NCBI RefSeq assembly: GCF_013394385.1 | Contig: NZ_AP022834.1 | Location: forward strand, 1,488,001 to 1,552,000 | Reading direction: 5' to 3' | DNA: 64,000 nucleotides | DNA from: Kocuria sp. TGY1127_2 | GTDB lineage: Bacteria > Actinomycetota > Actinomycetes > Actinomycetales > Micrococcaceae | Shown here: in pieces, positions 1 through 64,000 of the stretch | How positions within the stretch are numbered: the first letter of the stretch is position 1 | Layout of the letters: every line of letters starts with the position of its first letter | The notes under the pieces: generated by a model | What the model saw: only the letters and a program-made list of their open reading frames with translations | Database searches by the model: none | What the model was told of the DNA's origin: nothing | Translations under genes and position numbers: made by a program

Positions 1-86
1 CTTCTCGACACGAGCTTTAATCTCAACCTCAATCGAAGGTTCTGCGTTTCGACCGTCATTGACGCTAGTTACATCGTTGTTCGTCA
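1..86 (-). CDS. N-terminal fragment of an unidentified protein (possibly HesB/ErpA-like)
   Basis: An ATG on the minus strand at 86-84 opens a frame that runs off the window start, giving about 28 residues (MTNNDVTSVNDG, then EIKARVEK). It is divergent from the DUF3043 gene. In many actinobacteria the gene divergent from DUF3043 encodes an iron-sulfur insertion protein (HesB/ErpA), and such proteins begin with a variable Ser/Thr-rich head. The visible part holds no diagnostic Cys motif, so the identity is only a guess from context. Confidence 0.35.
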
Positions 87-153
87 TAGGCGCCACCTTA
101 TGCTTCTGGCGCGGTGGAAAGTAACAGGGCGCGCCATCAAGTATCCTGGACGG

Positions 154-753
154 GTGTTCGGAAGCAAGAAGAAATCCTCAGCTGAAAGCGTTGCCACAGA
201 AGAGTCGTCGGAGTCGATGAACTCTTCAGAGGCCGCAAGGGCCCAAGGCAAGGGCCGCCCTACTCCAACTCGTAAAGAGAGAGAGGCCGCCCGCAAACGT
301 CCCCTTGTGCCTGACGATCGCAAGATGGCCAAGCAGAAGGAACGCGAGGCCGCCAGGGAAGCGCGAGTACGGCAGAACCAGGCGATGCAGACGGGCGATG
401 ATCGTTACTTGCCTGTTCGTGACCGTGGCCACCAGCGTCGTTTCATCCGGGATTATGTCGATGCAAGGTTCAATATCGGTGACTACTTCATCGTCATTTT
501 GCTCGTCATCTTCATTCTCGGCCTGGTGATGCCCCTCCACATCCAGCAGTTCACGATCTACGTCATGTGGATCTTTATTGCAATCTGGCTCCTGGACTTC
601 TTCATCCTGTGGAGAAAACTCAAGAAGCTTGTGATCGAGAAATTCGGTTCCGCCGAAGCGGGATCCGGGATGTATGTATTCAACCGGGTCATGATGATCC
701 GTCGTTTGCGGATGCCCAAGCCGCAGGTCAAGCGAGGGGAATTCCCTTCCTAA
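154..753 (+). CDS. DUF3043 family membrane protein
   Basis: This is a 199-residue protein of unknown function. The first half is rich in Lys, Arg and Glu (about residues 1-110, low complexity, probably cytosolic). Two hydrophobic segments follow (around FIVILLVIFILGLVMPL and YVMWIFIAIWLLDFFIL), then a basic tail. The motif RFIRDYVDARFNIGDYF just before the membrane part is typical of the DUF3043 family, which is confined to actinobacteria. I chose the GTG at 154 because family members usually begin close to FG(S/R)KK. An in-frame ATG at 100 would add 18 residues. Confidence 0.8.
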   Translation: MFGSKKKSSAESVATEESSESMNSSEAARAQGKGRPTPTRKEREAARKRPLVPDDRKMAKQKEREAAREARVRQNQAMQTGDDRYLPVRDRGHQRRFIRDYVDARFNIGDYFIVILLVIFILGLVMPLHIQQFTIYVMWIFIAIWLLDFFILWRKLKKLVIEKFGSAEAGSGMYVFNRVMMIRRLRMPKPQVKRGEFPS

Positions 754-779
754 ACCCTGCGCGGTAGTTTACTGAAGTG

Positions 780-815
780 AGGACGGCAGGCCACTCCTTG
801 GTGGCCGGCCGTCCT
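780..815. terminator. Bidirectional terminator between DUF3043 gene and pyrD
   Basis: A strong inverted repeat (AGGACGGC at the left, GCCGTCCT at the right, with an inner GGCCAC/GTGGCC stem and a short loop) lies between two convergent genes. There is no long T tract, as is usual in high-GC actinobacteria. Confidence 0.7.
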
Positions 816-840
816 CAATCGTTAATACGGTCTGCTGAAG

Positions 841-1929
841 TCAGCTGCGTCGGCGCCTCATTTTCTTCAGGCCACGGTTGATTCGGGCAGCCCAGAACGG
901 GCCTTCGTACAGGAAAGCGGTATACCCCTGAACCAGATTGGCTCCGCGTTGCAGACGCTCCTCCACATCGCCGGCCGAGGTGACTCCCCCGACCGAGATG
1001 ATGGTCATATCTGCCCCGACACGAGCCCGAACAGCAGAGAGAACTTCGAGCGATCTCTTCCGTAACGGTTCGCCGGATAGGCCCCCTGTCCCGCATTCTT
1101 CGATGTCGGTCGGAGAAGATTGCAAGCCCAAACCTTCGCGCCGAATCGTGGTGTTGGTGGCGATGATGCCGTCAAGTTCCAGCTCAACCGCGAGATCGGC
1201 GATCGCCGCGACCTCGGTGTCCGAAAGGTCGGGGGCTATTTTCACCAGTACCGGAACGTGCCGACGCGCGGCCTGTTCCGCTTCGCGTACGACGGCGCTC
1301 AGCAGTGGCCGGAGCGCATCGATGTGCTGCAGATCCCGGAGCCCGGGCGTGTTGGGTGAGCTCACGTTGACCGCAAGGTAGTCCGCCTGGGGAGCAAGCG
1401 TCCGCGTGCTGTGCACGTAGTCCTCGATCGCATCCTCGACGGGCACGACCTTCGTTTTGCCAATATTCACGCCGACGATCGGACGCGTGCGTTCCTTGTA
1501 GTCGTGCCACAGGTCGGCATGAGCCGAAGCCAAACGCGGTCCGATCTGGTCGGCGCCGTCATTGTTGAACCCCATGCGATTGATCACCGCGTGATCTCGG
1601 ACGAGCCGGTGCAACCTGGGCTTGGGGTTGCCGGATTGCGGTTGGCCGGTGACCGTTCCCACCTCCACGTGACCGAAGCCCAGGTCGGTCAGCGCATTGA
1701 TCCCTGTGGCGCCTTTGTCGAAACCGGCTGCCAAACCGAAAGGGGAAGGGAAGACGCGACCGAGTGCTTCCGTGCGCAAAGATTTGTCCGGCGCCGTCAA
1801 CATACGGAGAGCCTTGGAAACTCCCGATTGCCGGCATGCCTTGATTGCTGCGAAACCGATCGCGTGTGCTCTCTCCGCGTCCATACCGGAGAAGGCGATC
1901 TTGAAAAATGTTGGATAGAACCTGACCAC
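841..1929 (-). CDS. pyrD: Quinone-dependent dihydroorotate dehydrogenase (class 2)
   Basis: This enzyme oxidises dihydroorotate to orotate, the fourth step of UMP synthesis, and passes electrons to the membrane quinone pool through FMN. The 362-residue protein has the class 2 layout: an N-terminal extension (FYPTFFKIAF) that forms the quinone tunnel, then a TIM barrel. NVSSPNTPGLR carries the catalytic Ser. Phosphate/FMN loops are seen at VLVKIAPDL and IISVGGVTSAGD. The start is a GTG with AGGAGA six bases upstream. The other pyrimidine genes lie 46 kb away in the pyrR operon, so pyrD is separately transcribed here. Confidence 0.96.
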   Translation of the reverse strand: MVRFYPTFFKIAFSGMDAERAHAIGFAAIKACRQSGVSKALRMLTAPDKSLRTEALGRVFPSPFGLAAGFDKGATGINALTDLGFGHVEVGTVTGQPQSGNPKPRLHRLVRDHAVINRMGFNNDGADQIGPRLASAHADLWHDYKERTRPIVGVNIGKTKVVPVEDAIEDYVHSTRTLAPQADYLAVNVSSPNTPGLRDLQHIDALRPLLSAVVREAEQAARRHVPVLVKIAPDLSDTEVAAIADLAVELELDGIIATNTTIRREGLGLQSSPTDIEECGTGGLSGEPLRKRSLEVLSAVRARVGADMTIISVGGVTSAGDVEERLQRGANLVQGYTAFLYEGPFWAARINRGLKKMRRRRS

Positions 1930-1989
1930 GGATTCTCCTGGGCCTTCGTTTTTAAATATGAATTTGAGGTTGAGGGTTACGATTTGAGG

Positions 1990-2775
1990 TTAAACTGCAG
2001 ATTTAGTTACCGAGTCCACCGCTCCCCCATATCTGCGGTCGCGTTGAGCATATTCTTCGATGGCGTCCCAGAGAACGAGGCGATCCACGTCCGGCCAAAG
2101 GATATTCATGAAGATCATCTCGGCATAAGCGCTCTGCCAGAGAAGGAAATTGGAGAATCGTTGTTCCCCAGAGGTTCGCAAGAACATATCCACATCCGGA
2201 AGATCTGGTTCGTCCAAATACCGAGCGAATGTTTTCTCGTTAATCTGGCCGGGTTTGACGGTTCCGGCTGCCGCATCGGCAGCGATGGCGGCTGCGGCAT
2301 CGGCGATTTCTGCACGACCCCCATAATTCACGCACATCACTAGCGTGCACACGGTGTTGTCCGCTGTCTCCCGCTCACAGGTCTCCAACTGGCGAATAAC
2401 GGACTTCCACAGGCGAGGGCGTCTGCCGGCCCAACGGATACGAACACCCCAAGAATTCAGTGTATCGAGCTGGCGCTCCAAGACGTCGCCGCAGAATCTC
2501 ATCAAGAAATTGACCTCATCGAGGGACCGCTTCCAGTTCTCGGTCGAGAAGGCGTAGGCGCTCACGACGGAAATGCCCATTTCAATCGCTCCTGCTACCA
2601 CATCCAGGAGCGCCTGCTCCCCCGCTTTGTGGCCCTCATTGCGGGGCAATCCGCGCTCATTCGCCCAACGTCCGTTACCGTCCATGACCACGGCCACGTG
2701 ACGCGGTACGAACTTCTGAGGAATGGCGGGCGGGCGTCTTCCCGACGGATGAGGAAAGGGGGCTTGGATAGTCAT
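1990..2775 (-). CDS. uppS: Isoprenyl transferase (cis-prenyltransferase, UppS-like)
   Basis: This enzyme condenses isopentenyl diphosphate onto an allylic primer with cis geometry to make the polyprenyl diphosphate carrier used for peptidoglycan and wall polymers. The family signature [10 protein letters not shown] holds the catalytic Asp; [15 protein letters not shown] and the following AYAE(M)IF block are the C-terminal substrate-binding motifs. Length is 261 aa from the ATG at 2775, which overlaps the recO stop as ATGA. An upstream in-frame start at 2826 lies inside recO and is less likely. AAAGGACC precedes the chosen start. Actinobacteria often carry two paralogues; which product length this one makes cannot be told. 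Confidence 0.93.
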
Positions 2776-3530
2776 AAGGTCCTTTCGAGCAAGGCAAATG
2801 AGCGGAACTCGCGCTCCACGTGCCACTGTACATAACGTCTGAGGAGCACTCCGACGCGGTCCGCAGCGGTGTGATCTTCAACGTCCTGCAGAAGGTCCCA
2901 GTTTCCCGTGGCAACTGCGCGGAGGTAAGTCATCATGTCCGTGCTCAGCGGACGGTCCCCGGCCTGGGCACAAGCGGCGCATACGACACCCCCACCGGAT
3001 ATCGACCACGAGGTCACGTTCTCGGTGTCCCCGCACCGAACACAGGCTTCGGTTGCGATGTACCAGCCTGCAATCCGCATGGATCGGGCCAGGAACGAGT
3101 TCAAGACGTCCTGAGGTGGATGGGTCTGACGAGCCAAGGAAGAGAGGGCCCCCGCCGTCAAGGTGAAGAGTTCTCGCGCGGACTCAGGATCTCCCTGGGC
3201 CACGTGCTCCGAAACCTCCGCAATAGCCGAAGCGCTCGTATACGCGACGTAATCGGCCACGATGGGAGCAGCGTAGGCCTTTCGGGTTACGGCCTGAGTC
3301 ACGGTATCCAGATTCCGGCCGTGGACCAAAGAAACATCCGTGATCATGAAGGGCTCTAACCTCGCACCGAGCTTCGAGTTGCTTCGGCGCACGCCTTTGG
3401 CCACAGCACGTATCAGACCGTGCCCAGCGGACAGACCGACAATGATCCGGTCCGACTCGCCAAGTGGGTACGTTCCCAGGACGATCACAGTCTCGCGATA
3501 CGTCCTGGATGCGGCGGTTGTCGTTGGCAC
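2772..3530 (-). CDS. recO: DNA repair protein RecO
   Basis: RecO loads RecA on SSB-coated DNA with RecR during gap repair. The 252-residue protein starts with an OB-fold region ([41 protein letters not shown]) and has a C-terminal four-Cys zinc site (CVRCGD then CAAC), as in most Gram-positive RecO proteins. It is the first gene of recO-uppS and overlaps uppS by four bases. The GTG start has no clear Shine-Dalgarno sequence; a GATAAT hexamer ends six bases upstream, so the message may be leaderless. Confidence 0.94.
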
Positions 3531-3536
3531 TCGCCC

Positions 3537-3542
3537 ATTATC
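3537..3542 (-). promoter_or_regulatory. Possible -10 box of a leaderless recO-uppS transcript
   Basis: GATAAT on the minus strand ends six bases before the recO GTG, the spacing expected for leaderless transcription, which is common in actinobacteria. No convincing -35 box is visible. Confidence 0.4.
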
Positions 3543-3564
3543 CCACGGCAGATGTGAGAAAAAT

Positions 3565-3599
3565 ACGACGCCGCCCGCGCAAGGCGTGGGCGGCGTCGT
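3565..3599 (-). terminator. Rho-independent terminator of leuA
   Basis: On the minus strand the repeat ACGACGCCGCCC / GGGCGGCGTCGT forms a 12-bp perfect stem and is followed directly by TATTTTTC. It starts 14 bases after the leuA stop codon and lies just upstream of recO. Confidence 0.88.
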
Positions 3600-3612
3600 C
3601 AGGCGAACTTGA

Positions 3613-5361
<1,749 letters not shown>

Positions 5362-5378
5362 TCAGGACGTTGTATAAG

Positions 5379-5447
5379 GTTGCGGCCGGCGCAACTGATC
5401 TCCGCAGCGAGGTGTCGGCCTAGTCGGAATACGAGGCCTCGCTGCGG
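5379..5447 (-). promoter_or_regulatory. leuA attenuator hairpins
   Basis: On the minus strand an 11-bp perfect stem (CCGCAGCGAGG at 5447-5437, CCTCGCTGCGG at 5412-5402) begins a few bases after the Leu codons of the leader peptide. A second stem GTTGCG/CGCAAC (5395-5379) follows. The GCTGCGG arm of the first stem can also pair with the CCGCAAC arm of the second, giving mutually exclusive folds as in classical attenuators. A ribosome paused at the Leu codons would cover the first arm. There is no U tract after stem 2, so the control could act on termination or on translation. Confidence 0.65.
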
Positions 5448-5482
5448 CAACTAAGCAGGAGGATCACGGATGATTGATTCAC
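5420..5482 (-). CDS. leuL: leuA leader peptide (20 aa, three consecutive Leu)
   Basis: A GTG at 5482 opens a 20-codon frame on the minus strand, VNQSSVILLLSCRSEASYSD, ending in TAG 70 bases before leuA. The CTC CTG CTT run is immediately followed by the 5' arm of an 11-bp hairpin. The arrangement of a tiny ORF, codons of the regulated amino acid, and alternative stems before a biosynthetic gene is the hallmark of an attenuator. No Shine-Dalgarno is seen; TACGTT lies seven bases upstream of the GTG, so a leaderless start is plausible. Confidence 0.7.
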   Translation of the reverse strand: MNQSSVILLLSCRSEASYSD

Positions 5483-5501
5483 GATATTCAACGTACCACC
5501 C

Positions 5502-5556
5502 GCGTCGCATCCCTGCGTGACAGGTCACGGTCTGTCCACATTATGGGATGCGACGC
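5502..5556. repeat. 12-bp inverted repeat enclosing a GTGAC palindrome upstream of leuL
   Basis: GCGTCGCATCCC (5502-5513) and GGGATGCGACGC (5545-5556) are perfect inverted repeats with a 31-bp loop. Inside the loop is the perfect palindrome GTGACAGGTCAC (5517-5528). The unit lies between the end of the LCP gene and the leuA leader. It could be the terminator of the LCP gene, an operator for leuA, or both. Confidence 0.6.
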
Positions 5557-5604
5557 CCATAGCCGACGTCAGCGAATCCGCCAGATTCGAGGCCGCGGCC
5601 GGTA

Positions 5605-7092
5605 TCAGTAAGCGAATGCTTTCTGGCAGGTCTGCTGATCGGCGGTCTGTCCATTCGCGCCGCCGACAATTGAGGAAGAGCCTTCCTTCTTGACCGTGTC
5701 TCCGCTTGCGAAGTCCTTGCCCACATTGACGTCGATTCCGGCAACCGCCGCGCTTTCGACCACTTGGTCCGACCCCAGGCCGAACTTGTTCGCGATCTCC
5801 TGAGCCTGCTGCTGATATCCGGCGGCGTACTGGATTGTGGTGGTCTCCGAGGCCTCGGCCAGATCCTGGTACGTCACGCCGGTGTACCCGAGTTCTTCGA
5901 CCTTGCCGCTCAGGTCCTTGCCACGATTCTCGGTCCCCGATGCATTGGACATATACACGGGTACTGACCGGTCGATTTCCGGCTCGGGTGCCGAACTCGA
6001 CGGGGAATCGGAAGACTCGTCCTGCCCACCGGCCAGTGATCCGTCCTTGCGCAGAGTCTCGAAGACCTTCTCCGCTTCGCCGGAGAGCTGCAACTTGTTC
6101 TCGTCATTGACATATGGCTCTGTGGGAGCCGTGGCAAAAACAATGTCGGACAGGTCAACGCCGGAGAGGATTTTGCCGATGTCCACGAACGTGGCGGGGT
6201 CGGTGAAACCCTTGTCGACGGTGACGTTCTGGGTGACAGCCTCCGCGATACCGTACATTTTGCCGGGATTAGACAAGGTTCCTTGTTCCTTGACCTTCCG
6301 CATCAACGAAGCCAGGAAGCCCTGCTGGGCCTGGATTCGGCTAGTGTCGGATCCGTCGCCGAAACCGTGACGTGAGCGGAGGAAGGCCAGGGCTTGTTCG
6401 CCCTCGACCTCGGAATTGCCCGATGGAATGTCCAGTCCCGAGTATTCGTCCTTGATCGGTTTGTTGACGCAGACGTTCACACCCCCCACGACGGTGCTCA
6501 ACTGTTTCACAGCGTTGAAGTCGACGAGCATGAAGTGGTCTACGTTGATGCCGGTCATCTGGTTGATGGTCGCTACGGTGCAACCCGGCCCGCCGTTGGT
6601 GAGTGACTCATTGATCTGGGTGTCTTGTTCGGCGGGGTATTTCTTTCCGTCCGCCCCTTGGCACTGCGGGATGTCGACCATCAGGTCACGGGGGAAAGAC
6701 ACCACGTTGACCTTCTTGTGGTCCTCGCTGATTTGCATCAGCATCATGACGTCCGAACGAGCGCCGGAGCCCTCATCCGAAGTATCGCCGTAATTGGCGT
6801 TATTGCCCGTTCGGGTGTCGGAGCCGATGACGAGGATATCGAGGGGGCCGTCCGCTAGTTCTTTTCCACCGTCGAGGCCCGACCCGAGATTGAGCGCATC
6901 CGTCTCGACGTTGGACCGCAGACGCATCGCGGCGAATCCACCGGCACCCATGACGACGAGCAAAAGACCGACACAGCACAGCGAGAGCCAGAGCCCACGC
7001 TTGGATTTCCTCGCGCGGTTCTTGTAGTGACGGCCCCGGGCATTGAGGCGCGGCGAAGGCGCTTCATTCGAAGTCTCGGGCGACTGCGGCAC
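5605..7092 (-). CDS. LCP (LytR-CpsA-Psr) family wall-polymer ligase with LytR_C domain
   Basis: LCP proteins transfer polyprenyl-linked polymers such as teichoic acids or arabinogalactan-like glycans onto peptidoglycan at the outer membrane face. The 495-residue protein has a short basic cytosolic head, one transmembrane segment (LWLSLCCVGLLLVVMGAGGF), and the LCP core (DILVIGSDTRTG; GARSDVMMLM; VVSFPRDLMVDIP, whose Arg/Asp bind the lipid diphosphate). A Ser-rich linker leads to a C-terminal LytR_C domain (from about residue 375). The GTG start has GAGAGGAA upstream. It stands alone, followed by an inverted repeat. Confidence 0.93.
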   Translation of the reverse strand: MPQSPETSNEAPSPRLNARGRHYKNRARKSKRGLWLSLCCVGLLLVVMGAGGFAAMRLRSNVETDALNLGSGLDGGKELADGPLDILVIGSDTRTGNNANYGDTSDEGSGARSDVMMLMQISEDHKKVNVVSFPRDLMVDIPQCQGADGKKYPAEQDTQINESLTNGGPGCTVATINQMTGINVDHFMLVDFNAVKQLSTVVGGVNVCVNKPIKDEYSGLDIPSGNSEVEGEQALAFLRSRHGFGDGSDTSRIQAQQGFLASLMRKVKEQGTLSNPGKMYGIAEAVTQNVTVDKGFTDPATFVDIGKILSGVDLSDIVFATAPTEPYVNDENKLQLSGEAEKVFETLRKDGSLAGGQDESSDSPSSSAPEPEIDRSVPVYMSNASGTENRGKDLSGKVEELGYTGVTYQDLAEASETTTIQYAAGYQQQAQEIANKFGLGSDQVVESAAVAGIDVNVGKDFASGDTVKKEGSSSIVGGANGQTADQQTCQKAFAY

Positions 7093-7203
7093 AGATATTC
7101 CTCTCGAACGGACGGCAAAAAACCATTAAGTACTTTACGACCCGAGGCTGATAAGTTTCCTCACGTCAGACCGTGAATTTCCTCTTTCTTCCCCGGATGC
7201 CGT

Positions 7204-8298
7204 CTAGAATCCCAAGCGACCCAGGGCCCGGGGATCACGTTGCCAGTCCTTGGCAACCTTCACGTGAATGCTCAAATAGACTTTGGCTCCGAGCAACGGT
7301 TCTATCCCCTGCCGAGCCTTGGTTCCGATATCCCGCAACCTGGATCCGCGCTTTCCGATAATGATGGCTTTCTGCGAGTCCCGTTCAACATACAGGTTCA
7401 CGTGGACGTCGATCATCGGATCGTCCTCGGGCCGGTCCTCGCGGTCATTCATCTCCTCAACGGTCACGGCCACCGAGTGCGGCAACTCGTCGCGGACACC
7501 TTCTAGGGCAGCCTCACGAACGAGTTCTGCAACCATAACGGCCTCGGGCTCATCGGTCAGATCGCCGTCAGGATAAAGTGGCGGGGAATCGGGCAAATAC
7601 GAGCTCAGTACGCTTGCAACGGACTCGACCTGGAAATCTTTGACGGCCGAAACCGGAATGATGTCAGCCCAGCCGCCCTGACCGTCGTCGACCGGCCCCG
7701 TCGGGACGTTTTCTGAGTTGTTCGAGCCCTTGGCGAAGAGGGCCGGCGGGTCAGATTTTCTGCCCTGGGAGCCTTTGCCCTGGGCCTGCCGACGGCGTGC
7801 ACGCTCTTCACGGGCGCGTCGCTCGGAGGTCATGATTTCATTGCCCAGATCTGTGACGGCTACGAGTTGCTCCGCGAGTCGGTCCGCAGGGACTTTGTCG
7901 GCCTTGGTAACAATAGCGACGATAGGCTTTTTCCCCGCCGCGGCCAACTGTGATGCGATGTAGCGATCTCCTGGACCGATCTTTTCGTCGGCAGGTACGC
8001 AGAAGCCAATGACGTCAACCTCCGCGAGCGTCTCCGCGACGAGATCGTTGAGTCGCTCACCGAGGAGTGTTCGGGGCCGATGCAGTCCTGGGGTATCGAT
8101 CAGAATCAGTTGGGAATGATCGCGATGGACAATGCCGCGGATGGTGTGTCGCGTCGTCTGGGGTCGGTTGGAGGTGATGGCCACCTTCTGGCCGACCAAC
8201 GCATTCGTCAACGTCGATTTTCCGGCGTTCGGGCGCCCGACCAGGACCGCGAATCCGGCGACGAAATCCTCGGGTACGGTTGCTAAATCCATGTTCAT
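7204..8298 (-). CDS. era: GTPase Era
   Basis: Era binds the 3' end of 16S rRNA and assists 30S maturation. G1 (GRPNAGKST), G2 (TTRHTI), G3 (DTPG) and G4 (TKAD) are all present, and the C-terminal KH domain is seen (IIIGKRGSRLRDIG, VYLSIHVKVAKDW). The 364-aa length exceeds the usual ~300 because of a hydrophilic insert of about 60 residues rich in Arg, Gly and Ser (around ARRRQAQGKGSQGRK) between G4 and G5. The start overlaps the stop of the CBS protein as ATGA. It is the last gene of phoH-ybeY-CBS-era, all linked by short overlaps. Confidence 0.96.
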   Translation of the reverse strand: MNMDLATVPEDFVAGFAVLVGRPNAGKSTLTNALVGQKVAITSNRPQTTRHTIRGIVHRDHSQLILIDTPGLHRPRTLLGERLNDLVAETLAEVDVIGFCVPADEKIGPGDRYIASQLAAAGKKPIVAIVTKADKVPADRLAEQLVAVTDLGNEIMTSERRAREERARRRQAQGKGSQGRKSDPPALFAKGSNNSENVPTGPVDDGQGGWADIIPVSAVKDFQVESVASVLSSYLPDSPPLYPDGDLTDEPEAVMVAELVREAALEGVRDELPHSVAVTVEEMNDREDRPEDDPMIDVHVNLYVERDSQKAIIIGKRGSRLRDIGTKARQGIEPLLGAKVYLSIHVKVAKDWQRDPRALGRLGF

Positions 8299-9581
8299 TC
8301 CTCCGAGGGCTCCTGTCCGTCAAGTTCTTCCTGTGGCGGTTCCTGCCATGCGAGGACCGTGCCGACGCGGTTCCGGCGCCCCTCGAGCTTAACGGCTTTG
8401 AGCCGAATCCCGTAGATCTCCGCTGTGGAACCAACGATCGGAACTCGGCCGAGAGCCTTGGCCAGGAGACCGCCGACGGAATCGACGTCGTCGTCTTCCA
8501 GATCAAGGTCGAAGAGCTCGCCGAGGTCGCCGATGCTCATGCGGGCCGACACTCGATAGGCGTCGCCTTCGGCCGTTGCTTCCGGCTCGGCCGTATCGTA
8601 CTCGTCGACAATCTCACCGACGAGCTCCTCAATGAGGTCTTCGAGCGTGACCAGCCCTGCCGTACCACCGTACTCATCAACCACGATTGCGACGTGCGTG
8701 CCCTCCCGCTGCATTTGGGGCAGCAGTTCTGAGACTTTCTGCAATTCGGGAACGAAACGTGCCGGACGCAAGAGATCCGAGACAACGGGGGCGCTGCCCT
8801 GGTGATCACGGGTCAAAATCGCCTCGGCGACGTCCTTGAGGTACAAGAAGCCGCGGACGTCATCGAAGTCCTCGCCTATGACGGGGATGCGCGAATATCC
8901 GGATCGCAAAAACAGGTTGAGGGCGTTGTCCACCGAGTCATCAAGGTCGAAAGTCACCGTGTCGGTTCGTGGGACCATCACCGCTCGAATGCGGGTGTCA
9001 TCCAGCTCGAAAATCGAGTGCAGCATCGCCGCCTCGCTGTCTTCGATCACATCCGTGCCGCTGGCCCGATCCACGAACTCACGGAGTTCTTCTTCCGTGA
9101 AGAACCCGGCGTTCTCGTCCGTGGGCTGGGCAAAAGCTGAGCCGCCACGCATGAGCCACCGTGGCACAGGTCCCAACACGGCGGTGATCGCGCGGAGAAA
9201 ACCGGAGGTCCTGGAGACGACGGCCAATGGATGCGATCGTCCGACGTGACGCGGCGAGACACCAATCACGACGAACCCCAGCAAAGTCGCGATGACGACG
9301 GCAATCAGCGCCGAAAGCCATACCCAGGGTATGAAACGCAGAAAGAGAATAGTGAGGACGACCGAGACGAGGGATTCGCAGAGAATCCGAGCGAATCTCA
9401 GGGCATGCATATATGGCCGAGGGTCTTCGAGGACCTTTTTGAGGCTTTGGCGCTCGTCGGCCTGGGAAGCCTTCTCCGCTTCGTGACGTGGCAAATAGGT
9501 AAACGCCGATTCTGCAGCGGTCAGAAGAAATGCCACGCCTAGCAGAATCAGGGTCGCGATGGCGAGGAGTGCCGTGATCAT
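8295..9581 (-). CDS. Hemolysin-family (CNNM/CorC-like) CBS-domain membrane protein
   Basis: The 428-residue protein has an N-terminal DUF21/CNNM membrane domain (hydrophobic stretches within residues 1-150), a pair of CBS domains (about 190-320; [36 protein letters not shown] in part), and a C-terminal CorC_HlyC domain. Relatives are linked to magnesium or cobalt transport; the name hemolysin is historical. Its place between ybeY and era is conserved in actinobacteria, but a role in ribosome maturation is not shown. The ATG start follows the ybeY stop by six bases. Confidence 0.9.
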
Positions 9582-9587
9582 ACCGTG

Positions 9588-10124
9588 CTAATGCCTCGTT
9601 TCCACGGGCGCGGGGTGGCCCAGAAATTCTTCCAGGATATTCCGTTGCAGGGAAAACATTTCTCGTTCCTGCTCGGTCGTGGCGTGATCGTACCCGAGGC
9701 AATGCAGGATTCCATGGAGCAGAAGCAGACACAGTTCATCAGCCGTTGAGTGTCCAGCGGCCTCGGCCTGCCGGGCCGCGACCGTGGGACACAGGGCGAT
9801 ATCGCCAAGAGTTCCCTCCGCGAGTTCATCCGGCGTTCCCGGACGCATCTCGTCCATGGGGAAGGACATCACATCCGTGGGACCTCCGAGGTCCATCCAC
9901 TCGATGTGAAGCCGCTCCATCTCGGCTTCGCCGATAACAGTGATCGATAGCTCCGTCTGAAAAGAAACGTGGAGCGACTCGAACGCGAAAGCTACAAGCC
10001 TGCGCAACTGGGCCACATTGACCGCAGCAAAAGCCTGTTCTTCTGGGCCCGTCCCGGCTTCGGGGCTGTCGATATCGACGAAGGGGAGGCTCTGCTCTCC
10101 AGCGGTCTCGGCGGGGAAGCTCAC
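9588..10124 (-). CDS. ybeY: Endoribonuclease YbeY
   Basis: YbeY is a zinc-dependent single-strand RNase needed for 16S rRNA 3' processing and 70S quality control. The three-His zinc motif HGILHCLGYDH is intact, and the family block WMDLGGPTDVMSFPMDE precedes it. Length (178 aa) is slightly above the family's ~150 because of an N-terminal head. The GTG start overlaps the phoH stop (GTGA). Confidence 0.95.
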   Translation of the reverse strand: MSFPAETAGEQSLPFVDIDSPEAGTGPEEQAFAAVNVAQLRRLVAFAFESLHVSFQTELSITVIGEAEMERLHIEWMDLGGPTDVMSFPMDEMRPGTPDELAEGTLGDIALCPTVAARQAEAAGHSTADELCLLLLHGILHCLGYDHATTEQEREMFSLQRNILEEFLGHPAPVETRH

Positions 10125-11164
10125 TCGATATCACCCTCGGACCGGCGCCGCCCCGCACGTGATTGGGAGGAGACCTGCTGCTCGTCCTCCCATTTCCCGT
10201 AGGCCGTGACGATGTCGCTCACCAGCTGATGTCGCACGACGTCGACGGCTTCGAGCTGGGAAAAATGTATTTCCTCGATGTCGTTCAGAATCTTCCGGAC
10301 CTGCCGCAGGCCGGACGCAGATCCGGTAGGAAGATCAACCTGCGTCACATCCCCTGTAACCACCATCTTGGAGCCGAACCCCAAACGAGTCAGGAACATC
10401 TTCATTTGCTCGACCGTGGTGTTCTGAGCCTCGTCCAGGATCACGAACGCATCGTTCAGGGTACGACCGCGCATGTAGGCCAGAGGGGCTACCTCAATGG
10501 TTCCGGCCTCCATCAGCCGCGGGATCGATTCGGGGTCCATCATGTCGTGAAGCGCGTCGTACAAAGGCCGCAGGTACGGATCGATTTTTTCGTTGAGGCT
10601 GCCCGGAAGAAACCCCAAGCTCTCCCCCGCTTCTACGGCGGGGCGGGTCAGAATGATGCGGTTGACCTCTTTGGCCTGAAGCGCTTGTACCGCTTTGGCC
10701 ATGGCGAGGTACGTTTTGCCTGTACCGGCCGGCCCGATGCCGAAAATCACGGTGTTGTTGTCGATCGCTTCCACATATGAGGACTGGTTGACCGTTTTGG
10801 GCCTGATTTTCCGGCCGCGAGACGAAAGTATGTTCTGCGTCATCGTCGGAGATGCGGAAGCCATATTCTTGATCAGCAGGTCCACCAAGCGCTTGACGAC
10901 TTCGGCGCTGATGACGCTGTCTTGAGAGGCCAGGACCTCGAGTTCCTCGAAGAGCCTGATGACCAAATCAACCTGGGCCGAGGGCCCGGTCACGACGACG
11001 TCGAGCCCTTTGACACCTAGGGAAACATCCGAGAACGCCTGCTCGATGATGAGCAATGACGAATCCTGCGGCCCAAGGACTTCGACCATGGACTCGCGGC
11101 TTCGAAATGTGTATGTCCTCGAAACGGACAACGGACGTGAAAGACCAGGCGTGGATGCGGTCAT
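10121..11164 (-). CDS. phoH: PhoH-like ATPase/helicase
   Basis: This 347-residue PhoH family protein has Walker A (GIGPAGTGKTYLA) and Walker B (AFVILDEAQN) motifs, with an N-terminal region of about 100 residues that includes a KH-like segment. PhoH-YbeY pairs recur across bacteria and point to an RNA-processing role. It is the first gene of the phoH-ybeY-CBS-era operon. I chose the ATG at 11164; a TTG directly upstream is also possible, with GGAGAGG nearby. Confidence 0.92.
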   Translation of the reverse strand: MTASTPGLSRPLSVSRTYTFRSRESMVEVLGPQDSSLLIIEQAFSDVSLGVKGLDVVVTGPSAQVDLVIRLFEELEVLASQDSVISAEVVKRLVDLLIKNMASASPTMTQNILSSRGRKIRPKTVNQSSYVEAIDNNTVIFGIGPAGTGKTYLAMAKAVQALQAKEVNRIILTRPAVEAGESLGFLPGSLNEKIDPYLRPLYDALHDMMDPESIPRLMEAGTIEVAPLAYMRGRTLNDAFVILDEAQNTTVEQMKMFLTRLGFGSKMVVTGDVTQVDLPTGSASGLRQVRKILNDIEEIHFSQLEAVDVVRHQLVSDIVTAYGKWEDEQQVSSQSRAGRRRSEGDIE

Positions 11165-11396
11165 CAAATGCGGAATTACCTCTCCTTCAAGGGGCGTTGG
11201 ACCCCTATGTTCCAGAGGACCCAGTTATTGTCCAAGACTACCGTTGTTGTCGCGAGCGCACCACGAGATTCTGCCGAATGCGAGCGAAGCCCATGTCACT
11301 GACGCCTCAGGGAGTCGAAACTCACGTCAACGCTTTAGACTGGGTGCACGGAACGCAAGGCCGTCATGGCGCGAACTGACCTGGAGGACTCAGAAC

Positions 11397-12314
11397 ATGA
11401 TCTCACGCACGTGGCGCCCGGTCGCGGGAGCGGTCGTGGTCTTGTGCGTTCTTCCCAGTGTGCTCAGTGGCTGTGGTCTGCTGGACGCCGCCAATAAGGC
11501 AAGCGAATCCGAAGAATCTCCCACGCCGACCTCCTCGCCGTCACAATCTGACCGGAAGGTTCCGCTGTACTGGCTCGGCAATACCGGTAAATCTTCTTAC
11601 CTGTACCGCGAGTACAGGGATTACCAAGCGGACGACGCCGCATCGGCGGGCGACGTGGTGGCGACCGCGGTGTCCATGCTGACGAGAGTCCATCCCAGCG
11701 ACCCGGACTATCACAATCCGTGGAAGCCCGCGAAGTCCGTAGGATCGTCGATGTCTACGGACGGCACGTTGACGCTCAACGTTTCCTCCGACATCTTTGA
11801 CCATTCGCTGTCCGACGACGAAGCAAATCTCGCGGTCCAACAACTGATTTACACGGCGACTGCCGCCGCGGCTGCGGGCGGCATAGCCAATGCGGGACCG
11901 ACCATGAAGGTCATCATCCTGGTCGATGGCCACCGAGGGTACCGCTTCGGGCAGCAGACGCTGGGACAGCCGATGGTCCGTGACGACGCCGTCGCAGCGC
12001 CTCTTTGGATCATCGACCCCGAACAGGACGTGGTGTCAACATCGAACCTCAGCGTCAAAATGGTAGCCACCAATGTGGCTTCAAGGGTGTACTGGGACAT
12101 CCGCAAGAACGGTTCTGAAGTAGCGTCCGGCAACGAAGAACTCTCCGGCAGCGAGTCCGGTCTCCAGGAGATTCAATTCAGCAAAACACTGTCCCCTGGC
12201 GACTACACAATCCGTATCTATATCCGCACAAGGGATCTTCGAGACCCGGGGCTGGCGGTATCCGACCAGGATGTCAGCCTCTACGATGACCACCAGTTCA
12301 AGATCAGAGACTAG
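11397..12314 (+). CDS. GerMN domain lipoprotein
   Basis: This 305-residue exported lipoprotein has the signal peptide MISRTWRPVAGAVVVLCVLP and a lipobox LSGC (Cys near residue 26), followed by a Ser/Thr/Pro-rich linker. A GerMN (sporulation/spore germination) domain covers roughly residues 55-190. The C-terminal part resembles the Gmad2 immunoglobulin-like domain. In non-spore-forming actinobacteria such proteins (LpqB-like in part) are cell-envelope proteins of unclear role. The start is supported by GGAGGA nine bases upstream. It converges on rsmE with a six-base gap. Confidence 0.82.
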   Translation: MISRTWRPVAGAVVVLCVLPSVLSGCGLLDAANKASESEESPTPTSSPSQSDRKVPLYWLGNTGKSSYLYREYRDYQADDAASAGDVVATAVSMLTRVHPSDPDYHNPWKPAKSVGSSMSTDGTLTLNVSSDIFDHSLSDDEANLAVQQLIYTATAAAAAGGIANAGPTMKVIILVDGHRGYRFGQQTLGQPMVRDDAVAAPLWIIDPEQDVVSTSNLSVKMVATNVASRVYWDIRKNGSEVASGNEELSGSESGLQEIQFSKTLSPGDYTIRIYIRTRDLRDPGLAVSDQDVSLYDDHQFKIRD

Positions 12315-12320
12315 GTCCTC

Positions 12321-13088
12321 TCATCGCCAGGGCCCGATCATCGCATTGATGACCGCGATCGCCGCTGCCCCCGCCGTCGAGCTCCTCAGCACATCCGTGC
12401 CCAGAACCGCGCACTGAGCCCCTGCCTCCTCGAGAGTCTGGACCTCGTGAGGGGATATCCCGCCTTCCGGACCGACGACTACGAAGATGCGGCCCGAACC
12501 GGCATCATTATTCGTCCTCTGGACCGAACCAAGGTAGTCCACGAGGCTCACCGCGGCTTCCTCATGAAGGACGACCATCCGGTCCCCCGGTTCCATGAGC
12601 CGGGAGACCTGGGAGGTGGACAACAATTCACCGACGTGAGGGACCAAAGAGCGCCTGGCCTGCTTGGCCGCCGCCGAAACCGTTTTGCCCCATTTCGCGT
12701 GAGCTTTCGCTGCACGGTCTGCTTTCCACCGCACAATGCTTCGCTCGGCCTGCCACGGGAAGATCGCGCTGGCGCCCAGTTCGGTGGCCATTTCGACCGC
12801 CATGAGGTCGCGGTCACCTTTGGCAAGTGCCTGGATCAACACGACCGAACTGGAGGGGTCTTGCACCGGCCCCGACTCGACGGACACGGCCAGACCATCC
12901 GGAATGATTTCTGTGACGACACCGCCGACGCGATGACCGCGTCCATCAACCAGGTCGAGAGGTTCTCCCACGCCGAGTCGTTTCACGGTCTTCGCGTGGT
13001 GCCCTTCCGATCCCACCAATTCATAAGTTTCCCCGGCTGCCAAGGATTCGATGTGTTGCGGTTCGACGTAGAAAACGGGGTGCGTCAT
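12321..13088 (-). CDS. rsmE: 16S rRNA (uracil1498-N3)-methyltransferase
   Basis: RsmE methylates N3 of U1498 in 16S rRNA with S-adenosylmethionine. The 255-aa protein has the SPOUT-type knot: VVVGPEGGISPHEV and VLGTDVLRSSTAGAAAI form the cofactor loops, and an N-terminal PUA-like region precedes (GSEGHHAKTVKRLGVGEP). It follows dnaJ by nine bases, the usual hrcA-dnaJ-rsmE arrangement. Confidence 0.95.
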   Translation of the reverse strand: MTHPVFYVEPQHIESLAAGETYELVGSEGHHAKTVKRLGVGEPLDLVDGRGHRVGGVVTEIIPDGLAVSVESGPVQDPSSSVVLIQALAKGDRDLMAVEMATELGASAIFPWQAERSIVRWKADRAAKAHAKWGKTVSAAAKQARRSLVPHVGELLSTSQVSRLMEPGDRMVVLHEEAAVSLVDYLGSVQRTNNDAGSGRIFVVVGPEGGISPHEVQTLEEAGAQCAVLGTDVLRSSTAGAAAIAVINAMIGPWR

Positions 13089-13097
13089 GGAAGCCGG

Positions 13098-14228
13098 TCA
13101 GTCCTGGAACCTATCCCGCAAGCGCGAGAAAAATCCGTGTCCCGTGTTCTGCATCGTTTCGCCGACGACGTCGTCCTCTCCCCGGAGCTCGGCAAGCTTG
13201 CGCAACAGCTCGCGCTGCTCGTCGTTGATCTTCGAAGGTGTTTCGACCTCGAAATGAACAACGATGTTGCCGCGTCCGGTGCCGCGGAGCTTGGTGACGC
13301 CCAGGTCGCGAAGCGTGGTCGTCTGGCCCGTCTGGGTTCCGGGCTTGACCGTGACTTCCTGCGTACCGTCAAAAGTTTCGAGGTTGATGGTGGTGCCCAA
13401 CGCTGCTGCAGTCATGGGCACCGTCATGGTCGCGTGGAGATCGTCCCCTTCACGCGTAAAGGTTTCGTCCGGGTTCACGCGAAGCTCGACGTAGAGGTCC
13501 CCGTTCGGTCCACCGCCGGTTCCGGCTTCGCCTTCGCCGCTGAGTCGAATTCGCGTACCGGTCGAAACACCCGCCGGGATCTTGAGTGTCAGCGGCTTGC
13601 GCTGACGCACTCGGCCCTCGCCGTAACATTCGGGGCACGGGTGCTTGATGACCGTGCCGAAGCCTCGGCAACTCGGGCACTCGGCCGTGGTGACGACATT
13701 CCCGAGAATGGACTGGACCTGACGCTGAATATGACCTTGCCCGTGGCAGACGTCGCAGGTTTCGGGCTCGGTTCCCTTCTCGGTTCCTTGACCCTCGCAC
13801 AGGGAGCAAGTCACGGCGGTATCCACGGTGACTTCTTTTTCTGTTCCGAATACGGCGTCCCGCAGGTTGACCCGTACGTTGATGAGGGCATCCTGGCCTT
13901 GACGCACACGGCTCTCCGGGCCCCGTGGTCCGCCGGCGCCTTGGAAGAACGTTTCGAAGATATCCGAGAAACCGAACCCGCTGCCGGGGAAGCCACCGCC
14001 ATAACCGGTGTTATTGCCGTTCTCGTTCCCCGTGGTGTCATAGACGCGGCGTTTGTCCGGGTCCGAGAGGATGTCGTGGGCGTGGGAGACGCGCTTGAAT
14101 TCTTCTGCCGCCTCGGGCGAAGGATTCACATCCGGATGCAAGGTGCGCGCCTTCTTGCGGTACGCTTTCTTGATTTCTTCTGGACTGGCGTCTCGCGAGA
14201 CGCCGAGAGTCTGGTAGTGGTCGCTCAC
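13098..14228 (-). CDS. dnaJ: Chaperone DnaJ
   Basis: DnaJ is the Hsp40 co-chaperone that stimulates DnaK ATPase activity. The 376-residue protein has a J domain with HPD ([12 protein letters not shown]), a Gly/Phe-rich linker with [12 protein letters not shown], four zinc-finger repeats ([32 protein letters not shown]), and the C-terminal client-binding barrels. The start is taken as the GTG at 14228 with AAGGAAC upstream, since the J domain begins right after; an ATG at 14270 would add 14 residues. It sits directly downstream of hrcA and should be under CIRCE control. Confidence 0.96.
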
Positions 14229-14295
14229 TGATGTTCCTTGATCTGCGGTCGGAAACCGCGTGGGTTCCAATTCGTCAACGGCTGTGCGCGCGGAT

Positions 14296-15309
14296 TTATT
14301 CGTTCAAGATGCGGGAGAGGTACCGCGCGACGGCCCTCACCGCGGACATGGTCCCTGGATAATCCATTCGTGTCGGCCCGACGATGCCCACTTTCGAGGC
14401 GAGTTGCGGCCCGTACCCCGTCGCAATCACGGACGCATCCGATAACGGAGTGTCCGAATTCTCCCGCCCGATCCGGACGGAGACGCCCCTGGCGTCCTCG
14501 CCGATTTCGGAAAGCAAACGCAACATGACGACTTGCTCTTCCAATACGTCGAGGATGGGCGCGATGCTGCGGTTGAAGTCGTCCGTGGACTCCGCGAGAT
14601 AAGAAGTACCCGCCATGAGCAGGCGTTCTTCCTGTTCGCCTCGACCCAGGATAGTCACCATTCCGGCGAGAATCCTGGCCGAATCACGATGCGCTGGCTC
14701 ACATCCGGCGACCGCGGTCACCAGCGAAGCCTCCAAATCCCCCACAGGACGATCCAGGATCGCGTCCAGGAAACCGCGACGAATCCCCGTCAACGTCTCT
14801 TCTGAGAGTTCCTTAGGGATCTCGACGACGCGCTGGCCGACTCCCCCGCGAGTCGTGATCATGACAACCAGAACGAATCGCGGAGCCATGGTCACCAATT
14901 CAAGGTGCCGGACTTTCGCCCCGGTCCGCGTGGGGTACTGAACAAGTGCGACTTGCCGAGTCAATTGGGACAGTAGACGGACAGTCTTTTCCATCATCTG
15001 ATCGACATCGTCCGACGAGTCCAGGAAACTCGTGATCGCCCGACGTTCCGCAACGGACAGCGGCTTGATCGATGCGATCTGATCCACGAATGCGCGGTAA
15101 CCCTTGTCCGTGGGTATCCGGCCGGCGCTCGCGTGAGGGGCCATGATCATTCCGGCGTCTTCCAGGGCGGCCATGTCATTACGGACAGTTGCGCTGGAGA
15201 CACCGAGTTTGTGCCGGTCGACCAAGGCTTTTGAACCGACGGGCTCGCGCGAGTGCACGTAGTCCTCGACGATCGCGCTCAGGACATCGAGCCGGCGTGG
15301 CTTGTTCAC
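14296..15309 (-). CDS. hrcA: Heat-inducible transcription repressor HrcA
   Basis: HrcA represses class I heat-shock genes by binding CIRCE and is folded with the help of GroEL. The 337-aa protein has an N-terminal winged helix ([39 protein letters not shown]) and a long GAF-like effector/dimer domain. A CIRCE-like operator lies 55 bases upstream of its GTG start, so the hrcA-dnaJ-rsmE operon is probably self-regulated. Confidence 0.96.
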
Positions 15310-15363
15310 GGTCTCGCCCTCCTCGCAAAATCCTGACTGTAGATGCTTCGTGGCGGGAGCCCA

Positions 15364-15390
15364 TTGGCACTCCCCCGGTCCGACTGCTAA
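15364..15390. promoter_or_regulatory. CIRCE operator of the hrcA-dnaJ operon
   Basis: TTGGCACTC, nine bases, GACTGCTAA matches the CIRCE consensus TTAGCACTC-N9-GAGTGCTAA with two mismatches. It lies between hrcA and the divergent DUF3097 gene. Confidence 0.85.
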
Positions 15391-15517
15391 GTCTACGCCG
15401 CATGCCCGCTGTCGAAAAACGCGCCGCCGGATGCTCAGCTCTCGGCGGAGAGGCTATATTGGCGACGGGCCGCGCGCCCGCTCTTGGAAATTTTTGGACC
15501 ACAGGACAGGAAGTTGC

Positions 15518-16384
15518 ATGGATCGCTACGGATGGGGCCCCCAGGAACTGGGCAGCGCCGGATTGAGCAACCAGCCGCCTGAGCCCCGGGACCTTGAAGT
15601 CCGAAAGGACATGGTCATCGAGGAGGTCCAATCCGGCTGGGTAGGCGCGGCGGTGAGCTTGCAGTCGATCGGCGGCCAACGCGTGGTCGGGCTCGAAGAC
15701 CGCCACGGAGCTGTCCGGGCTTTTCCTCTGGGGCATGGATTCTTGTACGAAGGCGAGCCCGTGCGCCTCGTGCCTCCCCGTGCGCGAACGCCATCGAAGC
15801 CGCAACGCACGCGTTCGGGTTCGCTCGCAGTCCCGGGAGCCAAGGCAAGAAAAGCGCGGGCATCGCGAATGCTGGTCGAAGGTCTGCACGACGCAGAGTT
15901 GATCGAGAAGGTATGGGGAGATGACCTGCGCATCGAGGGTATCGTTGTCGAGCCCATGCACGGCCTAGACCATGTCTCCGAAATCATTCGAGAATTCGAG
16001 CCCGGTCCCGAGCGGAGGTTGGGAATCCTCGCGGACCATTTGGTTACGGGCAGCAAAGAATCAAGACTTGCCGAGCAGGCCATGAAGGTGCCGGGTGCCC
16101 GAGGCAACGTATTGTTTGTCGGTCATCCGTATGTGGACGTATGGGAGTCCGTGAAACCGAAAGCCGTGGGGCTCCGCGAATGGCCGCAGGTTCCTCGCGG
16201 GGAAGACTGGAAAACCGGGATTCTCCAGAGAATCGGTTGGCCTCACGAAACGCCTGCACAGCGTGCGGCGGCGTGGAAGAAGATCCTTGCCAGCGTCACC
16301 ACCTACGCGGACTTGGACCCGGGAATTCTGGGCCCGGTTGAACACATCATCGATTTTCTGACGGCGAAGCCCGGGGCCCCGTAA
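15518..16384 (+). CDS. DUF3097 family protein
   Basis: This 288-residue protein belongs to a family restricted to actinobacteria and of unknown function. Family-typical blocks are the start MDRYGWGPQ, a nearby Arg/Lys-rich stretch, the central LVEGLHDAELIEKVWGDDLR (Toprim-like acid/His content) and a C-terminal VTTYADLDPGILGPVEHIIDF. The LVEGxxD motif followed by a later GHPYVDVWESVKP resembles the metal-binding core of Toprim domains, which suggests a nucleic-acid role; this is inference. The ATG follows AGGACAGGAAG. It is divergent from hrcA, a conserved neighbour. Confidence 0.87.
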   Translation: MDRYGWGPQELGSAGLSNQPPEPRDLEVRKDMVIEEVQSGWVGAAVSLQSIGGQRVVGLEDRHGAVRAFPLGHGFLYEGEPVRLVPPRARTPSKPQRTRSGSLAVPGAKARKARASRMLVEGLHDAELIEKVWGDDLRIEGIVVEPMHGLDHVSEIIREFEPGPERRLGILADHLVTGSKESRLAEQAMKVPGARGNVLFVGHPYVDVWESVKPKAVGLREWPQVPRGEDWKTGILQRIGWPHETPAQRAAAWKKILASVTTYADLDPGILGPVEHIIDFLTAKPGAP

Positions 16385-16533
16385 TCGACTGCCCCAGCCC
16401 CAGAGCCTTGGCACCGAACCGCAATCCGTGGCAATGTGGCGGTAAGTACGTACCCGTTTGGCTCAACTAATCGGTAATATTTGGAATCGCGTCCTTGACG
16501 CTTTCATGTCTGCCCGAAAGAAAAGGCGAGGTT

Positions 16534-16953
16534 TTGACGACCACTTCCACCGATAAGAAACCCCCGTTCGAAGGTGTGTCCGCGACTCCGGAGCCTCTCA
16601 GCGTCAAAGACGATCGCTCGATGGCCACGATGGCCCACTTCGGCGGTGTCGTAGGATGCGTTCCGGCCGCTATCATCTACGCAACCTTGCGGGCACGTGG
16701 CCGCTTCACCGCTCAAGAGGCTCGCGAGGCCTTGAATTTCACATTGCTGCCGTCGGTGGTTGTCGTGGTGAGCGTCGCGCTCTCGGTCGTTCCCGGGATC
16801 GGCTGGATATTTGGGCTGATCGCGGCGGCTGTATGGGTTTATCTGGCGGTTTCCTCGCTCATTGCGGGCATCAAGGTAAACCGGGGCAATCCGTACCAGT
16901 ATCACTACAACACGCGCGCCTTCGACTGGTTCTCCCGCCGCCGGCGGCGCTGA
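16534..16953 (+). CDS. DUF4870 family small membrane protein
   Basis: This protein of about 139 residues has the DUF4870 pattern: MATMAHFGGVVGC near the first membrane segment, an ARGRFTAQEAREALNF motif, a long hydrophobic hairpin (LLPSVVVVVSVALSVVPGIGWIFGLIAAAVWVYLAVSSL in two parts), then YQY and a basic tail. Function is unknown. The start is uncertain: a TTG at 16534 lies just after AAGGCGAGG, and another TTG at 16495 would add 13 residues. Confidence 0.75.
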   Translation: MTTTSTDKKPPFEGVSATPEPLSVKDDRSMATMAHFGGVVGCVPAAIIYATLRARGRFTAQEAREALNFTLLPSVVVVVSVALSVVPGIGWIFGLIAAAVWVYLAVSSLIAGIKVNRGNPYQYHYNTRAFDWFSRRRRR

Positions 16954-16969
16954 ACGCCATCGACTATTT

Positions 16970-18196
16970 TCAGGCCGTCAGATCACGCACGACCGCGTCG
17001 CCCAGCAGACGTCCTTGGAGCGTCAGAAGTACGGTGCCGTCGTCGAGGGCTGCCTGGTCGATGAGTCCTTGATCTGCCAGCCACGACGTTCTTTCACGAC
17101 CGTCTGGCCTCAAACTCGACAACGGCAATCCGTCGCGGATTCTCGCCGCCAACATCACGTTTTCCATATAGCGAGTGTCGTCGTCGAGGATCTCCCGAGC
17201 CGCCGCCGGTGAATCTTGGGCTCGTACTCGTTGCGCGTAAGGCAGTGGGTGTTTCACATTCCACCAGCGCGTCCCGTTGACGTGGGAATGCGCTCCCGGG
17301 CCGATCCCCCACCAGTCCTGATTGTGCCAATAGGCCAGGTTGTGACTGGAGCGTGTTTCGACGGTTCGAGACCAATTCGACACTTCGTACCACCCGTATC
17401 CGGCTTCTTCGAATAGGCGGCTGGCCAAGAGATACATATCGGCTTGTTGGTCATCGTCGACTGCCGTGTAAACGCCCCGGGCGATCTGTGCCGCCAACTT
17501 GGTGCCAGGCTCAACGATCAGGGAGTACGCGGAAATGTGGTCCGGTTCGTAGCTGATCGCGGATTTGACGGAAGTCTGCCATTCCTCGAGCGTCTCTCCG
17601 GGGGCGCCCGAGATCAGATCCACGGATACTTCCAAGCCTATTTCACGGGCCCAGCGAACTACCTTGGGCACGTTGGACGGCTCATGGGTTCGGTCCAGGA
17701 CCTCGAGAACACGAGGAACCGCCGACTGCATCCCGAAGGAAACTCGCGTGAAACCCGCTTGCTTGAGGGCAACGAGGTCTTCCCGCTCGACCGAATCCGG
17801 ATTCGCTTCCGTAGTGACTTCGGCTCCAGGTACCAAACCGAACGTCTCGACGGCAGTTCGGAGGATCTCAACCAGATCGTCAGTCGGAATACGCGTTGGG
17901 GTGCCCCCGCCGAAAAATACGGAGTGAAGAGGGCGCTTCTTCACACCCGAGGCCTGCAGAACTTCGCGAGCAAAATGCAGCTCGCGCAGAGCGTCTTTCG
18001 CATATGTCAGGCGGCCCACGCCTTCGCCGAAGTCTTCTTTGGCATAGGTATTGAAATCGCAGTATCCACAGCGGACGGAACAATACGGCACATGGACGTA
18101 GAGGCTCAACGTTCGTCCTTCGGCTTGCCGCAGGACGGACGGCGGCAGGAGGCCGTCGCGAGGGGCCGGATCGCCAGTTGGCTGAGCAGGACTCAC
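16970..18196 (-). CDS. hemW: Radical SAM heme chaperone HemW
   Basis: HemW-type proteins are coproporphyrinogen-oxidase-like radical SAM enzymes that bind heme and are thought to deliver it. The 408-aa protein has the iron-sulfur motif CSVRCGYC with the extra Phe (CDFNTY), the GGGTPT SAM loop and the HemW C-terminal domain ([20 protein letters not shown]). The true coproporphyrinogen III dehydrogenase HemN has an extra Cys in the motif (CxxxCxxCxC), which is absent here. The ATG overlaps the lepA stop as ATGA; the lepA-hemW pair is widely conserved. Confidence 0.93.
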
Positions 18197-20049
18197 TTTT
18201 TCGGTTTGTCCTTGGCCTCATCGGAGGAGCTAAGGGCTGCGACGAAGGCTTCTTGGGGCACTTCCACGCGACCGATCGTCTTCATGCGTTTCTTGCCTTC
18301 CTTCTGCTTTTCCAGCAATTTCCGTTTGCGGGAAATGTCACCGCCGTAGCACTTGGACAAAACGTCCTTGCGGATGGCCCGGATGTTTTCTCGGGCGATG
18401 ATGCGCGACCCGATGGCCGCCTGAATCGGAACCTCGAACTGTTGCCTGGGAATGAGTTCCTTGAGCTTTGAGGCCATGGAGACGCCGTAGGAATAGGCCT
18501 TGTCCCGGTGAGTAATCGCCGAAAATGCGTCAACACGCTCGCCTTGGAGAAGAATGTCCACCTTCACCAGATCCGATTCCTGCTGACCGTCCAACTTCCA
18601 GTCCAGGGAAGCGTAGCCACGGGTCCGAGACTTGAGGTGGTCAAAGAAGTCGAACACAATTTCGGCGAGGGGCAATCGGTAGCGCAGTTCCACACGTTCC
18701 TGTGACAGATAGTCCATTCCGCCGATCTGTCCGCGCCTGGATTGACACAATTCCATGATGGCGCCGACGAACTCGCTCGGGGAAATGATCGTGATCGCGA
18801 CCATGGGCTCCGCGATGGTCTCCAGCTTCCCTTCGGGGAATTCGCTGGGGCTCGTGACACGCAGGTAGGAACCGTCTTCCGCGACGACATCGTAGATGAC
18901 GTTGGGTGCCGTGGAGATCAGGTCCAGGTTGAACTCTCGTTCCAAGCGTTCCCGAATGATCTCCAGGTGGAGGAGCCCTAGGAACCCGCAGCGGAAGCCG
19001 AATCCCAGGGCGGCCGAGGTCTCCGGCTCGTAAACGAGGGCGGCGTCGTTGAGTTTGAGCTTGTCCAGCGCGTCACGGAGTACCGGGTAATCCGATCCGT
19101 CGATGGGAAACAGCCCCGAAAAGACCATCGGTTTGGGGTCTTCGTACCCTCCGAGCGATTCTTGTGCGGGTTTCCGGCCGTCCGTGACGGTATCTCCGAC
19201 GCGCGACTGGCGAACGTCCTTGACGCCCGTGATGAGGTAACCGACCTCTCCGACGCCGAGGCCTTCGGTCGGCTTCGGTTCGGGCGAAATCACGCCAATT
19301 TCCAAGAGTTCGTGTTCGGCGCCCGTCGACATCATCGCAATGCGTTGGCGCGGTGCAAGCTTGCCATCGACAACGCGTACGTAGGTGACAACTCCCCTGT
19401 ATGAGTCGTACACGGAGTCGAAGATCATGGCACGTGCCGGAGCGTCAGGATCACCCTGAGGAGCCGGGATCTCACGGACGATTCTGTCCAGAAGCTCCTC
19501 TACGCCTTCTCCGGTTTTGCCCGAGACCCTCAGGACGTCCTCGGGCTGGCCGCCGATGAGGTTCGCGATTTCCTCGGCGTATTTGTCAGGTTGCGCTGCG
19601 GGCAAGTCGATTTTGTTCAGGACCGGAATGATCACGAGATCGTTCTCCATGGCCAGGTACAGGTTGGCCAATGTTTGGGCCTCGATCCCCTGGGCCGCGT
19701 CCACCAGCAGCAATGCGCCTTCGCATGCTGCCAGGGAGCGAGAAACCTCGTAGGTGAAGTCGACGTGTCCGGGCGTATCGATCATATTGAGCGCGTAGGA
19801 GGACCCGTCCAGTTCCCAGGGCATTCGGACGGCCTGGGACTTGATGGTAATTCCGCGTTCACGCTCGATGTCCATTCTGTCCAGGTACTGGGCCTTCATC
19901 TGACGAGGCGTGACGACCCCCGTCGCCTGGAGCATACGGTCAGCGAGAGTCGACTTGCCGTGGTCGATGTGGGCGATGATGCAAAAGTTCCGAAGAATGC
20001 TCGGATCGGTTGCGGCGGGCCGTGGGGCCTGACTCGCCTGAGGTGCCAC
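18193..20049 (-). CDS. lepA: Elongation factor 4 (LepA)
   Basis: LepA is a ribosomal GTPase that acts on stalled or assembling ribosomes. The 618-aa protein has G motifs [27 protein letters not shown] and NKIDLP, and the LepA-specific C-terminal domain ([21 protein letters not shown] near the end). The start is set at the GTG at 20049, with AGGAAAGGAAG just upstream; the frame stays open to 20109 but family members start near this point. Confidence 0.96.
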
Positions 20050-20151
20050 GGAAGACTTCCTTTCCTGGGTGTACGCACACGTGTGCCGGTCAATGACCAA
20101 GTTTCCCACGTTTTCGCGTGGGGCGCGAAGTTCTCCCCTAAGCTGGTGGAC

Positions 20152-20682
20152 ATGAATGTCGATGGGTACACGATCAACCGCATTTTCCGGCTGACAAGGC
20201 GTGTCTTTCGCCAGGTTCGAAAAGCGCAGAATACTTCAAGCAGACCACAACCGGGCCGCTCCGCGGGGAACCGCGCGCCGCGCAATGCATCGGGTTACAA
20301 GGGAGACTATCGCGGTCGGTTAAAAGCTGACTACGCGCCGAATCCGAATGGTCGGCCAGATCCCGGGGAAATAGTTTGGACTTGGGTTCCGTTCGAAGAA
20401 GACTATTCAAAAGGCAAAGACCGTCCGGTCCTTCTGGTAGGCCGCGATGGCGAGGAGCTCTTGGGCTTGATGCTGACCAGCAAAGACCACAACAACGCTC
20501 ATGAGCACGATGACAGATACGTGGACATCGGTTCCGGACCGTGGGATTCACAGTCACGCCCGTCGGAGATCAAGATCGACCGCATCATTAAGGTGGATCC
20601 GAACAACGTGCGACGGGAGGGTGCTTCGCTGGACCGTCAGACGTTTGAGCTGGTGGTCTCCGCGGTGAATTCCCGCCGATAA
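20152..20682 (+). CDS. PemK/MazF-like toxin-family protein without a visible antitoxin
   Basis: This 176-residue protein has a basic, low-complexity N-terminal half (about residues 1-60, many Arg/Asn/Gly) and a PemK/MazF-type barrel ([26 protein letters not shown], then [16 protein letters not shown]). In classical MazF the Arg/Thr at PxxRPV(L/V)(I/V) and a later Ser/Thr are needed for RNA cleavage; the RPVLLVG segment is present. No antitoxin gene lies next to it. This location between lepA and rpsT is shared by many actinobacteria, so a house-keeping role is more likely than an addiction module. The ATG follows GGTGGA. Confidence 0.8.
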
Positions 20683-20788
20683 AACGCTTTCCGGGTTTCC
20701 CCATGTACATCGTCCTCGCCTGGAACGGAAGCCAATGCGTGGCCTAGCTCATTACGTGTCCGCCCTGGCCCGAGTCATTCAGCTCTGA

Positions 20789-20826
20789 TAAACTCAACAG
20801 TTGTGTGTCCGATGGTCATCGGGCAC
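20789..20826 (+). promoter_or_regulatory. rpsT promoter -10 and leader hairpin
   Basis: TGATAAACT around 20786-20794 is a plausible -10 region. It is followed by the perfect inverted repeat GTGTCCGATG-GT-CATCGGGCAC (one G-T pair; 20805-20826), close to the predicted 5' end of the mRNA and about 95 bases before the rpsT start. S20 genes often have structured leaders used for autogenous control; whether this stem takes part is unknown. Confidence 0.45.
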
Positions 20827-20922
20827 TGCGGGCCGGATTGCCATAGGTATCCCCACGCCGCTCAGTCAAGATCCGGCTCGTTTGCCCTCACTGACCTATT
20901 AGACAAAACAGAAAGTTTTTAC

Positions 20923-21186
20923 GTGGCTAACATCAAGTCTCAGAAGAAGCGCATCCTGACTAACGAGAAGGCGCGCCTACGCAACAACGCTTACAAGTCG
21001 GAGTTGCGTACCGCCGTCCGCAAGGTCAATGCTGCTGTTGAAGCCGGCAACAAGGAAGAGGCTCAAGAAGCTCTTCGCTTCGTCGGCAAGAAGTTCGACA
21101 AGGCTGTTAGCAAGGGAGTTCTTCACAAGAACAACGCTGCTAACAAGAAGTCGAGTCTCAGCAAGCGTGTCAACGCTCTGTCTTAG
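20923..21186 (+). CDS. rpsT: 30S ribosomal protein S20
   Basis: S20 is a basic helical protein that binds the 5' domain of 16S rRNA. The 87-aa product begins [11 protein letters not shown], and [21 protein letters not shown] and the C-terminal [17 protein letters not shown] match the family over full length. It starts with GTG, preceded by a weak AGAAAG. A 160-base leader containing a hairpin precedes it and a strong terminator follows. Confidence 0.98.
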
Positions 21187-21208
21187 TCTGCAGCTAGAGA
21201 AGTGAGTC

Positions 21209-21245
21209 GAAAGGCCCCTCCCCATTCGGAGGGGCCTTTCGTTTT
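21209..21245 (+). terminator. Terminator after rpsT
   Basis: GAAAGGCCCCTCC and GGAGGGGCCTTTC form a 13-bp stem with a short loop followed by GTTTTG on the plus strand, just after rpsT. It also lies at the 3' end of the convergent holA and may serve both. Confidence 0.92.
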
Positions 21246-21264
21246 GTCTGACCTGGTGTTTGGC

Positions 21265-22269
21265 CTACCTGGAGCCCGCGGTGGACAGCGTCAGGACCGC
21301 CCGTTCCAAGGCATAAACCGGGTCTTGGGCCTCACCCTTGACCTGGGCATCCGCCGCGGCGAGGCTCCGGATGACTTGGCTCAGTGCTTCCGAGCTGAAT
21401 CGCCGTGAGTCGCGTTGTGCTTGCTCGATCTGCCATGGAGCCAATCCCAACGATTTGGCCAGGGCATTCGGGTTTTCCCTCCGGCCGTGGACCTGCGCTA
21501 TGTGGCGGACACGAGCGGCAATGGCTCCAACCAATGGGACCGGATCGACGCCCGAATCCAGCGCCTGTCTCAAGGTCCGAAGGGCGAAACCACTGTTACC
21601 GCTGACCGCGGCGTCCGCAACCTTAAAAGCAGTCACCTCCACTCTTCCGCCGTAGTACTTCTCCACGACTTGATCCGTGACCGTAGGAGGCCCGTCCGCG
21701 ACCAACTGGTGGCAGGCCGCGGCGAGCTCGGAGACATCGCTGCCAGCCGCGGCAATCAGCATACGGGCGGCATCGGGCTCGATGCGACGCTGATCGGCCC
21801 GGAAAGTCTGATAAACGAAATCTGTCTTGTCCCGGTCCGTTTTGAGGGGTTTGCACTCGACCATGGGGGCTCGAGACTTCTTCACAGCGTCGATCAGTCT
21901 CTTCCCTCGGTTGCCTCCCCCATGGTGGAGAATCACGACTGACTCCGGGTCGGGAGACTCGACGTACGGGATGGCCTCGGCGAGGAACTCGTCGTTCATC
22001 TTCTCGAGTTCGCTGACCACGACGACACGGGCGTCTCCGAAGAGCGAAGGACTCGTGGCCATAGCCAGAGAACCGGTCGTGTAGTCCTTCCCGGAAAGCT
22101 CGTGGACCTCAACCTCGCCGCGGCCTTCGCGTACCGCCATCACCAGACGCCGCCTGGCCTGGGACGCGAAGTACTCTTCGGGCCCATAGAGCAGGACGAC
22201 GGGCGCGGGCTCAACATCACGCCAAGTGGGGCCACCCGAGGGTTCACGGGCTGATCTACGTGGGGGCAC
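21265..22269 (-). CDS. holA: DNA polymerase III subunit delta
   Basis: HolA is the clamp-opening subunit of the clamp loader. The 334-aa protein shows the family pattern: VVLLYGPEEYFASQARRRL near the start, a Rossmann-like region (VVVVSELEKMNDEF), LAAACHQLV, and the C-terminal collar (VDPVPLVGAIAARVRHIAQVH; ALERAVLTLS). The GTG start has GGAGAA upstream. It was the gene directly downstream of comEC before the composite element inserted; the two are now about 10 kb apart. Confidence 0.93.
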   Translation of the reverse strand: MPPRRSAREPSGGPTWRDVEPAPVVLLYGPEEYFASQARRRLVMAVREGRGEVEVHELSGKDYTTGSLAMATSPSLFGDARVVVVSELEKMNDEFLAEAIPYVESPDPESVVILHHGGGNRGKRLIDAVKKSRAPMVECKPLKTDRDKTDFVYQTFRADQRRIEPDAARMLIAAAGSDVSELAAACHQLVADGPPTVTDQVVEKYYGGRVEVTAFKVADAAVSGNSGFALRTLRQALDSGVDPVPLVGAIAARVRHIAQVHGRRENPNALAKSLGLAPWQIEQAQRDSRRFSSEALSQVIRSLAAADAQVKGEAQDPVYALERAVLTLSTAGSR

Positions 22270-22374
22270 AGGGTTTCTCCATGAGGCGAACGATGGTGCA
22301 ATGCGGTCGGTGAAAAGTCACGAGGTTGATTCACAAGCACGCGCGAACCTCCCCCAGATCATCCTCCATACTAG

Positions 22375-22711
22375 GTCATGTCTCCTTTATTGACGTGGCC
22401 AAGTCAGGACCGCGCTGAGGCCGACTGCCGCACGATAGGTGACCGCGAGTTTGTCATAGCGTGTTGCCAACTGCCACGGACCGAAGTGTTCCCTGGGCAG
22501 ATCGCGCCAGGCAACGCCGGCGCGGTAGCGATAGATCATTCCTTCGACGATCCGGCGATTGTTTTCGAATGGTCGAGCTCTCCTACCGGTATTGGAAGGT
22601 AGGAGTGGTTCGATTCGCTCCCACAGCTGATCAGTGAATACTTGATGTCGTTGCTGTGTAGTCACTCATACAGCGTCCCAGTGGTGAACTCGTCATTAAA
22701 GGAGACACGCC
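22375..22711 (-). mobile_element. Left IS copy: 337-bp internally deleted IS5-family derivative
   Basis: It keeps both terminal repeats (GTCATGTCTCCTTTATTG outside, GGCGTGTCTCCTTTAATG inside) but lacks 634 bp of the full-length right copy. By eye it differs from that copy at only about three positions over the shared sequence, so both are close relatives. Its small ORF (22387-22665, 92 codons) joins the transposase N-terminus up to GPWQ to the last 28 residues beginning LATRYDKLA. The catalytic Asp residues are lost, so it can move only in trans. Confidence 0.9.
22387..22665 (-). pseudogene. Internally deleted IS5-family transposase
   Basis: The 92-codon frame fuses the N-terminal 65 residues of ORF A (MTTQQRHQVFTDQLWERIEP to GPWQ) to the C-terminal end of ORF B. 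Because ORF A and ORF B use different frames in the intact element, the 634-bp deletion restores one continuous frame. It retains the helix-turn-helix-like DUF4096 part but no DDE core. Confidence 0.88.
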
Positions 22712-22724
22712 CTAGTCTCGCGGT

Positions 22725-23709
22725 ATGACTGCCATCGATGATCCTCTGACCTCATTCGCCCACGGCGGAGGGTGGGCCTGCAAGATCCCGCCGGGCGAAC
22801 TCGAGGAAGCCGTCAAGGGACTCACCGGCCAGGCCGGAGCGGATGTTCTCGTAGGCCTCGACGACGGTGACGACGCCTCTGCCGTCCGCGTCCGCGAAGA
22901 CCTGGCCGTGCTCTCGACTGCGGACTTCTCCCCCGGTTGTCGACGAGGCCTACGACTGGGGTCGGATCACGGCAGCGAACGCGATCTCGGACATCTACGC
23001 CATGGGTGGGACGCCGATCACGTCGATCAACCCGGTCGGCTGGCCGCGTGAGAAACTGCCGATGGAGCTGCTCACCGAGGTGCTGCGCGGCGGACTCGAT
23101 GTCGCAGCCCTCGCGAACTGTCCCGTCGCCGGCGGGCATTCGATCGACGATCCGGAGCCCAAGTACGGGATGGCCGTGACCGGCATCGCCCATCCAGATG
23201 AGCTCATGCGCAATGACGCCGCCGAGGTGGGTCTGCCCTTGACGTTGACCAAACCCATCGGCGTGGGGATCCTCAACAACCGCCACAAGCAGACCGGGGA
23301 ATACTTCGACGAAGCTGTGGCAACGATGACCGAACTCAACCGCGATGCGGCACAGGCAGCCGTGGCCGCTGGCGTGCGTGCGGTCACCGATGTCACCGGC
23401 TTCGGGCTGCTCGGGCATCTGTTCAAGATGTTCCGTGCCTCCGGAGTTGGTGCGGTCATCGATGGGACTGCGGTGCCCCGCCTCGGCGGAGTCGATGAGT
23501 CGATCGCTGCCGGCTACGTCTCCGGCGGAACCCGTCGCAATCTCGACTGGGTGCGCCCCAGTCTCACCGCCGAGGACTTAGTCAGCGAAGACGACTTGTT
23601 CCTGCTCGCCGATGCCCAGACCCCGGGCGGACTTCTCGTCGTCGGCGAGCTGCCCGGTCACCCGGTCATCGGGGAGATCGTCGTCGGCTCGGGTGTGCAC
23701 GTGCGGTGA
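22725..23709 (+). pseudogene. selD: Selenophosphate synthase, frameshifted and missing the catalytic Cys/Sec
   Basis: SelD makes selenophosphate from selenide and ATP. The N-terminal part (FAHGGGWACKIPPGELEE, DVLVGLDDGDDASAV, LAVLSTADF) is in one frame and the rest (VVDEAYDWG, AMGGTPITSINPVGWPREK, GHSIDDPEPKYG, DVTGFGLLGHLFKM, QTPGGLLVVGE) in another; the break lies at about 22925-22935 and fits a net loss of two bases. The residue equivalent to E. coli Cys17, Cys or selenocysteine in active enzymes, is Trp encoded by TGG at 22773-22775, one base from TGA and TGC. No selA, selB or selC is seen. The start codon is nine bases from the left IS, which has removed the native promoter. Homology is certain; inactivity is inferred. 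Confidence 0.88.
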
Positions 23710-23963
23710 CGCCGACATCGACTTCACAACGTTCATCTCGAACAAGAGCAAGCACATCACAGAGCGTATGGTCGCGAGTCGGATTCCCGAGTTCAACCGG
23801 AAAAGCGTCGGTGACCCCGGCCCAGCGTTGGGGACGAATCGACAGCCGCGGGATACTGCCGGATTGCGACCCGCAGCGCAATGCAGCACTCCCAAAACGG
23901 TCGTGGACTATTGACTGTTCCGGCTTTAGGGTCGAGACATCCTCTTAGGAAGCGAGCCATTGA
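23710..23963. other. Intergenic remnant and promoter region of the lyase operon
   Basis: These 254 bases follow the selD stop. Short frames exist on both strands (for example 23666-23881 minus), but none shows a recognisable family or ribosome site. The last 65 bases hold the promoter-like motif of the downstream operon. Confidence 0.5.
23900..23932 (+). promoter_or_regulatory. Promoter with shared cargo motif (lyase operon)
   Basis: GTCGTGGACT (23900-23909) contains -35 TGGACT, followed by a 17-base spacer and -10 TAGGGT (23927-23932). The same arrangement precedes the aldolase gene and, with an 18-base spacer, the cyclase gene. It ends 31 bases before the lyase start codon. Confidence 0.6.
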
Positions 23964-24830
23964 ATGTTGAATTCACTGCGAGATCTCATCGCATCCGGTA
24001 CGCCGCTCATCGCTCCGTCCATCTATGACGGGATTTCCGCAGCGGCGCTCCGCGATGCCGGCTTCTCTGCCGCATACATCGGAAGTTATGCGACGGGAGC
24101 GACGAAATACGCCGTTCCCGATATCGGTTACATCGGAGTCGAAGACATGGCAGACCAAGTACGACGGTTGTCGCCCATCGCAGACGTTCCCCTGATCGTC
24201 GACGGGGAGGGCGGTTGGGGCAACCCGCTGCACGTCGCACGTTCCATCAAACTCCTGGAGCAAGCCGGGGCCGCCGCCATTCACATCGAAGACCATGATT
24301 TCGGCAAGCACATCGTCGAGAGCCCGCGGATCATTCCGACGGAGCAGGCGGTGGACAAGATCAAAGCGGCTGTGGACGCTCGAGATTCAGAGGACCTGAT
24401 GATCATCGCGAGAACAGACGCCGCCGGCACCGAAGGCCCGCAAGCAGCATTCGACCGCCTGATGGCGTACCAGGAAGCTGGGGCAGACGGCCTGTTCTAT
24501 GCGGGAGTCCCCGATTCCGCGATCCAACTTCGCCTCAAGGACGAGAGTCGGGTACCGATCTTCGGCGTCGACTTCCCGGGACAGAGCGCCGCCGAACTTG
24601 GGAAACTGACGGATGTGATCCTCTACTACGGCCTCACACACCTCGTCGTGCGCAATGCGCTCAGCCGCGCCTTTTCCGTCCTCTCGGCGGAAGGTTCCGC
24701 CGTCAGTCTCGAAGAAGAACTCGGCGGCATTCCCGGAATCATCGGATTCGATGACTTTCTCGGAGTCCCCCAGGCTCGCGAAAAGGCCGAACAGTTCGGG
24801 CTCATCGATGAAAAGGACACGAACGAATGA
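23964..24830 (+). CDS. Isocitrate lyase/PEP mutase superfamily protein
   Basis: This 288-residue alpha/beta-barrel protein matches the superfamily of 2-methylisocitrate lyase, 2,3-dimethylmalate lyase, oxaloacetate hydrolase and PEP mutase: LIAPSIYDGISAAALRDAGF at the start, IVDGEGGWGNP at the metal site (usual form DADTGYGN), AAAIHIEDHDFGKH, and MIIARTDAAGTEGPQAAFDR. The Lys-Arg/Lys-Cys-Gly-His loop of true isocitrate and methylisocitrate lyases is absent (HDFGKHIVES instead), so classical lyase chemistry by that Cys is unlikely. A C-C or C-P bond reaction on a 2-oxo acid or malate-like compound remains possible. AGGAAG precedes the ATG, and its stop overlaps the next gene (ATGA). Confidence 0.82.
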   Translation: MLNSLRDLIASGTPLIAPSIYDGISAAALRDAGFSAAYIGSYATGATKYAVPDIGYIGVEDMADQVRRLSPIADVPLIVDGEGGWGNPLHVARSIKLLEQAGAAAIHIEDHDFGKHIVESPRIIPTEQAVDKIKAAVDARDSEDLMIIARTDAAGTEGPQAAFDRLMAYQEAGADGLFYAGVPDSAIQLRLKDESRVPIFGVDFPGQSAAELGKLTDVILYYGLTHLVVRNALSRAFSVLSAEGSAVSLEEELGGIPGIIGFDDFLGVPQAREKAEQFGLIDEKDTNE

Positions 24831-26140
24831 CGAACTCCGATACGACCCTGTTTCACGGAGCGCGACTGATCGTCGGCGATGGCTCCGATGCCATCGATGA
24901 TGCTGGATTGCTCGTCACGAACGGCATCATCGTCGCATCTGGTCGGATCGCTGACATCTCGGCTCCGACAAGCGCGCGCCGCGTCGACCTCACCGGCAGG
25001 ACAATCATGCCGACGATCATCAATCCGCACATCCACGCCGGATATCTCAAGGGCGCTGCGACAGATGCGGATAACTTCACACGCGAAAATGTGCTCGATC
25101 ACCTTCGCCGATTCATCTACTACGGCGTAAGCGTCGTGCAATCGCTGGGAACGGATCGTGACGGCGTGGAGATCGCGATCCGCGATGAACAGCGATCGGG
25201 CAGGCTCCACGATCCCGAGTTGGCTCTGCTGCTTTCTGCATCGAACGGTATCGCGGCCCCCACCCCCGGTGATGGCAACGGGGGCGCTTTCTTCGCCCCC
25301 GATGCGATTCTCGAGGCAGACACCCCTGACCAAGGGCGACAACGCGTACACGAGGTGCTCGCAGATAACCCGGACGCAATCAAGTTCTGGGTCGATGACC
25401 GAAACGGCACCAAGAACAAGTTCGGCCCGGATGTCTATGGAGCGATCATCGATGAAGCGCACACAGTCGGCAAGAGGGCAATCGCTCACATCTACGAACT
25501 CGACGACGCCAAGGGCGTCATCCGGGCCGGTGCCGATGGCACAGCGCACATGGTTCGCGCTCCCGGCCCGGACGACGAGCTGCTCACTCTTATGCGAGAC
25601 AACGATGCGTTTGTCTTCACCTCGATGAGCATCCAGAAGATGCTGGTTGACGGCAGCGGATGGCTTGACGATCCGTCCCTGGCCGAGACTGTCGACGAGG
25701 CGTCGCGACAGACCATCCGAGCGATGATCGAGAGCGCCGACCCGGAAGTGGTCACATCCATGAAAGATGGCTACCGGATTCTCGAGACCGGCCTGCGCAG
25801 ATACTCAGATGCCGGGGTGACCGTGCTTCTGTCCGGTGACACCGGCGTCTTAGCGCAATTTCCGGGATTCACAGAGCACCGAGAGCTTGAGGCGATGGTG
25901 CATGCCGGGATGCCCGCGGCCGCAGCCATCCAGTCAGCAACGCTGCTTCCCGCACAGATGCTTGGTCTCACCGATCGAGGTTCACTTGACGTCGGCAATC
26001 GGGCCGATTTCCTCGTGCTCAACGCAGACCCGCTCAAAGATATTTCGAACACTCGCAATATCGCAGCCGTCTACATCGACGGTTCACGCGTCGATCGCGA
26101 CAATCTCAGACACACAATCGCAAAGAGAGATCATGCCTAA
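24827..26140 (+). CDS. Amidohydrolase-superfamily metal-dependent hydrolase
   Basis: The 437-residue protein has the amidohydrolase layout: a small beta-sandwich from the N-terminus (LIVGDGSDAIDDAGLLVTNG), the HxH metal motif in PTIINPHIHAG, a likely bridging Lys in DAIKFWVDDRNG, a metal His in AIAHIYELDD, a later His in DGTAHMVRAPG, the catalytic Asp in VLLSGDTGV, and the closing block LGLTDRGSLDVGNRADFLVLNADPLKD. The last block is typical of imidazolonepropionase-like enzymes that open lactam, imide or enamide rings. The substrate is unknown. It overlaps the lyase gene by four bases and the SDR gene by eight, so the three are translationally coupled. Confidence 0.88.
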   Translation: MTNSDTTLFHGARLIVGDGSDAIDDAGLLVTNGIIVASGRIADISAPTSARRVDLTGRTIMPTIINPHIHAGYLKGAATDADNFTRENVLDHLRRFIYYGVSVVQSLGTDRDGVEIAIRDEQRSGRLHDPELALLLSASNGIAAPTPGDGNGGAFFAPDAILEADTPDQGRQRVHEVLADNPDAIKFWVDDRNGTKNKFGPDVYGAIIDEAHTVGKRAIAHIYELDDAKGVIRAGADGTAHMVRAPGPDDELLTLMRDNDAFVFTSMSIQKMLVDGSGWLDDPSLAETVDEASRQTIRAMIESADPEVVTSMKDGYRILETGLRRYSDAGVTVLLSGDTGVLAQFPGFTEHRELEAMVHAGMPAAAAIQSATLLPAQMLGLTDRGSLDVGNRADFLVLNADPLKDISNTRNIAAVYIDGSRVDRDNLRHTIAKRDHA

Positions 26141-26966
26141 ACCAGTACTTGTCATCATCGGGTCGGGCGGAATGGGCGCTGCGATCGCGCGTCGGGTCGG
26201 AGCCGGTCGCACACTCGTGCTCGCTGACTTCGATGAAACACGTCTCGAGGCTTTCGCCGCGTCGATGCGAGACGACGGGTATGCCGCCGTCGAACAGAAG
26301 GTCGACGTCAGCGATCGAGCGTCAGTCGCTGCGCTTGCCGATACCGCTGCAAGCCTGGGCCCGGTCATCGCAGTCGCACATACCGCTGGTGTGTCTCCGC
26401 AGCAGGCCCCGGTCACAGCCATCCTGCACGTGGATCTGCTGGGCACTGCGATCGTACTCGAGGAATTCCAACATGTCATTGCAGAAGGGGGTGCCGGCGT
26501 TGTGATCTCCAGCATGGGAGGACACATGGGAAGTAGTCCTCAAGACCTCGAGCAGGCCTTGGCGACTACGCCGACGGATGAGCTGCTTGAGCTTCCCTTC
26601 CTCTCTGCCGAGAATCTCACTGATGCCGGAGCGGCATATTCGCTCGCCAAACGAGCGAACCGGCTGCGCGTCACGGCCGCCGCACCATCGTGGGGCGATC
26701 GAGGGGCACGGATCAATTCGATCAGCCCCGGGATCATCTCCACACCGATGGGTCAGTTGGAGCTTTCGGGAGCCGACGGGGGCGGGATGCGTGCCATGCT
26801 CGACGCTTCTGCAACCAAACGCCTCGGCACACCAGAGGACATCGCGAACGCGGCGGACTTCCTCCTCGATCCGCGTTCCAGCTTCATCACCGGTACCGAC
26901 CTTCTCGTCGACGGTGGTGTCATCGCCGCACTGAGGTCCGGTCGACTCTCCATTCCTGGAGTGTAG
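26133..26966 (+). CDS. Short-chain dehydrogenase/reductase
   Basis: The 277-residue SDR has the dinucleotide loop GSGGMGAAIA, DFDE after the second strand (favouring NAD over NADP), DVSD, a HTAGVSP block in place of NNAG, the active-site YSLAK, and INSISPGIISTPMG with the C-terminal FITGTDLLVDGG. Serine, tyrosine and lysine of the catalytic set are present (VVISSMGG, YSLAK). It begins inside the end of the amidohydrolase gene (ATGCCTAA). It probably interconverts an alcohol and a ketone or aldehyde in the same pathway. Confidence 0.88.
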   Translation: MPKPVLVIIGSGGMGAAIARRVGAGRTLVLADFDETRLEAFAASMRDDGYAAVEQKVDVSDRASVAALADTAASLGPVIAVAHTAGVSPQQAPVTAILHVDLLGTAIVLEEFQHVIAEGGAGVVISSMGGHMGSSPQDLEQALATTPTDELLELPFLSAENLTDAGAAYSLAKRANRLRVTAAAPSWGDRGARINSISPGIISTPMGQLELSGADGGGMRAMLDASATKRLGTPEDIANAADFLLDPRSSFITGTDLLVDGGVIAALRSGRLSIPGV

Positions 26967-26988
26967 GCGGAAGGCTCTTCGTGAAACT

Positions 26989-27046
26989 GAACTGCTCCCC
27001 AGCAGTTGGTCGGATCAAACAGACACCAACTTACGGGGAGCAGTTC
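26989..27046. repeat. 58-bp nested inverted repeat (IS-end-like relic or terminator)
   Basis: GAACTGCTCCCC (26989-27000) and GGGGAGCAGTTC (27035-27046) are a perfect 12-bp inverted repeat. GTTGGT and ACCAAC pair inside it. The arms resemble ends of IS3-family elements that read GAACTGCTCCCC, here left with almost nothing between them. It sits between the convergent SDR and cyclase genes and may also act as a two-way terminator. Confidence 0.6.
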
Positions 27047-27086
27047 TACGCGTTCTCCATCGCTTCCGCAGCCACCGACGTTTCGG

Positions 27087-28049
27087 TCAGAACAGTGCCA
27101 CGGGGTTAGTTGCGCTCGATGTGACTCCGACCATGCGCCAAGGCAGCATGGCGAAGAAGAATTCCGAACGGCCCAGATCGGCGCATTTGGCTGCGAGTTC
27201 GGTGAGTTCCATATTGTCGATGAGCCACAGTCCGAGCGCAACGAGACCGATTTCGTGTATCGGGCGGATAAGGTCCAGGGTGTCGAAGCCCGAAGGTTGC
27301 ACGTCCTGAATCCCATCGCTTCCGATAGCCGCGATGTCACGTTCACGCAGGTAGGGCAGACATGCTGCGCTCAGACCGGCTTGGAGCTGCAAATAGGGGT
27401 TGTCTGGCCCGAAGGCGGGGCCTTCGGCCAACACCCGAGCAACGTGGCCTGTGTGCACGATGAGCACGTCTCCCGAACCGACGGTGACGCCCTGACGTTC
27501 TTCGGCGGCAAGGAGCTCCTCCGGGGTGACGGCGTGTCCGGCCTCCAGCCACGGCACTTTGTGGAGTCCTGCGATGTCAAGGAGCACGCCACGAGCGACG
27601 ATGCCGTCGCTGGCATGATGGACTGAGAGCTTTCCGGCTCCCCCGATCGAGGTGGTGTTCGCTGCGACGTCGAACCCGTTGTAGTTCTTCCCGTCCCAGG
27701 AATAGTGAGCCAAACCGTCCAGGTGGGTGTTTGAGCCGTGAGCGGCGATGCCGACGTATTCCGTCACGCCGTCGAAGCGAACGCTGTCGCCCAGATGGTG
27801 GCTCGCTTCGCCGATCTGCATGAACCGCTGCGTCGATGTCAGTCCCGTCTTCAGCGGGTCAGGGTCAGCCGCATCGATATTGCGTGAGAGTGAAATGATC
27901 TCGCCGGATTCGATCAGCGAAGCTGCCCGTCTGCGGGTCTCCGGAGTAATCAGGTTGAGGGTTCCCAGACGGTCATCGTCTCCCCACCGTCCCCAGTTGG
28001 AGAGAGTGTCGAAGTAACCGATCGCCTCATCGGCGGTAGGTAGTGTCAT
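27087..28049 (-). CDS. Cyclase-family (kynurenine formamidase-like) metal hydrolase
   Basis: This 320-residue protein belongs to the cyclase/KynB family, whose members include arylformamidase, isatin hydrolase and polyketide cyclase-like enzymes. The metal motif HGSNTHLDGLAH corresponds to HxGTHxDxPxH. GVLLDIAGL, GDVLIVHTGH and the late AIGSDGIQDV and HEIGLVALGLWLIDN blocks match the longer cyclase subgroup. These enzymes open cyclic amides or anhydrides or act on formamides with Mn or Zn. It is transcribed away from the LysR gene and has its own copy of the cargo promoter motif. The substrate is not known. Confidence 0.86.
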   Translation of the reverse strand: MTLPTADEAIGYFDTLSNWGRWGDDDRLGTLNLITPETRRRAASLIESGEIISLSRNIDAADPDPLKTGLTSTQRFMQIGEASHHLGDSVRFDGVTEYVGIAAHGSNTHLDGLAHYSWDGKNYNGFDVAANTTSIGGAGKLSVHHASDGIVARGVLLDIAGLHKVPWLEAGHAVTPEELLAAEERQGVTVGSGDVLIVHTGHVARVLAEGPAFGPDNPYLQLQAGLSAACLPYLRERDIAAIGSDGIQDVQPSGFDTLDLIRPIHEIGLVALGLWLIDNMELTELAAKCADLGRSEFFFAMLPWRMVGVTSSATNPVALF

Positions 28050-28122
28050 CAGATCTGTTCCTTTCCCATCAGCGTTGACCGAAACGGGATCTCGTCGGAA
28101 GCGCAGTCATCATCGGGTTTCG

Positions 28123-28156
28123 AGTCTACGAGTCGCGATCAACAGCAGTCCATGAC
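28123..28156 (-). promoter_or_regulatory. Promoter with shared cargo motif (cyclase gene)
   Basis: On the minus strand GTCATGGACT (28156-28147) holds -35 TGGACT, an 18-base spacer, and -10 TAGACT (28128-28123). It lies in the interval between the divergent cyclase and LysR genes, the usual place for a LysR operator. Confidence 0.58.
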
Positions 28157-28199
28157 CGAGTTGGGTACCGATGGTTGCAAGCCAGGACATAATAGAGGT

Positions 28200-29096
28200 A
28201 TGGAGCTTCGACATCTGCATCATTTTCTGGCCGTTGCTGACGAGCTGAATTTCTCCAGAGCAGCGGCGCGGGTCAATATCTCCGCCTCCCCGTTGAGCAG
28301 GAGCATTCAGCAACTGGAGCGCGAGGTAGGAGGTCCGCTCTTCATCCGGGGAACTCGTAAGGTTGAAATCACACCTCTCGGACGCGCGTTGCAGCCCCGA
28401 GCGCTCAAGGTTGTCGAGGAAATGGACGCGCTGACTCGCGACATGAGACGACAGGCGGTTGACCTGGTGGAACTGTCCATCGGGATGACATCGGTGAGAG
28501 CAGAATTGGCGAGAGCGATCATCGACGACGTCGTCCTGCAGACTGAGCCCAACGCGGCCGTTCGCCTGGAGCTGTTTGACTCGTTCGCGCAGATGGACCT
28601 GATTGTCGATGGCAGCCTCTCGCTAGGCTTGGTGAATCGGCGTCGAAGCGATCACCGGCTTCACTACTTACCCATCATGATCGAGACTCCGGCATTCGCC
28701 TTACCAGACACACCACACAACTCAGCCCTGACCGAAGTACTGCCCGAGGACATTGTGGGTCTGCGACTGCTTCTCCAGCCCGGGTTCGGCCCAATAGAAT
28801 CACCGCTGGTCCCCTATGTGGAAGCAGCGGGCGAGGTTGTTCAGGTCAACGCCGCAGTCGTCGGGGGGCTGGCAGCCGTGATCGCCGAAGGCGACGCGTG
28901 TTGTCTCACTATCGCGAACGAGGACGCTCCCTGGCACAGACATGTCATTGGTGACGGCGTCGTCATCCGACCGATGCCACCCGAGTTACAGGCCACCACC
29001 TACCTTTGCTGGAGAGCCGACCGCGATAATGACGATGATCTGGGTGCAATACTCCGTCTCTTACATGAGCGCTTTCCGCAACCACTTCAACCGTGA
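28200..29096 (+). CDS. LysR-family transcriptional regulator
   Basis: This 298-residue protein starts with the LysR winged helix (MELRHLHHFLAVADELNFSRAAARVNISASPLSRSIQQLE, shown in part by RHLHHFLAVADELNFSRAA) and has a two-lobed periplasmic-binding-like effector domain after about residue 90. I chose the ATG at 28200 because the helix begins directly and AGAGG precedes it; an in-frame ATG at 28152 would add 16 unrelated residues and overlap the promoter of the divergent gene. Its likely targets are the three cargo promoters sharing GTCRTGGACT. Confidence 0.93.
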   Translation: MELRHLHHFLAVADELNFSRAAARVNISASPLSRSIQQLEREVGGPLFIRGTRKVEITPLGRALQPRALKVVEEMDALTRDMRRQAVDLVELSIGMTSVRAELARAIIDDVVLQTEPNAAVRLELFDSFAQMDLIVDGSLSLGLVNRRRSDHRLHYLPIMIETPAFALPDTPHNSALTEVLPEDIVGLRLLLQPGFGPIESPLVPYVEAAGEVVQVNAAVVGGLAAVIAEGDACCLTIANEDAPWHRHVIGDGVVIRPMPPELQATTYLCWRADRDNDDDLGAILRLLHERFPQPLQP

Positions 29097-29146
29097 CGAA
29101 GCGAGGCGTATTCGGACCTGAAATGCAACAACAAGAGTCCCGAATA

Positions 29147-29179
29147 GTCGTGGACTCTCCACCCGGGAGTTCGTAGCGT
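29147..29179 (+). promoter_or_regulatory. Promoter with shared cargo motif (aldolase gene)
   Basis: GTCGTGGACT (29147-29156), a 17-base spacer, and TAGCGT (29174-29179) repeat the layout seen before the lyase operon. It ends 35 bases before the chosen aldolase start. Confidence 0.6.
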
Positions 29180-29214
29180 GAATGACCTACCGTCAAACAC
29201 GAAAGGGATCTGCC

Positions 29215-30036
29215 ATGAGAATTGCGCCCCGAAACATCCGCACAAAGCTCGAAGCCGGCCAGCGAGCCTTCGGCTCCACGATTCAGTTCCCTTACCCCGA
29301 GATCGTCGAGGTCGTGGGTTATACCGGCTTCGACTATGCCTGGCTCGATGCAGAGCACGGCACGATGGACCTGTCACAGATCGCGGAGCTCATCCGTGCC
29401 GCCGATGCATCCAGAGTCGACAGCATCGTTCGAGTTCCAGACCACGACACTGCATTCATCGGCCGAGTCCTCGATGCCGGAGCCACCGGCATCATGGTCC
29501 CCCACGTCGACTCGGTTGCCGTGGCCGAGTCCATCGTCGGGGCGACAAAGTTCTCACCCCTCGGCACCCGCGGAGCGTGCCCATCAGTACGTTGGCTCGG
29601 GCACCTCACTGAAGACTGGAGCACTGACTATCGACGCGCCGATGAGGATACCCTCGTATTCGGTCTGATCGAGGACATCAAAGGCGTCGAAGACGTCGAA
29701 GCGATCGCGCAGGTCCCCGGTCTGGACGGGCTGGTCTTCGGGCCATTCGACCTCGCCATGGCGTTGGGTCGAGAGGGAGAGATCGACCACCCCGACGTCA
29801 TCGCCATGCACGACAGAGTCGTCAACGCCACCAAATCTGCCGGCATCCACTACGTAGCGGCAGCGGCTGCCTGGGAACCCGGCGGCAATCAAGGCGTCAT
29901 CGACTCGAACGCCCGCGTCGTGAACGTGACCGGTGACCGCGGACTACTGGTCATGGCCCACCGCCACTCCCTTGCCGATATACAGAAAGACCTCGCCGAA
30001 AACGGTCCGGCTCCGGACTATGTCCCTGCCATCTGA
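29215..30036 (+). CDS. HpcH/HpaI-family aldolase
   Basis: This 273-residue protein belongs to the class II pyruvate aldolases related to HpaI and 2-keto-3-deoxy-L-rhamnonate aldolase. Visible family blocks are GYTGFDYAWLDAEHGTMDL (catalytic His/Asp region), IVRVPDHDTAFIGRVLDAGATGIMVPHVDS, the arginine block LGTRGACPS, and GLIEDIKGVEDVEAIAQVPGLDGLVFGPFDLA with the metal-binding Glu and Asp. They cleave 2-keto-4-hydroxy acids to pyruvate plus an aldehyde. The ATG at 29215 follows AAAGGGA and lies downstream of the predicted -10 box; an in-frame ATG at 29182 would overlap the promoter. Confidence 0.88.
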   Translation: MRIAPRNIRTKLEAGQRAFGSTIQFPYPEIVEVVGYTGFDYAWLDAEHGTMDLSQIAELIRAADASRVDSIVRVPDHDTAFIGRVLDAGATGIMVPHVDSVAVAESIVGATKFSPLGTRGACPSVRWLGHLTEDWSTDYRRADEDTLVFGLIEDIKGVEDVEAIAQVPGLDGLVFGPFDLAMALGREGEIDHPDVIAMHDRVVNATKSAGIHYVAAAAAWEPGGNQGVIDSNARVVNVTGDRGLLVMAHRHSLADIQKDLAENGPAPDYVPAI

Positions 30037-30732
30037 AAAGCAACACCTCGCAAAGATGCGGCCGGAAGAAGTGAATTTGGGCGAAGCTCTTCTCACTGCG
30101 TTTGAGAGGGCCGCTGCGCGGGTGACCTGAGTCGGGCATCTCCGAGCGCCCCGCTATCTCTCTGTTCTTCCAGCCGCTGCTCGCGGCACTCAGCGTGTTT
30201 GGCTGCATCTGCGAATCGGCCCACTTCCATTTCGTGATTGAACCGACTCACTGCTCATTGCCGAGAGTGCGGTGAGGATGATCATCATCGCGCTTCTGGC
30301 CTTTGTACACGGCTGAACGCGGTGTTGACCCGGCGCGAATTCTCTTATCTGCCGGTGACTACTGCGCAATATGGACCCCGTGCGATACAGGGGAGCTATC
30401 GCAGCTGCCGACCCCCACGTGAGCAATCAAATCTACGAATCCCCACTCCGATCGAGGCGCACGCGCCAGTCGTCGTTTGCTCATAGCTGCCAGGCAGCCG
30501 ATGGCACTCGAACGCATAGCCAATCAACGCACTCATCGTTTTGTCCCGTGGCGACGATTCCGACATCGACAGCATGGGGCAGAGACCACCCGTCCAGCTG
30601 GACACATCAATGCTCTCGACAACGAGCACAAAGACAATCAAGCCTCTACCATCGAGATCTTGACGTCGACTTCTGCGGCCGTGCTGCTGGATGAAGTCAG
30701 GCGCGAAGATCATCACTGACGGAGCAGAACGG
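30037..30732. other. Gene-poor cargo stretch
   Basis: About 700 bases with only short frames on both strands (longest near 30396-30716 minus and 30477-30719 plus). None has a recognisable domain, good ribosome site or actinobacterial codon pattern. It looks like decayed sequence between the aldolase gene and the exporter fragment. Confidence 0.5.
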
Positions 30733-31322
30733 TCATTTCAATACCAGGGACCGGGCCCGATTCGGGGCCCAAACCAGATTTGAGGTCGCCCCGATGCATC
30801 GCCGGATCATGGATGACGGTCTGCCCTGTGGAGAAGTCTCGCCAGCCGAAATGTTCGCGTCCGATGCTCCCGCAGCCGCCGGTGTGACGGGAACCGGTCG
30901 AGCGAGATTCTCAGCCATGGCCGAGAGTTCGCGCAGATCCACAGCCGCCCCGGGCCCTGCACTGTCGGTGCCTGCCCAGGTCGCAGTACGTCGGATCTGA
31001 CGAGTCAGCTCTGCCATGGTGGTGTCGGTGGCCCGATGGCGAAGATGCCGACGGGGCTCCAGGCGAAGGGCGCACCGGCAATGCGTCGTCGGCTAGCGAG
31101 GTCGTCGATGACACGGACCGGACCGAACAGCTTCGCATCGTCGTGCCCCGTTGTCCTCTCGACGCGATCAGCGAGATCGCTGAGCAGCTCGGTGAGGGCA
31201 TCGTAGAACCCGCTGGTCAGATAGGCAGCAGTGTCGCGGGTGCGGATGGGCATAACGACGGCGGACACGACGACCGCAATGACTGCAACGAGGAGGGTCT
31301 CTGCGATGCGTTGGCCCAGCAG
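30733..31322 (-). pseudogene. FUSC/aromatic-acid-exporter-like fragment, truncated by the right IS
   Basis: Reading from the right IS edge on the minus strand gives LLGQRIAETLLVAVIAVVVS, then AVVMPIRTRDTAAYLTSGFYDALTEL (shown in part), the membrane-to-cytosol transition seen in FUSC-type exporters, followed by a charged helix. The 5' part is missing because the IS begins at 31327. A frame change at about 31030-31060 moves the sequence into the frame ending at 30733 (MAELTRQIRRTATW). Both defects indicate a dead gene. The family call rests on the topology and the RTRD junction and is moderate. Confidence 0.6.
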
Positions 31323-31372
31323 CTAGGGCGTGTCTCCTTTAATGACGAGTTCACCACTGGGACGCTGTATGA

Positions 31373-31789
31373 GTGACTACACAGCAACGACATCAAGTAT
31401 TCACTGATCAGCTGTGGGAGCGAATCGAACCACTCCTACCTTCCAATACCGGTAGGAGAGCTCGACCATTCGAGAACAATCGCCGGATCGTCGAAGGAAT
31501 GATTTATCGCTACCGCGCCGGCGTTGCCTGGCGCGATCTGCCCAGGGAACACTTCGGTCCGTGGCAGACGGTATGGAAACGACATCGGCGCTACGCTGCT
31601 GACGGCACGTGGGATCGAGTGCTGGCTCAGATCTTGGCTGACGCTGACGCAGCTGGCGATATCGATTGGAACATCTCCGTCGATGGCACGATCAATCGCG
31701 CTCACCAACACGGCACGAACACCCGTCGTCCTGACCAGGACACAGGCGGCAACATCGAATTAGAAGAATCTGCCCGAGAAGGTTTGTGA
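31373..31789 (+). CDS. IS5-family transposase, ORF A
   Basis: This 138-residue N-terminal part of the transposase has the DUF4096/HTH region (MTTQQRHQVFTDQLWERIEP, YRYRAGVAWRDLPREHFGPW) and the first catalytic Asp (NISVDGTINRAHQHG). It stops at TGA 31787-31789. The continuing protein sequence (EPAGHGIGRSRGGLTTKIHH) resumes at 31788 in the frame one base ahead, so full transposase would need a +1 (or -2) shift near GGTTTGTGA, or this copy carries a frameshift. Confidence 0.88.
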   Translation: MTTQQRHQVFTDQLWERIEPLLPSNTGRRARPFENNRRIVEGMIYRYRAGVAWRDLPREHFGPWQTVWKRHRRYAADGTWDRVLAQILADADAAGDIDWNISVDGTINRAHQHGTNTRRPDQDTGGNIELEESAREGL

Positions 31790-32285
31790 ACCTGCCGGCC
31801 ACGGGATCGGACGTTCACGTGGCGGACTGACGACGAAGATCCATCATCCCGTTGACGGTCGGGGTCGACCATTGGCGATCGTGGTCACTGACGGCCAACG
31901 CCACGACGGAGTCATACTGCCTCAAGTGCTCGCTGATATTCGAGTCCCACGGATCGGCGCTGGCCGTGCACGCACACGCCCGGACTCGGTTCTCGGCGAC
32001 CGGGCCTATGGGCCCAGAGCCAACCGTGAGCACCTGCACAACCGCGGCATCCAGGCGGTGATCCTTGAGAAGAAGGACCAGGTCGCATCCCGGAAGAAGC
32101 GTGGCCACAGTGGCGGGAAACCTCCGGCATTTGACTCCATAGGGTACAAAAACAGGAGCGACGTCGAGCGCTCCTTCGCCTACGTCAAACAGTGGAGAGG
32201 GTTGGCAACACGCTATGACAAACTCGCGGTCACCAATCGTGCGGCAGTCGGCCTCAGCGCGGTCCTGACTTGGCCACGTCAATAA
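31788..32285 (+). CDS. IS5-family transposase, ORF B
   Basis: The frame is homologous to the transposase C-terminal half from 31788 on (EPAGHGIGRSRGG, TTKIHHPVDGRGRPLAIVVTDG). The first possible internal start is the TTG at 31872. It carries the second Asp (VLGDRAYGPRAN) and the Glu (SDVERSFAYVKQWRGLATRY). Without a frameshift from ORF A it would be made, if at all, as a separate protein lacking the first catalytic Asp. Confidence 0.85.
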   Translation, partial: EPAGHGIGRSRGGLTTKIHHPVDGRGRPLAIVVTDGQRHDGVILPQVLADIRVPRIGAGRARTRPDSVLGDRAYGPRANREHLHNRGIQAVILEKKDQVASRKKRGHSGGKPPAFDSIGYKNRSDVERSFAYVKQWRGLATRYDKLAVTNRAAVGLSAVLTWPRQ

Positions 32286-33826
32286 AGGAGACATGACCTA
32301 GTTCCCCGGGCCGGATCGAGGCGATAGGTCAGGATGACGCAAGAGACACTCAAAGCAACGGATGAAGCTATGGCGAACGTGCCGGAGCCGATCCGGATTC
32401 GGGAAACAGGCCAGGACGAGATCATCCTGGCTACGGTATCGATCCACGAGGCCCCCATTCCCACGCACATCACGAGACAATCTGAAAGAACCGGAACCAT
32501 GGGAAGGATCGTCGCCAGGATCCCGCACAAGGTGGCTGCAGGGACTACAGGTGCCACGACGAGATTCGCGACCACTGTGTATAAGCTCCAGTACCCGGAC
32601 AGCCACACGAGGACGGGCGCGCACCACAAAGTAGCGACAATCGTCATGGCCGTTAGATCTGCAATCAGGCGAGGCAAGACAGCCGAAAACACACGGGACA
32701 ACGGCGGACCTTGGACGAGAATTCCTGCGGTTGCGAGAACGGAGAGCACAAATCCGACATCCGTGGCCATCTGATGATCGGCACACAACAGCCCCACGAT
32801 GCTGACCCACAATGCTGAACTGGCCGTGCCCGCTCTGCCGAGGATCATCGCGGTCCCTCCGATGATTCCCATCGACGCGGCCCGAAGAATCGAGGGGTCC
32901 GGCCCCACGAGGTTCACGTATCCCCACACGGCGCCGATACCTGCAAGGATCGTGAGATTCCGTGGACACTTGGTCCAGCGGACCATATGAACCCCCATCA
33001 TGAAAACGAGGCCTACATTCGAGCCGGATACGGCCGTGAGATGAGTCAGCCCTGCGGTTCTGAGGGCCTGCCGAGACCCCTCCGAAAGATCCGCATCGTC
33101 CCCGTAGGACATACCCGTGGTCAGGGCGGCGACATCCGAAGGCAATAGCCTCTCGGTACGTTCCGACATTGCCTTCCGCAACCGACCAGCCCACCCGTTG
33201 GGTGAATGGCCCTCAGGAGGGTAGCCATGTATCAGCCCATCCTCGGCAAGAATGCGGAGCTGGAATCGCCCATCGTCCGCCATGTCTATACGAGCGATCA
33301 CGCCCTGCGCGGACCGCGAGGCTCTGGAACTACGGTTTTCCTTCTCAGAATTCCGATCCGTCACGTTTCTGAACACCGTGACCTTTTCCGATCCCTGTAC
33401 CAATCCGTTCCGGCCTTCTATCTTCACCAGGTTTGCCTCGCTCACCCGGCTCTTCGCGAAGTTCGTCTCCACGACACGTTCTTGGGAAACCGGGACGATC
33501 ACGCAACGGACCACGAGAGCGCGTTCGGCAGCTTGTCTCAAGATTCGGCTCATGTCGTGAGACGGAGGAACAGCGAACCAGAGGACCGAGCCTGCGGCCA
33601 GACAGACGCTGCCAGTTCCGGCCAGAATCGCAGATACCCGGCCTACGCGCCGTCGGCATCTTCTCTCGCGCACGTGGGCGCCCGCTCCGGAGACCAAGCC
33701 GGCACACAAGACCGCCACGCTGCACGTGGCGTGGACCGGATAATGGCTTCCCGCCCAGAGGGCGGTTGCCCATGCGGCAATGGCTGCTGGAAGCAACCGA
33801 AGGTCCAGATGCGAGTCGCTCTTCAC
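32279..33826 (-). CDS. comEC: ComEC/Rec2 family competence membrane protein, 3' end altered by transposon
   Basis: ComEC forms the inner-membrane channel for single-stranded DNA in natural transformation. The 515-residue protein has an N-terminal soluble OB-like region (about 90-200) and the Competence domain (ALTTGMSYGDDADLSEGSRQALRTAGLTHLTAVSGSNVGL in part; then about eight membrane segments). No C-terminal metallo-beta-lactamase domain is present. The last six codons (RSCLLY) and stop come from the IS end. Reading over a collapsed CTAG restores a native tail SMEDDLGEVRACL ending at 22331, 61 bases before holA, so only about 13 residues were lost. The GTG start overlaps the comEA stop. Confidence 0.9.
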   Translation of the reverse strand: MKSDSHLDLRLLPAAIAAWATALWAGSHYPVHATCSVAVLCAGLVSGAGAHVRERRCRRRVGRVSAILAGTGSVCLAAGSVLWFAVPPSHDMSRILRQAAERALVVRCVIVPVSQERVVETNFAKSRVSEANLVKIEGRNGLVQGSEKVTVFRNVTDRNSEKENRSSRASRSAQGVIARIDMADDGRFQLRILAEDGLIHGYPPEGHSPNGWAGRLRKAMSERTERLLPSDVAALTTGMSYGDDADLSEGSRQALRTAGLTHLTAVSGSNVGLVFMMGVHMVRWTKCPRNLTILAGIGAVWGYVNLVGPDPSILRAASMGIIGGTAMILGRAGTASSALWVSIVGLLCADHQMATDVGFVLSVLATAGILVQGPPLSRVFSAVLPRLIADLTAMTIVATLWCAPVLVWLSGYWSLYTVVANLVVAPVVPAATLCGILATILPMVPVLSDCLVMCVGMGASWIDTVARMISSWPVSRIRIGSGTFAIASSVALSVSCVILTYRLDPARGTRSCLLY

Positions 33827-34791
33827 ACAGTCACCAGCGGTTCAAGAGCTTGCATCAATGTAGGACCTATACCCGGCACCGCGTCGAGATCGGTTGTGGA
33901 TCGGAACGGTCCGTGTTCGGTCCTCCAATCCACGATCCGCTGGGCAAGCTTCGGCCCGACCTTGGGCAGCGTCTGCAAATCGTTGACGGTTGCACGGTTC
34001 AAGTCGATCTTCCCCGAAGCGGTCGGGCCACTTTTCGCGGCGGAGCCGTTCGCCCCCGGGCTCCCCGAAGCAGCCTCGGGACCGGCGCCTCTCTCGGTGC
34101 CACTCGCCAGATGTTCCGCCTCCTCACGTGACAAAACCTTGATCTGCTGTCCGGTACGGACCGGCTCAGCGAGGTTCAGAGAATCAAGGGCCGCGTCCGG
34201 CACAGGCCCGCCTGCGGCTTGGATAGCGTCATTCGTCAAGGACCCCTGAGGCACACGGACCAGACCCGGCCGGGCGACGGCACCCACCACGTGAACCATG
34301 ACCGAGTCTGTGCTGGCGTCGCCTTCGTTATCGGCCGCCCGCTCCTTGTAAAACTGACCATCTGCGCCGGCGGCGGAAATCCGGTCCGGGTCAAGAGGAG
34401 ATGCCGTTCCCGAAACCATGACCGAAACCTCACCAGGTGCCCCAGCACGAGGAAAGACGAGCAGCGCAACCAGGATTCCCAGAACCGCCAGGACTAGGAC
34501 ACCTGCAAGAGCTCGGGGCGAAGGAGAAAACCGCACCCGCGCAGCACGGTGTGCGCCCGATACCTCCGCTTTGGTAACCTCCGGGCCCAAAGCAGACGAG
34601 CCGATCTCATCCTCAGCGAACTCTCCCTCGGCGCTCAGACGATCGCGTGATCGAGCGATCATCGCGTTGAGTCTTTCCCGAGCTTCAGGGGAGCCTATGC
34701 GGCGTGCTGTGAGCGTTCGACGTCGAAGGACGGCACCGCCTTCGTCGTATGTGTTCCTTTTTCCGGCCCCTTCATGGTGTTGCATGGGCAA
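33823..34791 (-). CDS. comEA: ComEA family DNA-binding competence protein
   Basis: ComEA binds double-stranded DNA outside the membrane during DNA uptake. The 322-residue protein has an acidic/basic cytosolic head, one transmembrane segment (LAGVLVLAVLGILVALLVF), an SLBB domain (VMVHVVGAVARPGLVRVPQG), a Ser/Gly/Ala linker and two helix-hairpin-helix motifs at the end (KIDLNRATVNDLQTLPKVGPKLAQRIVDWR in part; DLDAVPGIGPTLMQAL). It is the first gene of comEA-comEC, formerly followed by holA. Confidence 0.93.
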   Translation of the reverse strand: MPMQHHEGAGKRNTYDEGGAVLRRRTLTARRIGSPEARERLNAMIARSRDRLSAEGEFAEDEIGSSALGPEVTKAEVSGAHRAARVRFSPSPRALAGVLVLAVLGILVALLVFPRAGAPGEVSVMVSGTASPLDPDRISAAGADGQFYKERAADNEGDASTDSVMVHVVGAVARPGLVRVPQGSLTNDAIQAAGGPVPDAALDSLNLAEPVRTGQQIKVLSREEAEHLASGTERGAGPEAASGSPGANGSAAKSGPTASGKIDLNRATVNDLQTLPKVGPKLAQRIVDWRTEHGPFRSTTDLDAVPGIGPTLMQALEPLVTV

Positions 34792-34877
34792 ATCGTACGG
34801 ATTGAGAGCACGTCAGCCTTCGGTTCATCACGTTGAAAACGCGAGGACTGTGGAAGGCCCCACCGTGAGCGGGAGAT

Positions 34878-35828
34878 TTACCGCCCTGTGGGCGAGAGTC
34901 CCGGGACTAAGCTGGAGGGAACGCTCACTGCGCATACGGGTCCGAGCCCTGCGTGGACCGCCAGAACCGGGGGCACGGTCGAGCGCATCACCTGAGCTGC
35001 TTCGCCGAACCGGGTCCGGACCCTTTCGGAAAGCAGCTCGGCCAGAGGTCGGCCGTAAAAATCCTGGATCGCGACGACGGCCCGGCCAGAGGGCAGACCC
35101 GAAATCCTTGTGTCCTCGGCTATGGTTCGCTCCGCCTCGTCCAGGACCAGCTCAACCATCCTTTTGATGGCCGCCGCTTCTTGGCGCGGGCGTTCCAAGT
35201 ACTTGAGCTTGCCCTCGGCAATAGTCGCAATAGGGCGTATCTGGAACATTTGCCCGACGACGGCCAGACTTTTGGGTATTCTCCCGCTTTTGGCCAGCGC
35301 ATCGAGATTCGGGACGTAGAAAAGCATGTGCGCAATGTCGCAAGCGTGAAGAGCTGCCTTCTCGACTTCGGCCGGGGCGGCCCCGGCCCTCGCCGCATCG
35401 CGGGCCGCCGCGACCGCGAACCCTTGGCCCATCGCCGCACTGCGAGAATCGATTACCGATACTGGAACGGAGGCCTGCCGGGCGCTGGACCTTGCGGAGT
35501 CGACGGTTCCGGAGAGCTCGGCAGAGAGATGAACCGAGACGATATGTTCGTACCCTTGGGTCGCGAGGCTTTCGTAAACAGAAGTAAAAGCACCCGGTGA
35601 AGGCCGCGACGTCGTCATTCTCCGGCCTTCGGCCGTCGCAACGACCAATCGCTCTTGGACACCGGGATCGTCGCTGTCCGTGTAAATCTGGTCGCCGATC
35701 ATCAAGGGCAATGAAATGCAGGCGAAACCTCCGGTCTGGATCCATTCCTTGGTCACACAAGGGGCGAGCCCCGCCGCCGAGTCCGTTACAACGGCAACTC
35801 GGGTGCGGGGCTCGCGTCCTAACGTCAT
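34878..35828 (-). CDS. DegV family fatty-acid-binding protein
   Basis: DegV/FakB-type proteins bind a fatty acid and present it to a fatty acid kinase. The 316-residue protein has VAVVTDSAAGLAP at the start, the DegV-typical TSRPSPGAFTSVYESL, VSVIDSRSAAMGQGF and the C-terminal block VLAVHAGLGPVCAV, with the Thr/Ser that contact the carboxylate. Whether a FakA partner exists in this genome cannot be seen. It lies nine bases after leuS and may be co-transcribed. Confidence 0.92.
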   Translation of the reverse strand: MTLGREPRTRVAVVTDSAAGLAPCVTKEWIQTGGFACISLPLMIGDQIYTDSDDPGVQERLVVATAEGRRMTTSRPSPGAFTSVYESLATQGYEHIVSVHLSAELSGTVDSARSSARQASVPVSVIDSRSAAMGQGFAVAAARDAARAGAAPAEVEKAALHACDIAHMLFYVPNLDALAKSGRIPKSLAVVGQMFQIRPIATIAEGKLKYLERPRQEAAAIKRMVELVLDEAERTIAEDTRISGLPSGRAVVAIQDFYGRPLAELLSERVRTRFGEAAQVMRSTVPPVLAVHAGLGPVCAVSVPSSLVPGLSPTGR

Positions 35829-35837
35829 GATAAAACC

Positions 35838-38342
35838 TTAGACCACGATGTTGACGAGTTTCGGCTGCCGAACGATGACCTTGCGAATCGGTGCGTCGGC
35901 CAGATGCTTGTTGACCGCCTCGTCTGCGAGCGCGAGCTTCTCGAGCGCATCCGCGGTGATGTCCTTGGACACCTCCAGACGCGCACGCACCTTGCCCTTG
36001 ATCTGGACGATTGCGGTCACGGTGTCCTCGACGAGCAACGCGGGATCGACCTCCGGCCACCCTGCGGTCAGCACCGGAGTCTCATGACCGAGTTGGTGCC
36101 ACAAATCTTCCGCGGTATATGGGGCATACAGGGACAACAGCACAGCAACTGTTTCGGTCGCCTCGAGAACCGCGGGATCCGAGGCTCCGGGACCGGAATC
36201 GATCGCCTTGCGCGTCGCGTTGACCAATTCCATGGTCTTGGCGACGACGACATTGAATTTGTGCGACTCCAAAGCCTGTTCGGCATCCCGAATTATTTTA
36301 TGAGTTACTCGTCGGAGGGCGTCGTCCCCTGGAGCAACGTCGTCTGTGTCTGCAGAGACATCCTGTCCCAGCCGCCACGCACGGGCCAAGAATTTGCCGG
36401 CGCCAGAGGGTGAAACGTCTGCCCAGTCGACGTCGTCCTCCGGCGGAGAGGCGAAAACCATGGTGGTGCGGACCGCGTCGACGCCGTATTCGTTGAGCTG
36501 TTCGCCCAGGTCGACACCGTTGCCCAAGGACTTGGACATGGCTTTGCCCTGGTTGAGAACCTGCCCTTGGTTCAGCAACGCCCGGAACGGCTCGTCATAG
36601 TCCAGATACCCGAGGTCCCTGATCACCTTGACGAAGAACCGCGAATACAACAAGTGCAGAATTGCGTGTTCGACCCCGCCCACGTACTGGTCTACAGGCT
36701 CCCACTTGCGGAGTTCTGCCGGGTCGAAAGCCGCCGTATCAAGGTTCGGCGAGGCGAAGCGCAGGAAGTACCACGAGGAATCCACGAAAGTGTCCATCGT
36801 GTCGGTGTCGCGCTGGGCGGGTCCGGAACAGGTCGGGCACTCGACATTGACCCAATCGGTCGCGGCCGCCAGAGGCGACTGACCTTTGGGTGCAAGGTCT
36901 TCGCCCTTGAGATCCGATGGCAGACGTACCGGCAACTGGTCTTCGGGAACGGGGACTTCACCGCATGTCGGGCAATGAATGATCGGGATCGGGGCGCCCC
37001 AGAACCGCTGACGAGACAGGAGCCAATCACGGAGGCGGAAGATCGTCTGCCCCTCACCGTCTCCCGCGGCTTCGAGCAGCTCGATCACGCGAGAAATCGC
37101 TTCTTCCTTCGACAAGCCATTCAAAGGACCCGAGTTGACAAGGGTTCCACTGCCTCCGGTGGCCTCTCCGGTCTCGTTCGGGTCGGCTTCGCCCGTGTCC
37201 ACCACGGTCCGGACCGGCAGGTCGAAGGTTCGTGCGAAGTCGAGGTCCCGCTGATCATGTGCCGGCACGGCCATGATGGCACCGGTACCGTAATCGGCGA
37301 GGACATAATCCGATGCCCAGATCGGTAGTTCCTCATGAGTCAGCGGATTGATCGCGTACCGGCCGATGAACACGCCTGTTTTCGGGCGATCGCTCGACTG
37401 ACGCTCGATGTCGGAGAAAGACTTGACCTCTTCACGGTAGGCATTCAGAGCCGCTGCGTGCTCCTCGGTGACCAGGTCCAAAGCGAGTTGGGAATCCGCG
37501 GCCACGACGAAGAATGTGTTGCCATAGAGGGTGTCCGGACGCGTGGTGAAAACTGAGAGCTCGTCGGCGGGCTTGTCACCGGAGGATTTGATCGAAAAAC
37601 GCACCTGAGCGCCTTCCGAGCGTCCGATCCAGTTGCGTTGCATGGCCAGAACACGATCGGGCCAGTGGCCCTCCAACTGCTCCATGTCGTCCAGGAGCTC
37701 CTGCGCGTACTCGGTGATCTTGAAGTACCACTGGTTGAGGGATTTTTTGGTGACCTGGGTTCCGCATCGTTCGCACGCGCCGTTGATGACCTGTTCATTG
37801 GCCAACACGGTTTGGTCCTTGGGGCACCAGTTGACGGGAGAGTCCTTCCTGTACGCCAGGCCCTTGCTGTAGAACTGCTCGAAAAGCCACTGCGTCCAGT
37901 GGTAGTACTCGGGATCCGAGGTGTGCAGGCGCCGGGACCAGTCCACGGCTATTCCGTACCTCTTGAACGACGCGGCCTGGGTTTCGATGTTCTTGTAGGT
38001 CCACTCCGCGGGATGCGTGTTGTTCTTGATCGCCGCGTTCTCCGCAGGCAGTCCGAAGGAGTCCCACCCGATGGGGTGCAGAACGTCATAGCCTTTCTGC
38101 ATCCAGTAGCGCGTGACGACGTCGCCCATCGCGAAGGCTTCCGCGTGACCCATGTGAAGATCCCCGGACGGGTACGGGAACATGTCCAAAACGTATTTGC
38201 GCTCTTTCGAACCGTCGTCGAGCGGAGCGAAGACATTCTCACGCTCCCAGTAGTCCGCCCACGTGGCCTCCATCGAGGCGAAATCGTAGGATTTCTCCTC
38301 GGCAGCGTCTCGTGAGGGATTCTCTCCAACCGTTTGCGGCAC
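35838..38342 (-). CDS. leuS: Leucine--tRNA ligase
   Basis: LeuRS charges tRNA-Leu. The 834-residue class I synthetase has HIGH-type [13 protein letters not shown], the CP1 editing domain ([26 protein letters not shown]), KMSKS-type [13 protein letters not shown], and the C-terminal anticodon-binding and zinc-like regions ([18 protein letters not shown]). The start is set at the GTG at 38342 with AAAGGAAA seven bases upstream; the frame is open to 38492, but the extra residues are not conserved. Confidence 0.96.
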
Positions 38343-38527
38343 AGTGTTTCCTTTGCGCTTGTGAGTGGTGTCAGTCCGTGGCCAGGGCGCGCCCCCGTTA
38401 GGACATCTCATCAGGGATGCATTCAGTCTAACGCGTTGACGCGTCGAGACCTGATTCGCTTGTAAGGTGAAGATCGGTTGCCCGAACCTCACCTGAGGTT
38501 ATCCTTTTCGACCCCGAGGAGCCCATT

Positions 38528-39511
38528 GTGCGCCGTTCCGAGACAACAACCTCCGCATCGGCTTTCGAGGAAGCTCCGGCTGGGGGCCGGTTTCCACGGG
38601 AGGACAGCTTTCGTCATGACGACGCCCGGATGCGCTATTGGACCTATTCTCGGACTGATCAGGAACAACGACGATTCGACCCCGTTGTGGTCCTCGTGCA
38701 TGGTTTCCGGGGAGACCACCACGGGCTCGCGCTGATTGCGGAAGCGCTGTCCGCGCGGTGGGATGTTGTGGTCCCCGATTTGCCCGGATTCGGCAGGTCG
38801 GAAGCCCTCACGAGCCGGAGACATACGGCCGAGGCCTACGCGCTGGCGGTTGCGGACCTGCTCACGCGCTGGGGCGATCGACCGGTGATCCTCGTGGGGC
38901 ATTCCTTCGGCTCCGTCGTGGCGGCCAAGGTTGCGGCGTTGGGTCTCCCGCGCGTTGTGGGCCTCGCTCTGATCAACCCTATCTGCGAGCCCGCTTTGGA
39001 CTCATCGGCCAAGATACCGTCCCTCGCGGCTTCTCTCTTTTACCGAGTGTGCACCGAACTGCCCGAGCCGCTAGGCAACGCACTGGTTCGTTCTTCCGTA
39101 GTGACTCGTATTTCTTCGATGCTCATGATGAGAACCCCTGACCGCACGCTTCGCCGTTTCATCAACGGGCAGCACGACGCCTATTTTGGCAGCTTCGCTT
39201 CCCGCGCGGTCGTCCTCGAAGCCTATGAGTCCTCGATCCGGGACACGGTCCTGGGCTCGGCCCGCGACGTAGCCGTACCGACCTTGCTCGTCGCGGCCGA
39301 GGAGGATGACTTGGGCTCGATTCCGGGCCAGGAAAAACTCGCGGCCCTATTCCGGAACGCTCGTCTTGAGGTGATACCCGACGTCGGGCATCTGATCCAC
39401 TACGAGGCTCCCCGCAGGGCGGCCGCAATGATCGACGGATTCGCCGAAGAGCTCGAAACCGTCGGTGCCCAGGACAGCCAAACCGAGAACGCGAAGGAAT
39501 TCAGCCGATGA
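38528..39511 (+). CDS. Alpha/beta hydrolase
   Basis: The 327-residue protein is an alpha/beta-hydrolase: oxyanion region VLVHGFRGDHHGL, VVPDLPGFGRSE, nucleophile elbow GHSFGS, a cap region rich in helices, the acid near LVAAEEDDLGSIPG, and the His in VIPDVGHLIHYEAP. The substrate is unknown. It starts with GTG and overlaps the glycosyltransferase gene by four bases, so the two probably act in the same process, possibly modifying a glycolipid or wall sugar (inference). Confidence 0.88.
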   Translation: MRRSETTTSASAFEEAPAGGRFPREDSFRHDDARMRYWTYSRTDQEQRRFDPVVVLVHGFRGDHHGLALIAEALSARWDVVVPDLPGFGRSEALTSRRHTAEAYALAVADLLTRWGDRPVILVGHSFGSVVAAKVAALGLPRVVGLALINPICEPALDSSAKIPSLAASLFYRVCTELPEPLGNALVRSSVVTRISSMLMMRTPDRTLRRFINGQHDAYFGSFASRAVVLEAYESSIRDTVLGSARDVAVPTLLVAAEEDDLGSIPGQEKLAALFRNARLEVIPDVGHLIHYEAPRRAAAMIDGFAEELETVGAQDSQTENAKEFSR

Positions 39512-40638
39512 ACCAGGAGTCCGGGGAAGGAACCGGCGTGAAGCTGCTCGTCGACGCCCGCTACGTTCGGTCGACCCACGACGGGATCAGCCGTTACACC
39601 GCGAGCCTTCTGCATAGTCTTGCTCGCTGCGCCGGATCCGCTGAATACCCCGGGCTGCGCGTGGCCATGCTCGTCAGCGACGAGTCGGCCTTGACTCAGC
39701 TGCCTGACTTGCCCCATGTGAGGGGCTTCTCCCCGACCGGTCCTCTCGAGCCGCTCAGTGCGGTGGCCGTCAACCGGTACCGTCCGGACGTCGTGTTCTC
39801 CCCCATGCAGACCATGGGTTCCTGGGGACGCAAATACCGATTGATCCTGACGCTGCACGACCTGATCTATTACGATCACCCGGAGCCACCGGCGTTCCTT
39901 CCTGCGCCCGTCCGATGGGGATGGCGCCTCTTCCACCGGTCATACGTCCCGCAGCGGATGCTTCTCAATAGAGCCGACGCCGTCGCAACCGTTAGTGAGA
40001 CCACGGCCCGACTCATCGAGGAACACGCTCTCACGAGAAAACCGGTCACCGTCATACCGAACGCACCGCCAGAAGGCATGCGGCCTACGGAAGAACAGGC
40101 CGTCGCCAGGATCCAGAAGCGGCACAAGACGCTGCTCTACATGGGCTCGGCGATGCCCTACAAGGGTGTAGACCTTCTGATACGGGGCATGGAGCTCCTC
40201 CCCGATTACGAGCTCCACCTCTTGTCCCGCTATGATCCCAGGCGGCGGGCCGAACTCGAGGGCCTGGTTCCGATGGAATCACGCGTCATTTTCCACGACG
40301 GTGTTTCCGATGAGGAATATTCGGAGCTGCTCACCACATGTACCGCACTCGTGACGGCAAGCTCGGCCGAAGGGTACGGGCTACCGGTGGCCGAAGCGGC
40401 CGCAGAAGGTACAGCCCGCATCGTCTCGGACATTCCCATTTTTCGCGAAATCGCGCCCAACGCGCACCACATCGACTTTTCGAACGAACACGAGTTCGCC
40501 GAGTCCGTTCGTGCGCTCGAGGATCCTGAGATCTATCGTGCGGCCGTTACCGGTTCCCTGGACGACGCCGCCCAATACAGCTGGAACATGTCGGCCCGCC
40601 GTCTCATCGATCTCGCGACGCGCCTGACAAACCACTAG
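39508..40638 (+). CDS. Family 4 glycosyltransferase
   Basis: This 376-residue GT-B glycosyltransferase has an N-terminal acceptor domain (LLVDARYVRSTHDGISRYTASLL) and a C-terminal nucleotide-sugar domain (LLYMGSAMPYKGVDLLIRGMELL in part; SSAEGYGLPVAEAAAEGT holds the two Glu of the GT4 EX7E motif). Mannosyl- or related transferases are the closest family sense, but donor and acceptor cannot be assigned. An internal GTG at 39538 is an alternative start. It converges on priA. Confidence 0.9.
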   Translation: MNQESGEGTGVKLLVDARYVRSTHDGISRYTASLLHSLARCAGSAEYPGLRVAMLVSDESALTQLPDLPHVRGFSPTGPLEPLSAVAVNRYRPDVVFSPMQTMGSWGRKYRLILTLHDLIYYDHPEPPAFLPAPVRWGWRLFHRSYVPQRMLLNRADAVATVSETTARLIEEHALTRKPVTVIPNAPPEGMRPTEEQAVARIQKRHKTLLYMGSAMPYKGVDLLIRGMELLPDYELHLLSRYDPRRRAELEGLVPMESRVIFHDGVSDEEYSELLTTCTALVTASSAEGYGLPVAEAAAEGTARIVSDIPIFREIAPNAHHIDFSNEHEFAESVRALEDPEIYRAAVTGSLDDAAQYSWNMSARRLIDLATRLTNH

Positions 40639-40656
40639 CCGGTGTTCCGGAAGCCA

Positions 40657-42819
40657 TCAGAAAACGTCGAGGGCGTCGCAACGAATCTGGACAGATTCGT
40701 ATTTGCGGGACGCGGAGAACACAGCTCTTGTACCCCTCAGCAGTTCCGTGACCCGTGAAGCGACCCCGTATGCCATGAAAATGATGGCCCGGTACTCATC
40801 GTCCTCGTCGTCATCACTCGTCGGAACAGGATCGATGAGACGCAGGGCCGGGGGCGTACCCACGGTCGGCAGATCGAGGGCACGGACAAATTCCTCGACC
40901 GCGATCCGCGGACCCGTAATAGCGGCCGTCCGAACCGCAGGCGGAAGACCGAGGTCGTGGCGCTCCGACAACTCGCGAGCGGCAAATCCCGCAGGGTCCC
41001 ACCGGACTAACGCCGCGAGTGCCGAAGACTCCTCGGCCGTGCAGATCACCTGGCCGCCGTTGACCCGAGAGGTCACCAACGAACACGCGTTCATCCAGCG
41101 TCTGAGCACCTGTTCGGAGACCCGAAGTGAATCACGGGCCAGCATTCGGTCGCCGTCCAAAAGCAGCGCGGCCCTGTACCCGCCGACGGCCCGAGGTTCA
41201 GCACCCGGGGTGGCCACCACCAGAGCCGGCTGGTCGCTGACCGAATCCTTGACGTTCTCTCCGCTCGAATTCACCACCGGTACCTGTGGGAAAGCCCGGC
41301 CCAATTCTTCTGCGGTGCGCAAAGCACCCACCGTGGTCAACCGCCATTGATCGTGTCCGCATTCAGAACAGCTCCACTCGGAGACACCACGGTGGCACCA
41401 CCGGCACACCGCCTGAGAACGTGAATCCTTGTCCAGGCTCAGCGGGCCCATGCAGTGCGGGCAACGCGCCGAGGCCCTGCACCTTTGGCAAGCCAGCGAA
41501 GGAGCGTATCCGGTGCGTGCCACCTGAACCAGCACAGGGCCGTGACTCAGGGCTTCCCGAGCGACCTGATACGCGAGATGCGGGATTCTGGCGAGTGCCG
41601 CCATGGGATCCCGCTCCCGCGTGAACGAATCCGAGGTCGCCCGTATCAACGGCGAGTGCGACCTGAGATCATCGCGCTTCGGTGCCACCGGCTGAGCCCA
41701 CCGCGTCTGCACCAGGCGCTCGCCTTCCGGCGTGACCGCGTAGCCCAGGAAGATCGCCGAGCATTCCTGGAGCTGTGCGCGCAGAAGGAGCACGTCTCGC
41801 GCATTGCAGTAGGGGGCCTGACGCTCGACGAGGTTCTCGTCCCCGTCGTCGAAGCAAGCGAGAAGGCCGAGGTCCGGAACGGGTGCGAATGCCGCAGACC
41901 GGGTACCGATAACCACCCAGGCCTGGCCGGACAGGGCCTTGAGGAATGAACTGTATCGAGCCATGAGCCCAGATCCGTTGCTGAGGCGAGCGATCTTGTC
42001 CGCATCCACGAGCCGGTTCAGTGCACTCTCCAACCGGTCGAGCGCGGGGTTGTCCGGCACGACGACGACGGCGCGTTTCCCTGAGGACAGAGTGGCTGCG
42101 CACGCCCGAGCCATCAGCGCGGCCCAGTCTTGGGACGCGGAAGGTGCTACGGCGACAACCCGTCGAACCGGATCGCCCGAAGGCTCAGCAAGTTGTTCTA
42201 GCATCCGGGTCCCACCGGCGTACAGGGCCCATCCATGGCCGACCTCGTCGTCACCTTCCGGCACCCAGGTGGGTCCCGGGATCTCGGCCGGAACGGACAC
42301 ATGCGTATTCGGTTTCTGCTCGTCGCTGCCGTGGGGGGTCTTCTTCCGTGGTTCGAAGCCCAAAACATCCCGTTCGAATTTCTTCTCGGGCCGGACTGCA
42401 CGGGGAGGTACCGCCAGGCGCAAAACATCCGAGTTCAGCCCCGCGTACCGGCTCGCGACAGCTTGAATGAGTTCCCATATCTCCGGGGCCAGCGCGCGGA
42501 CCGGTGAGACAACCTCGCGGAGAGGTTGGAGGGAAACATGGGAATCGCTTTGCTGGCACCTTTCGATGAGCCAGGCCACGGTCTCGCGTCCGTGGAACTT
42601 GATGCGCACCCGCGTGCCGGGTTCGGCAGTGTCGCTTAGATGGGATGGCACCGAATAGTCGAAGAGCCTGTCCAGGTGCGGGACGCGAGTGTCGATCGCA
42701 ACGCGGGCGACCGGCCGGTCCGTGGCCAGAACGACGCCGCCTACTTCACGACCGTTGGCTCTGGTGTCTTGCTCCCATCCTTCCAGTCCCGGAAGGACCC
42801 CGTCCGGATGGTTTTCCAT
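40657..42819 (-). CDS. priA: Primosomal protein N' (PriA), degenerate helicase form
   Basis: PriA restarts stalled replication forks. About 720 residues. The N-terminal 3'-end-binding domain (ARVAIDTRVPHLDRLFDYSVP) and the paired zinc-binding Cys cluster (CQRCRASARCPHC, CRWCHRG, CSECG) are clear. The helicase motifs are not: the Walker A position reads VAVAPSASQDW with no GKT, and the DEEH box reads FDDGD. This degeneration is usual in actinobacterial PriA, annotated as probable replication restart protein. I chose the ATG at 42819, three bases before the metK stop region; an in-frame ATG at 42867 overlaps metK. Confidence 0.9.
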   Translation of the reverse strand: MENHPDGVLPGLEGWEQDTRANGREVGGVVLATDRPVARVAIDTRVPHLDRLFDYSVPSHLSDTAEPGTRVRIKFHGRETVAWLIERCQQSDSHVSLQPLREVVSPVRALAPEIWELIQAVASRYAGLNSDVLRLAVPPRAVRPEKKFERDVLGFEPRKKTPHGSDEQKPNTHVSVPAEIPGPTWVPEGDDEVGHGWALYAGGTRMLEQLAEPSGDPVRRVVAVAPSASQDWAALMARACAATLSSGKRAVVVVPDNPALDRLESALNRLVDADKIARLSNGSGLMARYSSFLKALSGQAWVVIGTRSAAFAPVPDLGLLACFDDGDENLVERQAPYCNARDVLLLRAQLQECSAIFLGYAVTPEGERLVQTRWAQPVAPKRDDLRSHSPLIRATSDSFTRERDPMAALARIPHLAYQVAREALSHGPVLVQVARTGYAPSLACQRCRASARCPHCMGPLSLDKDSRSQAVCRWCHRGVSEWSCSECGHDQWRLTTVGALRTAEELGRAFPQVPVVNSSGENVKDSVSDQPALVVATPGAEPRAVGGYRAALLLDGDRMLARDSLRVSEQVLRRWMNACSLVTSRVNGGQVICTAEESSALAALVRWDPAGFAARELSERHDLGLPPAVRTAAITGPRIAVEEFVRALDLPTVGTPPALRLIDPVPTSDDDEDDEYRAIIFMAYGVASRVTELLRGTRAVFSASRKYESVQIRCDALDVF

Positions 42820-42821
42820 AT

Positions 42822-44024
42822 TTACAGAGCAGACCTCAGGGCATCGACGCGGTCGGTTCTCTCCCATGTGAACTCCGGCTCGTCACGGCCGAAGTGACCG
42901 TGTGCGGCGGTCTTGGCGTAGATCGGACGGCGCAGGTCCAAGTCGTTGATGATGGCCAGAGGCCGCAAGTCGAAGACCTCATTGATCGCTTTCTCGATCC
43001 GGACCGGGTCCTCGTGGTGAGTTCCGAAGGTCTCGACGTATAGGCCGACGGGACGCGCCCGACCTATGGCATAGGCAACTTGGACCTCGACGCGGTCAGC
43101 CAACCCTGCCGCGACCACATTCTTGGCGATCCAGCGCATTGCATAGGCCGCGGACCGGTCCACCTTGGACGGGTCCTTGCCCGAGAAGGCGCCCCCGCCG
43201 TGGCGCGACATTCCACCGTAGGTGTCCACGATGATCTTGCGGCCGGTCAATCCGGCGTCGCCCACAGGGCCGCCCTGAACGAACTGACCTGCCGGGTTGA
43301 TGATGAAATCTGCCGTGCTGGTGTCCAGATCGAGATCTTCGAGCACAGGGTCGATGACGAACCTCTGAACCTCATCCTTGAGGCTGTCCAGGGAGTACTT
43401 CTCGCCGTGCTGAGTCGAGAGCACAACCGTATCCACAGATACGGGCGTATGACCGTCATAACCCAGCGTGACTTGGGTTTTGCCGTCAGGGCGGAGGCCG
43501 GGCAGAACCCCGTCCTTACGGACCTTGGTGAGCCGCTCGGACAGACGGTGCGCGATCCAGATCGGAGCGGGCATCAGAGCTTTCGTCTCGTTGGTCGCAT
43601 AGCCGAACATGAGCCCCTGGTCGCCGGCGCCCTGAAGATCCAGAGCGTCTTCGGCGACTCCGGTGCGCTGCTCCAATGATGTGTACACGCCAGAGTTGAT
43701 GTCCGGGGACTGCTCACCGATCGATACGGAGACTCCGCAGAAATCGCCGTCGAAGCCACGCGTCGACGAGTCGTACCCGATTTCCAGAATGGTGTCTCGC
43801 ACGATCTTGGGGATTTCGACGTAGGCGGTGGTGGTCACCTCGCCGGCAACCATAACCTGCCCGGTGGTCACCATGGTCTCCACAGCGACATTCGCCGCTG
43901 GATCGTCGGTCAACAGAGCATCAAGGATCGAATCGGAAATCTGGTCACAGATTTTGTCGGGATGCCCCTCAGTTACGGACTCTGAGGTGAAGAGACGGAG
44001 ATGCTGATTATCGTTGGAAGTCAC
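42822..44024 (-). CDS. metK: S-adenosylmethionine synthetase
   Basis: MetK makes S-adenosylmethionine from ATP and methionine. The 400-aa protein has all family signatures: [19 protein letters not shown] (ATP/metal), [15 protein letters not shown], and [19 protein letters not shown]. The GTG start is four bases after coaBC; no riboswitch space exists before it, so it depends on the upstream rpoZ-coaBC transcript. Confidence 0.98.
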
Positions 44025-44028
44025 GCGG

Positions 44029-45321
44029 CTACTCTACTAGTTCGTTCGCGGCCTGAGCCTGCTCTGGCGGAATGTTGAAGTGTGACGCCACGCGCGTCAC
44101 AAGACGTCGCGCGAGGTCCGATTTCGTCCCCCTGACTTCGGTCTCCTCGGGGTCACGTTCTCCGCCACGGACCAGAATGGTTGCCGCGGTCTCATCCTTG
44201 CCGAAGACGAGGTCGGTTCCTACTTCGTTGACGACGAGCACATCGCATCCCTTGGAGGCCAGCTTTGCTCGACCGAGTTCGGCAACGCTCTGTTCGGCCG
44301 AGCCGGTCTCAGCCGCGAACCCGACCAGGAGGGCATGATGTCGGCTTTCTTTCTTGGCCCGGACCAGGCCCTTGAGAATGTCCGGATTGCGCACGAGTTC
44401 CAGCGCCGGGGCATCGTCACGGTTCGGATCTTTCTTGATCTTGGACCCGTAGGCCTCCCGAGGGCGAAAATCGGCGACGGCGGCCGCCATGACGAGGACA
44501 TCGGCTCCTTCTTCGATCGTTGCCCGCTCCGTGGAAGCCTGCAATTGCCGGGCAGAGGAGACCCGAGTGATGCCGAACCTTTCGGTCTCCTCCGGATCGG
44601 GGACTTCAGTGTGTGCCAGGATGAGGTGCACTTGGGCGCCTTGGTCGGCGGCAGCCTGCGCGATGGCGATCCCTTGTTTTCCCGAGGACCGGTTACCGAG
44701 ATAACGAACAGGGTCCAGCGCCTCTCGAGTACCGCCCGCGGTGACTACGAACTTTTTTCCGCTGAGGTCCACAGCCTCCGGTCGGTTCGACTTCGCGTCA
44801 TCGTAGGCCTGCAGGCAGCGGCGATAGATTTCTGCAGGCTCCGGCAGTCGACCGGCTCCACTGTCATGACCCGTGAGCCGACCGACCGCGGGGTCGATCA
44901 CGGTGTACCCGTAACTGCGCAGCAGTCGCACGTTTCGGCGGGTCGCCGGATTCTCCCACATCTGGGTGTGCATCGCGGGAGCGAAAACAACGGGACACGT
45001 GGCCGTAAGAATCGTGGCCGTCAACAGGTCATCAGCCCGGCCGGTCGCAACTCGCGCCAAAAGGTCCGCGGTTGCAGGTGCGACGACGATCAGATCGGCT
45101 TCTTCAGCTTGCCGAACGTGGTTGACGGCTTCGACATCTTCGAATACGGACGTCCGGACTGGACGCCCCGACAACGCCTCCCACGTAGGGGCTCCGACAA
45201 ATTCGAGGGCAGACAAGGTCGGCATGGCTACGACCTCACGGCCGTCTTCGCTCAACAAACGCAGAAGCATCGCGGCCTTGTAAGCCGCGATGCCTCCGCC
45301 TATACCTAGAATAATTCGCAC
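44029..45321 (-). CDS. coaBC: Bifunctional CoaBC (phosphopantothenoylcysteine decarboxylase / phosphopantothenate-cysteine ligase)
   Basis: CoaBC performs two steps of coenzyme A synthesis. The 430-residue protein has an N-terminal FMN decarboxylase domain ([53 protein letters not shown], where many bacteria have PAMN, but His is common in actinobacteria) and a C-terminal ligase domain ([26 protein letters not shown]). The GTG start lies 59 bases after rpoZ. Confidence 0.96.
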
Positions 45322-45380
45322 GAAACCAGTCTAGCGGTCCGTGAGATGTAGTGTCTTCGCCTACGAAGACGCAAGTCGGA

Positions 45381-45797
45381 TTATTCGGATTCGCTCTCCG
45401 AACCGGATTCCTCGGTTGCCTCTTCGCTGAATGCTACGAACGTATCCGTGGACTCGGCGTCGTTGGCGAAGATATCCGAACCGAAGAAATCGGCTACGGG
45501 CTCGTCATCGTGAATCAGTTGACCGTTCTCGTTGTAACGACCGCCCTCGACCGGGTGAGATTCGAGGAGGTCTTCTTCGATCTCTCGCATGGCGATGGAG
45601 AGGGACTTCTCATTCACTGCGGTGTCAACGAGCGGACCCACGTGTTCGAAGAGCCCCTCTTGCAGCTGGGAGTAGTAGGCGTTGATCTGGCGCGCGCGAC
45701 GGGCACCGAAAAGGACCAGGCCATACTTCGAATCGGCCTTCTTGAGGAGCGAGTCCACCGAGGGGTCGATGATGCCTTCATGTTCGGAAAGTGCCAA
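45381..45797 (-). CDS. rpoZ: DNA-directed RNA polymerase subunit omega
   Basis: Omega assists assembly and stability of RNA polymerase. The 138-aa protein has the actinobacterial pattern [21 protein letters not shown] and [35 protein letters not shown]. It is longer than the usual 85-110 residues because of an acidic C-terminal tail of about 50 residues rich in Glu, Asp and Ser (ending [10 protein letters not shown]). Confidence 0.95.
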
Positions 45798-46002
45798 GAA
45801 ATTCTCCCGTGACGTTGATAAAAAACCGCCGGCCTAGCTAGCCAAGCGTCCTTCCGGTGATCATCGTAAATGACCTACCGGGCAAACCTAATACACCATG
45901 CTACAACCGTGAGGGGTCGAAAGCACGTCTCATCTGCTATTGAGGATCAATTGTCCGTCAGCTCACGTGGCCGTCGGCCAGGGCCGGGACTGGGCCGGCG
46001 GC

Positions 46003-46587
46003 CTAGACCTCGGTGGAGCGCCGCGCAATACCCATGATTTCCACGAGCTCCCCTGCTGCTTGTTCGATCGTCTCATTGATGACGGTCTGGTCGAATTCGG
46101 GTTCGGCACCGAGCTCTTCCTTGGCTGTTTCGAGACGAACGTGCTGTTCCGTATCGGTTTCGGTGCCGCGGGTGCGGAGTCGACGGACCAACTCTTCCCA
46201 ACTTGGCGGAGCCAAGAAGATCATCTGGGCTTCCGGCATGGCGTTTCGTACCTGGCGCGCACCTTGCAGATCAATCTCCAGCAGCACGTGGCGCCCGGCC
46301 GCCAGGGCATCCTCGACCATGGTCTTCATGGTTCCGTACCGGTGATTGTTGTGGACCTTTGCCCACTCCAGCATCTGACGATTTTCAATCATCGAATCGA
46401 ATTCTTCATCCGACACGAAGTAGTAGTGAACGCCGTCTTGTTCACCCGGCCGAGGATCCCTGGTGGTTGCGGATACCGAGAGCCACACCTCTGGATAGTG
46501 ATCCCTGATGTACGCAGAGACCGTCCCCTTGCCCACGGCTGTCGGTCCGGCTAATACGGTCAATTGCGGGGACTGGGTCTCTGTCAC
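46003..46587 (-). CDS. gmk: Guanylate kinase
   Basis: Gmk phosphorylates GMP to GDP. The 194-residue protein has the P-loop LAGPTAVGKGTVS, SVSATTRDPRPGEQDGVHYYFVS, YGTMKTMVEDAL and LLEIDLQGARQVR. The start is taken as GTG 46587, five bases after the mihF stop with GAAGGG upstream; 16 more in-frame residues to 46635 would overlap mihF. Confidence 0.96.
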   Translation of the reverse strand: MTETQSPQLTVLAGPTAVGKGTVSAYIRDHYPEVWLSVSATTRDPRPGEQDGVHYYFVSDEEFDSMIENRQMLEWAKVHNNHRYGTMKTMVEDALAAGRHVLLEIDLQGARQVRNAMPEAQMIFLAPPSWEELVRRLRTRGTETDTEQHVRLETAKEELGAEPEFDQTVINETIEQAAGELVEIMGIARRSTEV

Positions 46588-46591
46588 TGGA

Positions 46592-46906
46592 TTACCCTTC
46601 GAGGTGTTCGATGAGATTTCTGCGCTGATGGGCACCCAAACCTCGGAGACGTCGACTCGGAGCGATCCTGAGTTCCCTCATGATCGCCGCTGCTCGAATG
46701 TCTCCGATGCTCGGGATGGATTTCAACATATCCTCGACACGGATGCGTTGCAAAGCCTCATCCGCATCGGCTCTCTCGAGAAACTCCTTGATGGTGATCT
46801 CTCGGTTCTTAAGGGCCAACTTCGCGTCGGCACGGACCTGACGTGACTGTCTCGCTTTCTCACGCGCGGCAGCTCTTTCTTCGTCGGTCAGAGGGCGCAG
46901 AGCCAT
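46592..46906 (-). CDS. mihF: Integration host factor, actinobacterial type (mIHF)
   Basis: mIHF is a nucleoid-associated protein with a helix-two-turn-helix DNA-binding fold, not related to HU-type IHF. The 104-aa product shows MALRPLTDEERAAAREKAR, FLERADADEALQRIRVEDML, SIPSIGDIRAAAIMRELRIA and RRLRGLGAHQR near the end, the family core. The ATG at 46906 follows GAGGAG. Confidence 0.96.
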   Translation of the reverse strand: MALRPLTDEERAAAREKARQSRQVRADAKLALKNREITIKEFLERADADEALQRIRVEDMLKSIPSIGDIRAAAIMRELRIAPSRRLRGLGAHQRRNLIEHLEG

Positions 46907-47242
46907 AGTTACTCCTCTCATGGGCACACGAGGTTAGATTGCTAGTTCCCCATTAACTCCTCGTGGATATGGACCCAAAATTACCTCAGAGTAGGCTAAT
47001 AAACCAATCAAAAAGGCGCCACGACTCAACATTCGCCGGATTATCTGCTCCATGAGATGACGTAACTGCAGTTTGACCCCGGACCCTCGGTATTCCGGCG
47101 AACACAGCGTCTTCGCATGCTTGCCCGTTGACCCGATGGCAGCGTAAAAGACCGGCCCCAGGAACAATAGACGGATATCAATCAATTGTTCCCAGGGCTG
47201 TTGCGTTGTGCAATAAAGGCCGCACGTCCAGATCGTCTTTGG
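46907..47242. other. mihF upstream region
   Basis: These 336 bases lie between pyrF (stop at 47243) and mihF. A minus-strand frame at 46934-47185 (83 codons) has no family resemblance and its codon use is poor, so I do not call it. An 8-bp inverted repeat GGAACAAT (47161-47168) / ATTGTTCC (47185-47192) surrounds an AT-rich core and may be part of the mihF promoter or an operator. Confidence 0.5.
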
Positions 47243-48096
47243 CTAATGACCTAAGGCCGCCATCAATGCGTCGTTACAGCGTCGGGCCTCGCCGACCAAG
47301 GAGCCGGCATCGGGTCCGTACTGGAGCACCCCCCGGGAAGAAGCCACGACGACTCGGTCGGTGGCCCCTTCAAAAACCCTCGCCAAATCGGATTCGGTGG
47401 CCCCCTGCGCCCCGTACCCCGGAGCCAGGATCAGCCCGTTGAATTCCGCGAGCGAAATCCCCAAGGTCTCCAGTGCTGGCCCGACCGTTGCGCCGACGAC
47501 CAATCCGCAGGGGCCTGCGAACTCGGCCTCACGACGTCGATTCTCCTTCTCGGCCTGCGCCACGATGCTCTTGGCCACCGATACTTCCTGGCCTCGGTGC
47601 TGGACGTCCGCGCCCTCCGGGTTGGAGGTCAGCGCAAGGACGAAAGTGCCTCGTCGATTTGCGTCCGCAACATCCAGCGCAGGAACCAGCGACCCGAATC
47701 CCAGATAAGGGCTCAGGGTCACCGAGTCCCCCGCCAACGGCGATGTTCCGTCCAGCCACGCGTCGGCGTAAGCGGCCATAGTAGAACCGATGTCGCCACG
47801 TTTGGCATCGCAGATGACTTGGGTTCCGGAGGCTCTGCCCTTGGCGACGACCCGTTCCAGGACTCGCAGACCATCAGACCCGTGCCTTTCGAACAACGCG
47901 ACCTGCGGTTTGACCGATGCGACCTTTCCCCCGATGGCATCCATGACCGTCAGGGCAAAGGACTCGCAGCCACCGGCGTCGTCCGGCAGGCCCCACGCTG
48001 CGAGAAGCGCGGGGTGCGGGTCGATCCCGACGCAGAGCGGGCCCTTGTCCTGAATCGCACGGTACAAACGGTCCCCGGCGGGACGAGCTGTCGCCG

Positions 48097-48100
<4 letters not shown>
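47243..48100 (-). CDS. pyrF: Orotidine-5'-phosphate decarboxylase
   Basis: PyrF makes UMP, the last step of the pathway. The 285-aa protein is the longer actinobacterial type: LCVGIDPHP at the start, the catalytic [17 protein letters not shown] with Lys and Asp, and [12 protein letters not shown] at the phosphate site. It starts with ATG overlapping the carB stop (ATGA) and ends the pyrR operon. Confidence 0.96.
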
Positions 48101-51411
<3,311 letters not shown>

Positions 51412-51415
51412 AAAG

Positions 51416-52603
51416 TTACTTTCCTGCTTTCTGGCGGGCAGCGGAGTCATTTGCGGTCATGAGTTCGATGAAACGGTCGAACAAGTAGGCGGCGTCATGC
51501 GGCCCGGCAGCTGCCTCCGGGTGATATTGCACGGAGAAAGCCGGGATATCGAGGCATCGGAGACCTTCCACGACGTCGTCATTCAACCCGATGTGTGAGA
51601 CCTCCACACGCCCGAACTCCGATTTCGGGGCCGTGACTGGCCCGTCCAAGGGGGCATCCACGGCGAAACCATGATTCTGGGCCGTGATTTCGACCCGGCC
51701 GGTCGAGCGATCCAGCACGGGTTGGTTGATGCCGCGGTGCCCGAAGGGCAGTTTGTAGGTGCCGAATCCGAGGGCGCGGCCGAGGAGCTGGTTTCCGAAG
51801 CAGATTCCGAAGAACGGGATGCCCGCGCGCAGAATTGAGCGCAGTACCTCGACCTGTTGAACGGCCGTCTCCGGGTCTCCGGGGCCGTTGGAGAAGAAGA
51901 TTCCGTCGGGGCGCAATTGTCTGATCTGCTCCACGGTGCTGTCCGCGGGAACCACGTGCACACGGATGCCCCGCTCAGCGAAGCGCCGCGGCGTCATCGA
52001 TTTGATGCCGAGGTCCACGGCGACGAGCGTGCCGAGGGGCTCCTGTGTCCATCCGTGGTCCCGAGGTTCGATCGTGTGCTGGGAAGCCACCGTGACCTGG
52101 TCCGCCAGCTGTTGCCCCTTCATCTCGGACGAATTCTTGACGCGCTCGAGCAATTCAGACTCGGGCGCGCTGGCGGACTCTCCGCTGAAGATGCCCGAAC
52201 GCATGGCGCCGGCGTTTCGCAGGTGGCGCGTCAGCGCACGGGTATCGATCCCTTGGATTCCCACCACGCCTTGTTCCACAAGCTCATCGTCCAGTGAGCG
52301 CTCCGACCGCCAATTGGAGGGCACTCGAGCCGCATCCCGAACCACATATCCGTTGACCCATATGCGACGAGACTCGGCGTCTTCGGCGTTGACGCCGGTA
52401 TTGCCGATATGGGGAGCCGTCTGGACGACGATCTGTCCCGCGTACGAGGGATCCGTCAGCGTCTCCTGGTAACCGGTCATTCCGGTCGAGAATACCGCTT
52501 CGCCAAGGGTCTCCCCCACGGCGCCGTAAGAACGACCGCGGAAAACGGTGCCGTCTTCGAGGACCAGGAGCGCCCGTTCCGGTGCCTTGTGTACGTTGGT
52601 CAT
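51416..52603 (-). CDS. carA: Carbamoyl phosphate synthase small subunit
   Basis: CarA is the glutamine amidotransferase partner of CarB. The 395-aa protein has the N-terminal small-chain domain ([34 protein letters not shown]) and a class I GATase domain with the catalytic Cys in [20 protein letters not shown] and His/Glu in [11 protein letters not shown]. The start at ATG 52603 has AGAGGAAG upstream and lies five bases after the previous gene. Confidence 0.97.
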
Positions 52604-52607
52604 GAGT

Positions 52608-53198
52608 TCACTTCCTCTTCTGGTCGGCGGACGCATCCGACGAATCCTGCTTGGGCTCGGAGGCCTGGGTGCTATGAGTTGCCGGAAGCTCGGATTGTGC
52701 TTGCGGAGCGATGCCGCGCAGTCGGTCCATGAGCTCGGGCGTATGGGCCGCGGTTCGGGTTCGGAGACCCGTATCGACCAATCGGTCGCCCAACCGCCAC
52801 GAAATCACGGCCAGACCATCCTTCTCGACGAATTTCCCGGCCATTCCCGATTCGCGGCGCAGGACCTCGATGTCTTCTCGGGGAATCCAAAGGTCCCGCG
52901 CGCCGTCGCGGGTCACGATCAGACCGCTCGGGTACACGAGGGCGTTGCCGTTGGACTTCATGCCCAGCCCGTGTACCGCGATTCTGTCCAGCCAGTCTCC
53001 CGCGGTAGTGGTGCACACGTATTGCACGTCGCACGCGAATTCGGCCGTTGCCCCGTCGAGTTCTCGCGGAACCTCCGGAATGTCTGAAATGCCCGACTGA
53101 CGTTTTGCACGCGACCTCCACCCCCAGGTGATCAGCAGTACCACGAGGACCGCCAGCACCACAGAGGAGACAAGGGTCAGCAAATGATTGAAGGACAT
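52608..53198 (-). CDS. PH-like domain membrane-anchored protein of the pyr operon
   Basis: This 196-residue protein has one N-terminal membrane segment ([22 protein letters not shown]) and a soluble part whose pattern ([50 protein letters not shown]) fits a bacterial PH-like barrel, then a Ser/Gln/Asp-rich tail. The same gene stands between pyrC and carA in many actinobacteria, yet no role in pyrimidine synthesis is known. It could tether the cytosolic enzymes of the operon to the membrane (speculation). Confidence 0.8.
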
Positions 53199-53204
53199 GT
53201 GTTC

Positions 53205-54527
53205 CTAGTCTGCCGGGGCGACGAGCGCCCGCGGCGAATTGATATGGCCGTCCACAACAGTGGGATGGCCTTTGAAGAAGGTCGCTCGGACCGCTCCCGG
53301 GACCTCCATCGACCGGTACGGCGAATTGCGGCCCTTGGACTGGTGCTTGTCCGGCTCGACGACGCGGCGTGCCTCGGGATCGACCAGGACGATGTTCGCG
53401 GGTTCACCCGTAACCAAGGGTCGCCCTTGGTCTTGGATGCGCGCGATCTTGGCCGGTTCGGACGACATGATGCGAGCGACATCGGCCCATTGGATTTTTC
53501 CGGTTTCCACGAGAGTCTGCTGGACAATCGACAGCGCTGTTTCCAATCCCGTCATGCCCATGGCTGCACAAGCCCACTCGCATTCCTTGGCTTCGGTGGG
53601 ATGGGGCGCATGGTCGGTACCGATCACATCGATGGTTCCGTCGGCCACGGCATTGCGAAGGGCCTCGACATCCTCCCGTGTTCTCAGCGGAGGATTGACC
53701 TTGTAGACCGGATCGTAGGTGCGAACCGACTCGTCCGTGAGGAGCAAGTGGTGCGGTGTGACCTCGGCGGTCACATCGACCCCCCGTTCCTTGGCCCAGC
53801 GGATGATCTCCACGGATCCTTTGGTCGAGAGATGGCAGATATGCACGCGAGAGCCCACGTGCTGAGCCAAGAGAACGTCCCGAGCGATGATGGCTTCCTC
53901 GGCGACGGCGGGCCAACCGGTCAGCCCGAGGTCAGCCGAGACACTGCCTTCGTTCATCTGCGCTCCCTCGGTCAGGAGAGGCTCCTGAGCGTGCTGTGCC
54001 ACGACGCCGTCGAACGTCTTGACGTACTCGAGGGCTCGCCGCATCAGCACGGCGTTGTGAACGCACTTCCCGTCATCGGAGAACATACGGACCTGCGCCC
54101 GCGAATCGGCCATGGCACCGATTTCAGAGAGTCGTTCACCGTTGAGACCGACGGTCACGGCCCCGACCGGGTGGACATCCACCCAACCGGATTGACGGCC
54201 GAGTTCCCAAACCTGTTCGACCAGACCTGCGGTGTCGGCCACGGGATTCGAATTCGCCATCGCGCACACTGCGGTGTATCCGCCGGCCGCGGCTGCACGC
54301 GTGCCGGTTTCCACGGTTTCGGCATCCTCGCGTCCCGGTTCCCGGAGGTGGGTGTGGACATCGACCAGCCCGGGCAGGGCGATCAGGCCGGCGGCCTCGA
54401 TGATGTCGGCATCGTGCCCTTCCAGGTTCTCCCCGATCTCGGCTATTGTGCCGTTGTCGATGAGGAGATCGACGGTTTCTTCGCCGAGAAGGCGCGCACC
54501 GCGGATGAGATATTTCTGAGTGCTCAT
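53205..54527 (-). CDS. pyrC: Dihydroorotase
   Basis: PyrC closes the ring of carbamoyl aspartate to dihydroorotate. The 440-aa class I enzyme has the metal motif DVHTHLREPG, a bridging position near MFSDDGKCVHN, HICHLSTKGSVE, and IGTDHAPHPTEAK with the catalytic Asp. It is a compact cytosolic amidohydrolase; the start is ATG, nine bases after pyrB. Confidence 0.97.
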   Translation of the reverse strand: MSTQKYLIRGARLLGEETVDLLIDNGTIAEIGENLEGHDADIIEAAGLIALPGLVDVHTHLREPGREDAETVETGTRAAAAGGYTAVCAMANSNPVADTAGLVEQVWELGRQSGWVDVHPVGAVTVGLNGERLSEIGAMADSRAQVRMFSDDGKCVHNAVLMRRALEYVKTFDGVVAQHAQEPLLTEGAQMNEGSVSADLGLTGWPAVAEEAIIARDVLLAQHVGSRVHICHLSTKGSVEIIRWAKERGVDVTAEVTPHHLLLTDESVRTYDPVYKVNPPLRTREDVEALRNAVADGTIDVIGTDHAPHPTEAKECEWACAAMGMTGLETALSIVQQTLVETGKIQWADVARIMSSEPAKIARIQDQGRPLVTGEPANIVLVDPEARRVVEPDKHQSKGRNSPYRSMEVPGAVRATFFKGHPTVVDGHINSPRALVAPAD

Positions 54528-54535
54528 GAGGTCCT

Positions 54536-55519
54536 TTACAGTGCGGAGGTCTGGGGCTGGTCCTGCGGACCGGTCATCAGGTGGTAGAGAACGGACATGC
54601 GGACCGAGACGCCGTTGGTGACCTGGTCCAGGACCAGCGATCTCGGTGAGTCGGCCGCCGCCGCGCTGATTTCTAGGCCACGGTTCATGGGCCCGGGGTG
54701 AAGAATCGCGGTTTCGGCCCCTTGCGCATCGAGCAGGGCGAGGCGCTCAGGGGTCAAACCCCAGAGGCGCGCGTATTCCTCCGAGGAAGGGAAGAAAGCC
54801 GCATGCATTCTTTCACGCTGTATGCGCAGCATCATGATCGCGTCCAGGTCCTGTTTCATGGCCTCGTCGAGGCTGTACTGCACCTCGACCGGCCAGTCCT
54901 GGATGCCCACGGGAAGCAAGGTCGGGGGCGAGACCAAGGTGACCCGCGCTCCGAGCAGAGCAAGCAACCACACGTTGGATCGGGCCACGCGTGAATGGAG
55001 GACGTCTCCCACGATTGCAACGTTCATTCCATCGAGATCCGACCCTCGGGTTTCGGCACCGGTGAGTCGGGACCGGTGCTGCCGGAGGGTCATGGCGTCC
55101 AGAAGGGCCTGCGTCGGGTGGGCGTGCGTTCCGTCCCCCGCGTTGATCACGGGAGAAGAAATCCACCCGCTCGCAGCCAACCTCGCGGGAGCTCCCGAAG
55201 AGGGGTGACGGATCACGATGGCGTCCGCGTTGATGGCTTCCAGGGTCTGCGCCGTGTCCTTGAGGGATTCTCCCTTGGAGACCGAAGAGCCCTTGGCCGC
55301 GAAGTTGATGACGTCGGCCGAAAGTCGTTTTTCCGCAGTTTCGAAGGAGATCCGAGTTCGCGTGGAATCCTCGAAAAACAGGTTGACCACGGTTCGCCCG
55401 CGCAGCGCCGGTAATTTCTTGACTTCGCGGTTCCCGACCTCTGCCATACTGTCGGCGGTATCGAGAATTTGGACCGCTTCGTCGAGGCTCAGGTCCTTGG
55501 TATCGAGAAGATGTCTCAT
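54536..55519 (-). CDS. pyrB: Aspartate carbamoyltransferase catalytic subunit
   Basis: PyrB joins carbamoyl phosphate and aspartate. The 327-aa protein has [19 protein letters not shown] (carbamoyl phosphate site), [20 protein letters not shown] and the C-terminal [11 protein letters not shown]. No regulatory pyrI gene is present, as in other actinobacteria. The ATG overlaps the pyrR stop as ATGA. Confidence 0.97.
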
Positions 55520-56178
55520 GCGTGGCTCGCTTCCACGGTCGCGGGTGCCTGGGCTGGGTCCAGGAGGACACAGTCGTCCAGATCCCGGTCGACGTCTCCT
55601 GTATTCAAGGCGACCGGTTCATCCGTTTCACGGAGGAAGACGCGAACGGACTCGTCCTGGGACGTAGGCAGGTTCTTGCCGACGTGATCCGCACGGATCG
55701 GCAACTGGCGGTGCCCACGATCGGCCAACACGGCCAACCTGACCACCGCGGGCCGCCCGAAGTCTCCCAACGCATCCAAGGCAGCACGGATCGTGCGCCC
55801 CGAGTAGAGCACGTCGTCCACGAGCACCACGTTCTTGCCGTCGATGCCGCCGGCCGGAATCCTGGTCGGTTGCGGCGTCCGGGAGGTGTTGCGGCGCAGG
55901 TCGTCCCGATACATCGTGACGTCGAGTTGCCCCAGAGAAGAACTGGGATCGAATCCCGGTTCGGTCGAAGAGATTTTTTGGGCAATACGTTCGGCGAGCG
56001 GAAAGCCCCGCCGAGGAATGCCCAGGAGAACGAGATCCTCCGTGCCCTTGTTGGCTTCGACGATCTCGTGGGCGATACGGGTTAGCACCCGGTTGACATC
56101 CGCAGAATCCAGAATGACGCGCGCGTGTTCGGATACCCGATTTCGGGTATTGCCTTCACGGCGTGAGTTCTCGGTCAT
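55516..56178 (-). CDS. pyrR: Bifunctional PyrR (pyr operon regulator / uracil phosphoribosyltransferase)
   Basis: PyrR binds UMP or PRPP and the leader mRNA to control the operon and has uracil phosphoribosyltransferase activity. The 220-residue protein has the PRPP loop [18 protein letters not shown], the RNA-binding region [18 protein letters not shown], and the C-terminal [25 protein letters not shown] in part. It is the first gene of pyrR-pyrB-pyrC-PH-carA-carB-pyrF. A PyrR-binding loop lies at its ribosome site. Confidence 0.96.
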
Positions 56179-56189
56179 CGCGTTTGCCT

Positions 56190-56218
56190 CCTTCCCCGCC
56201 TCACAGGACGGAATTTAA
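56190..56218 (-). promoter_or_regulatory. PyrR-binding loop at the pyrR ribosome-binding site
   Basis: On the minus strand TTCCGTCCTGTGAGGCGGGG carries the PyrR loop consensus (GUCC-N-G-N-GAGG-C) within a short CCG/CGG stem, placed directly before GGAAGGAGG and the pyrR ATG. In mycobacteria such a site lets PyrR block translation rather than cause attenuation; the same is likely here. Confidence 0.72.
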
Positions 56219-56305
56219 AGGTCAGCAAGATGTTCTCATCTGGGCCAAAAGTATCACAGGGTCACGCTGGCACGACCCGCGAGACTGAAATGTGTCTTCG
56301 GCGGT

Positions 56306-56416
56306 CCGCCGCGGAATCGCACGTCGAGGGCCGGACCAGCACGCAACAGGCCTTTGCCTCATGCATCCGGCGATTTGGCCCCTGCGATCTGGCTCCCCAA
56401 CGCCGCCGCGGAATCG
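56306..56416 (+). repeat. 14-bp direct repeat in the pyrR upstream region
   Basis: CCGCCGCGGAATCG occurs at 56306-56319 and again at 56403-56416, 97 bases apart, in the 319-base gene-free stretch between pyrR and nusB. The first copy is part of a longer GC-rich hairpin-prone segment. Apart from these copies, the PyrR loop and the nusB terminator, I see nothing else in this stretch. Confidence 0.6.
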
Positions 56417-56457
56417 TCCCGTCCTCACCGGGCAGAACGTTCCTCAGACATACGAAA

Positions 56458-56488
56458 GACGCCGCCAGGCAGGCTGCCCAGCGGCGTC
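56458..56488 (-). terminator. Terminator after nusB
   Basis: GACGCCGC / GCGGCGTC form an 8-bp outer stem around an inner stem with GGCAG and CTGCC, and on the minus strand the stem is followed by TTTCG. It lies ten bases after the nusB stop. Confidence 0.82.
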
Positions 56489-56497
56489 GTTGACTTC

Positions 56498-56911
56498 CTA
56501 ATCCGTCAACAGGGTCGGTTTGACCTTCTGCAATCTGCCCAGCAGACCGTTGATGAACCGAGGCGAATCATCGGTTGAGTGCGTCTTGGCCAGGCCAGTC
56601 GCCTCTGAAACTGCTACGGCGTCCGGTACGTCGTCGTTGTAGAGCAATTCCCATGCGCCCAAGCGCAGGATCGCCCGGTCCACGGACGGCATGCGGTCCA
56701 TGGTCCAGCCCTTGGAGTACGTTTCCACGAACTCCCGAATCTCTTCATCATGGTCGACTACCCCACGGATGATCCGCTCGGAATACTCCGAAATGATCGC
56801 GGCCGTATGGAGACGCCGGCGACGAAGCACCTCGAGGGTGTCCTGCTGGCGTTCCTCGGACTCGAACAAAACTTCCAGGGCGCGAACGCGCGCCTTCGTC
56901 CTCGAATTCAC
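56498..56911 (-). CDS. nusB: Transcription antitermination factor NusB
   Basis: NusB acts with NusE at boxA in rRNA transcription. The 137-aa helical protein begins [20 protein letters not shown] and has the family block [20 protein letters not shown] and [14 protein letters not shown]. It overlaps the efp stop by four bases and ends the aro operon. Confidence 0.96.
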
Positions 56912-57471
56912 TCGTTGACGCGACCCAGGTAATCGCCGGAACGAGTGTCAACCTTGACCTTGGTCCCCTGCTCAACGAACAGCGGGACCTGGATGGTCGC
57001 GCCGGTCTCGAGGGTCGCGGGCTTGTTGCCACCGGTCGAACGGTCACCTTGCAGGCCGGGCTCGGTGTAGGTGATCTCCAGGACAACCGACGGGGGCAGC
57101 TCAATGTACAAAGGAGCGCCGTCGTGCAGAGCCAACGTCACGTTCTGGTTCTCGAGCATGAAGTTGGCGGCATCGCCAACGACCGACCCCGGGACGTAAA
57201 TCTGGTCAAAAGTCTTGTTGTCCATGAAGACGTAGTCGGAACCGTCCTGGTACAAGTACTGGTATTCCGAGCGATCCACGGTGGTGAGGTCGACCTTGGA
57301 ACCGGCATTGAAAGTCTTGTCGACTACTTTGCCGCTGTTGACGTTGCGCAACTTGGTGCGCACGAACGCACCGCCCTTACCCGGCTTGACGTGCTGGAAC
57401 TCGATGACGCCCCAGAGATTTCCGTCCAGCTTGAGGATGGTTCCGTTCTTGATGTCGTTGGTCGTTGCCAC
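56908..57471 (-). CDS. efp: Elongation factor P
   Basis: EF-P relieves ribosome stalling at polyproline. The 187-aa protein has domain I with [21 protein letters not shown] (Lys at the loop tip), domain II, and the signature [20 protein letters not shown]. The start is the GTG at 57471 with AAAAGGAG upstream; 18 upstream in-frame residues to 57525 are unlike the family. Confidence 0.97.
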
Positions 57472-57569
57472 GAACACTCCTTTTGGCAGATTTTTCGATG
57501 GCACGCTGCGAAACGCGTGCACCATGAAAATGAATCGGTAATTATTGTAACGCCCTTGTGAGAGACGAT

Positions 57570-58670
57570 TCAGGAAGCGATCTCCTGATACGTCGCGAAG
57601 AGGATGGACTCATCCGGAACTTCCATGATTCGTGGGGAAGCAATCTTGTCCAAAACCACAAATCTCAACAGGTTCCCGCGGGCTTTCTTGTCCCGGTGCA
57701 TGCCGTCGAGCAATTTCTTCCACTGGTCACCACGGTACGTCGTCGGCAACCCGACCTTCTCCAGGATAGAACGCGTGCGCTCGACGACGCTTTCCTCCAA
57801 GTTGCCCGCGGTGCTCGCAAGTTCTGCCGCGAACATCATCCCGACCGCCACCGCGGCGCCGTGGCGCCATTGGTAGCGTTCATTCAGCTCGATCGCGTGT
57901 CCCAGGGTGTGCCCGTAATTCAGGAACTCCCGACGCCCGGATTCTTTGAGATCCGATGAGACGACCTCGGCTTTGACGCGTATGGATCGTTCGATGAGTT
58001 CTCGGATCACGGCAGACTGCGAATCACGGATTTTTTCCGGCTGGGCCTCGATCAAGTCGAGGATCTCCGGATCTGCGATGAAGCCGCACTTGATCACTTC
58101 GGCGAGTCCGGTGACCAATTCGTTGACCGGAAGAGTCCTCAACGTACCGATATCGCACAGGACGGCTGCCGGAGGGTGGAATGAGCCCACGAGGTTTTTG
58201 CCTTCGGCGGTGTTGATGCCCGTTTTGCCTCCCACGGCTGCGTCAACCATTCCGAGCAGCGTCGTCGGGATGTGTACGACGCGCACGCCCCTGAGCCACG
58301 TTGCCGCCACGAACCCTGCGACGTCGCTCACGGCGCCTCCGCCCACGGAGATGATCGCGTCGGAACGCGTGAAGTCGTTCTGGCCGAGCACCTGCCAGCA
58401 GAATGCCGCGACCTGGACGTGCTTGCCTTCTTCGGCATCCGGGATCTCGGCACTGAAGGATTCGAGACCGGCTGCCTTGAGATCGTTCATGACCAGCTCA
58501 CCCGTCGAGCGCAGGGCCCGTGGATGGATCACGAGAATTCGACGCACGCGAGGCCCGAGAATTTCGGGGAGCTTCCCGAGTAGATCGTGGCCCACATGAA
58601 CGTCGTAGTTCTCCGAGGGTAGTGTTCCGGTGACCGGAATGCGCGTTGCGTCTGAGGGCCCGTCGGCCAT
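57570..58670 (-). CDS. aroB: 3-dehydroquinate synthase
   Basis: AroB makes 3-dehydroquinate from DAHP. The 366-aa protein has the NAD-binding [40 protein letters not shown] and EVIKCGFI, with the His of [14 protein letters not shown]-type [18 protein letters not shown] for zinc. The ATG at 58670 follows CAGGAGG; the longer frame to 58868 overlaps aroK. Confidence 0.97.
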
Positions 58671-58729
58671 GTGATCCTCCTGGTCTGCTGCGTCGGGAGC
58701 GTTCCTGCCCCGTTGCCATTTGTCCGCGC

Positions 58730-59266
58730 TCAGGCGGAACGAATCTGTTGAATGTTGCGGTGGAGTTCGTCCGCCATCGATACAATCTCCCGGTCGCCGC
58801 GTCCATCGAGGACGATCGTCGCGAGCCGCTCGTATGTTTCGCGGCGTGCCTCGAAGAGCTCGTGCCACCGTGCGATGGGATCCGGCTGGAGCATCGGCCG
58901 TGTGGTGTTCCCCTCGATACGAGGCCGCACGGTTTCATCGTCCACCAGCACATACACCACGGTATGCGCGTCCAGGAGCTCCTGCACACGCGCAGTCATG
59001 GGGGCGCCGCCACCGATGGAGATTACGGAGTTCTGATGGTCCGGGGAGCGAAGAAGCATTTCGATGGTATCGGCTTCTATATCTCGAAAATACTTCTCGC
59101 CGTATTCGACGAACAGTTCCGCGATGACGCCGTGGCGCTCAACGATCAGTTGGTCGACATCCACGAATCCGTAGCCGAAGAATTTGGATAGGTGCAGGGC
59201 TAGGAAGGATTTGCCTGCGGCCATCGGCCCGATCAGAATCACAGGTCCTTGTTGTCCGGAGCTCAT
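58730..59266 (-). CDS. aroK: Shikimate kinase
   Basis: AroK phosphorylates shikimate at O3. The 178-aa protein has Walker [23 protein letters not shown], the [13 protein letters not shown] shikimate contacts and [12 protein letters not shown]. The ATG at 59266 overlaps the aroC stop as ATGA, so the start is secure. Confidence 0.95.
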
Positions 59267-60483
59267 GAGTCCCATCCTTCGATGTTCGGGGCGAAATCCA
59301 GTTCTTCGGGAATCGATGCGAGGTAAGCATCGACGTTTCGTCGTGTCTCCGCGATCGAATCGCCGCCGAACTTCTCGGTGTAGGCATCCGCCAGAACCAG
59401 GGCCACCATTGCCTCGGCCACAACGCCTGCGGCCGGCACCGCACATACATCCGACCGCTGGTGATGGGCCGTGGTCGCTTCGCCGGAGGACGTGTCCACG
59501 GTTTTCAGTGCCCGGGGCACCGTCGCGATGGGTTTCATCCCGGCGCGCACTCGAAGGGCGTCTCCGATGCTCATGCCACCTTCAATTCCGCCGGCGCGAT
59601 TCGACGCGCGCTGAACCCGACCTTGCTCGTCCTGGGTGATTTCGTCATGGGCTTCCGTCCCGCGCCGGGCGGCCGTCAAGAAACCGTCCCCCACTTCGAC
59701 ACCCTTGATCGCCTGGATCCCCATGAGGGCACCGGCCAAGCGGGAGTCGAGGCGGCGATCCCAGTGGACGTATGAGCCCAAGCCCGGTACCAGTCCGTAG
59801 GCAAGAACCTCCACGACGCCACCGAGCGTCTCGCCGTCCTTGTGCGCGGCGTCCACCTCGGCGACCATCGCTTCGGAGGTGGACGCGTCGAAGCACCGAA
59901 GAGGATCGGCGTCGAGCGCGTCGACGTCGCGAGGCACCGGCCGTGGGGCGTCCTCCGGGGCAGAAACCGACCCGATAGCCGTGGTGTGGCTGACCAGCCC
60001 GGCGCCCAAAGATTTGAGAATCTGGGAGGCGACCACACCGAGTGCTACTCGTGTCGCGGTCTCTCGCGCGCTGGCGCGTTCCAGGACGGGACGGGCCTCT
60101 GAAAAACCGTATTTCTGCATTCCCGTGAAATCCGCGTGACCGGGGCGGGGGCGCGTCAACGGAGCGTTGCGAGCCCGCCCCTCGAGCACCTCCGGATCCA
60201 CGGGATCTGAGGACATCACGTCGGTCCACTTCGGCCACTCCGTATTGGCGATTTCGATCGCCACGGGGCCGCCCTGGGTCAGCCCGTGCCGGACGCCTCC
60301 CAGGATCCTGACGCGGTCCTCTTCGAATTTCATGCGGGCACCGCGACCGTATCCGAGGCGGCGCCGGGCCAGGGCACGGCGGATATCCTCCGAGGTGAGC
60401 TCGACGCCCGCGGGAACGCCCTCAATGATTCCGACAAGAGCCTCTCCATGGGACTCTCCGGCGGTCAGCCAACGCAATGTCAC
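59263..60483 (-). CDS. aroC: Chorismate synthase
   Basis: AroC makes chorismate from EPSP using reduced FMN. The 406-aa protein has all family signatures: [50 protein letters not shown], and [21 protein letters not shown] with [17 protein letters not shown]. It is flanked by aroE and aroK in one operon. Confidence 0.97.
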
Positions 60484-60557
60484 GGTGTTACCTCATCTTT
60501 CGGTGATCGTCTGGGGCCCGGGCTCGGGGCCGGGGCGCAACGACGTCGTCGCGGCCC

Positions 60558-61493
60558 TTAGTTTCTGGGCCGAAGCATTTTGTCGTCGCAGACCAGGCGC
60601 GGCTCATCGGTCCGCGGTGTGAGGCCGAGAGCCTCGGCCATGACCGAGAGCACTGCCTCCTGGTTCGGCAAAGCTTCGAAAAGGCTCTGCCCGGTAAACA
60701 GTTTGATCTGGTCAACGGCTTGGTACAAGAGCATTTCACGTCCCGAGACCGGGGTGCCGCCGCAAGCGCTGATGGCCTGGGCAAGATCGGAAGGCCACGG
60801 ATCGTAGGAGACGTCCAAGACCGCGGTCCGGCTGAGATCGCCTTGAATCGACTGGGCATACGTGTCGAAAGCTCGGGCTGGCAATGTGGAGACCACAAGG
60901 TCGAATCCGGAGAGACTGGTAGCAGCCTCGTCCAGAGGCTCGAAGCTCAGTTCCATGCCCAGCCGCCCGGCAACGTCGACGACGCGGCCTGCCCGAGCGG
61001 AATCCCGGACGAAGACCGTGCAACGTGCCGCTCCCAGTACGTGGAGAGCCGCGACCGCTGCGGTTGCGGTGCCACCGCCGCCGATGATCGCTGCCTCGGG
61101 TTCCTTGCTCGTGCACGCCCCGGTCCTCAGCAGCGCGTTGACGATGCCGGAGACATCGGTATTGTGCCCGACGACCTGACCATCCGCTCCACCAACGGGT
61201 GCCAGGGTGTTGATCACTCCGACCGTTTGTGCGAATTCGGTCAGCCGTCCGGCGAAGCGGCACGCCGCCGATTTCAACGGCATGGTCACGGAGAAACCGC
61301 GCCAATTGCCGTCCTGGAGTGCTGGCTCCACGACGTCGGCGAGGGTTTCTTCCTGGATATCGGCCGCGGTGTATTCGATATCGGAGCCGAGCACACGGTA
61401 CGCGGCCCGGTGCATCACCGGCGACAAGCTGTGGCCTACCGGATGTCCCAGAACCGCGGCCCAGGGGGCGCCCGGGGTTTCGATCAGACGCAT
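60558..61493 (-). CDS. aroE: Shikimate dehydrogenase
   Basis: AroE reduces 3-dehydroshikimate with NADPH. The 311-aa protein has the shikimate site GHPVGHSLSPVMHRAAY and FSVTMPLK (catalytic Lys), the dinucleotide loop IIGGGGTATAAVAAL, and DVSYDPWPSDLAQ with a C-terminal MLLYQAVDQIKLFTG. In quinate/shikimate relatives the loop after the second strand differs; here AroE is favoured by context. The ATG at 61493 overlaps the mltG end by ten bases. Confidence 0.93.
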   Translation of the reverse strand: MRLIETPGAPWAAVLGHPVGHSLSPVMHRAAYRVLGSDIEYTAADIQEETLADVVEPALQDGNWRGFSVTMPLKSAACRFAGRLTEFAQTVGVINTLAPVGGADGQVVGHNTDVSGIVNALLRTGACTSKEPEAAIIGGGGTATAAVAALHVLGAARCTVFVRDSARAGRVVDVAGRLGMELSFEPLDEAATSLSGFDLVVSTLPARAFDTYAQSIQGDLSRTAVLDVSYDPWPSDLAQAISACGGTPVSGREMLLYQAVDQIKLFTGQSLFEALPNQEAVLSVMAEALGLTPRTDEPRLVCDDKMLRPRN

Positions 61494-62698
61494 TTGCCCT
61501 CGTGCTCGGAGCACCAGTTGTCGTATTCCTCGACGTTCTTCTCGTGCTCTTCGTAGGTTTTCGCGAATTTCGTTTCACCGGTATCCAGGTTCACGGTCAC
61601 CCAGTAGTAGTAATCGTTGTGGTCCGGGTGGGCCGCTGCCTTGATCGCCTGAGCGGCCGGGGAACCGATGGGGCCTACGGGCAGGCCCTTGTTCGCGAAG
61701 GTGTTGTATTTATTCGACGCATCCTGCTTCTGCTCGTTGCTGATCTGGTAGGTCTTCTCCCCCAGCCCGTAAGCAACGGTTGCGTCGGACTGAAGGAATC
61801 CCTGTGTCTCCCCGTCGACATTGTTGACACGGTTGTCGATGGCACCGGCCACGCCCTTGTAGTCCCGCGGCTTTGCTTCGAATTCTAGAATCGACGCGAC
61901 CGTAACGGTGTGGAACACCTCGTCGTCTCCCTCGACCCCGGCGTCCTTGAGATCCTTCTTGGTCTTGTCGACCATTTCCTGGATGACGTCGTCGGCGGAG
62001 GCGTCCGCGGCAAAACGGTACTCACCGGGGTGCAGGAAGCCTTCCAACGAGTCGAATTGACTCGGTATGCCGAACTTGCCCGGGTCGTTGTCGAGAGTCT
62101 TGAATTTGTCGACGCTGATTCCCGTTCCCTTGGCCAACGCGTCGAATGTCTCATCCTTGCGCTGGTTCTGGTTGATCGCGACGTAATGTTTGGCGCTGCC
62201 GCTGCCGGTCAGCGAGTTCATCGCTGATTCGGAGCTCATGTGCTGCTGCAGTTCAAAGGTTCCGGGCTGAATGAATTTGCCGGAGCCTTTGTCCTCCATG
62301 ACTTCGACGAACTTGTCCGCGTTCGCGATGACGTCTTTCTGCTCAAGTCTCTGCCCAACGGTTCCGTTGGTATCGCCCTCGCTCACGGTGATGCTGACGT
62401 TCTTCCCGTTGCCGTCGCCGCGGTAATCCTTCACCTCGAAAAGTCCGGTTTGCGGTCCAATGATGGCAAGCGATGCCACCAGAGCAATCACAAAGATGAT
62501 CGTGGCCGAGACCAGAACTTGGCGGCGTCGTGCGTAACGCCTACGGATCTGGTCAGGAGTCAGACTCTCCTGCTCGATGCGGAGACCCTCGATGCCGGCG
62601 CGTCGCTCGGCTTCTGTCGGGGAGAAAAGCCCGTGAAAGGACTCATTGTCATCACCCGAAGACTCTCCACGGTTTTTTCGTGATGAATCTTCGCTCAC
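61484..62698 (-). CDS. mltG: Endolytic transglycosylase MltG
   Basis: MltG cuts nascent glycan strands and sets their length. The 404-residue protein has a cytosolic head (about 60 residues), one membrane segment (VSATIIFVIALVASLAIIG), a LysM-like region (VSITVSEGDTNGTVGQRLEQ), and the YceG catalytic core with Glu in ASILEFEAKPRDYKGVAGA, LQSDATVAYGLGEK and GLPVGPIGSPAAQAIKAA. The GTG start overlaps the ruvX stop. Confidence 0.95.
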   Translation of the reverse strand: MSEDSSRKNRGESSGDDNESFHGLFSPTEAERRAGIEGLRIEQESLTPDQIRRRYARRRQVLVSATIIFVIALVASLAIIGPQTGLFEVKDYRGDGNGKNVSITVSEGDTNGTVGQRLEQKDVIANADKFVEVMEDKGSGKFIQPGTFELQQHMSSESAMNSLTGSGSAKHYVAINQNQRKDETFDALAKGTGISVDKFKTLDNDPGKFGIPSQFDSLEGFLHPGEYRFAADASADDVIQEMVDKTKKDLKDAGVEGDDEVFHTVTVASILEFEAKPRDYKGVAGAIDNRVNNVDGETQGFLQSDATVAYGLGEKTYQISNEQKQDASNKYNTFANKGLPVGPIGSPAAQAIKAAAHPDHNDYYYWVTVNLDTGETKFAKTYEEHEKNVEEYDNWCSEHEGKCV

Positions 62699-63216
62699 GA
62701 AGGTTCTCCATTCTTTTCGACGTCATCGGGTAACGGCTCGGGAGACTCGCCGCGTGGCTCTGGGTTAACACAATATCCGGCGACAGACCGATCAGCTTTG
62801 AGCGCGTCGACCGCCTGTTGAAGAATATTAGCCGCTGCAACCTGGTCGACCATGGACTTGAAGTCCCGAGAGGACACGCCGGCCTCGTGGAGCGACCGAT
62901 GGGCCGAGACTGTCGTGAGTCTTTCGTCCACCAACCACACTGGTATATCGCCTCTGCCCTCGTCGGCCAGCTCGGAGACGAGCCCCTCGGCATAGTCTTC
63001 CGCCATTTGCGTCGACGGGCTCGATCCACCACGCATGGTGCGTGGATGGCCTACGAATACTTCCGTAACATTATGCACGTCCATCAATTTTCTTAATACG
63101 CGGCGATCCGAATTGGTGTTGGCATTGCGCTTCAGTGTCTTCAGAGGCGTCGCAAGGATGCCGTCCGGGTCGCACAGAGCGAGGCCGACGCGGGCGTTGC
63201 CCACGTCGACCCCCAT
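62695..63216 (-). CDS. ruvX: Holliday junction resolvase RuvX (YqgF)
   Basis: YqgF/RuvX is an RNase-H-fold nuclease implicated in pre-16S rRNA 5' processing. The 173-aa protein begins with MGVDVGNARVGLALCDPDG (first Asp), has the acidic FVGHPRTMRGG, and VWLVDERLTTVSAHR and VDQVAAANILQQAVD with the remaining acids. The ATG at 63216 follows GAGGAG at good spacing. It overlaps mltG by four bases. Confidence 0.94.
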   Translation of the reverse strand: MGVDVGNARVGLALCDPDGILATPLKTLKRNANTNSDRRVLRKLMDVHNVTEVFVGHPRTMRGGSSPSTQMAEDYAEGLVSELADEGRGDIPVWLVDERLTTVSAHRSLHEAGVSSRDFKSMVDQVAAANILQQAVDALKADRSVAGYCVNPEPRGESPEPLPDDVEKNGEPS

Positions 63217-63244
63217 GCGCACTCCTCGTGTGAACACAGATTCC

Positions 63245-64000
63245 TTACTTGCCGGCCTGAGCAACCTGGCTTTTGACACTCGTGAAGGCCTCGTCGATCT
63301 TGGCCGTCTCCTGCCCGCCGCCCTGGGCGAGATCGTCCTTGCCTCCGCCACCGCCGCCGAGGACGCCGGCAGCGGTGCGGACAAGTGCACCGGCCTTGAC
63401 ACCCAGATCCCGTGCGGCCTGGTTGGTTGCAACAACCACCACGGGCCTGCCGTTATTGGTGCCTGCGACGACGACGGTGGCCGCGTCCTCGCCCAAACGT
63501 TGGCGCAGGTCGGTGGCCAGGTTCCGCACGTCGTCGGCGGCCAAATCCCCCGCATTGTGGGTCAGCAGACGGACGCCGCCGATGAGTTCAGCGGACTCGA
63601 CCAAGCGCCCGGCTTCCGCCTGAAGCTTTTCCTTGCGCAGCTTTTCTAGTTCCTTCTCCGCAGACTTGAGGCGGTTCAGGGTCGAGTTAATTTTCTCGGG
63701 GAGGTCCGTGGAGTTCTGGACCTTCAACAGATCTGTCAGTTGGTTGACGAGCGTGCGCTCGGCGGCCAGATGGTTGAAGGAGTCCAAACCGACCAGGGCC
63801 TCGACGCGGCGGTTCCCGGAGCCCACGGACTGCTCCGAGAGCAACGAGAGGGAACCGATCTCCGCGGAGCTTGACACGTGGGTACCGCCGCACAACTCGC
63901 GGGAGAAGTCGCCGTTCATCTCGACAACTCGTACGACGTCGCCGTATTTCTCGCCGAACAGACCGATGGCCCCCATGGCTTTGGCCTCGTCGAGGGGCAT
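63245..64000 (-). CDS. alaS: Alanine--tRNA ligase, C-terminal part (gene continues past the window)
   Basis: The visible 251 residues are the end of AlaRS: the editing-domain metal motif SRELCGGTHVSSSAEIGSL, a coiled-coil stretch (about LNRLKSAEKELEKLRKEKLQ), and the DHHA1-like C-terminal domain with GVLGGGGGGKDDLAQGGGQ near the end. The 5' portion is beyond position 64000. It heads the alaS-ruvX-mltG-aro operon. Confidence 0.96.
   Translation of the reverse strand: MPLDEAKAMGAIGLFGEKYGDVVRVVEMNGDFSRELCGGTHVSSSAEIGSLSLLSEQSVGSGNRRVEALVGLDSFNHLAAERTLVNQLTDLLKVQNSTDLPEKINSTLNRLKSAEKELEKLRKEKLQAEAGRLVESAELIGGVRLLTHNAGDLAADDVRNLATDLRQRLGEDAATVVVAGTNNGRPVVVVATNQAARDLGVKAGALVRTAAGVLGGGGGGKDDLAQGGGQETAKIDEAFTSVKSQVAQAGK

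Follow-up and report, generated by a model that had tools for sequence, protein, structure and literature searches.

Tn6097 of Paracoccus, treated in part of PMC3281130, is a composite transposon formed by two copies of the insertion sequence (IS) ISPfe2, and TnC5ppSal of Pseudomonas sp. C5pp, described in sections of PMC5141477, is a catabolic transposon whose IS21-family repeats are inverted. The unit described here, from Kocuria sp. TGY1127_2, is like both in that IS copies bracket passenger genes, and like TnC5ppSal in that putative catabolic genes lie between inverted copies. It differs from both in its IS5-family ends and in that one end copy is internally deleted; moreover, Tn6097 was captured by transposition, whereas the Kocuria unit is known from sequence alone. 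Its ISs are likened, by profiles and published descriptions, to the IS427-type members of the IS5 family, with which they share a length of about 1 kb, inverted ends, a CTAG target with a 4-bp duplication, two overlapping transposase frames and a DDE-type domain. According to part of PMC9241763, the M. shottsii element ISMysh01 is flanked by 4-base direct repeats of CTAG and has IS427-type relatives with two CDSs; unlike the IS considered here, ISMysh01 has a single ORF and is assigned to the IS5 group. The IS427 group is characterized, in the relevant passages of PMC3281130, by two overlapping ORFs and a conserved frameshift motif, but most of the Paracoccus members tabulated there differ from the present IS in being 832–865 bp long and in making 2-bp duplications. 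Among the titles and beginnings of abstracts listed for composite transposons with the IS5 family and CTAG, IS427, Rothia composite transposons, Brevibacterium with IS5 or selenophosphate synthetase, and Microbacterium sp. No. 7, none describes this element; in the paper listed for composite transposons with the IS5 family and CTAG, the CTAG belongs to a primer. As a composite transposon it is of a known kind and the event was an ordinary one, of which it is a good example; the understanding of composite transposons is not changed by it.

The window, i.e. the whole stretch of 64,000 nucleotides that was analysed, contains two inverted IS copies bracketing positions 22371–32301, and the unit thus delimited is 9,923 bp long without target duplications. 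The right copy (31323–32301, plus strand) is full length, with 979 bp including its CTAG edges. The left copy (22371–22715, minus strand; 345 bp including its CTAG edges) corresponds to bases 1–245 and 880–979 of the right copy, or equally to 1–244 and 879–979, with 3 mismatches in 345 positions; 634 bp of the interior are missing and both ends are kept. Accordingly, two pairs of inverted arms were detected, 22471–22715/31323–31567 (245 nt) and 22370–22471/32201–32302 (102 nt), each 99% identical. The first 21 bases inside the CTAGs form terminal inverted repeats that are alike at 18 positions. CTAG stands at all four IS edges: outer left (22371–22374), inner left (22712–22715), inner right (31323–31326) and outer right (32298–32301). 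The tetranucleotide is rare in the 64-kb window, with 36 occurrences against 227 expected from base composition alone, so that four exact CTAG edges are not a matter of chance. The initial annotation had proposed two inverted copies with CTAG at four edges, the left one a deleted derivative that retains both ends, and the arms, the coordinates and the alignment of the two copies all agree with this. No third copy was found in the host genome (2,997,021 bases; two contigs searched).

The transposase of the right copy is encoded in two parts on the plus strand. The first frame (31373–31789, 138 aa) matches NF033580, the IS5-family profile, at 3.2e-33 (115.4 bits; cut-off 110) and PF13340 at 2e-25. 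The second frame, open at 31764–32285 after a TAG at 31761–31763, matches the DDE-type domain PF01609 over 31872–32282 (8.9e-14; 52.1 bits, cut-off 23). In the window a +1 (or –2) shift relates one frame to the other. The two parts lie in different, overlapping open frames both here and in nine of ten relatives compared, a set that includes two copies from one genome (L103 and L120); the exception, L106, has a stop that interrupts its first frame. The IS therefore has the look of an element that depends on frameshifting. The TAG of the right copy falls where all ten relatives have a sense codon, and it narrows the frame overlap in the window copy only, while neither frame has a stop in the 11 bases that follow it, be it in the window or in any of the relatives. 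If the frameshift precedes the TAG, the right copy would be dead; if the shift takes place within the 11 following bases, it would be unaffected. The initial annotation had named the right copy as a possible supplier of transposase; on these grounds, the transposase of this copy may be nonfunctional.

In a sample of 396 genomes of the order, which included the own genome and from which two candidates per genome were scored, end-to-end relatives of the IS were limited to four copies in three genomes, all of one genus (here g8), at 76–78% identity. CTAG edges both ends of three of these copies and the left end only of the fourth. At such identities, none of them is the immediate source. Within the host's own genus, the IS has a partial counterpart in G029 (68% identity over positions 75–979), and the Rothia amarae plasmid NZ_CP062958 matches it at the same coordinates as does contig C3 of G029; the other congeneric matches amount to about 150 bp at 72% in G022 and one of 27 bp.

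Of the congeners, G022 is the nearest found; its holA gene is 95% identical to that of the host, and its flanking DNA 93.6% and 91.8% identical. In this genome the two flanks join through a single CTAG, that is, the site is empty; the filled site has two, the additional one being what a 4-bp target duplication calls for, and the outer CTAGs are thereby identified as that duplication. Such a comparison is needed because the related lone ISs also have CTAG edges, and the four CTAGs would fit equally well with two separate IS insertions that flank genes already resident at the locus. It is the empty site that tells the composite unit from two such insertions: the outer flanks are joined directly in G022, and separate insertions are thereby refuted for the host lineage, unless G022 underwent an exact excision. 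Some room for resident genes is given by the neighbourhood itself, which was not fixed across 30 loci of the genus, but comEC adjoins holA also in the close congeners G005, G031, G012 and G007, and the cargo was seen in no congener, which leaves separate insertions very unlikely. By DNA search the cargo was found in none of 34 congeners (35 genomes including the host, three of them under 90% complete); matches of 57–63 bp only occurred, in three genomes, and the host genome itself has two short matches elsewhere.

These findings bear also on the age of the unit. A target site can in principle be restored when 4-bp direct repeats recombine, and so the unit might be ancestral, with G022 and the other relatives having lost it by precise excision that left one CTAG. 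Independent losses across the genus would then be needed, and the few differences between the IS copies (3/345), set against the 6–8% by which the flanks differ from G022, fit a more recent arrival; an ancestral unit is accordingly considered highly improbable. An acquisition after the split from G022 is what the sequences point to. Still less probable, indeed hardly credible, is that the unit was brought in as part of a longer acquired segment, or through homologous recombination, with the ISs merely marking its edges. The mosaic nature of the cargo, with a selD from g8 and a gene cluster whose relatives are found in Microbacteriaceae and Frankia, would suit such an origin, but on either side the host sequence stays colinear with that of G022 as far as the CTAG, for 6.4 and 7.7 kb, and when a circle and a resident IS recombine by one crossover, the resulting copies are direct rather than inverted. 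The reading preferred here is therefore that of a composite transposon with IS5-family ends that moved as one block, to which a probability of about 0.9 is assigned. The initial annotation had described a discrete composite unit of roughly 9.9 kb and had proposed to look for an empty CTAG site in a relative; such a site is present in G022, and the converse picture, in which all related strains carry the cargo and none has an empty site, is contradicted by G022 and by the absence of the cargo from its congeners.

The same annotation had taken the host synteny outside the unit to be intact. Gene order is indeed preserved, yet the unit has entered the extreme 3' end of comEC, where this gene adjoins holA. 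The comEC frame of G022 crosses the CTAG and stops 18 residues past a shared ‘GT’, whereas in the window gene (32279–33826, minus strand) the last 18 codons, as present in G022, are replaced by six that derive from the target site and the IS end. The Competence domain of ComEC (residues 240–499) lies upstream of the insertion. In the 30 loci of the genus that were compared, own locus included, comEC and holA lie within about 110 bp of each other or overlap in five, the aligned part of comEC ends 0.2–1.3 kb from holA in 22, and three, the own locus L004 among them, show no comEC in the alignments; these distances are upper bounds, as they come from local alignments. In the congener G018 (L038:2430–11735) the two genes are about 9.3 kb apart with other genes between them, by eye a P-type ATPase-like protein, an ABC transporter pair and regulators. 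The comEC–holA junction may have taken insertions repeatedly.

The initial annotation had also described a different gene style inside the unit, and this view is not upheld. GC is 0.59–0.63 inside the unit and 0.56–0.65 in the rest of the window, and the codon fit to seven neighbouring host genes ranges from 0.032 to 0.164 for the six cluster genes and from 0.041 to 0.175 for the host genes, so that only the LysR gene, at 0.032, falls just below the host minimum of 0.041. Composition was therefore rejected as evidence of foreignness for the six genes, whose GC and codon use are within the range of the host or fall slightly short of it; selD alone stands out, with a codon fit of 0.234 and a GC3 of 0.80. 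The foreign origin claimed for the cargo is nevertheless borne out in another way, by a selD nested among g8 sequences and by the distribution of the IS, and it is on phylogeny and distribution that it rests. Elsewhere in the host, the first 20 kb of the second contig (L122; 33 kb) that were searched are partly 81–84% identical to plasmids of Kocuria sp. TGY1120_3 and to an alcohol dehydrogenase gene carried by Streptomyces plasmids; neither match has a bearing on the unit.

Next to the left IS copy lies a selD pseudogene of g8 type (22716–23709, plus strand), recognized by a family match, by alignment with g8 loci and by its position in a tree. The genus g8 belongs to the same order as the host, and we take it to be perhaps Brevibacterium. 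The pseudogene has two lesions, a Trp codon where all 14 aligned g8 relatives have a conserved Cys, and a frameshifting deletion of 2 bases. It is 81–86% identical to the 14 g8 loci, and the homology begins at the inner CTAG, a position at which the g8 loci have CTAG once (L091, G241), TTAG in 12 cases and GTAG once; the edge thus looks like that of an IS inserted just upstream of a g8-type selD. In a tree of 27 sequences (19 from g8, seven others and the window; the 26 loci were picked by choice) the window sequence falls within a clade with eight g8 sequences at a support of 100/99, although the 19 g8 rows as a whole do not form one clade. When the whole cargo was searched as DNA at E 1e-20, 138 of the 396 genomes gave a match, mostly to the selD part. 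No other SelD scored above the family cut-off in the host or its 34 congeners, while weak matches below it occurred in every one of the genus's 35 genomes, as they did in each of the 14 control genomes. SelA was below the cut-off in the host, not found in G022, and above the cut-off in all three g8 genomes tested. With no other SelD and no SelA above the cut-off in the host, selD is a passenger without an evident partner. In the g8 genome G078 (L087:12514–16230), DNA beside selD resembles formate dehydrogenase genes of Tsukamurella and Arthrobacter plasmids, and selA lies within about 8 kb of selD; on this account a region of the donor type has the appearance of a selenium/formate dehydrogenase locus.

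One part of the unit is thus traceable to g8, and the cluster is of wider and patchy distribution. The following course of events is proposed. In a donor related to g8, two IS5-family copies, oppositely oriented, would have entered CTAG sites, one of them immediately upstream of selD and the other inside another gene, so as to bracket the catabolic cluster. Transposase acting on the two outermost ends would then have moved the unit into the CTAG with which the 3' end of comEC is marked in the empty site, with duplication of these 4 bp on insertion. The interior of the left copy would have been lost either before or after arrival, leaving only its ends, and selD would have decayed, a gene of no obvious use to a host from which selA was not recovered. 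The value of the locus lies in what seems a clean cross-genus composite transposon, with the empty site in a sister genome and a passenger that points to the source genus, and in the sight of that passenger decaying in a host in which no selA was found.

The cluster itself comprises six genes, all of which keep open frames: a PEP mutase/isocitrate lyase-superfamily enzyme (23964–24830, plus strand; 288 aa), an amidohydrolase (24827–26140, plus; 437 aa), an SDR oxidoreductase (26133–26966, plus; 277 aa from an inferred start codon; NF005395 above cut-off, the searches having used the frame from 26118), a cyclase-family (PF04199) protein (27087–28049, minus; 320 aa), a LysR-type regulator (28152–29096, plus; 314 aa) and an HpcH/HpaI-type aldolase (29182–30036, plus; 284 aa, with a true start that is maybe downstream). 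The closest solved sequences are methylisocitrate lyases for the PEP mutase-type enzyme, imidazolonepropionase-named and other amidohydrolases for the amidohydrolase, one uncharacterized protein for the cyclase, and HpcH/HpaI aldolases for the aldolase. Such a gene content suggests hydrolysis and carbon–carbon cleavage of some acid or ring compound, and it is probably the cluster that selection maintains. A 22-nt inverted repeat (26989–27046; 86%, with 14 nt between the arms), possibly a terminator, lies where the SDR and cyclase genes converge. Beyond the cluster, an open frame on the minus strand (31008–31322) with a FUSC match below the cut-off (E 0.056) starts at the edge of the right IS, and its 5' end is thus cut off.

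Neither the amidohydrolase at E 1e-60 (four candidates scored per genome) nor the right inner flank DNA (two per genome) turned up in the 395 genomes of the order that were sampled besides the host. Whole cargo DNA, compared with all 396 (two per genome), led to no second genome that carries the unit, and the right-end frame was not found in the 33 other genomes of a chosen set of 34 (own, G022 and 32 of g8); with two or four candidates scored per genome, misses are possible. Ten plasmid records match the cargo DNA, and in nine the match covers no more than 7% of it. Orthologues aligned over most of their length were found for all six genes in Microbacteriaceae bacterium VKM Ac-2854, for five in a stretch of a Microbacterium plasmid and for two in the stretch of Frankia gtarii that was compared. 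The plasmid in question, plasmid A of Microbacterium sp. No. 7 (NZ_CP012698), encodes counterparts with amino acid identities of 73% for the PEP mutase-type enzyme, 73% for the amidohydrolase, 75% for the SDR, 69% for the cyclase and 54% for the LysR regulator. It differs from the Kocuria unit in gene order, in the presence of MFS transporter genes among and beside the cluster genes, and in that no match to the aldolase was obtained at E 1e-10, an aldolase/citrate lyase-family gene being annotated nearby. With the Kocuria unit, this rare catabolic cluster is met on a second type of mobile DNA. Tentatively, and as a combined proposal that is on balance unlikely, the cluster could represent an undescribed and patchy catabolic pathway travelling on mobile DNA, a linear plasmid in Microbacterium and a composite transposon here, while one end of the unit would be a transposase-less miniature mobilized in trans. 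Microbacterium sp. No. 7 grows on polypropylene glycol, and the paper reporting this makes no mention of the cluster (PMC4675938). An IS21-family element lies near the cluster genes on plasmid A.
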